Source of the DNA: an uncultured Methanobrevibacter sp.
GTDB lineage: Archaea; Methanobacteriota; Methanobacteria; Methanobacteriales; Methanobacteriaceae
Assembly (NCBI GenBank): GCA_902794475.1
Contig: CADBHR010000006.1
Coordinates: 1 to 39,476 of the forward strand
Length of the DNA stretch: 39,476 nt
Direction: 5' to 3'
The translations under genes were made by a program, and so were the position numbers. The first letter of the stretch is position 1. The number at the start of each line of letters is the position of its first letter. This document shows, piece after piece, positions 1-39,476 of this stretch. Under the pieces are notes generated by a model that saw only the letters and a list, made by a program, of their open reading frames with translations, did no database searches and was not told the origin of the DNA.

Positions 1-14
1 AAAGAGGGAGTACA

Positions 15-464
15 ATGTTTGATGCTATTAAGGATGTTGTGAGAAAAAGCTCAATTCACGTCTGCATAGTCAATTGCGGAGGATGCAACGGCTGTGATGT
101 GGAATGTGTTGCACTATTGTCTCCAAGATATGACCTGGAGCAATTCGGTATTTATGTTCACAACAATCCTCGTGAAGCTGATGTTCTATTGTTGACCGGT
201 GCTGTAACCGAACAATGGAAGGACAATCTAAAAAGAATTTATGATAAGGCTCCTGAACCAAAAATAGCAGTGGCTGTTGGAAACTGCCCAATATCAGGGG
301 ATGTGTTTGCCCAGGAGGGAGGCCGTGTAAATGCGCCTGCATCCAATTTCATCCCTGTTGCAGCAGAAATTCCTGGATGTCCTCCAAGACCTAATGAGAT
401 ATTGGAAGCCATTTTGGCTGTTGGACCACAAGCTATTGCTGACAGAGGGAGGGAACAAAAATGA
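15..464 (+). CDS. ehaN: Energy-converting hydrogenase A small subunit (EhaN)
   Basis: This is the small subunit of a group 4 membrane-bound [NiFe]-hydrogenase. It carries the proximal [4Fe-4S] cluster that passes electrons between the NiFe site in EhaO and the polyferredoxins. The 149-residue protein has a Cys-rich N-terminal motif (C21, C24, C27 in CGGCNGCD), C91 in GNCP and C122 in PGCPP, the usual ligand pattern for this family. It is short and lacks the extra clusters of large uptake-hydrogenase small subunits. A GAGGGAG ribosome-binding site precedes the ATG. The stop overlaps the start of ehaO by four bases, so the two are translationally coupled. The membrane subunits of the complex would lie upstream of the window. 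The assignment to Eha rather than Ehb rests on the downstream gene order. Confidence 0.9.
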
Positions 465-1585
465 TAGTGCCTATTGGTCCGATTCACCCAGCTTTAAAAG
501 AACCTATCAGATTGAAACTGCAAACTGAAGGGGAAAGAGTAGTTAAGGCAGAAATTGAATACGGTTATGTTCATAGGGGAATTGAAAAGATTATTGAAGG
601 AAAAACTTGGCAGAAAGGAATTTATCTTTCAGAACGTGTATGTGGTATCTGTTCATATGAGCACACACAGACATTTGCGGAAACAATTGAAGCGATTTCT
701 GATGTTGATGTTCCTCCAAGGGCCCAATTCTTAAGGGTTATAGCAAACGAGCTTGACAGAATTCAAAGTCATCTTCTTGCAAATTCCACATTTTTCAAAT
801 CAATGGACCATGAAACCCTTTTCATGCATGTGCTGGAATTGAGGGAATATGCTATGGATTCAATTGAACTTTTAACCGGAAACAGGGTCAATATGGGTTG
901 GAACGTTGTTGGAGGCGTTAAGATGGATGCAGATGAGCGCCACTTCGAACCGATACTTGAAAACCTAAAGAAAATTGAGGAACGTTTTGAAATTGTTCGC
1001 TCATTATTTGCAGAAGGTCCTGCATTGGCTTTAAGATGCAAAGACATAGGATACATGTCTAAAAAAGAGGCAATCAAAGGAAGGTCAGTCGGCCCTATCG
1101 GAAGAGCTTCAGGAGTAAAAGAGGATTACCGTGTAGGTCACTATACTTATGATGATTATTTTGATTTCAAGGTCATAAGAAGAACTGAAGGGGACAATTA
1201 CGCAAGAACATTAACTAGATTTGACGAAATTCCAGAATCAATTAGTCTGGTAAGACAAGCTATTGAAAACATACCTGATGGTGAAGTCCGTACTCCTGCT
1301 GAAATCAAATCAGGTTATGCAATGCGTAGAAATGAGGCCCCTCGTGGTGAAGTAACATACATGATTGAAACCAATGGAAACCTAATTAAGAACATTTCAA
1401 TCAGGACTCCAAGCATTCCGAATATGGATTCCTGTGCAAAATATATGATTCGTGATGTGCCAACAGTTGCGGATGCCGTATCTACCTATGCTTCATGCGA
1501 TCCGTGTGTAGCATGTGCAGAAAGGGTGGCTATCACTGACGAAGCCGGAAAGACTCTTGTAAAAAGATGGGATGAGGTGATATAG
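461..1585 (+). CDS. ehaO: Energy-converting hydrogenase A large (catalytic) subunit (EhaO)
   Basis: Catalytic NiFe subunit of the Eha complex on the cytoplasmic face of the membrane, where H2 oxidation is coupled to ferredoxin reduction using the ion gradient. Both nickel-binding motifs are visible: RVCGIC near residues 59-64 (C61, C64) and DPCVAC near the C-terminus (C349, C352). An HRGIEK stretch near 38-43 is also typical of group 4 large subunits. At 374 residues it has normal length. The chain ends 22 residues after the last nickel ligand. It overlaps ehaN by ATGA and is followed directly by ehaP with no gap. Known role in hydrogenotrophic methanogens: anaplerotic supply of reduced ferredoxin for the first step of CO2 reduction. 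Confidence 0.93.
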
Positions 1586-2614
1586 ATGTCATCTCTTATG
1601 TGGTATATTTTTGATTTTGCCCGAAAGGCATGGACTGACGCATTTGCAAATGCAAAAAATGAACCTGAAATATCAGAAAAGCCAGAAAGGTTCAGAGATT
1701 TTCCAAAAGTAAATAAGGAATACTGTATCGGATGTGGAGCATGCGTATCTTCATGCCCTTCACCAAATGCTATAAAGCTGATTCGTGATGAGGACTCTGA
1801 AAGCGGTGAAGGTTTCACATATCCTGTAATTAAATTGGGCGCATGCATACGCTGCGGATTTTGTGCTGAAGTATGTCCTACTGACCCAAAAACATTGGAA
1901 TGCGGTGAAAATCACCTGATTATGCCAGAATTCAATATTGTCCCATCAAAAAGGCAATATCTTGTTGATGATTATTTATGTATAAAATGTAAGAAGTGCC
2001 TAAAGCAATGTCCTGTTGATGCAATCAGTGAGATTGATGGAAAGGTTGTTGTAAATCAGCTCAAATGTATCTCCTGTGGAGATTGTGTTGAAATCTGTCC
2101 GGTAAACGGTGCAATGAAGGCAGTATTTGTTGATAATCTGCAGGACCAAAAGGATTTAATCCTTTTATGTGTCGAGTATCTTGAGGATTACATTAACTCC
2201 AAGGAAGAGGATTTGAGGTCTCTTGAAAAGAATGGCTTGCTGCAATATGACGTGCCGTTAGCCAATATATGGGATAAGGCATTGAAAATCATTCCTGATG
2301 AGGAAGTAGCATTGGAAATCATAACCAATGCGGTCAACCGTCTTAAGGTAAGAATCATTGATTGGGACAAGTCAAAATGTAAGAAATGCCAGTTATGTAT
2401 TCCGGACTGTCCTACAGGATGCATTTCATTTGACGAAAAAGAGGATACTATTGTAAGAGAGAAGGATAGATGCTTAAGATGCAGTATTTGTTACCAGACA
2501 TGTCCGTTTTCAGTAATCAAATACTTCATTTCCAAGTTTTCACTGGACGACGGTGAAAACATTCACGTTACAGTAAAGGCATCTAATCTGAATGAGGACA
2601 TTTTTATGGAGTGA
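1586..2614 (+). CDS. ehaP: Six-cluster polyferredoxin of Eha (EhaP)
   Basis: Electron-transfer subunit of the Eha hydrogenase. Six four-cysteine [4Fe-4S] motifs can be read in order: CIGCGAC..CP, CIRCGFC..CP, CIKCKKC..CP, CISCGDC..CP, CKKCQLC..CP and CLRCSIC..CP. This agrees with the six-cluster polyferredoxin described for eha operons. Between clusters four and five lies an acidic, cluster-free stretch of about 75 residues (roughly 190-265) with no recognised domain. The gene begins immediately after the ehaO stop and its end overlaps the ribosome-binding site of ehaQ, so the three are one transcription unit. It is likely to wire electrons from EhaN toward soluble ferredoxin or the formylmethanofuran dehydrogenase complex. 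That last destination is an inference. Confidence 0.88.
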   Translation: MSSLMWYIFDFARKAWTDAFANAKNEPEISEKPERFRDFPKVNKEYCIGCGACVSSCPSPNAIKLIRDEDSESGEGFTYPVIKLGACIRCGFCAEVCPTDPKTLECGENHLIMPEFNIVPSKRQYLVDDYLCIKCKKCLKQCPVDAISEIDGKVVVNQLKCISCGDCVEICPVNGAMKAVFVDNLQDQKDLILLCVEYLEDYINSKEEDLRSLEKNGLLQYDVPLANIWDKALKIIPDEEVALEIITNAVNRLKVRIIDWDKSKCKKCQLCIPDCPTGCISFDEKEDTIVREKDRCLRCSICYQTCPFSVIKYFISKFSLDDGENIHVTVKASNLNEDIFME

Positions 2615-2619
2615 GTGTT

Positions 2620-3981
2620 ATGATTGATAGTTTTACCAAAACACCAAGACCATTAAGGCACGTGGATGTTGATTTCGTAATTGACCAGACCAAATGTGCA
2701 GACTGCAAGGACAAGCCATGTCTTGAATCATGTCCTATTGATGCGGTCTATGTTGATGAAACCGATGGTTTCATAAAATTAAAAAGCACCTGCTTCGGCT
2801 GTGTGTTATGCCGTAATGCCTGTCCGTATGATGCAATAACTCTTGATGTCAAAATGGATCCTCCTTTAAAGGAAAACGTTCCAAACATTAACACAAAACT
2901 CTGTAAGGCATGTGGAGCATGTGTTCAGGCATGCAAAAACGGTTCTATTCATATTGTGGCAGACGGAACTCATGAACCTCACAGTCAAATAGACAAGGAT
3001 ACCTGCGTTAGATGCGGGTATTGCTTTAGAGTGTGTCCTACAGATGCAATAAAATATGGTGAGCTGCTTCCTAAAACCGTCAAGGGAGGTAAGGCTGTTG
3101 TCATTAACCAGCCTAAGTGTATCGGCTGTATGACATGTACAAGAGTATGTCCATCAATGGGAGCAATTAATGTGGGCCGAACAAATAAATTGCCTTATAT
3201 TAATCCTGGGTACTGTGCAAGATGTGAGGAATGTATGCATTCATGTCCTTCAGGGGCAATCAGGTATTCTTCACGTAAAAAGGCATTTAAAATGTACAGT
3301 GAGATTAAATCCTATGATATCGTATCAAGCATTATCGATTATGACGTTAAGAAATTGTCCCTTGATTTGATCAGTTTAAATAAGGTTCTCCAAAAGGTCG
3401 GAAATGCAATCGCTTTGGAATTCAATGACCAGAACTTTGAGCATTTCATTGAATATAAGGTAAATGACATGATGGAAAGGGAGCTGAAAATCAGTCTCAA
3501 CACAAACATTGAAATAGACAAGTTCACAAAACTGGTCGGATCATACCTGATGGACAGAAACATTGAGGTTTATGATAAGAAATGTATAGCCTGTGGCGAG
3601 TGTTACAATGTCTGTCCTGTTAATGCCATTGAACAGAACGGTCCAAACCCAATTACAATCAATGATAACTGCATATATTGTGGAAAATGTGTTGAAGTTT
3701 GTCAGTTTGATGCTATCGGCGCTTATGATGATTATTTCTACAGCAAAGATCAGGACTTATACTATGCCAGGTCATTTTTATACAAGCAAAGGCTTGGTGA
3801 CTTTTCACTTTCAGAGGACAAGTGTCAGGCATGTGCAATCTGTGTCAAGAACTGTCCGGTTGAAGCATTGACCTTGACTGATGATGACAAGATAGAATTT
3901 GATGGTGAAAAATGTATCTACTGTAGAAATTGTGAGGCAATTTGTCCTTTGGATGCAATAAGAATCGTTAATTTCAGGTGA
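2620..3981 (+). CDS. ehaQ: Ten-cluster polyferredoxin of Eha (EhaQ)
   Basis: Large polyferredoxin with ten [4Fe-4S] motifs, matching the ten-cluster subunit known from eha operons. The first motif is atypical, CADCKDKPC..CP, with extra residues between the second and third cysteines. The third ends CKNG and the eighth CQFD instead of CP. A cluster-free region of about 100 residues (roughly 220-325) separates clusters six and seven, giving a six plus four arrangement. A GTG at 2611 is in frame, but the ATG at 2620 sits five bases after GGAGTGAG and is the better start. With ehaP it could carry at least sixteen clusters, forming a long electron wire at the cytoplasmic side of the hydrogenase. 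Confidence 0.87.
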   Translation: MIDSFTKTPRPLRHVDVDFVIDQTKCADCKDKPCLESCPIDAVYVDETDGFIKLKSTCFGCVLCRNACPYDAITLDVKMDPPLKENVPNINTKLCKACGACVQACKNGSIHIVADGTHEPHSQIDKDTCVRCGYCFRVCPTDAIKYGELLPKTVKGGKAVVINQPKCIGCMTCTRVCPSMGAINVGRTNKLPYINPGYCARCEECMHSCPSGAIRYSSRKKAFKMYSEIKSYDIVSSIIDYDVKKLSLDLISLNKVLQKVGNAIALEFNDQNFEHFIEYKVNDMMERELKISLNTNIEIDKFTKLVGSYLMDRNIEVYDKKCIACGECYNVCPVNAIEQNGPNPITINDNCIYCGKCVEVCQFDAIGAYDDYFYSKDQDLYYARSFLYKQRLGDFSLSEDKCQACAICVKNCPVEALTLTDDDKIEFDGEKCIYCRNCEAICPLDAIRIVNFR

Positions 3982-3984
3982 ATC

Positions 3985-5028
3985 ATGTTTGAAAAATCAT
4001 TTATTACAGACTGTGAAGGTCCTCTGACCTTGAATGATAATGCTTTTGAAATGGCAGCCAAATTCATTGAGGATGGTGGAGAATTATTCAAAATTCTTAG
4101 TTTATATGATGATTACTTGGTGGACATTGTCAAAAAGGAGAACTATAAGGCAGGTAATACGTTAAAGCTTATTTTACCTTTTTTTGTAGTTGAAAATCTC
4201 ACAAATGCTGATTTCATCGAGTTTTCAAAAAACAATATATATGCTGTCAGCGATTCAAAATTCCTATTGGAATACTTGAAGGAAGCTATGAATACATACA
4301 TTGTCAGCACCAGTTATGGCCAATATATTGAAGCGGTCTCTGAGTATATGCAAGTGCCTTTTGAAAACACTTTTTATACAGATGCTGATATAGATTCCCT
4401 GCAACTCAATGACGAAGAAATTCAAAAAGTTAGGGAATTCAAGGAACTGATCTTAAGCAATCCTAATGATTATGAGCTCTTCGATGACATTTTCTTTAAC
4501 AGGATTGCAAAGATGGGAATATATGACAAAATCAGGGACATAGACGTTGTTGGGGGGCAAGGCAAAAAGCTGGCCATCGATAAGATCATTGAAAGGGACG
4601 GCATTGACACTGATGAAATCTTATACATTGGCGACAGCATAACTGATGTTGAGCCTCTGGATTTTGCCCGTAAAAACAATGGTGTCAGCATATCATTCAA
4701 CGGCAATGAATATCCTTTAAAAGTAGCTGAAATTGCTGTTGTATCTCCAAGTGCTGTAACAACTGCAGTTATTGCAAATGTCTATGCAGAAAATGATAAG
4801 GAAAAGGTTTTAGAATTTATTGAAGATTATAATATTTCACAAGATTTGAAAAAATTATTTGATGACTACAATATTGACGAGAAAATCAAAGATAGGTTTT
4901 TCTCCGTATTTGGCGAGGATTATCCAGTAATTCAGATAGTAACTGATGAAAACTATGAAGATATATTAAAAGTCAGCAAGGAAATGAGAAATAATATTCG
5001 TGGTCAGGATATAGGTGGATTAGGTTAG
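3985..5028 (+). CDS. ehaR: HAD-superfamily-like protein of the eha operon (EhaR)
   Basis: A 347-residue soluble protein of the haloacid dehalogenase (HAD) fold. Motif I at the N-terminus is DCEGPLT (D9, E11, T15), with Glu where phosphatases usually have a second Asp. Motif IV is GDSITDVEP (D217, D221). The region between holds a large, mostly helical and acidic insertion. The family is known as Eha subunit R. Its reaction is not established to my knowledge, and the D-x-E form of motif I leaves doubt whether it is a phosphatase in the usual sense. It follows ehaQ by three bases with an AGGTGA ribosome-binding site and precedes ehaS. Being built into a hydrogenase operon suggests a metabolic or assembly role rather than electron transfer. 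Confidence 0.8.
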
Positions 5029-5036
5029 GTGTAAAA

Positions 5037-5927
5037 ATGGATTATGATAAAGTAGAAGACACATTCTTTGAAGCTTTTGAAGGCAAATATGTTAGGGCTT
5101 TAATTACAGGGCCTACCGAGGCAATTGTAAAGAGGGCTGCATATGATTCAACTTCAACTCCAAGTGCAGTGATAGGAAGAGTTGAAGGCGGAGTGGAAGG
5201 ATTTTTAGACGAATCACAGACCCCGGACAATAGGTTTGGAGCAATTGTGCAATACTGGTTAGGCGGGGACGATGTGGAAAAATTCGCATTTGAGCTGTCC
5301 TACAGATTAAGGCAGGACGTATTGGTCAAGCCATTCACACGTATTTTTGACTACTCCGATAAGGATAGTGATGAATATATTGAAATGATGGACATAGTGG
5401 GTCACTGCGGCGACGGATACGAATGGATCGTTGAAGAATATGGGAGGAAAATGATTAATGTGCCTATTGCAGTGCCTGACTTCCAGATTGAAGAAAAATT
5501 CAAGATAAATGACGGAACCATGGGGGGAAACTTCTGGTATCTGTGTGAAACTCAAGAAGCAGTTATAAATGCCGGTGATGCTATCATTGAAGCAATCATG
5601 AGTGTTGAAGGCGCAACTGCACCATTCGATATCTGCTCAGCGGCTTCAAAGCCGGAAACAAATTTCCCTGAAATAGGTCCGACAACAAATCACTTTTATT
5701 GCCCTTCACTAAAAGAACGTTTAGGCAATGAATCCAAAGTTCCTCAAGGCGTTAATTACATTCCTGAAGTTGTAATAAATGCAATCGATGAAGAATCAAT
5801 GAATAAGGCAGTTAAAGCAGGAATTGATGCTGCCCTTGAATTTGAAGGAGTAATTGGAATATCTGCAGGTAACTTTGATGGTAAACTTGGGGATAAGAAT
5901 ATAAATTTATTAGATATCTTAAAGTAA
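5037..5927 (+). CDS. ehaS: Formylmethanofuran:tetrahydromethanopterin formyltransferase-like protein (EhaS)
   Basis: A 296-residue paralogue of Ftr, the enzyme that moves the formyl group from formylmethanofuran to tetrahydromethanopterin. The length matches Ftr, and the family's features are visible: an early [11 protein letters not shown] stretch, [12 protein letters not shown], the central [11 protein letters not shown] region and a C-terminal [15 protein letters not shown] segment. Within eha operons this position is occupied by an Ftr-like gene. The organism should also carry a separate true ftr elsewhere. Whether this copy is catalytic cannot be told from sequence alone. If active, it would put a C1-transfer step next to the hydrogenase that supplies ferredoxin for formylmethanofuran synthesis. 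A GGTG ribosome-binding site precedes the ATG. Confidence 0.8.
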
Positions 5928-5936
5928 GGTTTTAAA

Positions 5937-6875
5937 ATGGAAATATTTGACAATGATTTAAATGCGGAAGTTATTGGATTTGGGGCATTGAACGTTGACA
6001 AGCTCTATTCAGTTGAAAATATCGTCTCAAAGGATGAGGAAAGTTTCATCAAAAGTGAAACAGACACTCCAGGAGGTTCAGCAGCCAATACAATAGTGGG
6101 TTTGTCCCGCTTGGGTTGTTCCACATCAATCATTGGAAAGATTGCTGAAGATGAGGATGGGGATTTGATAGAATATCATTTGGCCATCAATGGGGTTTAC
6201 TCAAATAACCTGATTTACTCAGAAACAGGTTCAACCGGAAAATGTTTGGGCTTTGTCGATGAGGACGGTGAGAGATGCCTTTACATCGACCCCGGAGTCA
6301 ACGATGAAATCAAGATTGACGAAATTAATCCATTGAACATTATGAGATGTAAGATAATGCATTATACATCATTTGTCGGGGATTCATTTAATACACAGAT
6401 AGAATTACTGGAAAAGCTCAATGACCAGTGTGTATTAAGTTTTGATCCTGGAATGCTATATGTCAAGAAAGGATTCGATGAGTTAAGGCCTATACTTGAG
6501 AGAACTAACATATTGCTGATAAATGAAGCAGAATTAAGATTATTATGTAATAATAATGAAAGTCCTTTAAAAGAATTGGCTATTGGATTTTTAGATTTGG
6601 GAATTGAAACTGTTGTTGTTAAAAAAGGTGCCGATGGAGTATTTGCAATGAATAACTCTGCCGAATGTGGGGTGGAATCATTTGAATGCAATGTTGTGGA
6701 TACCACAGGTGCAGGAGACAGTTTCAATAGTGGATTTTTGTATTCATACCTTAAAGGATATGACTTGGAAAAATCATGCAAAATCGGAAATTGGGTGGCC
6801 AGTAGAGCTATTGAAGGATTTGGAATGGAAAAATTCCCAACTCTAAAGGATTTGGAGGATTTTTTTAAAATATAA
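5937..6875 (+). CDS. ehaT: PfkB/ribokinase-family kinase of the eha operon (EhaT)
   Basis: A 312-residue sugar-kinase-type protein. PfkB signatures are seen at both ends: a glycine-rich DTPGGSAANTIVGLSRLG segment near residue 43 and the catalytic DTTGAGDSFNSGF motif with G258, A259, G260 and D261. The expected role is ATP-dependent phosphorylation of a sugar, nucleoside or related alcohol. The substrate is unknown. It lies ten bases after ehaS and is assigned EhaT because a ribokinase-like gene ends the eha operon in related methanogens. That label is from memory of operon order, so the symbol is less sure than the family. A 34-base AT-rich gap follows before the next polyferredoxin. Confidence 0.75.
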   Translation: MEIFDNDLNAEVIGFGALNVDKLYSVENIVSKDEESFIKSETDTPGGSAANTIVGLSRLGCSTSIIGKIAEDEDGDLIEYHLAINGVYSNNLIYSETGSTGKCLGFVDEDGERCLYIDPGVNDEIKIDEINPLNIMRCKIMHYTSFVGDSFNTQIELLEKLNDQCVLSFDPGMLYVKKGFDELRPILERTNILLINEAELRLLCNNNESPLKELAIGFLDLGIETVVVKKGADGVFAMNNSAECGVESFECNVVDTTGAGDSFNSGFLYSYLKGYDLEKSCKIGNWVASRAIEGFGMEKFPTLKDLEDFFKI

Positions 6876-6909
6876 ATTTTATTAAATAAATTATTCAGTG
6901 GGTATAAAA

Positions 6910-7740
6910 ATGAATGTATCTTTTATAAAACAGATAAAGGACTTGGAGCGTGAAGTACTTTTAAAATCTGTTGAATTAGATGATGATGGTGACGATTTTC
7001 AATTTGAACTAGACAATTTTAGTACAAATGAAGAGATATTTGCTGTTTCACCTAGATGCGTAAGGTGTAATACCTGTGTTGGAGAATGTCCAGTTGATGC
7101 AATCGAACCAGCTAATATTTTTAGGATGGCTAAAATAACTGATAAATGTGTCAAATGTGAAATTTGTATTCAGACTTGTCCTGTTTCTGCAATAAAGCTG
7201 ATTGACAATTCAATCAGTTATGACCATGAGGATGAACGTGAAGTCATTGAATACAATTTATCCAATGTCAGTTGTGCTCATAGAGTAATTCGTATGAATG
7301 ACATTTCAATTGATTATACTGTCGACGATAACAATTGGGATGATTGTGCAACATTATGTCCAACAAATGCATTTACTATGGAATTCAAGGAATTCTTTGA
7401 GAATTTGAATATGGATTTGGGGATAGAGCTAATTGATGATGAATTATATCCATATGTCAATGAGAAAATGTGTATTGGATGCGGCGCCTGTCGTGAAATC
7501 TCACTAAATGACTTTGCAATTAATTTGGATAGGTATATAGGACCTATTATTCACTCCCGATTTATTGAAATAAATCATGAATCTTGCGTAAACTGTTATT
7601 TATGTGAAGAGAATTGTCCAACAGGGGCTATAGAGTTGGTAGATGGTGAAGTTGTCCTAGACAATGAAAAATGCATAAGATGCGTTGAATGCACAAATCA
7701 TTGTCCTGTAGGAGCTTTGAAAAGAGTGGAAATTGAATAA
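6910..7740 (+). CDS. Polyferredoxin with four intact and two degenerate cluster motifs
   Basis: A 276-residue iron-sulfur protein downstream of ehaT. Four complete [4Fe-4S] motifs are visible: CVRCNTC..CP, CVKCEIC..CP, CVNCYLC..CP and CIRCVEC..CP. Two further sites look eroded or altered. One has a lone Cys in NVSCAH and then CATLCPTN after a long spacer. The other is CIGCGACREIS, which has three cysteines but no closing CP. The start is set at the ATG at 6910; a GTG at 6898 is in frame but lies within the GGGT ribosome-binding region. Its place after eha suggests it accepts or delivers electrons for that complex, but it could be a separate electron carrier. I do not assign a gene symbol. Confidence 0.82.
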   Translation: MNVSFIKQIKDLEREVLLKSVELDDDGDDFQFELDNFSTNEEIFAVSPRCVRCNTCVGECPVDAIEPANIFRMAKITDKCVKCEICIQTCPVSAIKLIDNSISYDHEDEREVIEYNLSNVSCAHRVIRMNDISIDYTVDDNNWDDCATLCPTNAFTMEFKEFFENLNMDLGIELIDDELYPYVNEKMCIGCGACREISLNDFAINLDRYIGPIIHSRFIEINHESCVNCYLCEENCPTGAIELVDGEVVLDNEKCIRCVECTNHCPVGALKRVEIE

Positions 7741-7754
7741 TATGGGGGCTGTTT

Positions 7755-8390
7755 ATGAAAGCAAAAGAATTAATGGATAAAGACTTTGTATATTTGAATG
7801 CTGATGACAGTGTTGTTGACGCTTCAAAAGCTATGGAAGATGTCAGACGTTTTACCTGTCCTGTTGTAAATGATAAAAAGCAATTGATAGGATGGATTAC
7901 TGCGTTTGATATTACAAAAGGTTTAAGGGAAGGTAAAGAAAAGATTTCAGAGGTAATGAGCAGTTGTGAGGAAGTTGCATCTGTCCATGAGGATGACCCT
8001 GCACGAAAAGCGGTAATTTTAACCGCCAACAACAAGTTTGTCACCGTTCCTGTCGTGAATGATGACAATCAGGTAATAGGTATGGTTCGTGCTTGCGATA
8101 TTGTTGAGTTGTTGTCAAACCTTTATGACATCAAGGTTGTAAAATTATATAAAGCGATGCAAAACCAGCTTAACGGTGTAACATGGGAAGAGTTAATGGC
8201 TGCTTCTGCTCTGGTGTCCAAAAAGACTACAGGTAAAAAGATTTCCCCTGAAGAATATGAAGCCAATATCATGAATTCAACTTTCGGAGAAGCTATCTGG
8301 GCAACAGGAGGGCTTGAAAAATTCTTTGCAGGTTTGATTTCTGTTGGGGAAATGGTAATTGCTCGCAGAGTTGGAAGAGCTAAAAAATAA
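7755..8390 (+). CDS. CBS-domain-pair protein with conserved C-terminal region
   Basis: A 211-residue protein. Residues 1-120 form two CBS repeats, the first beginning MKAKELMDKDFVYLNADDSV and the second near SEVMSSCEEVASV; each ends with a hydrophobic VPVVND or CPVVND strand and a following IGWI or IGMV strand. CBS pairs bind adenine nucleotides or S-adenosylmethionine and sense energy or one-carbon status. The C-terminal 90 residues (VKLYKAMQNQLNGVTWEEL onward) are mainly helical and I do not recognise them. The ribosome-binding site is GGGGG before the ATG. It sits 14 bases after the polyferredoxin. Sensing the adenylate or SAM state for the electron-transfer genes is an inference from position only. 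Confidence 0.78.
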   Translation: MKAKELMDKDFVYLNADDSVVDASKAMEDVRRFTCPVVNDKKQLIGWITAFDITKGLREGKEKISEVMSSCEEVASVHEDDPARKAVILTANNKFVTVPVVNDDNQVIGMVRACDIVELLSNLYDIKVVKLYKAMQNQLNGVTWEELMAASALVSKKTTGKKISPEEYEANIMNSTFGEAIWATGGLEKFFAGLISVGEMVIARRVGRAKK

Positions 8391-8405
8391 TATTTAGTGA
8401 TAAAT

Positions 8406-9401
8406 ATGCGTGAATATAATGAATATCAGGACAAAACAATCCTTGTAACTGGTGGAGCGGGTTGTGTCGGAAGTAATTTGACCCGTAAATTTGTAGATTT
8501 GGGGGCTGAAAAAGTAATCATATTAGATAATCTTTCATCAGCTCACGAATGGAACATTTCACCTGGGGACACTATCGAATTTATCCAAGGGGATATTTTG
8601 GATGATGCTGTTTTAAAAAGGGTCTTCAAACAAAAGCCGGATTATGTATACCACTTGGCAGCACACTTTGCAAACCAGAACAGTGTTGACAATCCTGAAA
8701 AGGATTTGATGGTAAATGGTATCGGTATTTTGAAAGTGTTACAATATGCACAGCTCACCGATGTTGAAAGGTTTGTTTACTCTTCATCAGGTTGTGGAGT
8801 TTATGGACTGGATTCTAAAATGCCATTTGAAGAACATGATATTTCAATTTCACTACATACCCCATATCAAGTAACAAAACTTCTAGGAGAACTTTACACT
8901 AACTACTTCCATAATCTATATGACATGAACATCGTAAACGCAAGATTCTTTAATGTATTCGGGCCGGGTGAAGTTCCAGGAAAATACAGGAATGTAATTC
9001 CAAACTTCATGTACTGGTCTAAAAACGGACAGGCATTACCAATTACAGGGGACGGTTCAGAAACAAGGGACTGGACATTTGTAGATGATATCTGTAACGG
9101 TTTAATTGCAATGGGTGTTGAAGAGGAAGCAATCGGCGAAGCGATAAATCTTGGATCCGGAAAAGACCACAAGGTAATCGACATGGCAAACAAGGTAAAC
9201 GCATTGACCGGAAACGAAGCGGGAATTAACTACGTTGCCCGTCGTGATTGGGATGCAAAAACCAAGCTGTTATCTTCAATAGAAAAAGCAAAAGATATCT
9301 TAGGTTATTCACCAAAAGTATCCTTTGATGAAGGTCTTGAAAGGACTCACGATTGGTTCTGTGAAAACTGGGAAAACATTCAAAAATCAGCAGAGTTCTA
9401 A
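8406..9401 (+). CDS. NAD-dependent nucleotide-sugar epimerase/dehydratase (extended SDR)
   Basis: A 331-residue extended short-chain dehydrogenase. The NAD-binding motif TGGAGCVG spans residues 15-22 and the catalytic Y154-x3-K158 is in PYQVTKLLGE. YSSSGCGVYG supplies the active-site serines, and FNVFGPGE and the RDWTFVDDI segment are typical of UDP-glucose 4-epimerase and dTDP-glucose dehydratase relatives. It probably makes a UDP- or dTDP-sugar for surface polysaccharide or glycoprotein. The exact substrate cannot be told. The ATG at 8406 follows AGTGAT; an in-frame GTG at 8397 lacks a good ribosome-binding site. It is the last gene of the eha-linked block and ends in a hairpin with a T-rich tail. 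Confidence 0.85.
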   Translation: MREYNEYQDKTILVTGGAGCVGSNLTRKFVDLGAEKVIILDNLSSAHEWNISPGDTIEFIQGDILDDAVLKRVFKQKPDYVYHLAAHFANQNSVDNPEKDLMVNGIGILKVLQYAQLTDVERFVYSSSGCGVYGLDSKMPFEEHDISISLHTPYQVTKLLGELYTNYFHNLYDMNIVNARFFNVFGPGEVPGKYRNVIPNFMYWSKNGQALPITGDGSETRDWTFVDDICNGLIAMGVEEEAIGEAINLGSGKDHKVIDMANKVNALTGNEAGINYVARRDWDAKTKLLSSIEKAKDILGYSPKVSFDEGLERTHDWFCENWENIQKSAEF

Positions 9402-9407
9402 AACTCT
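9392..9407 (+). terminator. Stem-loop over the epimerase stop codon with T-rich tail
   Basis: AGAGTT pairs with AACTCT around a four-base loop. The TAA stop of the epimerase (9399-9401) is in the loop and adjoining stem, and T-rich DNA follows. A second hairpin (TTCCTA with TAGGAA, 9420-9450) lies just downstream. Together they mark the probable end of the eha-linked transcription unit. Confidence 0.5.
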
Positions 9408-9516
9408 TTTCCTCATTTTTTCCTAGAAATCTCCAAATGGTTTTTAGGAATCATTCTAATTTTCATTAATTATTTATATTCACTTTTATAAAATTATATT
9501 TTAATTAGGTGAATTC

Positions 9517-11382
9517 ATGCAATACGGCAGGATATTTTTTTTAATTTTACTGGTTTTCATTTGCTTTAATGTTGCAGTAGTTTCAGCCAGTGATTTAAAT
9601 TCAACTGATAATTTGGAAGTAGAGGATGATAGTCCAATTGAATTGGATGAAGAAGAAGTCATCGTTCATGCTGAAGATGATTCGAATGGCAATAATGAAA
9701 GTGTTGAAAAGGATTCGGTTAACATTGAGGTCACATCAACCAATGTCAAAAGTAGGGACACATTGGAAATCTGTCTTAAAAATTCAACTGATGCTCCTTT
9801 AAAATCCAAACAATTCACTGCAATACTTAATAATAAGGAATATTCACTTAAAACTAATTCCATGGGCGTTTCAAAAATAAACATTGATTTGCCTGCAAAT
9901 TCATATAAGTTGACCGTTATTTTTAAGGAAGATGATGAGTATAAAAATGCCACTCGGGATTTCACCATAAAGGTTTCAAAATTGTCCACTAATATTATAG
10001 AGTCCGGAAATTATGTCTCAAAAAATAATTATGTATATTTTCGGTTGGTGGACAGCAACGGCAATTCTGTTTCAGGTAAAAAGATAGCCATCAAGTTCAA
10101 TGGCAAGAAATATGTCAAAAAGACAAACAGTAAAGGCCAGATTGCAATAAAAATCAAGTCTTCAAAGTCCAAAAAGATTAAAGCAAAATTTTTTGGAGAT
10201 AATCAATTCAATCCTTCTTCCAACGGATTCACTCTTTATGTCATAGAAAAATCATTTTCCATTGATATTGGTAACTCCAAATTCCTTAAAAAGGGTTTCA
10301 TAAGGGTTTATCTAAAAAAATCTGGTAATCCATTAGCTAAAAAGTTAGTAACCTTGACGGTTGGAAGTAAGAAATTAAAACTCAAAACCAATTCCGAGGG
10401 AATTGCGATTTTTAAACCGAACGTTGATGTCGGATTTTACATTGTAAAGGCTAAACATGGTAAATATTACTCATCAAAAGGCCTTAAATGTTATAACGTT
10501 GACCTCAAGGATCCTTTAAAGGAAATAATTCCTTTAAAAAATGGTAAGCCAGACACTGATTTCATGCCAAAAAATTATGTATGGGGTGATGATAATGCAA
10601 AATACACTCTTAAAAAATCCCAATACCGTGAAGTCTTAAAAAGGGATAGCTACTGTTTGTTTTTATATGGAAAACTGACAAAATACACTTTCTTCAAGAC
10701 AAAGTCCCATCCGAATGAATATCACATTTTAAAACGTGAAAAATGGAATGTGATTGAAAGGGCAATCAATGCGAAATTGGTCAAAAAGAACAAGCATGAT
10801 TACTGGCCGGGAAAGATTACGGTTTCGCTTAAAGGCAAATCCTATAAATATCCTCTGGTAAGGGACCCTCAGGATAACGGATTCACTTGCGGTCCGACAT
10901 CATGCAGCATGTGCAGTCAGGTTCTGAAAAATTATGTATGTGAGAAATACATAGCAAAACTTTCTAAAACAGACCGTTACGGAACCAGCTGTGATGCAAT
11001 GATTAAATCATTGAATAAGAATGATTTCACTGCTACATATTTCTATAAATCCACTTTTAAAAAAGCGTTAAATGAGCTCAAAAAAGGTGGTGCAGCTTTG
11101 ATTTTCCATGCATACAATCATTATGTAAGCATTTTGGACATCAGTAAGGACGGCAAGAAGGTTTTGGTAAGCAATTCCTATGGGAGCTATGATAATATTC
11201 CAACTGGATGGTTAAAGGTCAGCTACATGAAAAAGAAATTCTCCAACATTGATGAAAGTCTTATTGTTAAGCTTAACTATAATCTATCGGATTCAATGAA
11301 AAATGCGATATATAGTTATTATAGTAGCATGGGGAAAAATTGGGTTGCCCAAAATATTCATCAGTCAATTGGATGGGTGTGA
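9517..11382 (+). CDS. Secreted adhesin-like protein with C-terminal C39/C71-like cysteine peptidase domain
   Basis: A 621-residue exported protein. Residues 1-25 form a signal peptide ending VVSAS. An acidic linker is followed by three Ig-like repeats (about 65-150, 155-240 and 245-330), each containing the typical KTNS(K/E)G turn. Residues about 330-450 are a Tyr/Lys-rich region I do not recognise. The C-terminal domain has FTCGPTSCSM (Cys458), NHYVSI (His535) and VSNSYG (Asn553), the order of a papain-like C39-type peptidase. Pseudomurein endoisopeptidases (family C71) also use Cys-His-Asp, so wall-peptide cleavage is a reasonable inference. There is no C-terminal membrane segment, so the protein is either released or held by the Ig repeats. 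It has its own promoter region after the eha block. Confidence 0.8.
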   Translation: MQYGRIFFLILLVFICFNVAVVSASDLNSTDNLEVEDDSPIELDEEEVIVHAEDDSNGNNESVEKDSVNIEVTSTNVKSRDTLEICLKNSTDAPLKSKQFTAILNNKEYSLKTNSMGVSKINIDLPANSYKLTVIFKEDDEYKNATRDFTIKVSKLSTNIIESGNYVSKNNYVYFRLVDSNGNSVSGKKIAIKFNGKKYVKKTNSKGQIAIKIKSSKSKKIKAKFFGDNQFNPSSNGFTLYVIEKSFSIDIGNSKFLKKGFIRVYLKKSGNPLAKKLVTLTVGSKKLKLKTNSEGIAIFKPNVDVGFYIVKAKHGKYYSSKGLKCYNVDLKDPLKEIIPLKNGKPDTDFMPKNYVWGDDNAKYTLKKSQYREVLKRDSYCLFLYGKLTKYTFFKTKSHPNEYHILKREKWNVIERAINAKLVKKNKHDYWPGKITVSLKGKSYKYPLVRDPQDNGFTCGPTSCSMCSQVLKNYVCEKYIAKLSKTDRYGTSCDAMIKSLNKNDFTATYFYKSTFKKALNELKKGGAALIFHAYNHYVSILDISKDGKKVLVSNSYGSYDNIPTGWLKVSYMKKKFSNIDESLIVKLNYNLSDSMKNAIYSYYSSMGKNWVAQNIHQSIGWV

Positions 11383-11440
11383 GGAGTTTTTTCATTATTG
11401 GTTTTGATAATGTTTCATAGAAAGTATTTAAGGTGATAAT

Positions 11441-11542
11441 ATGAGATGTCCTGTTTGTGGAGCATGGGTTGAAGAAGGAGAGGAATACTGTCCGAATTGT
11501 GGATATGATGTCTATTGTATTGATGAGGATGACAGTTTTTAG
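11441..11542 (+). CDS. 33-residue zinc-ribbon microprotein
   Basis: A short open frame begins MRCPVCGAWVEEGEEYCPNC and ends at a TAG after an acidic tail, IDEDDSF. Two CPxC knuckles 11 residues apart (CPVC and CPNC) form a complete zinc ribbon. AAGGTGATAAT gives a good ribosome-binding site before the ATG. Such tiny zinc ribbons are common in methanogens and are usually of unknown role. It lies between the peptidase adhesin and the orphan helix-turn-helix gene. The DNA just after its stop looks like the wreck of a second ribbon, so the gene may be the surviving front half of a longer two-ribbon protein. Confidence 0.65.
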   Translation: MRCPVCGAWVEEGEEYCPNCGYDVYCIDEDDSF

Positions 11543-11556
11543 GGATCTGAAATCCT

Positions 11557-11610
11557 AGATGTGAATCCTCAAGTGATGCAGGTAAGCCATTCTGTCCGAA
11601 TGTTGGATGA
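11557..11610 (+). pseudogene. Remnant of a second zinc ribbon
   Basis: In a different frame from the microprotein just upstream, the DNA reads RCESSSDAGKPFCPNVG and then a stop. This matches the pattern of a zinc ribbon (CPxC ... GKPFCPNCG) with one cysteine lost from each knuckle. There is no start codon of its own. It is best explained as a decayed tail or a neighbouring duplicate. The match is short and could be chance. Confidence 0.35.
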
Positions 11611-11643
11611 CGGTTCTGATGATGATTATTGATTGACATAAAA

Positions 11644-11656
11644 TTTTTATAGTATT
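11644..11656 (+). promoter_or_regulatory. TATA-like box for leaderless helix-turn-helix gene
   Basis: A TTTTTATAGTATT stretch is centred about 25 bases before the ATG at 11676. There is no purine-rich ribosome-binding site between, which fits transcription starting at or next to the start codon. Confidence 0.4.
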
Positions 11657-11675
11657 TTTTTCATTAAATTATAAT

Positions 11676-12113
11676 ATGAGTAGGCAGGCCTATGTTAACA
11701 AGGATATTTCAATAACTGAAATTCGCCGTGTAAAACGTGATTTGCAGAAATTTGTGGATTTATATGAGAAAGTGACCTTTATAGAAGAGTTATATTGTGA
11801 TGAAACTGTCAAATCTGCAATGGAACGCAGGGGGAAAACTCCCCAAACAGGTTATAAATGGTTAAAAACCTGGAATGATAAGGGTTTTGATGGTCTGTTT
11901 AGAAAGGAAGGGTCCGGAAGGATTTCCAAATTGTCAGATTATCAAATAGAAATTTTAAAGACAAACATTACTGTAAAGGGTTTGTCAAGTGTCTCTGAAA
12001 TTAAAAATGAAATTAAAAGTGAATTTGGAGTTACTTACTCTGAAAGGCATTTGCGCAGGTTGATTTTTGATTTGGGTCTTTTGGACTTTATCAGTTCAAA
12101 CAAAATTAAATAA
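11676..12113 (+). CDS. Orphan helix-turn-helix protein of IS630-transposase N-terminal type
   Basis: A 145-residue basic protein with two predicted helix-turn-helix units: residues about 35-85 (the TVKSAMERRGKTPQTGYKWL region followed by WNDKGFDGLF) and about 95-140 (LSSVSEIKNEIKSEFG followed by YSERHLRRLIFDLGL). This is the DNA-binding half of IS630-type transposases. The catalytic DDE half is absent, and the 210 bases downstream hold no trace of it. It may be a truncated transposase or a domesticated DNA-binding protein. No ribosome-binding site precedes the ATG, but a TATA-like stretch lies about 25 bases upstream, so the message is probably leaderless. Confidence 0.7.
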   Translation: MSRQAYVNKDISITEIRRVKRDLQKFVDLYEKVTFIEELYCDETVKSAMERRGKTPQTGYKWLKTWNDKGFDGLFRKEGSGRISKLSDYQIEILKTNITVKGLSSVSEIKNEIKSEFGVTYSERHLRRLIFDLGLLDFISSNKIK

Positions 12114-12323
12114 TCATTTACATATACTTTTTTATGTCCATTACCTATTTTTTGATAATGTTTTTTCAGTAAAATATATTTCACTTCATTTTTTTTATAC
12201 TCAAATTCTTATTAATTAGTTGATTGTTCAATAATAATAGTATTTTTTTATTAAAATGTTTTATAAATTAACTTTATATAATTTTTTTGATTAATATATT
12301 TATAGAATTATAGAGGGCATATT

Positions 12324-13709
12324 ATGAATGAGAACATAGACAGAGGAATGTCGACATTAATCATTTTCATTATTGCAGCGGCTATATTGAGTGCCGCTCA
12401 GAGCGTAGTGACAACAGGTATTGCAGGGATAATGACTGATTTTCATATTCATTCAACAACAGCACAATGGATTTACTCTTCATTCTTGCTTGTATTGGGG
12501 GTTATGATACCATTATCTGCATTTTTTACCCGCAGATTTAAAGTGAAAACAATTTTGATATCTTCATTGACTCTATTTTTAATAGGATCCATTTTGGCAT
12601 ATCTCGCCCCAAATATTGAGGTATTGATTCTGGCAAGAGTGATTCAGGCTTGTGGATCTGGAATATTGCTTCCAATTACTCAAATCGTATTGTTCAAGGT
12701 TATCCCTGAGGAAAAGTGGCAAGTCTATATGGGACTTTTCGGGTTCATCATAGGAATTGCCCCTGCATTGGCTCCAACAGCCGGAGGATTCATAATCGAT
12801 TCCGTCGGATGGAGGTCAATCTTCTTGATATTTGCAATAATGATTGCAGTATTGATTGTGGTGGCATCATTTGTGGTTAAACTTGAATTTGAAACAGGAC
12901 ATTATCCGTTGGACATCACTTCACTTATACTTTGTGTGCTTTCATGTGTCGGCATAATGTTTGGATTTTCAAACATCGCCCAAAATGGATTCGACTTGAT
13001 TTGGGTGATATTGCCTATTATAATCGGTACTGTGTCTCTTGTGCTGTTTGTGAAAAGGCAGTTTAGCATTGACACTCCATTGCTTGACTTGCATGCCCTT
13101 AAAAATAAATATTTCTTCTATGGAACATTGTTTTCAGCGATATTGTACTTTACAATGTGTGGTTTGAATGTTATCATGCCTCTTTTTGCACAAAGCATAG
13201 CAAATCATGATGCAACAACAGCAGGAATCATACTGCTTCCGGCAACCCTTGTGATGATTGTGTTCAACTTTATAGGTCCATTGATGGCCAACAAGTTCGG
13301 TGTTCGCAAGGTATTGCTTTTATCATGTCTCTTCACCGTTGCAGGTTACCTGTTGATGATGACATATACAAGATCAACATCTGTGGAGTATATGATCATT
13401 ACTCAGGTTATTCGTGCAATCGGTGCAGGACTAGGATTGATGCCTGCAGTTACATGGACAATTGCGGTTGTTTCAGGTGATGTTGAAGATGCAACAGCAA
13501 TCAACAACACAGTAAGGCAAATCATAGGTGCAATCGGTTCAGCGGTTGCAGTTGTGTTGATGGCTGCATTTGCAGGAGGAAATATGGGTCATAACAATAT
13601 TTCAGTATCTGCATTTGCGCAAACTTCATTTGTGATGTCAATTCTTGCCGTCATTTCAGCGGTGATTGTTGTATTGTACATTAAGGATGAGATTCACGAT
13701 TTAATGTGA
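12324..13709 (+). CDS. MFS drug exporter, DHA2 (14-TM) type
   Basis: A 461-residue membrane protein with about fourteen hydrophobic segments. The antiporter motif C is visible as GFIIGIAPALAPTAGG near residue 150, followed by a W-R-S-I-F turn, typical of EmrB/QacA-type proton-drug antiporters. FFTRRFKVK marks the loop between TM2 and TM3. It would export a toxic small molecule or lipid in exchange for protons; the substrate is unknown. The gene stands alone with a TATA-like box near 12268 and a GAGGGC ribosome-binding site. Such genes are frequently acquired by transfer in gut microbes. That is family knowledge and not shown by this sequence. Confidence 0.87.
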   Translation: MNENIDRGMSTLIIFIIAAAILSAAQSVVTTGIAGIMTDFHIHSTTAQWIYSSFLLVLGVMIPLSAFFTRRFKVKTILISSLTLFLIGSILAYLAPNIEVLILARVIQACGSGILLPITQIVLFKVIPEEKWQVYMGLFGFIIGIAPALAPTAGGFIIDSVGWRSIFLIFAIMIAVLIVVASFVVKLEFETGHYPLDITSLILCVLSCVGIMFGFSNIAQNGFDLIWVILPIIIGTVSLVLFVKRQFSIDTPLLDLHALKNKYFFYGTLFSAILYFTMCGLNVIMPLFAQSIANHDATTAGIILLPATLVMIVFNFIGPLMANKFGVRKVLLLSCLFTVAGYLLMMTYTRSTSVEYMIITQVIRAIGAGLGLMPAVTWTIAVVSGDVEDATAINNTVRQIIGAIGSAVAVVLMAAFAGGNMGHNNISVSAFAQTSFVMSILAVISAVIVVLYIKDEIHDLM

Positions 13710-13735
13710 ATTCATTTTTATTTTTTTTAAAACAT
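13692..13735 (+). terminator. Stem-loop over exporter stop codon plus T-run
   Basis: ATTCAC (13692-13697) pairs with GTGAAT (13706-13711), placing the TGA stop inside the stem. T-rich DNA follows directly. The stem is only six pairs. Confidence 0.4.
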
Positions 13736-13943
13736 CGATATGATTGAATTTATAAATCCTTTTTTATTTTTTTAACTATTTTTATTATTTTAATTATAAA
13801 TTACTTATTATAGGTTATTTTTCTGAAATTATTATTTTAAATTAAAATGGGCAATAATATATACTATTAAAAATTATATATTATATTATGAGGATTATTT
13901 TCAATATTTAATTCTTACAAATTGGGCTTAAAGGAGGTGAAAA

Positions 13944-16076
13944 ATGAATAAAAAGCTTATAATAATGGGACTTCTTGCATTGGCATTACTAACGATAAAT
14001 GTTTGTGCCGCTCAGGAAATTGATAATTCCACTGATGTCAATGAAGCATTGTCCATTTCAGATGAGCCTGTTTTGGAAGCAACTAATGACACTCCAGTTC
14101 TTGAAGCGTCAAAAGCCAATACTCATCTTGAAGTTGCAGGCCCAACAGATTTTGATGTAATCGGGGATTATTTTAAGGTGAAATTATTGGATGGCAATAA
14201 TAATGCTCTTAAAAATACCAAGGTGACATTTACGGTAAACGGCAAAAGCTATAATCAGAACACTGATTCTTCAGGCATTGCCAAGCTGCAAATCAGATTA
14301 AATGATGGGACATATAAAATTGTATCCAAATTTGCCGGAAATTCGAATTATAAGGCGTCATCTCTAACCACAAAAATCACGTTGGACAATACCCGTGAAG
14401 TTGAAAGCGGAATGAGCAACGCTCAAATTCAGGATATCATAGACAATGCCAAAACAAATAATGTAATATTATTCAAAGGTAAAAGCTATTCTGATATTAA
14501 TCTTGTTATCACAAAATCCTTGATATTGCAGACTAACGTTGGAACAACTTTAAAATCAACTTCATCATCTCCGGTAATTACCATTAAAGGTTCAAAGGCT
14601 TCCTTAGCAAAAGTTAAGGGATTCAAGATTGAAGGTAATGGTGATGGTATTAAGGTTGAAGGTGCAGATTATGTTTCTGTTTATAATAATGACATTACAT
14701 GTAAAGGCAATGGTATTGTTGGGATGAACACCAATTATCTAAACATCACCAAAAATGATCTCGTTAAAAACTCAAAAAGCGGAATAAGTCTTGCTGAATC
14801 AGATAATTCCTATATTTTCAACAATAAGATTACCAATAACGGTGCAAATGGTATTGAAGTGGCTAAATCAAGCAATGTTTATATTTACGGCAACACCATT
14901 ACCAGCAATGGTAAAAACGGTATTTATTTGGACAGCAAAATCAATGGCAAAAATTATGGCGAAGGACCAAATAATTTGCACATTGGCAAAAATACGATTT
15001 CTAAAAATGTTGAAAACGGTATTTATGTTAATAAGGCAGGAAATAATGTAAATATAAACTCCAATTCTATAGAATCCAATCGTCAAAGTGGAATTTCATT
15101 ATCTGAAATCGGTAGCAATAAGATTCAATCAAATGTCATATCCAATAATGAATATGTGGGCATTGAATTCGGAGGCAATTATGTAATGCCAAAGAATCAG
15201 GAGATTTCATATAATGCGATTGTTGGCAATAGGGAGCGTGAAGTTGAAGCTAGAGATACATTTTATGACAACAATGATGATCCGTTGAAACTTGGAGACA
15301 ATTGGTACAGTGATGGTGTCATTTGTCCTAAAATCAAGACAAATAATATAAGGTTCACAGTTACTCAAATAGGTCCAAACCAATTTCAGGCTGCATTCAT
15401 TGATTCAAAGGGCAACATTGCCAGTCTGCTTCCGGACAGGGCATTGTCATATAGAATCAACAATGGAAAAAGCATAACATTAACTATCAGTGGGGGAATA
15501 GGCACATTCACCGTGGATGCACAAACCGGTGACCTTGTTAAGGCAACTGTCGATAATTCCAGAAGGGATAATGCTTATGATTCAGATACCAAGTCCTCTT
15601 CAAAGCCTGTTAATGGAAAAACACCAAGTTACAGTTACCCTTCAATTCCGAATTACCAATTGTATGAGGATATTGGAACCGGTGGAAGTGGCGGAAATGG
15701 TGACGGAACAGGACAGGGCACAGGCGGAAATGCCAACAGAGGTAATGGACATTCAACTGTAGAAAGCAGTGAAAATACTGGAAACAGTACTCATAGCCAG
15801 AAAGCAGACCCTGCAAACAATGCAAATAACCAGGTAAATGATGTGGAGCAAAGCTATGAAACACAAGCTACAACTTCTCCAGCCAGTGCATCTGAAAGTT
15901 CTTCCGGTGTTGATTCAGGTTCAGCTTCAACAAAGCAATCTGTAGTCAAACAAATTTTAATCGATGAAGATGAATTTTATAAAGTTTCTGGGATTTCATT
16001 TATAATATTGTTAATAATTTTAACAATAGGATTGTATTATCGTGAAGATATTCGCGAAATGAAATCCAAATTGTAA
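13944..16076 (+). CDS. Membrane-anchored adhesin-like protein (Ig-like plus NosD-type beta-helix)
   Basis: A 710-residue surface protein. The signal peptide (residues 1-22, ending NVCAAQ) is followed by one Ig-like domain (about 50-150, with the VTFTVNGKSY strand). A right-handed beta-helix (about 155-430) carries repeated N-x-I-x-x-N-G-x-N-G-I turns. A C-terminal module (about 430-520) begins DNWYSDGVICPKI. A Gly/Ser/Asn/Thr-rich linker (about 525-670) leads to one transmembrane segment (about 684-699) and a basic tail. The linker would reach through the pseudomurein wall, displaying the beta-helix outside. AAAGGAGGTGA is a very strong ribosome-binding site. The Ig, beta-helix and WY modules recur in the broken adhesin at 29-31 kb. 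Confidence 0.85.
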   Translation: MNKKLIIMGLLALALLTINVCAAQEIDNSTDVNEALSISDEPVLEATNDTPVLEASKANTHLEVAGPTDFDVIGDYFKVKLLDGNNNALKNTKVTFTVNGKSYNQNTDSSGIAKLQIRLNDGTYKIVSKFAGNSNYKASSLTTKITLDNTREVESGMSNAQIQDIIDNAKTNNVILFKGKSYSDINLVITKSLILQTNVGTTLKSTSSSPVITIKGSKASLAKVKGFKIEGNGDGIKVEGADYVSVYNNDITCKGNGIVGMNTNYLNITKNDLVKNSKSGISLAESDNSYIFNNKITNNGANGIEVAKSSNVYIYGNTITSNGKNGIYLDSKINGKNYGEGPNNLHIGKNTISKNVENGIYVNKAGNNVNINSNSIESNRQSGISLSEIGSNKIQSNVISNNEYVGIEFGGNYVMPKNQEISYNAIVGNREREVEARDTFYDNNDDPLKLGDNWYSDGVICPKIKTNNIRFTVTQIGPNQFQAAFIDSKGNIASLLPDRALSYRINNGKSITLTISGGIGTFTVDAQTGDLVKATVDNSRRDNAYDSDTKSSSKPVNGKTPSYSYPSIPNYQLYEDIGTGGSGGNGDGTGQGTGGNANRGNGHSTVESSENTGNSTHSQKADPANNANNQVNDVEQSYETQATTSPASASESSSGVDSGSASTKQSVVKQILIDEDEFYKVSGISFIILLIILTIGLYYREDIREMKSKL

Positions 16077-16172
16077 TTTTCATCCCTTTTTTCTATTTTT
16101 TCCTTATATTATAATAAATTATTTAAAAGATTTTAAATAAATATCATATTATCTTACCTTTGGAGGAATAAT

Positions 16173-17294
16173 ATGAATAAAAGTGATTTGAAAAGAGATT
16201 ATTTTATGCTTAAGGGCCCGCTTGCCAAAAAAGGTTATGATTGGTGGTGGCATTCATTCACTGGTTACAATAAAAAAACCGGTGAAGCAAGACCATTTTT
16301 CATAGAATACTTTACATGCAACCCAGCATTGGCTGAAGACGAACCTGTCCTTGGTCAGGACCCTGAAAACCAAAAAACAGGAAAACAACCATCATATTGC
16401 ATGATTAAGGCTGGAGCATATGGTAAGGACCCAAAACAGATTCATAATTTTTACTCAATGAAATACTTCAACTGCCCTGATGATGAGCTGAACATACAGG
16501 TTGGCGATTGCAGTTTGACAGAAACCCACATGAGCGGATTTTCAAGAGTGTCTGAAGAGGATGCTAAAAATCACCCCGAATACATGTCCGATGCGGGAGA
16601 TATGATGTGGGATTTGGATATTGACAAGCAAATCACATTTAACGTGGGTTACGGTGCAAGCTCCTTATTCCGAAAATTGAATTCATTTGAAATGTTCTGG
16701 CATGCAGAGGGAATCAAAACCCAATACAGCGGTACTGTATGGCTTGACGGAGAGGAATATGAAGTGATTCCTGAAAAATCCTATGGATACGCCGATAAGA
16801 ACTGGGGAGGAGACTTCACATCTCCATGGCTTTGGATTTCATCATGCAATATAACAAGCCTTATAAGCGGTAAAAAATTGAATAACTCTGCATTTGAGGC
16901 TGGTGGAGGAAGGCCAAAGGCATTTGGTATTGAGCTTCCACGTAAACTGTTAATAGGATTTTACTACGAAGGAACAATGTATGAATACAACTTCGCCAGA
17001 TTCTGGAATATGGTCAAAATCGACTTTGATTTCCAGGAAGGTGAAGACGTTCACACATGGCATGTTAATGCAAGCAACAGAAACTCAAGAATGGAACTGG
17101 TGCTTTACTGCAAACGTGATGAAATGATGCTCTTTAACTACGAGGCACCGGATGGCAAAAAACGACACAACCGCCTATGGAATGGTGGAAGCGGATACGG
17201 CGAAATCAAATTATACAAAAAGGACGGAACATTAATTGACCATGTTAAGATAGAAAATGCGGGTTGTGAATATGGGGAGTATGATGACGAATGA
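16173..17294 (+). CDS. Tocopherol-cyclase-family protein
   Basis: A 373-residue soluble protein resembling the tocopherol cyclase family, a lipocalin-like double beta-barrel. Recognisable pieces are KGYDWWWHSFTGYNKKTGE near the N-terminus, FNVGYGAS, FEMFWHAEG, the YGYADKNWG signature at residues 204-212, and RLWNGGSGYGEIKLY near the end. Plant VTE1 closes the chromanol ring of tocopherols; homologues in anaerobic Firmicutes have no known reaction. Tocopherol is not expected in a methanogen, so the substrate is probably another isoprenoid or lipid. There is no signal peptide. A GGAGGAATAAT ribosome-binding site precedes the ATG. It overlaps the phytol-kinase-like gene by four bases, so the pair is co-translated. 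Confidence 0.72.
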   Translation: MNKSDLKRDYFMLKGPLAKKGYDWWWHSFTGYNKKTGEARPFFIEYFTCNPALAEDEPVLGQDPENQKTGKQPSYCMIKAGAYGKDPKQIHNFYSMKYFNCPDDELNIQVGDCSLTETHMSGFSRVSEEDAKNHPEYMSDAGDMMWDLDIDKQITFNVGYGASSLFRKLNSFEMFWHAEGIKTQYSGTVWLDGEEYEVIPEKSYGYADKNWGGDFTSPWLWISSCNITSLISGKKLNNSAFEAGGGRPKAFGIELPRKLLIGFYYEGTMYEYNFARFWNMVKIDFDFQEGEDVHTWHVNASNRNSRMELVLYCKRDEMMLFNYEAPDGKKRHNRLWNGGSGYGEIKLYKKDGTLIDHVKIENAGCEYGEYDDE

Positions 17295-17989
17295 TATTCA
17301 CAGACATCATAGCATTAATCATAGTATATGTTTATGTGGCGGTCATTTTTGTTGTAGCTGAAATGGTTTTAAAGACTCGCCCTGAAGTTTCACGTAAGTT
17401 TCTGCATATCATGGTAGGTAATATGATATTTGCCATGCCGTTTTTCTCAGATCCGTGGGTGATGGTATGGTTTTTAACACTGCCTATCACAATAGGGCTG
17501 TTCTTCTTGACTGAATACTCACCAATCAAAATTGAAAACAGCGTAACCGAATCAGGCCATGCATTGGGCTTGTTTTTCTATGCTTTGATTTGGACAGTAT
17601 TGATTGCAGTATTTGCAATAATCTCACCGGCAAACGACCCTAAATATTACATCTGGATTGTGGCATTGGCCATTGTTCCTATGGTATACGGTGACGGATT
17701 TGCAGCATTGATTGGTCAAAAATTCGGAAAAGTCAAATACACAGTGTTTGGAGGTACAAAATCTCTTGAAGGATCACTTACCATGTTTGTAATCACCTCC
17801 GTTATGAGTGTATTTGTCTGGATGGTTTTCACATCAATCGGATGTACAATGCCTGAATTCAATATTGTCAACATATTGCTGATTTCCGCAGTAGCAACAA
17901 TTTGTGAAGCGTTCAGTTATGGTGGAATTGACAACTTGTCAGTTCCGACAGTAACTGCAATTTTATATTATTTGGTAGCTGTATTATAG
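17291..17989 (+). CDS. Phytol/dolichol kinase-like membrane protein (CTP-dependent)
   Basis: A 232-residue protein with about six or seven membrane segments. It shows the conserved features of the phytol kinase, dolichol kinase and phosphatidate cytidylyltransferase group: SRKFLHI (residues 34-40), YGDGFAALIGQKFGK (from residue 133), FGGTKSLEGSLTMF, and a C-terminal EAFSYGGIDNLSVP. These kinases phosphorylate a polyprenol such as phytol, geranylgeraniol or dolichol using CTP. In an archaeon a likely use is salvage or modification of isoprenoid alcohols for membrane lipids or glycan carriers. It overlaps the tocopherol-cyclase-like gene by ATGA. Family membership is clear but the substrate is inferred. 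Confidence 0.78.
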   Translation: MIFTDIIALIIVYVYVAVIFVVAEMVLKTRPEVSRKFLHIMVGNMIFAMPFFSDPWVMVWFLTLPITIGLFFLTEYSPIKIENSVTESGHALGLFFYALIWTVLIAVFAIISPANDPKYYIWIVALAIVPMVYGDGFAALIGQKFGKVKYTVFGGTKSLEGSLTMFVITSVMSVFVWMVFTSIGCTMPEFNIVNILLISAVATICEAFSYGGIDNLSVPTVTAILYYLVAVL

Positions 17990-18084
17990 CTGCCAATTTC
18001 AATTCTTATTTTTTGCATTTCACTGGCCAATTTTTGCATCTTGGATGCGTCGCCAAATAGCCATTTATATTGACTTTTACCAAG
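17968..18084 (-). pseudogene. Possible coding remnant on the minus strand
   Basis: A 38-codon open stretch with no start codon ends at a TAA inside the 3' end of the phytol-kinase-like gene. Its product is hydrophilic and helical, with the core GDASKMQKLASEMQKIRIEI. This part of the gap is richer in G and C than the gaps around it, as expected of former coding DNA. I do not recognise the family. Chance openness is possible because the plus strand is open here too. Confidence 0.25.
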
Positions 18085-18115
18085 TTATATTATCGAATGG
18101 TTAATAGGTGTAAAA

Positions 18116-18367
18116 ATGGATTTAAGACAAAGAGCAGAAAAAAGAGTTGATGCAAAAATCGAATTTCAAGAAAATCTATATAAATATTTAATAGTAAATG
18201 TAATAATAGCAGTTATTTGCCTGTTATTCCTGCAAAGTTTTTGGCTATTGTTCTTTGTAATGTTTTTCTGGGGATTTGGCGTCTTAGATAAGTTTTTTAA
18301 AGCCTATTCCATTAAAGATTATCGAGAAGAAATGATAGAAAAAGAACTTTCAAAAATGGGTGAATAA
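18116..18367 (+). CDS. Small 2TM-domain membrane protein (first copy)
   Basis: An 83-residue protein of the 2TM type: a charged N-terminal helix (DLRQRAEKRVDAKIEFQ), two membrane segments (about 25-42 and 45-62) joined by a very short turn, and a charged C-terminal helix. The second segment contains FFWGFGVLDKFFKAY. Such modules are found alone or fused to histidine kinases in bacteria, and their function is unclear. It is followed at once by a paralogue. Both lie upstream of a LytTR regulator, suggesting a membrane-signalling or stress-response operon. The ribosome-binding site is AGGTG ahead of the ATG. Confidence 0.75.
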   Translation: MDLRQRAEKRVDAKIEFQENLYKYLIVNVIIAVICLLFLQSFWLLFFVMFFWGFGVLDKFFKAYSIKDYREEMIEKELSKMGE

Positions 18368-18368
18368 G

Positions 18369-18641
18369 ATGTCTGATAATTTATACAAAAGAGCTGAGGA
18401 AATAGTTGAGAAAAAAATAAAATTCTATAAGAACTTACAAGCATACCTTATTGTCAATGCATTTTTGGCAGTTATTAATTGGTTTTTCACACCGGAATTC
18501 TGGTGGGTATTGTTTCCTATGTTTTTCTGGGGAATAGGAGTATTGAAAGACTTTTTAATGGCATTTGTATTTGTCAATAAGTTTAGTGATGATTACAGAG
18601 AGCGTAAAATCAAAGAAGAAATGGAAAAATTGAAGGCATAA
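18369..18641 (+). CDS. Small 2TM-domain membrane protein (second copy)
   Basis: A 90-residue paralogue of the preceding gene with the same layout: LYKRAEEIVEKKIKFYKNLQ, two membrane segments containing NWFF and MFFWGIGVLKDFLMAF, and a charged tail, SDDYRERKIKEEMEKLKA. The start is set at the ATG at 18369, five bases after GGTGA. An in-frame GTG at 18360 lies within that ribosome-binding site and is less likely. The two copies differ in the second membrane segment and in the spacer before the last helix, so they probably form a hetero-oligomer or have separate partners. That is an inference. Confidence 0.73.
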   Translation: MSDNLYKRAEEIVEKKIKFYKNLQAYLIVNAFLAVINWFFTPEFWWVLFPMFFWGIGVLKDFLMAFVFVNKFSDDYRERKIKEEMEKLKA

Positions 18642-18644
18642 ATT

Positions 18645-19085
18645 ATGAAGGTAAACTTATTTGTTTCAAGAGATATTGAAGAGCCTTATGCAGATATTCA
18701 CACTAATGAACTGACGGACAATGTTTCAAAAGCCATATCTATTTTGGAAAGTGATGAATCGTCTGATATGGTTGCCGTAAAAAAAGGATCTGACATTGCT
18801 CTTCTGCAGATGGATGAGATATTCATGTTCAGGGTTGAAGACAAGCAGGTAAAAGTGTATTCCGAAAATAGTGAGTATATAATAAAAAAGCCATTATATC
18901 AGGTTGAGGAGACATTAAGCAGTGATTTTGTAAGAATTTCAAAAACCACTATCGTTAATCTGAAAAGGATTGACCGTGTAGCTCCTTCACTTAAGGGAAT
19001 GATGTTCATTGAGTTAAAAAATGGTTTAAAGGACAATATCTCAAGAAAATATTTGCCGGACTTTAAACAGGCTTTGGATTTGTAG
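18645..19085 (+). CDS. LytTR-family DNA-binding regulator
   Basis: A 146-residue regulator without a receiver domain. Residues about 1-45 form a small N-terminal domain. Residues about 46-146 are a LytTR DNA-binding domain, with the strands ALLQMDEIFMFRVEDKQVKV and EYIIKKPLYQVEETL and the recognition region DFVRISKTTIVNLKRIDRV. LytTR proteins are common in Firmicutes and uncommon in archaea. In bacteria, stand-alone LytTR genes are often paired with a membrane protein that restrains them. The next gene here, a DUF3021-type membrane protein, fits that pairing. The target promoter is unknown; autoregulation of this operon is typical of the family. Confidence 0.85.
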   Translation: MKVNLFVSRDIEEPYADIHTNELTDNVSKAISILESDESSDMVAVKKGSDIALLQMDEIFMFRVEDKQVKVYSENSEYIIKKPLYQVEETLSSDFVRISKTTIVNLKRIDRVAPSLKGMMFIELKNGLKDNISRKYLPDFKQALDL

Positions 19086-19093
19086 GTGAAAAA

Positions 19094-19519
19094 ATGAAAG
19101 TTGATTTGATTAAAAGATTGGCAATGGGCGCTTTTGTCGGCTGTTTTATTGTGATGCTTGTAATGGTTTTCATGTCTTTAGAAAGAGGTCCTCAAAATGT
19201 CCAATTTGATGGTATGACAATAATTAATGCATTTTTAGGTTCAATTGTTGTCGGTTGGGGATTTTCACTGACCGGATTGATCTATGAAAGGGAAGATATA
19301 GCTTTTCCTCTTCAAATTGCATTTCAAATGGGAATTGGAATGTTAATACTATTTGCAATGGCAGTTTATCTTCAGTGGATGCCGGTTAACCTGGGAATTG
19401 GAATAATCATTGAATGGATAATCATAGCATGCATATTTGCGGCCGTTTCATGGTGCGGATTTTACATCTATTATTATCTTGTCGCACGAGAATTAAATAA
19501 AAAAATAGTTAATAAGTAA
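19094..19519 (+). CDS. DUF3021-type four-TM membrane partner of the LytTR regulator
   Basis: A 141-residue membrane protein with four predicted segments (about 9-27, 42-62, 73-93 and 103-127) and a short charged C-terminus. Length, topology and position directly after a LytTR gene match the DUF3021 family. By analogy with bacterial LytTR regulatory systems it may hold the regulator inactive at the membrane until a signal is sensed. The signal is unknown. A TAGGTGAAAAA ribosome-binding site overlaps the end of the regulator gene. The stop codon lies in a hairpin shared with the convergent adhesin gene. Confidence 0.78.
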   Translation: MKVDLIKRLAMGAFVGCFIVMLVMVFMSLERGPQNVQFDGMTIINAFLGSIVVGWGFSLTGLIYEREDIAFPLQIAFQMGIGMLILFAMAVYLQWMPVNLGIGIIIEWIIIACIFAAVSWCGFYIYYYLVARELNKKIVNK

Positions 19520-19537
19520 ATAGCCAAGCTATTTACT
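19515..19537. terminator. Bidirectional stem-loop containing both convergent stop codons
   Basis: AGTAAATAGC pairs perfectly with GCTATTTACT around a CAA loop. The TAA of the DUF3021 gene (19517-19519) and the TAG of the minus-strand adhesin (19529-19531) both fall in the stem. T-rich DNA follows on the plus strand, so it can serve as a shared terminator for the two converging units. Confidence 0.65.
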
Positions 19538-21124
19538 CTCATTTTTGTTTCTTTTGTATCCAATAATCAATAAAATTAATGCAGCAACCATTGCAATGAA
19601 ATACCTAAGGTCTAAATTGCCTTGTTTTGCAACTGAACCTCCATTAGTCTTATTCAACTCGTAGGCCTTGTCATCATCACCGTGGGATGTTGAATTTCCC
19701 AAAACTAGTTGTTGATTAACATTACTTTCAATCAGGTTAGATTTGGCCTCAGAAGGTATTGTATTATTTTCATTACTTTCAATTGATTTTAATTTATCTG
19801 AATTTCTTATAATTTTTGGATTTTTCAAATCATCTGAAGCATGTTTATTAATGTTGGCATTATTTTCATTTTGATTGGATTCAGGAGCTTTAAATTGACT
19901 TTTCAGATTGTTGAGTGAATCATCCGGGAAAAAGTCTTTAATCAAATCGCCGTACTTATCTAATAAATTCATATTTAGAATGCTGAACAAATTGGATTTG
20001 ATTGTTGATGATACCCTACTTCGGTCTGTCACATGGTTCGGGTCAATCACAGAAGAATCATTCGGATCTTCTTCTCCCCAATCGTTATTGTTGAATTTGG
20101 TATACAAATGGTTAGTGTCTTTCCATTTGATAAATATCTCTTTGCCGTATGGTGATGAATTATTGGTAATTATATTATTGTGGATATTTATCACTGTTTT
20201 TGCATCGTACATAGGCTGCTGTATGTAGAAAGAGCCTCCTGTCTCTCCGCCATCGTTATTGGTGATAATGGAATTTTCAAGATTAATATTTCCTGAAACC
20301 ATTACTGCTCCACCGTTTGTTCCGGCAGTATTGTTCATGAAAATGCATCTGTTGATATGTGATTCACCTGACCAGCTGTAATATGCTCCACCCCATTCGT
20401 CAGCATGGTTAAACATGAAAATGCAATCTTCAACATTTCCGAATCCTGAAACGCTCACTCTTATTGCTCCGCCGTCCCGGTGTGCTGAATTATTGATAAA
20501 AACACAATTGTAAATGTCTGAATCCGCAAAGCAGGTTGTTACCGCTCCGCCGTCATGGCCTGCATGATTATTCATGAAAAATGAATTGTTCAATAGCAGA
20601 TATCCTCTATGGGTTTCGTTTCCATAGTTTGATATCCCTCCGGCATTTACGCTGGCAGTATTATTTATGAAATAGCAATTGTCCACATACGCGTGTCCGG
20701 TTTCCATGGAAATCGCTCCACCAAATCCCTCTACATTTGCATTGATGAATGTCAGGTTTTTAAAAGTGACATGTACACTATCATTTCTTATAAGAAAAAT
20801 GCCTGACTTTTTTTCTCCATCGATGATGACATCACGTGGATTGGCATTTCCTTTAATCGTTAGATTTTTTGTTATTTCAAAATCGCTGATTCTGTAGGTT
20901 CCCTTTTCAAGAGTGATTATATCGTTATCCCTAGCTTCTGATAGTTCTTTAATTAACTTTGAAGATGAATCTACTGGGATTTCATCATTTTGAAGCTGAT
21001 TATCGTCAAATATCTCCATATTTTTTGTTGAATTGGTTATATCCGTTGCATTTGCAGCAGAAATGCTTATCAAAATAATCATAATCAGCAATATGAGATA
21101 ATATTTTGCATGGATTGTTTTCAT
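19529..21124 (-). CDS. Membrane-anchored adhesin-like protein with parallel beta-helix
   Basis: A 531-residue surface protein on the minus strand. A signal peptide (residues 1-26, ending SAANATD) leads into a beta-helix (about 50-345) of polymorphic-outer-membrane-protein type. Its turns repeat as N-N-(S/T)-A ... GGA(I/V), and each rung ends in CxFxNN or CIFMNN. Residues about 350-495 are a polar Asn/Ser/Lys-rich linker crossing the wall. A single membrane segment (about 508-523) and a basic tail anchor it. It is divergent from the next adhesin across a 554-base AT-rich region and converges on the LytTR operon. The ligand is unknown; such proteins are thought to bind host or bacterial surfaces. 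Confidence 0.85.
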   Translation of the reverse strand: MKTIHAKYYLILLIMIILISISAANATDITNSTKNMEIFDDNQLQNDEIPVDSSSKLIKELSEARDNDIITLEKGTYRISDFEITKNLTIKGNANPRDVIIDGEKKSGIFLIRNDSVHVTFKNLTFINANVEGFGGAISMETGHAYVDNCYFINNTASVNAGGISNYGNETHRGYLLLNNSFFMNNHAGHDGGAVTTCFADSDIYNCVFINNSAHRDGGAIRVSVSGFGNVEDCIFMFNHADEWGGAYYSWSGESHINRCIFMNNTAGTNGGAVMVSGNINLENSIITNNDGGETGGSFYIQQPMYDAKTVINIHNNIITNNSSPYGKEIFIKWKDTNHLYTKFNNNDWGEEDPNDSSVIDPNHVTDRSRVSSTIKSNLFSILNMNLLDKYGDLIKDFFPDDSLNNLKSQFKAPESNQNENNANINKHASDDLKNPKIIRNSDKLKSIESNENNTIPSEAKSNLIESNVNQQLVLGNSTSHGDDDKAYELNKTNGGSVAKQGNLDLRYFIAMVAALILLIIGYKRNKNESK

Positions 21125-21678
21125 CTCCTTTATTTTTTTTAGAGAAACTATAATTTTATTTTTGAAAAATATGATATATAATAATTTTTATATCGATTTT
21201 TTTATATTTTTAAAGTTTTCATTGATTTTTAATTAAAATTGCATATAACTTTTTAATTTAATATATATTTGTTTTTAATAAATTTTTAGGTGCTTATTTA
21301 TTATTTTAAAGTTTTTAAAATGTTTAGTTTTATTTTAGGGGATAAATTGTTTTTTTATCGTTATGAATTATTTTTCATATTTTTTAAATTAGTTTTAAAA
21401 TCGTTAAAATAATTATTTAAACTAAAATAATTTTTATTTTATTATATTTTATTTAATAATTTCTTAAAATTATTTATTAAAGGTTATATACTGTTTTTTT
21501 TAAATTTAACTAATTTTTATTAAAATTTATATTTATCGATAAATAATAAGATTTATATTACTTATCGATAAAAAATATTAAGTGACTAATATCTAATAAA
21601 AATGTTCAAGTTATGCATGATGATTTTTTTATTTTTTATTAGTTAGGTTTAAAATAGATTCAAAGGGAGAAAAAAATT
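21125..21678. promoter_or_regulatory. Long divergent AT-rich promoter region between two adhesin genes
   Basis: No credible gene is seen in these 554 bases, which are extremely AT-rich. For the minus-strand adhesin, an ATATAAAAA box lies about 70 bases upstream of its ATG with ATCGAT next to it (21192-21197). For the plus-strand adhesin, a TATA-like box at 21551-21560 is flanked by two palindromes listed separately, giving a leader of about 100 bases that ends in AAAGGGAG. The rest is poly-A and poly-T tracts that may be intrinsically bent. Confidence 0.5.
21530..21571 (+). promoter_or_regulatory. Paired TTATCGATAA palindromes flanking a TATA-like box
   Basis: Two perfect copies of TTATCGATAA occur at 21533-21542 and 21562-21571, with centres 29 bases apart. 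The first extends to a 16-base palindrome (21530-21545). ATTTATATTA lies between them and the second copy starts one C after it. This is the layout expected of a dimeric repressor covering a core promoter. A third copy with the same TATA-C-palindrome order is upstream of the ABC transporter. Confidence 0.55.
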
Positions 21679-23478
21679 ATGAATAATAAAAAGATTTTAT
21701 TATCCATCTTTTTAGTTGTTTTAATTGCATTTTCTGTTAGTTCAGTTTCTGCAGGAAACTCTACTGATGATATTGTAGCAACTGACGATGCAGAAGTTGT
21801 GGCAACAGAAGATGTTGAATTGTTGGCTGCTGATCCGATCTCACCAACCACCAATACATCTGATGGTATTCAAACAGCAGTTGAAACAGCTCAAGATGGA
21901 GGAACTGTTGATTTAAGTAATTATGCTACTTATGATATAACAAATAATACAATAACTGTGACTAAGGATAATCTTTTAATAAAAGGTAATGGTACAACTA
22001 CAATTTATGGTCATGGTGCAAATAACGGATTTTTCGATGTTAAATCTAAAGGAGTAACCATTCAGGGAATAGTATTCATTGACAACAACCCTAAAAATAA
22101 TTTAACCTACGATGGTTCAGTAAACGGTTGGGGTGTTCGCTTTGCAGGTTCTCTCGCTGAAGGCGGAGCCGTAGACAACTGTGTTTTCAACAATTTCAAC
22201 CAAGCAGTTGTGGTTTCCTCATGTGATTATATCACTGTCAAAAACAGTCAATTCTATGGAGGATATGCAACAAAACTCATAAACGACCCTACTGTCAACA
22301 AAGAACAAGGTTCAAAAGTAATCAGTGTAATGGGTTCCCATTACATCACTGTATTAAACAACACCTTTGCTGGTGTAGTATTGGATGCTATTTCCATTGC
22401 AGGAGGTAGTGGGGATGCAAAAATCCTAAACAACACTTTCATAAATAATGTTTATTCTATCTTCTTTGGAGGAGCATCTACTGACGGAACTTTCATCACA
22501 GGCAATACATTCACAGATTGTGGTTCATTTGATGATGGTGTTCACTCTTGGGATGCATATCCAGTAATCAGTATCCAAAAAGCTTCCAGTGGAGTTTTCA
22601 TCAGCAACAACACATTCAATGTGATTGACAATAACTGGTTAATTGCAGCTGAACAAGGAAACACCGCTCACGGTTATCCAAGTACTTTAGGTAACATCAA
22701 TGTAACCAACAATATCGTTAAAAAATCTCGTGATAGCGTTGTAACTTCCGGTGTAACCTTATTGCACATCTTATGCAGATCAGGAATGTTAAACCCATAT
22801 CAAGAGATTCAAATCTCAGGCAATAATGTTGCTGATGGTGTAAAAACTTTAGTTGTATGGTGTAACGATTGGGGTAGTGAAGATGCAAGCCCAAGTAATA
22901 TTGTAATTCCTAAAGCTGACTTAGTACAAACCCAAATTGCTATTAACAGTGTTGACGGAACCAAAATTACTGGTGTTTTAAAAGACATTTCAGGTAAAGC
23001 TATTGACGGTGCTGATTTAACCTACTCTATTAACAATGGTACTGCTGTAAAAGTAACTACCGATGACAACGGTGTTTTCATTATCACCGGTGAATCCGGT
23101 AAAACTATTGCTATTAATTTTGCAGCTACAGATAAATTTGCAGCATCTGCAAATTCAATTACCTTAACTCCTGAAACCAAAACTGTTACAGTATCTAAAA
23201 AAGCAGTTACACTCAAAGCTCCAAAAGCTACATTTAAAGTTAAAAAGACCAAAAAAGTTAAAATTACTTTAAAATCTGGTAGCAAAGCATTAGCTGGTAA
23301 AAAAGTAACAATTAATGTTAACGGTAAAGCTTTCTCCGCTAAAACCAACAGTAAAGGTGTAGCAACCATTAAAGTTAAATTAACTAAAAAAGGTACTTAC
23401 AGCTATGTAGCTAGCTTTGCTGGTGACAGTACATACAATTCAGGACTTAAAGCGGGTAAAATTGTTGTTAAAAAATAA
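21679..23478 (+). CDS. Adhesin-like protein with beta-helix and two C-terminal Ig-like domains
   Basis: A 599-residue secreted protein. The signal peptide (residues 1-26, ending SVSAGN) is followed by a pectate-lyase-like beta-helix (about 50-400), a first Ig-like domain (about 415-505) and a Lys-rich second Ig-like domain (about 508-599) ending KIVVKK. There is no transmembrane segment; the basic Ig tail may bind the acidic cell wall. Codons such as GGT, AAC, ACC and CGT for their residues are more frequent than in neighbouring adhesins and resemble the ribosomal protein gene in this window, hinting at strong expression. The long leader, paired operators and very strong terminator fit an abundant, regulated surface protein. 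Confidence 0.85.
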   Translation: MNNKKILLSIFLVVLIAFSVSSVSAGNSTDDIVATDDAEVVATEDVELLAADPISPTTNTSDGIQTAVETAQDGGTVDLSNYATYDITNNTITVTKDNLLIKGNGTTTIYGHGANNGFFDVKSKGVTIQGIVFIDNNPKNNLTYDGSVNGWGVRFAGSLAEGGAVDNCVFNNFNQAVVVSSCDYITVKNSQFYGGYATKLINDPTVNKEQGSKVISVMGSHYITVLNNTFAGVVLDAISIAGGSGDAKILNNTFINNVYSIFFGGASTDGTFITGNTFTDCGSFDDGVHSWDAYPVISIQKASSGVFISNNTFNVIDNNWLIAAEQGNTAHGYPSTLGNINVTNNIVKKSRDSVVTSGVTLLHILCRSGMLNPYQEIQISGNNVADGVKTLVVWCNDWGSEDASPSNIVIPKADLVQTQIAINSVDGTKITGVLKDISGKAIDGADLTYSINNGTAVKVTTDDNGVFIITGESGKTIAINFAATDKFAASANSITLTPETKTVTVSKKAVTLKAPKATFKVKKTKKVKITLKSGSKALAGKKVTINVNGKAFSAKTNSKGVATIKVKLTKKGTYSYVASFAGDSTYNSGLKAGKIVVKK

Positions 23479-23508
23479 ACAACAATTTTCTTTTTTTTCT
23501 TTTTTTTT
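23458..23508 (+). terminator. Strong terminator overlapping the adhesin stop codon
   Basis: AAAATTGTTGTT (23458-23469) pairs perfectly over 12 bases with AACAACAATTTT (23478-23489). The TAA (23476-23478) sits at the loop and stem edge. Two long T-runs follow immediately (23491-23508). It is the most terminator-like element of the window. Confidence 0.75.
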
Positions 23509-23551
23509 GACATTCTTTAATATTTGAGCTGTTATTTACATTATTATTTTT

Positions 23552-26494
23552 TTGGGGGAGATTTATATTAGAAAATCAAAATTTCTGTTCATATTCATTC
23601 TATTTTTTTCAATATTGATTATTAATGCCGTTTATGCTGACGGCAGCGAGACTGAAGGAAACTTAACTGATAAAAAGTTTGATGCAATACAGGTTCTAAT
23701 TGATGATGCAGAATCAGGTGATTCGATTTATTTGGAAAACCGGACATATGTAGGTGATGGCAATCCTATAAAAATCAATAAAGATATTACTATTTATGGA
23801 TCCGACTCGCATTCTGTTCTTGATGCAAATAATACATCTAGGATTTTTGAAATTTCAAAAAACATTAATGTAAACATCTTTGGATTGACAATAACCAATG
23901 GTTATTCAGATTCTACAGGGGGAGCAATTCATAATCAGGGTAAACTAAGCATATTTAATTCTACAATAATTAATAATCATGCCGAACGTGGAGGAATATA
24001 CTGTTCGGACAAATCAAATTTAAATATTTACAATACAAATTTTGAAGACAATACTGCAGATTCCGGTGCCGCAATTGAAAATGACAATCCAAATGGTGTC
24101 GTTAATATTATAAATTCATCCTTTATCCATAATGTCTGTGAAGAAGGGGGAGCAATCTATAACATTTGGGGCCAAATGAATGTATACAATTCCACTTTTA
24201 TGTACAACTCCGCTGAGAGGGGAGGAGCCATCTACAATAACCGGGGAATCCTTAAAGTTTATAATGCTAAAGTCATATCAAATATAGGGACAGACTTGGG
24301 TGCTGGAATAAAAAGTTGGGGTGTTTGTGAAGTTTACGATTCTATCATCATAAATAACACCAATCCTCTAAGGCAGGGTGGAGGTTTTTATGTTTCTGAA
24401 TTTTCATTGCTTCTTAAAAACTGTCTGGTCTTCGATAATTCTGCAGTAAATGGTGGTGGAGTTTATGTTGAGGCAAAGGCCAAATTGACTCTTAAAAACA
24501 CTTCAATAATAAATAATTCAGCCAATCGTGGTGGAGGCATTGACGTTAATGACGGATCCATCACATTGATTGACTCTGACATATCCAATAATTCTGCAAA
24601 AAACAACGGTGGAGGAATATATTGCGGGTGTCTGTCTCTTCGAAATATTGACGAGGGGGTAATCGATAGCTGTAAAATCTATAATAACTCAGCCGTTAAC
24701 GGTGGCGGAATCTATGTAAGTGAAGTCACTGTCAATATGATGAACTGTGAATTGAGCAAAAACCGTGCAAACGAAGGAGGGGCAGTTTACAATGCCGGAA
24801 AATTTACTTTGAAAGATTCTCTCATAACTTCAAGTAATGCTGGAAATGGTGCAGGAATATACAATAAAAAGCAATTAAATATTGAAGGAGTCATTGCAAG
24901 TAAAAACATTGCCTCTCAAAATGGTGGCGTAATTTATAATTGTGCAGATTCCCTTATCAATCAGTTAAGCTCAAATTTCAACGAGGCATATTTTGGTGGA
25001 GTAATCTATAACGTTGCGACAATAAATATTTCCAGTTCTGAATTCAATTCAAACAAGGCATCTCAAGCAGGAGTGATTTATTCATCTTCAAATTTAGAAA
25101 TAAACAATTCAAAATTTAACAATAATCAGATCAATCGTAAAGGAGGAGTAATGTATCTTGCAATGGGAAACGCCACAGTTGATAATTCAGTGTTCTCACT
25201 TAACACAGGTGCAGATGAGGGTGGTGTAATATTTAACGATGGTGCAGATGTTTATATTTTCAATTCCCAATTCAAATCAAACAAGGCTAAAAGCTATGGG
25301 GGAGCTATTGATAATGCCGGAAAAATAACTATCATAAATTCATTATTTGATAATAATGGCGCTTATGGTGCAGGGGTTATTGACAATGGTGGAATCTTAA
25401 CAATACTTCATTCAAACTTCACAAACAATAAGGCAACCGTAAACGGCGGGGCCATCGATAACAATAATGTTTTGAATGTTATAGGATCTGTCTTTGAAAA
25501 TAATGTTGCAGGCGCTGAAGGAGGAGCAATCATTGCAAGAAATGACATTAATATAACTCACAGTTCATTATTCAACAATCAGGCAACTACAGGCAGTGCA
25601 ATATATGTAAATAACAATAACAGTAATTTGTCTGAAAATTGGTGGGGAAGCAACAATCCCGATTTTGGAAATCTGATCAGATTTAACATTTCCAAGGATT
25701 TCACATGGATTGTAATGTCCTTTAAAAGTGCTGAACCTCTAATGCAGTATGAAAACGGAAAGGTCATAATCGGTTTTAATGAATTAAAAAACAAAAACAA
25801 TCAGATTTCACAAATTGCTAATCCTGAACAATTGCCTGTTTTTAAAGTGAGTTTGTCCGCAGGCGACACTTTATTTGTTGAAAATGGATACGTATTGAAA
25901 TCATTATATGTCCCTAAGATTTCATCACTTGTATCTAAACTGAATAATCAGTCCCTTGTGTTGGCTGTCAGCAATAATCCCTCTAAGATAATCAATAATA
26001 AGAATGTTGCTGTGGATTATAGTGGAAAAGTGACATTCAAGGTCCGTGTGGTAGGTTCCAATGCTAAGGTTGTAGGCAATAATGAAGTTGTGGTCATGAA
26101 ACTGGCCGGAAAGACATATAATGTAAAAACTGATAAGAATGGATATGCATCCAAAACATTCAGTTTGCTGCCGGGAAAATATTCCATTACAGCATCATAT
26201 AAGGGATCATCTGTAAAAAACAGTATTGTCATTAAGAATGTCCTAAAGGTTAAAAGTGTCTCTAAGAAAAAGGCTAAAAAAATCAAATATTCTGCCACTC
26301 TCAAAACCAGTAAAGGAAAAGCCATTTCAGGTAAAAAGATTACTTTTAAGGTTAAAGGCAAAACCTACAAGGCAAAAACAAATAAAAAAGGAATTGCAAC
26401 CGTTAGTTTAAAGAATCTGAAAGTGGGGAAATATAAGATTTCAGTTAGCTACTTGAAGTTGACTAAAAGGGCGGTTTTAAAAGTTAAAAGATAA
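23552..26494 (+). CDS. Large adhesin-like protein with GGxIYN beta-helix repeats
   Basis: A surface protein of about 980 residues. A hydrophobic export signal (ending NAVYADGS) is followed by a long beta-helix (about 50-720) with more than twenty rungs carrying GGAIYN, GGGIYV or GGVIYN turns, the chlamydial Pmp-like repeat type. Two C-terminal Ig-like domains (about 800-980) end in a very Lys-rich stretch. No membrane segment is present. The start is unusual: no ATG lies before the signal. A TTG at 23552 is in frame but precedes GGGGGAG, while an in-frame ATT at 23567 sits six bases after that ribosome-binding site. Either translation starts at ATT, or an ATG was lost by mutation and expression is weak. 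Confidence 0.8.
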   Translation: MGEIYIRKSKFLFIFILFFSILIINAVYADGSETEGNLTDKKFDAIQVLIDDAESGDSIYLENRTYVGDGNPIKINKDITIYGSDSHSVLDANNTSRIFEISKNINVNIFGLTITNGYSDSTGGAIHNQGKLSIFNSTIINNHAERGGIYCSDKSNLNIYNTNFEDNTADSGAAIENDNPNGVVNIINSSFIHNVCEEGGAIYNIWGQMNVYNSTFMYNSAERGGAIYNNRGILKVYNAKVISNIGTDLGAGIKSWGVCEVYDSIIINNTNPLRQGGGFYVSEFSLLLKNCLVFDNSAVNGGGVYVEAKAKLTLKNTSIINNSANRGGGIDVNDGSITLIDSDISNNSAKNNGGGIYCGCLSLRNIDEGVIDSCKIYNNSAVNGGGIYVSEVTVNMMNCELSKNRANEGGAVYNAGKFTLKDSLITSSNAGNGAGIYNKKQLNIEGVIASKNIASQNGGVIYNCADSLINQLSSNFNEAYFGGVIYNVATINISSSEFNSNKASQAGVIYSSSNLEINNSKFNNNQINRKGGVMYLAMGNATVDNSVFSLNTGADEGGVIFNDGADVYIFNSQFKSNKAKSYGGAIDNAGKITIINSLFDNNGAYGAGVIDNGGILTILHSNFTNNKATVNGGAIDNNNVLNVIGSVFENNVAGAEGGAIIARNDINITHSSLFNNQATTGSAIYVNNNNSNLSENWWGSNNPDFGNLIRFNISKDFTWIVMSFKSAEPLMQYENGKVIIGFNELKNKNNQISQIANPEQLPVFKVSLSAGDTLFVENGYVLKSLYVPKISSLVSKLNNQSLVLAVSNNPSKIINNKNVAVDYSGKVTFKVRVVGSNAKVVGNNEVVVMKLAGKTYNVKTDKNGYASKTFSLLPGKYSITASYKGSSVKNSIVIKNVLKVKSVSKKKAKKIKYSATLKTSKGKAISGKKITFKVKGKTYKAKTNKKGIATVSLKNLKVGKYKISVSYLKLTKRAVLKVKR

Positions 26495-26509
26495 AAATTT
26501 AACTTTTTT
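26479..26509 (+). terminator. Stem-loop around adhesin stop codon with T-run
   Basis: AAAAGTTAAA (26479-26488) pairs perfectly with TTTAACTTTT (26498-26507). The TAA (26492-26494) is in the nine-base loop, and T-rich DNA follows. Confidence 0.6.
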
Positions 26510-26653
26510 CTTTATGAATTTAACTTCAAATCAATTTTTTTATTTTTTTAATTTTTACTTTAATTGAAGAATAAACCGAAATATATTAATTATATCGATA
26601 GTTATATTATTATATATTGAACATTAAAATTTTCAAAATCATGAGGAGGAAAA

Positions 26654-26926
26654 ATGAAATTTTATAAAACTTTATTATTATTGTCTTTTTTAGTCATTGC
26701 AATGTTATGTATATCGTCGGTTGCGGCTAGTGAAGACAATATTGATGGAAATTTAACTTCTGATTCATTTGATTATAATTTACAATCAGATAATAATTTA
26801 GATTGCTTAGAAGCAGTCAATGAAAATAATTCAGTATTATCTTCACCTCAGACAATCATTGTTGAAGAGATTGAAGATCAACAATTCAAAAGGCAATTGA
26901 CAGCGCCAATGCAGGAGACACAATAA
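26654..26926 (+). CDS. Fragment 1 of broken adhesin: signal peptide and N-terminal linker
   Basis: This open frame gives 90 residues: a signal peptide (residues 1-25, ending SSVAAS), an acidic Asn-rich spacer and PQTIIVEEIEDQ. The last dozen residues (QFKRQLTAPMQETQ) are out of frame translation after lesion one. If translated as is, it would release only a short useless secreted peptide. Confidence 0.6.
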   Translation: MKFYKTLLLLSFLVIAMLCISSVAASEDNIDGNLTSDSFDYNLQSDNNLDCLEAVNENNSVLSSPQTIIVEEIEDQQFKRQLTAPMQETQ

Positions 26927-26946
26927 TTGTTGAAGGTAAAAGCTAT

Positions 26947-29193
26947 GTGCACTGCCATTTCATAATCAATAAGAAGCTGACGATTAAAAGCAATGGTGGT
27001 ACCACTATGGAAGTGTGTTCAAGCACCCAAGGCTCCGGATATCGAGGAATATTTTACATATCTCCTAGCGCCGGCGGAACAGTCATTGAGGGATTCACTA
27101 TAAATAATAACGTTTACAATGAAAATGATTATGGAATACTGGTTAAGGCCAATGATGTTGAAATCAGAAATTGTAGCATTAATCATATCGGATATTCAGA
27201 TGCTGTAAGAATAGAAAATGCAAAAAACTGTCTTGTTGAAAATGTTACAGCTTTAAATGCAAATAATGCAATCAGCATTAAAAATTCACAGAATGTTAAT
27301 GTCCGCTCATCCAATCTTAAAAGTTCTAAAAATGGAATAAATGTAGTGGATTCATCCTCAACAACAATATCAGGCAATAATATCTCTAATAATGATGTTG
27401 CAGGAATCTCATTTTCAGGAACCGGCAAATATCTGACCGTAAGTCAAAACAACATCACTGAAAATACAAATGGGATAAGATTAACTTCTTCTGATAATGT
27501 TTATATCTTAAGCAATTACATTGCATTCAATACAAACAATGGGGTTTATGTCGATTATAACATTACAAAAATAGAGATTAAAGGCAATTTCTTTAATCAG
27601 AATCAGCTATGGGAAGTCTTTAATGATTTCCATGTTAAAAATATCAATGACATATCCATTAAGGATGTAAATAACTTGGAAATAATTAACAACAATTATA
27701 TGATCAATTATGGAGGATATGGCTCAGGAGACAGGGACAGGCCGGTTTGGACTCAGGTATATGAGTATAAACCTAGTGTTGGTGACTATAATTATGATGC
27801 TGCCAATGATGTTTACATTTATGTAGGTGAAGGAAACGGCCAATATTACGGCCATCAGGGAATAATGTATCTGGGCTATGTCTTTGAGATAAATGAATTT
27901 GTGAGCTGCCCTAACATTTATTACTCTCCTAAAAATGTATGGTCAAAATCAGGAAATTATGAACTGCAGTTAAGTGAAATCACACAATTCAAAAAAGGAA
28001 TCTACTCCATTTCCATTGTTGATGCGAATGGTAACGTTGCTACTGACATTAACTCCGTTCCTGTGACATTTTATTTAAATAAGGTTGGAAAAAGCGCAAC
28101 TCCTCAGGAAGGTGATGTCTACAAGACTGTAATGATGAAGGATGGTACTGCAACAGTCAGATTTTACATGGATGAATTCAATGAATCTGGAAATGTCATT
28201 ACTGCAGTATTCCCGACACCAGGCACAAACATTGACGATAAGGTATCCAAGACATTAGCTGTTGACGATGCGAACATTCCTGGAATTCCTTCCAACACTT
28301 CAATCAGCGTTTCCAATTTGAACACCTGTCCGAATTCAAATCAGGTCATTGTTGCCAGTTTGCTTGATCAGAATCAAAATCCTATTGTCGGAGAAACACT
28401 GATATTCAAAATCAATTCAAAAACTTATAAAGTTCTCACTGACAGCAATGGTAAAGCAAAGATAAAGATATCTGTATCAAAAGAAGGAACCTATACACTT
28501 AGCGTCAATTATGCCGGTGATGGGGGAATTGACTATTATGGGTCTGATGCTCAAGCCAAAGTCGTTGTTAAAAAACAGGCCACAAAAATCATTTCTTCAG
28601 ATTTGAACATGATTCCTAAAATGGCAGAATATTACTCAATCACTTTAAAAGATGCTTCCGGAAATGTATTGGCTAATCAAAAGGTAACATTCACGGTCAA
28701 TGGTAAAACTTACACTAAAAGCACTAATTCAAGGGGCATTGCTAAAGTAAAACTCAAATTCAATAAAAACAAGAAAACATATAAGATTTCCATCTCATAC
28801 AAGGGAAACAATAAGTACAAGGCGGTTTCAAAGACTAATAAGATAATCGTCAAATATTCATCCAAAAAGGCTAAACTGACAACTCCTACAGTTACCATTC
28901 CACCAAAAACCGCTAAATATTACACTGTAAGTATGAAGGATGTTAATGGTAAAGCAATATCCAAACAGAAAGTCACTGTTAAGATTAACGGTAAAAAATA
29001 CACCAAAAAGACAAATTCAAAAGGCCAAATTAAAATTAAGGTCAAATTTGCTAAACTTAAAACATATAATGTTAAAGCAACCTATAAAGGAAGCAAGATT
29101 TATAAAAAGGCTTCATCAAGCGGTAAGATTAAAGTAGCTAAAACTGCCACTAAACTCAGTCACTTTAAATGCAGACAACAAAGCATTATCTAA
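26947..29193 (+). CDS. Fragment 2 of broken adhesin: beta-helix and Ig-like repeats
   Basis: The true frame is open from 26875, before the first available start codon at 26947. It encodes a beta-helix (the first 230 residues or so), a Tyr-rich region with GYGSGDRDRPVW, a domain containing YSPKNVWSKSGNYELQLSE, and about four Ig-like repeats with VTFTVNGKTY or VTVKINGKKY strands. There is no export signal of its own. The final ten residues (HFKCRQQSII) follow lesion two and are out of frame. Confidence 0.6.
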   Translation: MHCHFIINKKLTIKSNGGTTMEVCSSTQGSGYRGIFYISPSAGGTVIEGFTINNNVYNENDYGILVKANDVEIRNCSINHIGYSDAVRIENAKNCLVENVTALNANNAISIKNSQNVNVRSSNLKSSKNGINVVDSSSTTISGNNISNNDVAGISFSGTGKYLTVSQNNITENTNGIRLTSSDNVYILSNYIAFNTNNGVYVDYNITKIEIKGNFFNQNQLWEVFNDFHVKNINDISIKDVNNLEIINNNYMINYGGYGSGDRDRPVWTQVYEYKPSVGDYNYDAANDVYIYVGEGNGQYYGHQGIMYLGYVFEINEFVSCPNIYYSPKNVWSKSGNYELQLSEITQFKKGIYSISIVDANGNVATDINSVPVTFYLNKVGKSATPQEGDVYKTVMMKDGTATVRFYMDEFNESGNVITAVFPTPGTNIDDKVSKTLAVDDANIPGIPSNTSISVSNLNTCPNSNQVIVASLLDQNQNPIVGETLIFKINSKTYKVLTDSNGKAKIKISVSKEGTYTLSVNYAGDGGIDYYGSDAQAKVVVKKQATKIISSDLNMIPKMAEYYSITLKDASGNVLANQKVTFTVNGKTYTKSTNSRGIAKVKLKFNKNKKTYKISISYKGNNKYKAVSKTNKIIVKYSSKKAKLTTPTVTIPPKTAKYYTVSMKDVNGKAISKQKVTVKINGKKYTKKTNSKGQIKIKVKFAKLKTYNVKATYKGSKIYKKASSSGKIKVAKTATKLSHFKCRQQSII

Positions 29194-29371
29194 ACAGAAA
29201 TTAACTATCAACATTAACGGCAAAACCTACACAAAAACAACTAACAGCAAGGGACAGGTTAGTATAGGTGTTAATTTTGCATATGAAAAGACTTATGCAG
29301 TTAATGTAAATTATAAGGGAACTGGAACTTATAAGGCATCAAAAGCCACTGGTAAGATAATTGTTTCAAAA

Positions 29372-30994
29372 ATGGCTACTCAGGTTGTTAGTTATGACCG
29401 GACATTCTCTAAAGATGTTCAAAAAGAGTTTCAGATTACTTTAAAAGACGATTTAGGCAATTCATTGGCAGGCCAAACTGTTTCTTTCAATTTAAATGGT
29501 CAAAATTATGATGAAACTACTGATTCCAATGGCGTTGCCAAGTTAACAATTAATGGCTTGGATGAAGGAACTTTTGATATAATTGTCAAATTCGCAGGAA
29601 ATGACAAATACAAATCATTTTTCAAAACAAATAAGATTATAATCTCTGATAAATTGAATACAGTATTTGTGGATGGCAATTTGCCGAACTCCGAAATCCA
29701 AAGCATTTTGAATAATGCTGCAAGCGGATCAAATATTGAGTTTTTAGGAAATGAATATTCAGATATTTCATTAAGCATTAGTAAAGGCCTAAACATTTAT
29801 TCTTCAAATTCAACAAGTTTGAATGCGAAATCAGGTAGTCCTGTATTCATTATATCATCTGATAATGTCAATGTATTAGGTTTTTCAATTAATGGAAACT
29901 CTGGTGATGCTATTGTCATTGATGGTGCAGACAACGTAAACATTGAGGATAACTTCATTTCAAACAGGTTGGATGACAATAATCTTGCAGATTATAATTC
30001 CGGAAATATTAACATGCCGGGATATGGTATATCTATTACAAATGCAAGCAATATAAAATTATCCAAAAACGATATAAAATCATTTGAAAGCGCAATATTT
30101 GCTCAGGAATCTTCACATATAGTCGTTGATAATAACACATTAAGAGAGAATAACTACGGTGTAAAATATGGTTGGGGTGTTGCAAATACTGAAATCACTG
30201 ACAATGAAATCTTCAATCAAATCGGATTGTATATCATGACAGTTCCCGAAGGCCCAACAGGATACGGAATATTCCTGAATAATTCTGCAGTGAATGTAAC
30301 CATCAATCACAACCGCATTTATGCAAATCACTTGGGCATTTCTTTGGATGCAAATTACTCAACAGGCATTGTAATTGCTCAAAACACTATCACTGACAAT
30401 GTTCTTGAAGGAATCAGATTCAACGCAGGATATGATCTTGCTGAAAATGCTGTTTTGCCTCATGTAACTGATAATGCAATATATAGAAATGCAAGAGGTC
30501 CGAGCATGATGATTTTAGGGGAAATGAGTGCAAATCCTTTCGGTATCTATGGTGGCGGATTATTGGACCCTAGCCAAAAACTGCAGTTGGAGCCAAATTG
30601 GTACGGAACCAATAATCTTGTCACATGGGATAATGATACTGGTGTTGTCGGCTATGGAACAATGTGTCCTAGAATCAACACTACTAATATAGAATTCAAC
30701 ATGACTTATAACAGTCCTGGCAATTACAGCATCAAGTTTTATAAGAATGGAGAGTTTGATGCAAATCTTCCGGAATTCGACATGTTTGCAACCTTGAATC
30801 GTGGAACAGATAAGCAGGTTGAAGTTGTATTTGATGTAATAAATGGTATTGGCACATTCACATTCAATTCTTCAAATTTCAATTCCACTAATAATGTCAT
30901 TGAGATATCTATCGGATCTTTGATAGATTCAACATCAAGGGTATTTAAGGTAACTTACATGTATGAAGTTCCCGAAGGTGAAATTCCAGCTTAA
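29372..30994 (+). CDS. Fragment 3 of broken adhesin: Ig-like domain, second beta-helix and WY module
   Basis: The true frame is open from 29138, well before this internal ATG. It carries the rest of an Ig repeat, another Ig-like domain (VSFNLNGQNY), a NosD-type beta-helix, and a module beginning NWYGTNNLVTW and ending IGTFTFNSS. The same Ig, helix and WY order is found in the adhesin at 13944-16076, where a linker and membrane anchor follow. Here the chain ends at PEGEIPA without an anchor. Confidence 0.6.
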   Translation: MATQVVSYDRTFSKDVQKEFQITLKDDLGNSLAGQTVSFNLNGQNYDETTDSNGVAKLTINGLDEGTFDIIVKFAGNDKYKSFFKTNKIIISDKLNTVFVDGNLPNSEIQSILNNAASGSNIEFLGNEYSDISLSISKGLNIYSSNSTSLNAKSGSPVFIISSDNVNVLGFSINGNSGDAIVIDGADNVNIEDNFISNRLDDNNLADYNSGNINMPGYGISITNASNIKLSKNDIKSFESAIFAQESSHIVVDNNTLRENNYGVKYGWGVANTEITDNEIFNQIGLYIMTVPEGPTGYGIFLNNSAVNVTINHNRIYANHLGISLDANYSTGIVIAQNTITDNVLEGIRFNAGYDLAENAVLPHVTDNAIYRNARGPSMMILGEMSANPFGIYGGGLLDPSQKLQLEPNWYGTNNLVTWDNDTGVVGYGTMCPRINTTNIEFNMTYNSPGNYSIKFYKNGEFDANLPEFDMFATLNRGTDKQVEVVFDVINGIGTFTFNSSNFNSTNNVIEISIGSLIDSTSRVFKVTYMYEVPEGEIPA

Positions 30995-31029
30995 CAAATA
31001 TGTTTTTAACATATTTGTTCTTTTTTTTA
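30993..31029 (+). terminator. Perfect 12-bp stem-loop terminator after broken adhesin
   Basis: AACAAATATGTT (30993-31004) pairs perfectly with AACATATTTGTT (31008-31019) around a TTT loop, beginning within the TAA stop (30992-30994). A T-run follows (31021-31029). Its perfect condition suggests the gene was expressed until recently. Confidence 0.7.
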
Positions 31030-31157
31030 TTTTTTCATATAGACTACTCAATTTCTTAAAGCTATTTTTCAAAATAAGTTTTTTTAAATTAACAATAGCA
31101 TGGATTAAATTAGTAGTGATTAAGAGAGATATTCAAATAATTATTCAATCATTTCAT

Positions 31158-31559
31158 TTAATCGATTTCAAATCCGCACTCTGAGCAGGTTCCTGTCTGG
31201 AATTTCACAACGCCTCCACATTCGGGACACATCCATCTTTCACGGTCTTCGCTCATCATGCGTCCGATGCCCATTGTTTTGATTCTTTTTGCTGAACTCA
31301 GGGTATCAAGATTGTGCCTTTTGACATATTTTTTGGAGTGTTTTTTAAGTTGGGGGCATGGAAACTCACTGCAGCGACCACAATAGCTGAAATTCTTCTT
31401 GTCGAAGCAGGTTTTAATCTTGCACTTCAAACTGGCTTTATTTTTACCGTCATCGCTTATTAAACATCCTGCACATGGATTTTGATATCTTTCGCAACTA
31501 ATGCAATTAATTCCGCAGGGGGCTAGTAATTTGGAATCTAATGTTTCAGGCATTTTCAT
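31158..31559 (-). CDS. DUF3795 Cys-rich protein with C-terminal zinc ribbon
   Basis: A protein of about 133 residues on the minus strand. The N-terminal part has the DUF3795 cysteine pattern (LAPCGINCISCERYQNPCAG, then CKIKTCFDKKNFSYCGRCSEFPCP). The C-terminal part is a zinc ribbon (CPECGG ... CSECGFE). It probably binds zinc or an iron-sulfur cluster; its function is unknown. An upstream ATG at 31601 would add a hydrophobic N-terminus and overlap the divergent glycosyltransferase start, so the ATG at 31559 is preferred. The two genes share a very short AT-rich divergent promoter and neither has a ribosome-binding site, suggesting leaderless messages. Confidence 0.75.
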   Translation of the reverse strand: MKMPETLDSKLLAPCGINCISCERYQNPCAGCLISDDGKNKASLKCKIKTCFDKKNFSYCGRCSEFPCPQLKKHSKKYVKRHNLDTLSSAKRIKTMGIGRMMSEDRERWMCPECGGVVKFQTGTCSECGFEID

Positions 31560-31599
31560 AAAGAAAGTTATATATTTAATTTTTAATAAATATTTCTCC
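31560..31599. promoter_or_regulatory. Compact divergent leaderless promoter
   Basis: The 40 bases between the two divergent start codons hold TTATATATTTA (31568-31578), centred about 27 bases before the glycosyltransferase ATG, and an AT-rich ATATTTATT-like box in the opposite sense. No ribosome-binding site is seen on either side. Confidence 0.4.
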
Positions 31600-32790
31600 A
31601 TGAAGATTTTAGTTGTTCAGGAGTCCGATTGGCTGGAGAGAAATCCTCACCAGCAGCATCACCTAATGGAGAGGATGGCAGAAAGGGGCCATCAGATTAA
31701 GGTTATTGATTATCCGATTGACTGGCCAAACGATGATGATTCCGGCTTGATTTATCATAAGGAAGTGCATGAAAACGTTTCAAAAATTAAGGAAGATACA
31801 AACATTGAAGTTATCCGCCCAGGATTCATTAAAATCAAGGGATTGAACTATGCTACACTATATTTTACACACAAACATGAAATCGAGCATCAAATAGAGG
31901 AATTTCGACCTGACATTATATTGGCATTGGGCATCTTGAACTCTTATAATGCTTCAAAACTGGCCAAAAAACATAATATTCCATTCGTTTATTATTTTAT
32001 TGATGTGATATATGCTTTGATTCCTGAAAAGGTATTCCAAAAGCTTGGACAGAAATTTACAGAAAAAACCATCAAGAATGCGGATCTGGTTATCACAATC
32101 AACAAGAAATTGTCAGAATTTGCCTATTCTGTGGGAGCCAAGGAAAATTCAACAATACTGATTGATGCAGGAATCGATTTGGCAAGCTATGACCCTGATT
32201 TGGATGATTCTGCAATAAGAAAGGAATATGGCATTGCAGATGATGACATTGTGCTGTTCTTCATGGGTTGGATTTATGAATTTGCAGGAATGAAGGAGCT
32301 TGCACGAGCATTGGGTGAGGCTAAGGAAAAATATCCCAATTATAAGATACTGGTCGTTGGTGATGGTGATGCATATGATGAGATGTGTGAAATCCGTGAT
32401 GAATATGATATGGCAGACCAGCTTATTTTAACCGGAAAGCAACCCTTTGAAAAGATACCTGAATTTTTGGCATCAGCAGACTTTTGTCTGCTTCCGGCAC
32501 ACATTGATGAGCCGATAATGCAGGATATTGTACCGATTAAGATTTATGAGTATCTAGCAATGAAGAAAGTGGTGATTGCATCTGAACTGCCTGGACTTTC
32601 CAAGGAATTCGGATACGGAAACGGTATTGAGTATATTCAGGAAGCCTCAGAAGTTTTAACAACTGTTGAAGACATTCTCTATAATGACAAATATGATGAG
32701 ATTGCCAGCAATGCCCGTGAATATGTAAAGTCAAATGATTGGGAAGTAATCACCGATAAATTTGAAGATGCTATGAAAAAGTTATTGTAA
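31600..32790 (+). CDS. GT4-family glycosyltransferase
   Basis: A 396-residue GT-B-fold glycosyltransferase. The N-terminal half begins MKILVVQESDWLERNPHQQH with an acceptor-side Rossmann unit. The C-terminal half has FFMGWIYEFAGMKELARA, ILVVGDGDAYDEM and the nucleotide-sugar site IVPIKIYEYLAMKKVVIASE, whose Glu residues match the E-x7-E pattern of GT4. It would add a sugar to a lipid carrier, glycan or surface glycoprotein. The open frame extends 33 codons upstream, but those overlap the divergent gene; MKILVV is the natural start and lies about 27 bases after a TATA-like box. There are no membrane segments. The sugar and acceptor cannot be told. Confidence 0.85.
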   Translation: MKILVVQESDWLERNPHQQHHLMERMAERGHQIKVIDYPIDWPNDDDSGLIYHKEVHENVSKIKEDTNIEVIRPGFIKIKGLNYATLYFTHKHEIEHQIEEFRPDIILALGILNSYNASKLAKKHNIPFVYYFIDVIYALIPEKVFQKLGQKFTEKTIKNADLVITINKKLSEFAYSVGAKENSTILIDAGIDLASYDPDLDDSAIRKEYGIADDDIVLFFMGWIYEFAGMKELARALGEAKEKYPNYKILVVGDGDAYDEMCEIRDEYDMADQLILTGKQPFEKIPEFLASADFCLLPAHIDEPIMQDIVPIKIYEYLAMKKVVIASELPGLSKEFGYGNGIEYIQEASEVLTTVEDILYNDKYDEIASNAREYVKSNDWEVITDKFEDAMKKLL

Positions 32791-32955
32791 CAAACTTTAT
32801 AACGATAATTTTTTCTTAAAATCTATTTTTTTAGTTTTTAATCTATTTTTATTTAATTTAATTGTTTTTTAAACTATTTTTATAATTTTTGTAATTAAAC
32901 CGCATAGTATATAAATACTTTTGATATTTTAGAAAACTTATTAAATAACTTCATG

Positions 32956-32976
32956 AATATATATTCTTATCGATAA
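32956..32976 (+). promoter_or_regulatory. TATA-like box with adjoining TTATCGATAA palindrome
   Basis: AATATATATT (32956-32965), one C, then TTATCGATAA (32967-32976), 21 bases before the ATG of the transporter operon. The order TATA box, single C and palindrome is the same as at 21551-21571. The position between TATA box and expected transcription start fits a repressor site. Confidence 0.5.
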
Positions 32977-32997
32977 ATATATTTTTGGGGTTTATAA

Positions 32998-34104
32998 ATG
33001 GAAAAGAAAATTAAAGTAATATTGCTCTTATTGGTTGTTTTGGCGGTAGCTGGAGTTGCTACTCACATGTTTTTAACACCTTCAACCGTTGAAACTACAG
33101 GTTCTAAAAATGTGACAGATATGATTGGAAGGGATATAGAAATCCCTGCTTCTGTTAGTAATGTTGTTGCAACAAGTCCTCCGATGACTACTGTATTGTA
33201 TATGATTGCGCCGGACAAACTGAAAGCGGTCAATTTCCAATGGACAGATGATGAAATGAAATATGTTTCAAGTCAATATCAAAACTATCCTGTTGTAGGC
33301 GGATGGTACGGAACACAGGATGGTAGCTATGAGGAGTTCATAGCTTCAGAGCCGGACATTGTCATAGAATCAATCGATGAAGGCGGCGATGGTGATGCAT
33401 CGACCGTCAATGAAAGGCAGGAAAAATTTGGGTCAATACCTGTAATTGCAGTAAAGGACACTACCAATGTTGAAAAGGTCAATGAATCCATTACATTCAT
33501 GGGTGAAATTGTCGGAGCCCAGGACAAGGCAAAGGAATTGAATGACTTCAACCAAAAATACTTGGATATCGTACATGACAAGTCATCTAAACTGTCAGAT
33601 TCGGATAAGGTCAAGGTCTATTATGCCCAAGGTGATGACGGACTTCAGACAACTCCTTCACATTCAACTCATGGTCAATTGATAGATTTGGTTGGTGGAA
33701 TAAATGTTGCAGACTCAGTTGCCCAAGGAAACACTACTGGTGGTGTTCAGGTATCTATAGAACAAGTATTGAGCTGGAACCCTGATAAGATTGTTACAAA
33801 TGATCCAGAATTCTATGCAAAGGTCTATTCAGATTCAAATTGGGGAAAACTTGATGCAGTTAAAAACAAGGAAGTTTACCTGTCTCCACAATCCCCATTC
33901 AAATGGTTCGACAGACCTGTTGGGGCAAACATGATTATTGGAGTTCCATGGACAGCAAAGATACTTTATCCTGATGATTATAAGGACATCAACATGGTTG
34001 ATGCCACCAAGGAATTCTACAGCAATTTCTATCACTTTGACTTGAGTGATGATCAGGCAAAACAAATCCTTTTGGATTCAGGACTTAAGGAATCAAATCT
34101 ATAG
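32998..34104 (+). CDS. FecB/BtuF-type ABC transporter substrate-binding protein
   Basis: A 368-residue exported binding protein of the iron-siderophore, heme and cobalamin class. Residues 5-27 form a hydrophobic segment without a lipobox cysteine, so it is likely held by an uncleaved N-terminal anchor. The fold begins at TDMIGRDIEIPASVSNVVAT, the usual entry of this family, and ends in a DYKDINMVDATKEFYSNFYH helix typical of FecB-like lobes. It would capture an iron- or corrinoid-type ligand outside the membrane and deliver it to the permease. First gene of a four-gene operon; its promoter carries the TTATCGATAA site. The ligand is not determined by sequence. Confidence 0.87.
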   Translation: MEKKIKVILLLLVVLAVAGVATHMFLTPSTVETTGSKNVTDMIGRDIEIPASVSNVVATSPPMTTVLYMIAPDKLKAVNFQWTDDEMKYVSSQYQNYPVVGGWYGTQDGSYEEFIASEPDIVIESIDEGGDGDASTVNERQEKFGSIPVIAVKDTTNVEKVNESITFMGEIVGAQDKAKELNDFNQKYLDIVHDKSSKLSDSDKVKVYYAQGDDGLQTTPSHSTHGQLIDLVGGINVADSVAQGNTTGGVQVSIEQVLSWNPDKIVTNDPEFYAKVYSDSNWGKLDAVKNKEVYLSPQSPFKWFDRPVGANMIIGVPWTAKILYPDDYKDINMVDATKEFYSNFYHFDLSDDQAKQILLDSGLKESNL

Positions 34105-34112
34105 GGATAGGC

Positions 34113-35126
34113 ATGGATAAGGAGACAAAAGAGATTATAAGTATCATACTTTTAATCTTCTTTCCAATAGTTTTATTTTTTGCATCATTTCTGCTTGGAA
34201 GGTATCCAATCAGTCCGATTGATGTAGTCAATACGATATTATGTCCTATTTTTCCGCAATTGGAAGTGAGTCCCACCATAACAACAATCGTATATGAGAT
34301 AAGGCTTCCAAGAATCATTGGAGCCATTGTAGTCGGGGCATGCCTTGCAATTTCCGGAGCGGCATTCCAGTCAATATTCAAAAACCCGCTGGTATCATCT
34401 GATCTATTGGGAGTATCCAACGGTGCAGGCTTTGGAGCGGCTTTGGCTATTCTAATCAGTGGTGCAAACATTGTAACTCAAATATTTGCATTTGTTTTTG
34501 GTTTGATTTCAGTATCTGCCACTTATTTGATATCAAAAACATATAAGGCTGGCGGAATACTTGTTCTGGTATTATCCGGGGTTGCAATATCCGCATTTTT
34601 TAATGCACTGATTTCAGCCATTAAGTTCATTGCAGATCCTGATGACAAGTTGCCTGAAATCGTCTATTGGCTTATGGGATCATTGGCTTCCATCAATGCA
34701 GATAAGCTGTTCATGATTTTAATTCCTGTGATAATCGGTCTTGCAGTTCTGCTTGCCTTGAGGTGGCATATGAACCTGCTTGCAATGGGTGATGAGGAAG
34801 CCCAATCCTTGGGTTTAAACCCTTCAAGAATAAGGTTGCTTATAATTGCAGGTTGTACATTACTCACTTCCGCAGCGGTTTCCATTAGCGGAATTGTTGG
34901 ATGGATCGGTTTAATCATCCCCCACATGGCCCGTATGATTGTGGGTCCCGACAATCGGATACTGCTTCCTGCATCATTGAGTCTGGGTGCCAGCTTTTTG
35001 CTTTTGATTGACAACATATCCCGTGCGGTGATATCCATTGAAATACCGATTGGAATCCTGACAGCAATCATCGGTGTTCCGATTTTCCTGTACTTGCTTA
35101 AAAGGGGTTATTCAGAATGGTCGTAG
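34113..35126 (+). CDS. FecCD/BtuC-type ABC transporter permease
   Basis: A 337-residue permease with about ten membrane segments. Family signatures are RLPRIIGAIVVGACLAISGA near residue 61, NPLVSSDLLGVSNGAGFGAA, and the ATPase-coupling and late-loop region GWIGLIIPHMARMIVGPDNR. It would form the homodimeric channel for the ligand delivered by the upstream binding protein. It lies eight bases after that gene and overlaps the ATPase gene by ten bases, giving translational coupling. Substrate range in this family includes ferric siderophores, heme and vitamin B12. Confidence 0.92.
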   Translation: MDKETKEIISIILLIFFPIVLFFASFLLGRYPISPIDVVNTILCPIFPQLEVSPTITTIVYEIRLPRIIGAIVVGACLAISGAAFQSIFKNPLVSSDLLGVSNGAGFGAALAILISGANIVTQIFAFVFGLISVSATYLISKTYKAGGILVLVLSGVAISAFFNALISAIKFIADPDDKLPEIVYWLMGSLASINADKLFMILIPVIIGLAVLLALRWHMNLLAMGDEEAQSLGLNPSRIRLLIIAGCTLLTSAAVSISGIVGWIGLIIPHMARMIVGPDNRILLPASLSLGASFLLLIDNISRAVISIEIPIGILTAIIGVPIFLYLLKRGYSEWS

Positions 35127-35920
35127 ATAACAGTTTATTTGAAGTGAAAAACATTTCCTTTGACTATGATGGTGTGGAAATATTTTCAGATATCAGCTTT
35201 TCAATCCAAAAGGGAGATGTTTTATGTATTCTGGGGCCTAATGGAACTGGTAAAACAACATTAATCAAATGTCTTAACGGTCTTCATGACATAAATTCCG
35301 GAGAAATTCTAATCAATGGAGATAACATTAAGAAATTATCATTTAAACAGATTTCAAAACACATAGGTTATATTCCGCAGGCACACGTTCCCTCATTTCC
35401 ATTTAAGGTATTTGATGTTGTTTTGATGGGGAGGGCACCATATTTAAATCTTACCGATTCTCCTAAGGATGAGGATAAGAAAATCGCTCTTGATGCCCTC
35501 AAGACATTAGGTATTGAAGATTTAAAGGATAAGGAGTATACAAACCTGAGCGGTGGAGAAAGGCAGCTGGTGTTCCTTGCAAGGGTTCTGTGCCAAAAGC
35601 CTGATATATTGATACTGGATGAGCCGACATCACATCTTGACTTTGGAAATCAAATAAGATTGTTGGAGATCATTGACAATTTGGCAAAAAGCGGTTTGTC
35701 AATAATAATGTCTTCACACTTTCCAGACCATGCTTTTTTAAGCTCAACAAAAGTGGCTATAATGAAAGATAGGAAATTTATCGATTTCGGAACTCCGGAC
35801 AGTGTCGTAACTGAAGAGAATTTACGTAAAGCTTATTCAATTGATGTAAAACTTATTGAATTAGACAATAAAAGAAAAGTATGTGTACCAATGAAAACAA
35901 ATTTAAAACTAGATTTATAA
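35117..35920 (+). CDS. FecE/BtuD-type ABC transporter ATP-binding protein
   Basis: A 267-residue ATPase that powers the transporter. Walker A is GPNGTGKT (residues 40-47), the Q-loop is in GYIPQAHVP, the signature is LSGGERQ (from residue 144), and Walker B is ILILDEPTSHLD (D168, E169). The switch histidine is in MSSHFPDHA. All motifs are intact, so it should be active. Its start lies inside the end of the permease gene. It is followed after nine bases by the FmdE-family gene with a GGTGATATT ribosome-binding site. Confidence 0.93.
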   Translation: MVVDNSLFEVKNISFDYDGVEIFSDISFSIQKGDVLCILGPNGTGKTTLIKCLNGLHDINSGEILINGDNIKKLSFKQISKHIGYIPQAHVPSFPFKVFDVVLMGRAPYLNLTDSPKDEDKKIALDALKTLGIEDLKDKEYTNLSGGERQLVFLARVLCQKPDILILDEPTSHLDFGNQIRLLEIIDNLAKSGLSIIMSSHFPDHAFLSSTKVAIMKDRKFIDFGTPDSVVTEENLRKAYSIDVKLIELDNKRKVCVPMKTNLKLDL

Positions 35921-35929
35921 GGTGATATT

Positions 35930-36499
35930 ATGAACGAACAAGACTATGACGAACAGTTGACAAAGGCGGCAAATTTTCACGGTCACGTTTGCGGTGGAAT
36001 AGCTATCGGAACAAAGCTGGCTATGTATGGTTTGGAGCTGCTTGGAATGCCGTTAAACGAAAGGCATAAAAACTTAATAGTATTTTTGGAAATCGACAGA
36101 TGCATGTCTGATGCTGTCCAGTCAGTTACAGGATGTTCCATGGGCAAAAGAACCTTAAAACAGATGTATTACGGCAAGTTTGCAGCAACATTCTATAACC
36201 AGGACACCGGCGAGGCATTGAGGATAACTGATGCTGATGCAAACAAGAAATTCAAGGATGAGGAAACTAAAGAGGAAATGATTGCACGTTTCAGAAGGAC
36301 TCCTCCTGAAGAATTGTTCAAAGTCGATAAGGTAAGAATCGAATTGGGTCCTGGAGACATGCCCGGCAAACCTTACACCACTGCATTCTGTTCAGTTTGT
36401 GGCGAAAAGGTTTCTGATGGAAGGCATAAATTGATTGGAGGAAAACCGGTCTGCAAATCATGTGCCGAAGGGTCTTACTACGAAATAATTGAAGAATAA
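35930..36499 (+). CDS. FmdE-family protein with C-terminal zinc finger
   Basis: A 189-residue protein of the FmdE (formylmethanofuran dehydrogenase subunit E) family. The N-terminal domain holds the family motif FHGHVCGG (residues 16-23, Cys21) and a second Cys-containing helix, DRCMSDAVQSVTGCSMGKR. The C-terminus has a zinc finger (CSVCGEKV ... CKSC). FmdE was found with molybdenum formylmethanofuran dehydrogenase, but its homologues are widespread and their reaction is unproven. Its place as the last gene of a metal- or cofactor-type ABC operon suggests handling of an imported metal or corrinoid, or supply of metal to the dehydrogenase. Confident for family, not for function. Confidence 0.85.
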   Translation: MNEQDYDEQLTKAANFHGHVCGGIAIGTKLAMYGLELLGMPLNERHKNLIVFLEIDRCMSDAVQSVTGCSMGKRTLKQMYYGKFAATFYNQDTGEALRITDADANKKFKDEETKEEMIARFRRTPPEELFKVDKVRIELGPGDMPGKPYTTAFCSVCGEKVSDGRHKLIGGKPVCKSCAEGSYYEIIEE

Positions 36500-36518
36500 C
36501 TTTGATATTTTTATTCTT
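36492..36518 (+). terminator. Stem-loop with FmdE stop codon in the stem
   Basis: AAGAATAA (36492-36499) pairs with TTATTCTT (36511-36518). The TAA stop forms the end of the left arm. A T-rich but interrupted tract follows. Confidence 0.4.
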
Positions 36519-36711
36519 AATTAATTTCTTATATTTTTTATTTTTAATCAAAATTTTCTATTTAATTTAATTTTAACTAATTTTTATTTATTATCTATTT
36601 AAATTAAAGTCATTAAATCTATTAAATTATTTTTTAATTATGCATTACGATATGTTTATATATTCATGTTGTTTAATATTAAATTAGATAAAGAATATTA
36701 AAGGTTTGAAA

Positions 36712-37362
36712 ATGGATCTGATTGGAGGATATCTTTTATTGCTGTTGGTGTTATTTACTGCCAATATTGCTTTGATACTTGGAAACTATAAGTTCAACAA
36801 CGTTAAGTTAATCGTGGCTTCAGCAATATCTTTTGCCATCTCTTTTTCATTGATGTATCTCTCAAGTTATCTGAACACTCAGTTGGCATTCCTGTTGGAT
36901 AATTTCAGTTACATATTTTTTATAATTGCATTAATAATCATTGTTTCAATGATATGTTATGTAAAAAGGGATAAATTACAGGCATCATTGTATGCGGTGA
37001 TGATTGCATTCCTAATTTCAATGGTTTTATTTGCATCTCAAGCGACTCTAGACATTTTCACCATGTTATTGTATTCTTTATTAGTTTTTGTTATTTTATT
37101 TGTTGTTTATCAGCTTACAAAATTATTGCATCATGCAAAAAGGGAATATCCTGTAATTGTTGGAGAATACATGTCCCTGTTTGCAGTATTGATGTTTATT
37201 TTTGCATTGACCTATAATTCCACTTTAAATTTAGATTACACAATGTTCAGTTCATTTTTGATTTTGACTCCGACATATCACCTGATCTATGTTATAATAG
37301 GAATTATTGTCGTTTTGGTTGTAGGCGTACTTATAAATGATAGTAAAGGGGGAAATTCATGA
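36712..37362 (+). CDS. Six-TM membrane protein upstream of ExbB-type channel
   Basis: A protein of about 216 residues with six to seven hydrophobic segments and few charged loops. I do not recognise a catalytic motif. In other methanogens a transporter-like protein (possibly DUF2162) precedes an ExbB and DUF2149 pair, and this gene has the right place and size, but that label is tentative. An in-frame TTG at 36706 is part of the AAGGTTTG ribosome-binding region, so the ATG at 36712 is the better start. A TTTATATATT box near 36655 gives a leader of about 30 bases. It overlaps the ExbB-type gene by four bases, so the three genes form one operon. Confidence 0.65.
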   Translation: MDLIGGYLLLLLVLFTANIALILGNYKFNNVKLIVASAISFAISFSLMYLSSYLNTQLAFLLDNFSYIFFIIALIIIVSMICYVKRDKLQASLYAVMIAFLISMVLFASQATLDIFTMLLYSLLVFVILFVVYQLTKLLHHAKREYPVIVGEYMSLFAVLMFIFALTYNSTLNLDYTMFSSFLILTPTYHLIYVIIGIIVVLVVGVLINDSKGGNS

Positions 37363-38000
37363 TACTTCAGGGAACCGAAACGTTAACCTCATTGATTCAT
37401 ATAATTTCTGAAAGCCTGCTGACGCCGGTTGTGATTTTAATTATAATAGTTGTGGTCATTGTAATTCTGGCTTTCGGAGGTTTGATTAATGAATATATTT
37501 CAAGAAAACCAATAACATCAAAGGATTTGGAAAATTTAGTAAGAAGGGTTTCATTTTCAGCTAATGTTAATCAAATGAAAGATGAAATTAAAAACAGTAG
37601 TTTGTTCGATTATCAAAAGGAAGTTCTGACAAGGATTGCCGATAATCATGATATCGGACTGGATGCCAGAAAGGCTCTAGCCAGCGAATTGATTTCAGCA
37701 GAGGAGACCAGACTGATTAAAAAGACCAACAAGACAGATATTATTGTGCGTGTAGGCCCTATCTTGGGTTTGCTCGGTACATTAATCCCATTAGGTCCGG
37801 GTTTGGCAGCTCTTGGTACTGGAGACATTGCAACCCTTGCGCAATCCTTGACAATAGCATTTGATACAACAGTTACAGGATTGTCTGCAGGTGCTGTTGC
37901 TTTTTTCGTTTCAAAATATAAAAAGCAATGGTATGAAACAGAACTGATTGATATGGAGACAGTTGCTGAAGCGGAACTTGAAACTATAAACAAATGGTGA
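37359..38000 (+). CDS. MotA/TolQ/ExbB-type proton channel protein
   Basis: A 213-residue membrane protein. One segment lies near the N-terminus (about 18-45), then a cytoplasmic stretch (about 50-125), then the paired TolQ/ExbB hallmark segments: VGPILGLLGTLIPLGPGLAA and SLTIAFDTTVTGLSAGAVAF (about 127-188). These proteins surround an ExbD or MotB helix and turn ion flow into mechanical work. The partner is the next gene. Archaea without an outer membrane or an MotAB-type flagellum have no known use for TonB-type energisation, so the task must be at the cell surface or in transport. The ATGA overlap couples it to the upstream membrane protein. Confidence 0.85.
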   Translation: MILQGTETLTSLIHIISESLLTPVVILIIIVVVIVILAFGGLINEYISRKPITSKDLENLVRRVSFSANVNQMKDEIKNSSLFDYQKEVLTRIADNHDIGLDARKALASELISAEETRLIKKTNKTDIIVRVGPILGLLGTLIPLGPGLAALGTGDIATLAQSLTIAFDTTVTGLSAGAVAFFVSKYKKQWYETELIDMETVAEAELETINKW

Positions 38001-38004
38001 TTTC

Positions 38005-38304
38005 ATGCTTAGAAAAAGAAGAAGGATTTCAGATTCTGTCGATGACGACCCGATGGGAGGGTTAAATAACCTTTCCGATGCGATGCTTGTTTTGGCATTG
38101 GGCTTTTTGATTTTTGCAATAATGGCATTGTCTGCAAATCCTGATATGATTACGCAATCACAAACCACACAGGATGTTTCAACTGCGGAAACATTTTCAC
38201 AGAACTACACTGATGCGGGTGGGCTTGAAGACAGCGGCTACAGTGAAGTCGGGAAAGTGTATGAGGATCCGACCACTGGCGAGCTTGTGATGGTATCGGG
38301 CTAA
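38005..38304 (+). CDS. DUF2149 protein, ExbD/MotB-like
   Basis: A 99-residue protein with a basic and acidic cytoplasmic N-terminus, a single membrane segment (about 26-43) and an outside tail of about 55 residues. The membrane entry reads NLSDAMLVLALGFLIF, which lines up with the ExbD pattern FIDVMLVLLIIF, so Asp25 is probably the proton-carrying residue. The outside tail (GYSEVGKVYEDPTTGELVMV) is far shorter than in ExbD or MotB and carries no peptidoglycan-binding domain, as expected for a pseudomurein wall. It follows the channel gene by four bases. Together they could form a minimal ion-driven motor unit. Confidence 0.8.
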   Translation: MLRKRRRISDSVDDDPMGGLNNLSDAMLVLALGFLIFAIMALSANPDMITQSQTTQDVSTAETFSQNYTDAGGLEDSGYSEVGKVYEDPTTGELVMVSG

Positions 38305-38417
38305 TTTTTTTTAATTTTTTTATTTATACTTCATTTTTTTTATCTTATTTTATTTTAAATTACTTTATTTCATAAAATAAGTATTTTAATTCTTTTTTTA
38401 TCAGTTTTACGATGCAA

Positions 38418-38447
38418 GTAAGCGCTTACATTCGAAAATATTTATAC
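38418..38447 (+). promoter_or_regulatory. Palindrome and TATA-like box of the GSQY-repeat gene
   Basis: GTAAGCGCTTAC is a perfect 12-base palindrome (38418-38429), clearly richer in G and C than its surroundings. Four bases later comes GAAAATATTTATAC, a TFB-recognition plus TATA-like sequence. A dimeric regulator here could contact the basal factors directly. Confidence 0.5.
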
Positions 38448-38471
38448 ATGCTCTTGTTCATACAATTACTT

Positions 38472-38505
38472 GTGCCTAGAAGTGTTAATGTGATTAACAC
38501 TGCAC
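38472..38505 (+). promoter_or_regulatory. Leader stem-loop before the GSQY-repeat gene
   Basis: AGTGTTAAT (38481-38489) pairs perfectly with ATTAACACT (38493-38501) around a GTG loop. After a five-base bulge the outer GTGC and GCAC also pair. It ends 27 bases before the start codon in the expected transcript leader. A DNA inverted repeat bound by protein is the alternative. Confidence 0.45.
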
Positions 38506-38532
38506 CTCTCAAAATTATTAATGGGTGATATT

Positions 38533-38949
38533 ATGGTTATTTCAAAAAAATTATTAACTTTACTTGCAATATTTTGTGTAATTGCATCTGCTGGTGCAGC
38601 ATGTGCAGCTGATGCATACGGTGATGCTGGATATGATGAATTAAGCTACACTGATGACATTGGAGAGTGGGTGGGTAGTCAATACAGCGATGATAACCAA
38701 ACTGGTTGGGCTGGTAGTCAATACAATGACACTGACCAAGGTGGATATGCTGGTAGCCAATACAATGAAACTTTAGAAAATGCTGCTGCAAATGCTGCTG
38801 CCGGAGAACCAGTATCCGACTCTGTATCACAAAACATGACTGCTAATGCAACTTCCTCCCATACAATGTTAGAAACTGGTAACCCAATTTTAGCATTATT
38901 AGCAGTTGGTGCAGTTTTAGGCAGTTGTGCAGTATTAAAAAGAAAATAG
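38533..38949 (+). CDS. Small secreted GSQY-repeat protein with C-terminal anchor
   Basis: A 138-residue exported protein. The signal peptide (ending GAACAAD) is followed by an acidic region with three copies of a repeat, WVGSQYSDDNQ, WAGSQYNDTDQ and YAGSQYNET, an Ala-rich stretch, and a C-terminal TGNP motif, hydrophobic segment and KRK tail. This tail resembles a sortase- or archaeosortase-type sorting signal. Codon choice is like the ribosomal protein gene nearby, suggesting high expression. The ATG at 38533 follows GGTGATATT; the in-frame ATG at 38521 lies before that site and is unlikely. It has its own promoter but sits next to the ExbB/DUF2149 operon. Its function is unknown. Confidence 0.75.
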   Translation: MVISKKLLTLLAIFCVIASAGAACAADAYGDAGYDELSYTDDIGEWVGSQYSDDNQTGWAGSQYNDTDQGGYAGSQYNETLENAAANAAAGEPVSDSVSQNMTANATSSHTMLETGNPILALLAVGAVLGSCAVLKRK

Positions 38950-38962
38950 GATTATAATTTAC

Positions 38963-39000
38963 AAGCAGGATTTCATGTCCTGCTTTCAACTCTCTTTTTT
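38963..39000 (+). terminator. Terminator of the GSQY-repeat gene
   Basis: AAGCAGGA (38963-38970) pairs perfectly with TCCTGCTT (38978-38985) around a seven-base loop, 13 bases after the stop codon. A T-run follows at 38994-39000. Confidence 0.65.
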
Positions 39001-39039
39001 AATTTTCATTGATTTTTCTCTTTGAATAATCTATTTTTA

Positions 39040-39167
39040 CGATACATTTATAAATGCATAAAACAAATATTTGATTACTGTTATTTTTGTAGCAGTGATA
39101 ATTACTTTTTTTGGGATAAGTTCCCATATGGATGTGGCCCTCGTGGCTGAACAAAAAGGTGTTATTT
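39040..39167 (+). promoter_or_regulatory. Promoter and leader of rpl15e
   Basis: CGATACATTTATAAAT (39040-39055) is a strong TATA-like box, putting the transcript start near 39080 and leaving a leader close to 90 bases. In and around it lie a hairpin (ATTACTG with CAGTGAT, one wobble pair, 39074-39099), a T-run (39105-39112), a GGGA/TCCC hairpin (39113-39125) and a short open frame. The mix of hairpin and T-run could be attenuator-like. Confidence 0.4.
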
Positions 39168-39175
39168 ATGTATAA
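39128..39175 (+). CDS. Possible 15-codon leader peptide overlapping the rpl15e start
   Basis: ATG to TAA encodes [15 protein letters not shown] and spans the rpl15e ribosome-binding site (AAAAGGTG) and start codon in another frame. Its GCC, CTC and GTG codons stand out against the AT-rich surroundings. It could couple translation or control access to the rpl15e start. No strong ribosome-binding site of its own is seen, so it may simply be structured leader RNA. Confidence 0.25.
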
Positions 39176-39476
39176 ATATATTAGAGACGCATGGAAAAAC
39201 CCAGATGAGTCCTACGTACGTGAACTCATGTGGCAAAGGGCTCCAAAATGGAGCAAACAAAAAGCAGTTCAAAGAATTGACAGACCTACCAGACTCGACA
39301 GAGCTAGAAGTTTAGGTTACAGAGCTAAAAAAGGTTTCGTATTAGTAAGAACCAGAGTAAGACGTGGTGGAAGAAGAAAAACCCGTCGTTTCAATGGTCG
39401 TAAACCTAAAAGAATGGGTGTAAACAAAATTACCCAAGCAAAATCCATTCAAAGAATTGCTGAAGAACGTGTAGCT
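39168..39476 (+). CDS. rpl15e: 50S ribosomal protein L15e (3' end beyond window)
   Basis: The first 103 codons of an archaeal and eukaryotic-type large-subunit ribosomal protein; no stop is reached before the window ends. The basic sequence starts [20 protein letters not shown] and contains [34 protein letters not shown] and [19 protein letters not shown], all characteristic of L15e. The family is usually about 195 residues, so roughly half is present. The ribosome-binding site is AAAGGTGTTATTT. Codons are strongly biased (CGT, GGT, AAA), as expected of a highly expressed gene. It marks the return from accessory DNA to the housekeeping genome. Confidence 0.95.

Follow-up and report, generated by a model that had tools for sequence, protein, structure and literature searches.

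A candidate archaeal prenol kinase, its thymidylate-kinase-like partner and a CrtC-fold protein in Methanobrevibacter

Prenol salvage was observed more than 25 years ago, an archaeon included, and according to a 2022 review few of the kinase genes are known, all of them from photosynthetic organisms (PMC9782597). Plasmodium PolK, reported in 2024, is the first prenol kinase from a non-photosynthetic organism (PMC10849223), and proven prenol kinase genes are confined to plants, one cyanobacterium and Plasmodium (PMC9782597, PMC10849223). Archaeal geranylgeraniol (GGOH) and geranylgeranyl-phosphate (GGP) kinases are known as activities of Sulfolobus acidocaldarius (Ohnuma 1996), and the passages of two later papers that cite this work (PMC9385802, PMC9782597) describe activities without a gene. 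For the genes considered here, whose activity is predicted, a similar two-step kinase scheme in an archaeon is proposed.

The window is a stretch of 39,476 nucleotides from an uncultured Methanobrevibacter sp. Two open reading frames on its forward strand, gene 1 (16173–17294, +; 373 residues, protein P0001) and gene 2 (17291–17989, +; 232 residues, protein P0002), are real and, as the first-pass annotation had stated, overlap by 4 bp in a stop/start ATGA (17291–17294, +). An SD-like GGGGAG lies just upstream of the overlap, within gene 1. Direct reading of the sequence places a putative promoter and leader at 16100–16172 (+), with an A/T-rich, TATA-like stretch and a strong Shine–Dalgarno sequence (TTTGGAGGAATAAT-ATG) that is also present upstream of the homologue in genome G043 (L161). 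Purifying selection on the two genes is strong, with dN/dS of 0.01–0.04 for gene 1, the cyclase homologue, and of 0.05–0.10 for gene 2, the kinase homologue. The genus codes used below (g1, g9, g12 and so on) denote genome sets, of which g12 includes Methanosphaera, as judged from named loci. Outside g9, the gap between cyclase and kinase is −1 or −4 in 66 of 67 locus records, some of which duplicate genomes; in g9 genomes, 40–208 bp separate the two genes. Overlap or abutment is kept genus-wide, and the arrangement is not a chance one. Downstream of the pair (18116–19519) lie genes for a protein with a 2TM domain, another small ORF similar to it, a DNA-binding LytTR protein and a membrane protein of the DUF3021 family. 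This set of regulatory genes is bacterial in style and recurs 3′ of the pair in other g1 genomes. Upstream (11676–12113), an IS630-type transposase fragment lies among adhesin-like β-helix proteins.

P0001 matches the tocopherol cyclase family (PF14249, Tocopherol_cycl) at 43.9 bits, above the gathering cut-off of 26.6. This upholds the label 'tocopherol-cyclase-like' given to gene 1 on first reading, with the match spanning residues 167–368 only, in the C-terminal half. The AlphaFold2 model (pLDDT 92.4) predicts the two-barrel, lipocalin-like fold of the CrtC/AttH superfamily, to which all 12 matches with E < 1e-3 in a Foldseek search of the PDB belong. These matches are AttH NE1406, fungal pericyclases, kievitone hydratase (7a0q) and 25-phosphosteroid lyase (25-PSL). 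The hydratase RgCrtC requires D268, as proton donor, plus W110, W283 and W285 (PMC12402844), and by motif the residues D208, W219 and W221 of P0001 are the counterparts of D268, W283 and W285. The candidate proton donor D208 (codon 16794–16796, +), part of a GYADKNWG motif, is Asp in 42 of 43 aligned homologues and lies opposite the Asp of kievitone hydratase and of 25-PSL in a profile alignment. The candidate cation–π tryptophans of W219-x-W221 (codons 16827–16835, +) are both invariant (43/43) and align with the WTW of kievitone hydratase. As it retains the fold together with the acidic residue and the WxW tryptophans that mark terpene hydratases, P0001 is a plausible carbocation enzyme and not the empty, non-enzymatic lipocalin that the first-pass annotation had set against its own reading. 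Gene 1 is a candidate acid-catalysed terpene C=C hydratase/cyclase or lyase.

P0001 resembles CrtC carotenoid 1,2-hydratase, kievitone hydratase and 25-PSL in its fold and in keeping the Asp and the tryptophans on which carbocation chemistry relies, but identity to these enzymes is only about 10%. Its subfamily is distinct from theirs, with members in anaerobic Bacillota and Methanobacteriaceae and no known substrate assignments. With tocopherol cyclase VTE1, P0001 has in common the above-threshold match to PF14249 and an acid-WG plus WxW motif, and the homologue of Methanobrevibacter ruminantium has been entered as vte1 in an in-silico listing (PMC7772410). Unlike VTE1, it matches the family in the C-terminal half only, and its own genome (85% complete) yielded no tocopherol head-group pathway, HPPD (TIGR01263) included. 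The UbiA prenyltransferase found in that genome is an ortholog of the archaeal-lipid type. Classical tocopherol is unlikely, as had been supposed at the outset. A second PF14249 subfamily occurs in other Methanobacteriaceae (g15 and g16; L151:4318-5301 and L152:3781-4752), where it has no kinase linkage. The L151 protein is a better tocopherol cyclase match than P0001 (103.5 bits), and its acid position is occupied by Glu, whereas that of P0001 is Asp. Hydroxyarchaeol synthesis was considered as a function for the cyclase and set aside, as a literature search was unhelpful and the bacterial carriers of the homologue are not known to make lipids of this type.

The cyclase subfamily has hundreds of uncharacterised members in anaerobic bacteria; the search recovered at least 594 stretches, archaeal ones included. 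In the cyclase tree, archaeal members fall at two separate places within Bacillota, the main clade comprising g1, g9, g12 and g6 and the second genomes G025, G060 and G065, and the two positions point to at least two transfers from Bacillota to archaea. On this phylogenetic evidence, gene 1 is an acquisition from gut Bacillota, and it makes a clear case of Bacillota-to-methanogen transfer in the gut of a gene under strong constraint. In most bacterial loci the homologue stands alone, and the bacterial neighbourhoods have no common partner except at six rumen Clostridia loci (L104, L106, L108, L111, L115 and L120). There a short-chain dehydrogenase (SDR) gene comes after the cyclase homologue, joined in five of the six by one for an OYE-type enoate reductase, which suggests a terpenoid or steroid-like substrate in these rumen Clostridia.

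P0002 and its relatives match no relevant Pfam or NCBIfam family, and the kinase profile, run against the sequences of the PDB, gave no credible match. The earlier 'phytol-kinase-like' label for gene 2 must have rested on motifs, given the missing family match; it gains from the conserved residues and the fold. The AlphaFold2 model (pLDDT 87.8) has eight helices, and its only confident fold neighbour in the PDB is the CDP-DAG synthase TmCdsA. The residues R35-K36-x-x-H39 (codons 17393–17407, +) correspond to Arg29, Lys30 and His33 of the 'charged clamp' described for Plasmodium PolK (PMC10849223), and are conserved as R in 28/28, K in 27/28 and H in 28/28 sequences. Other conserved features are GDG, K..EGS, E206 and D214-N215; the g9 copies are without Glu160 of the KSLEGS motif. 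P0002 has both the RKxxH clamp and eight membrane helices with a CdsA-like core, but no curated kinase model matches it, and for that reason it is classed as working like a prenol kinase and not as a proven member. The homologue in M. smithii has been labelled in silico K18678 (PMC10939349) and 'dolichol kinase' (PMC12134362). Taken together, conserved residues, fold and published labels support gene 2 as a candidate eight-helix membrane prenol kinase of the SEC59/VTE5/PolK type. The VTE5-FOLK enzymes of plants and cyanobacteria and Plasmodium PolK resemble P0002 in their eight-helix membrane architecture, RKxxH clamp and SEC59-type motifs, and by analogy CTP-dependent prenol phosphorylation may be common to all. 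P0002 differs from them in being archaeal, in its predicted activity and lack of a curated model match, and in its operon partner, which is a thymidylate-kinase paralogue and not a VTE6-type (DUF92) kinase.

This paralogue (TMPKL), and not gene 1, is the ancestral, deeply conserved partner of the kinase. The presence table covers 139 genomes of the family, and statistics were drawn from the 78 of good quality: 50 hold both kinase and TMPKL, none the kinase only, one TMPKL only and 27 neither, so that the two occur together in 50 of the 51 genomes having either. The corresponding phi of 0.97 is not a p-value, because the genomes are related by descent; concordant presence and absence recurs within g8, within g11 and across genera. 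TMPKL adjoins the kinase in lineages without the cyclase, adjacency being found in g3, g4, g8, g11, g14, g15, g16, M. smithii-like and deep Methanobrevibacter genomes. Two further families of Methanobacteriales include 12 kinase genomes, and it is adjacent in all of them. All 13 kinase genomes of a second archaeal phylum carry TMPKL (12 within 250 bp, one about 5 kb away), and a match at the TMPKL level is absent from all 22 genomes tested there that have no strong kinase match.

TMPKL resembles thymidylate kinase (TIGR00041, PF02223) in its P-loop fold and phosphate-binding Arg. It scores 56–68 bits against TIGR00041 (dTMP kinase), below the cut-off of 83.25, whereas the canonical paralogue scores 146.5. 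Nucleoside-binding motifs are replaced in 21 of 21 aligned TMPKL sequences, DR being without its Asp, AADR without its Arg and YQ gone, while canonical enzymes keep DR in 12/12 and AADR in 11/12. TMPKL is also a second copy, as the kinase-bearing genomes that were checked hold a canonical dTMP kinase too. DUF92 (PF01940), to which the plant phytyl-phosphate kinase VTE6 belongs, is encoded by a separate gene in 76 of the 78 good genomes, and profile comparison shows it to be unlike the kinase. With DUF92 near-universal, the idea that TMPKL stands in for a missing VTE6 was rejected; by the same count TMPKL is not obviously needed as a second kinase and need not be a prenyl-phosphate kinase.

The first-pass annotation noted no prenyltransferase gene beside the pair, which is true of the window; in the ancestral setting of the kinase, a UbiA prenyltransferase flanks it. 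In the PRENYLTRANSFERASE context, UbiA is divergent to kinase–TMPKL in f2, f3, g4, g15, g16 and genome G192, and in the second archaeal phylum UbiA, kinase and TMPKL are co-directional in six genomes. The best model for the flanking UbiA is PRK12884 ('prenyltransferase'), with named GGGP-transferase models ranking next. No other strong UbiA turned up in genomes G146, G139 and G140, so that the flanking one is probably digeranylgeranylglyceryl-phosphate synthase. No paper tying kinase, TMPKL and UbiA together was found in the open-access literature. In genome G202, from another archaeal phylum, the gene of a related SEC59-like kinase is immediately upstream of one for an isopentenyl phosphate kinase (L214:3544-5388; NF040647, 177 versus 120 bits).

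It is proposed that gene 2 encodes an archaeal prenol kinase, which uses CTP (or ATP) to convert a prenol to its monophosphate, and that TMPKL would convert the prenyl monophosphate to the diphosphate. The diphosphate would then be used by the UbiA prenyltransferase, most likely digeranylgeranylglyceryl-phosphate synthase of archaeal membrane lipids, giving the sequence geranylgeraniol (or phytol or a polyprenol) to GGP to GGPP to lipid. In the lineage of the window, the kinase has left its cofH–kinase–TMPKL site and is translationally coupled behind the CrtC-fold enzyme from gut Bacillota, which probably protonates an isoprenoid double bond, by hydration or ring closure, in the same kind of substrate. 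We infer the reactions, the nucleotide and the substrate, and synteny is the basis for any functional tie between cyclase and kinase. This scheme of prenol salvage with the kinase re-coupled to a borrowed enzyme is, as a whole, about an even proposition. Its broadest form is somewhat less secure than that: in at least two archaeal phyla, UbiA, prenol kinase and TMPKL would form a module, prenyl monophosphates being turned into diphosphates by a soluble paralogue of thymidylate kinase repurposed for this step, with the prenol kinase re-wired to a Bacillota-derived terpene hydratase/cyclase in Methanobrevibacter. Kinase and TMPKL are candidate genes for the GGOH and GGP kinases assayed in Sulfolobus in 1996, and with an archaeal module of three genes that strictly co-occur, the question of the prenol kinase genes can be tested directly. 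If the proposal is right, it would supply those missing genes and show that isoprenoid salvage has a second solution besides VTE6. Lipid diphosphate synthesis would then have recruited an NMP-kinase fold, and gut methanogen genes routinely annotated as 'thymidylate kinase' or 'dolichol kinase' would need new labels.

A prenol-salvage pathway, among the possibilities first suggested, remains the best reading of the kinase, which adjoins a terpene-type CrtC-fold enzyme; the further claim that the two families act together as plant VTE5 and VTE1 do, in successive steps towards a cyclised or salvaged prenyl compound, has fared worse. Translational coupling kept across the genus and strong constraint on both genes speak for it, as does the single clade of cyclase-linked kinases over two genera, which may mean that the genes moved as a unit. 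However, the pair occurs only in Methanobrevibacter-type genomes (abutting in g1, spaced in g9), which largely bears out the warning that the genes might never be paired elsewhere. The cyclase is present without the kinase in genomes of g12, Methanosphaera included, and in G007, and the kinase is absent from all 42 bacterial cyclase loci, even at a profile E of 10. Many archaea have the kinase and no cyclase, as do G037, G041 and G042, and in G067 (99% complete) a decayed cyclase remnant lies directly before an intact kinase (G067:C4:41363-41473; L144:4295-4639). Both genes are present but far apart in G060 and G065. Among the 78 good family genomes, 39 have both genes, 11 the kinase only, seven the cyclase only and 21 neither (phi 0.52). 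Nor was HPPD found in the window's incomplete genome. The plant-like pairing was rejected as a general system, and a joint pathway of this kind is improbable here. Still more doubtful is a tandem like the 25-hydroxysteroid kinase and 25-PSL of anaerobic sterol degradation, a two-step scheme that is biochemically described (PMC8449060), in which the kinase would phosphorylate a terpenoid alcohol and gene 1 would eliminate the phosphate to give an alkene. 25-PSL is a close fold neighbour of P0001 (E 5e-7 to 3e-6) and has the D-x-x-WG motif in common with it, yet sequence similarity is weak (E 0.59), bacteria carrying gene 1 have no adjoining kinase, and the conserved partners of the kinase point to prenyl diphosphate synthesis.

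The stand-alone state of gene 1 in most bacteria, its repeated entry into archaea and its SDR and OYE-type neighbours in rumen Clostridia would also fit a self-sufficient enzyme acting on, perhaps detoxifying, a dietary or environmental terpenoid or steroid-like compound, which spread among rumen and gut microbes and landed before the kinase by chance. The tight −1/−4 spacing suggests instead selection for coordinated expression, and the cyclase adjoins the kinase also in the divergent lineage G025, in the order cyclase–kinase–TMPKL; such hitch-hiking is possible, though short of an even prospect. Gene 2 might otherwise be a dolichol-, archaeol- or diacylglycerol-type lipid kinase, serving carrier recycling or phospholipid turnover and supplied by TMPKL as an unusual kinase of nucleotides. 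SEC59, Dgk1 and VTE5 are not known to be distinguishable by sequence motifs, and the CDP-DAG synthase fold neighbour and the 'dolichol kinase' annotation in M. smithii (PMC12134362) would agree with such a role. It is nevertheless unlikely, given the loss of nucleoside-binding motifs in TMPKL, the canonical dTMP kinase in the genomes checked and a UbiA neighbour whose family uses prenyl diphosphates.

The arrangement in the window is a derived one. M. smithii-like (L140, L141) and deep genomes have the order cofH–kinase–TMPKL, whereas in the window's own genome cofH and TMPKL abut (L175:2974-4642, contig C102) and the kinase is elsewhere. Trees of both genes, as the first-pass annotation had advised, place the cyclase within Bacillota and unite the cyclase-linked kinases of g1 and g9 in one clade (support 99/99.5), monophyly of the g1 kinases being rejected (p-AU 0.001). 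In the TMPKL tree, g1 and g9 each form one clade, following the genera. As TMPKL tracks the genera while the cyclase-linked kinases form a cross-genus clade, the latter were probably exchanged between genera, perhaps together with the cyclase. The kinase of M. smithii is carried, with cofH and comD, on a 2.9-kb segment that excises as a DNA circle. One border of the segment lies inside the thymidylate-kinase gene, and the circle has been reported in vesicles (PMC12134362).
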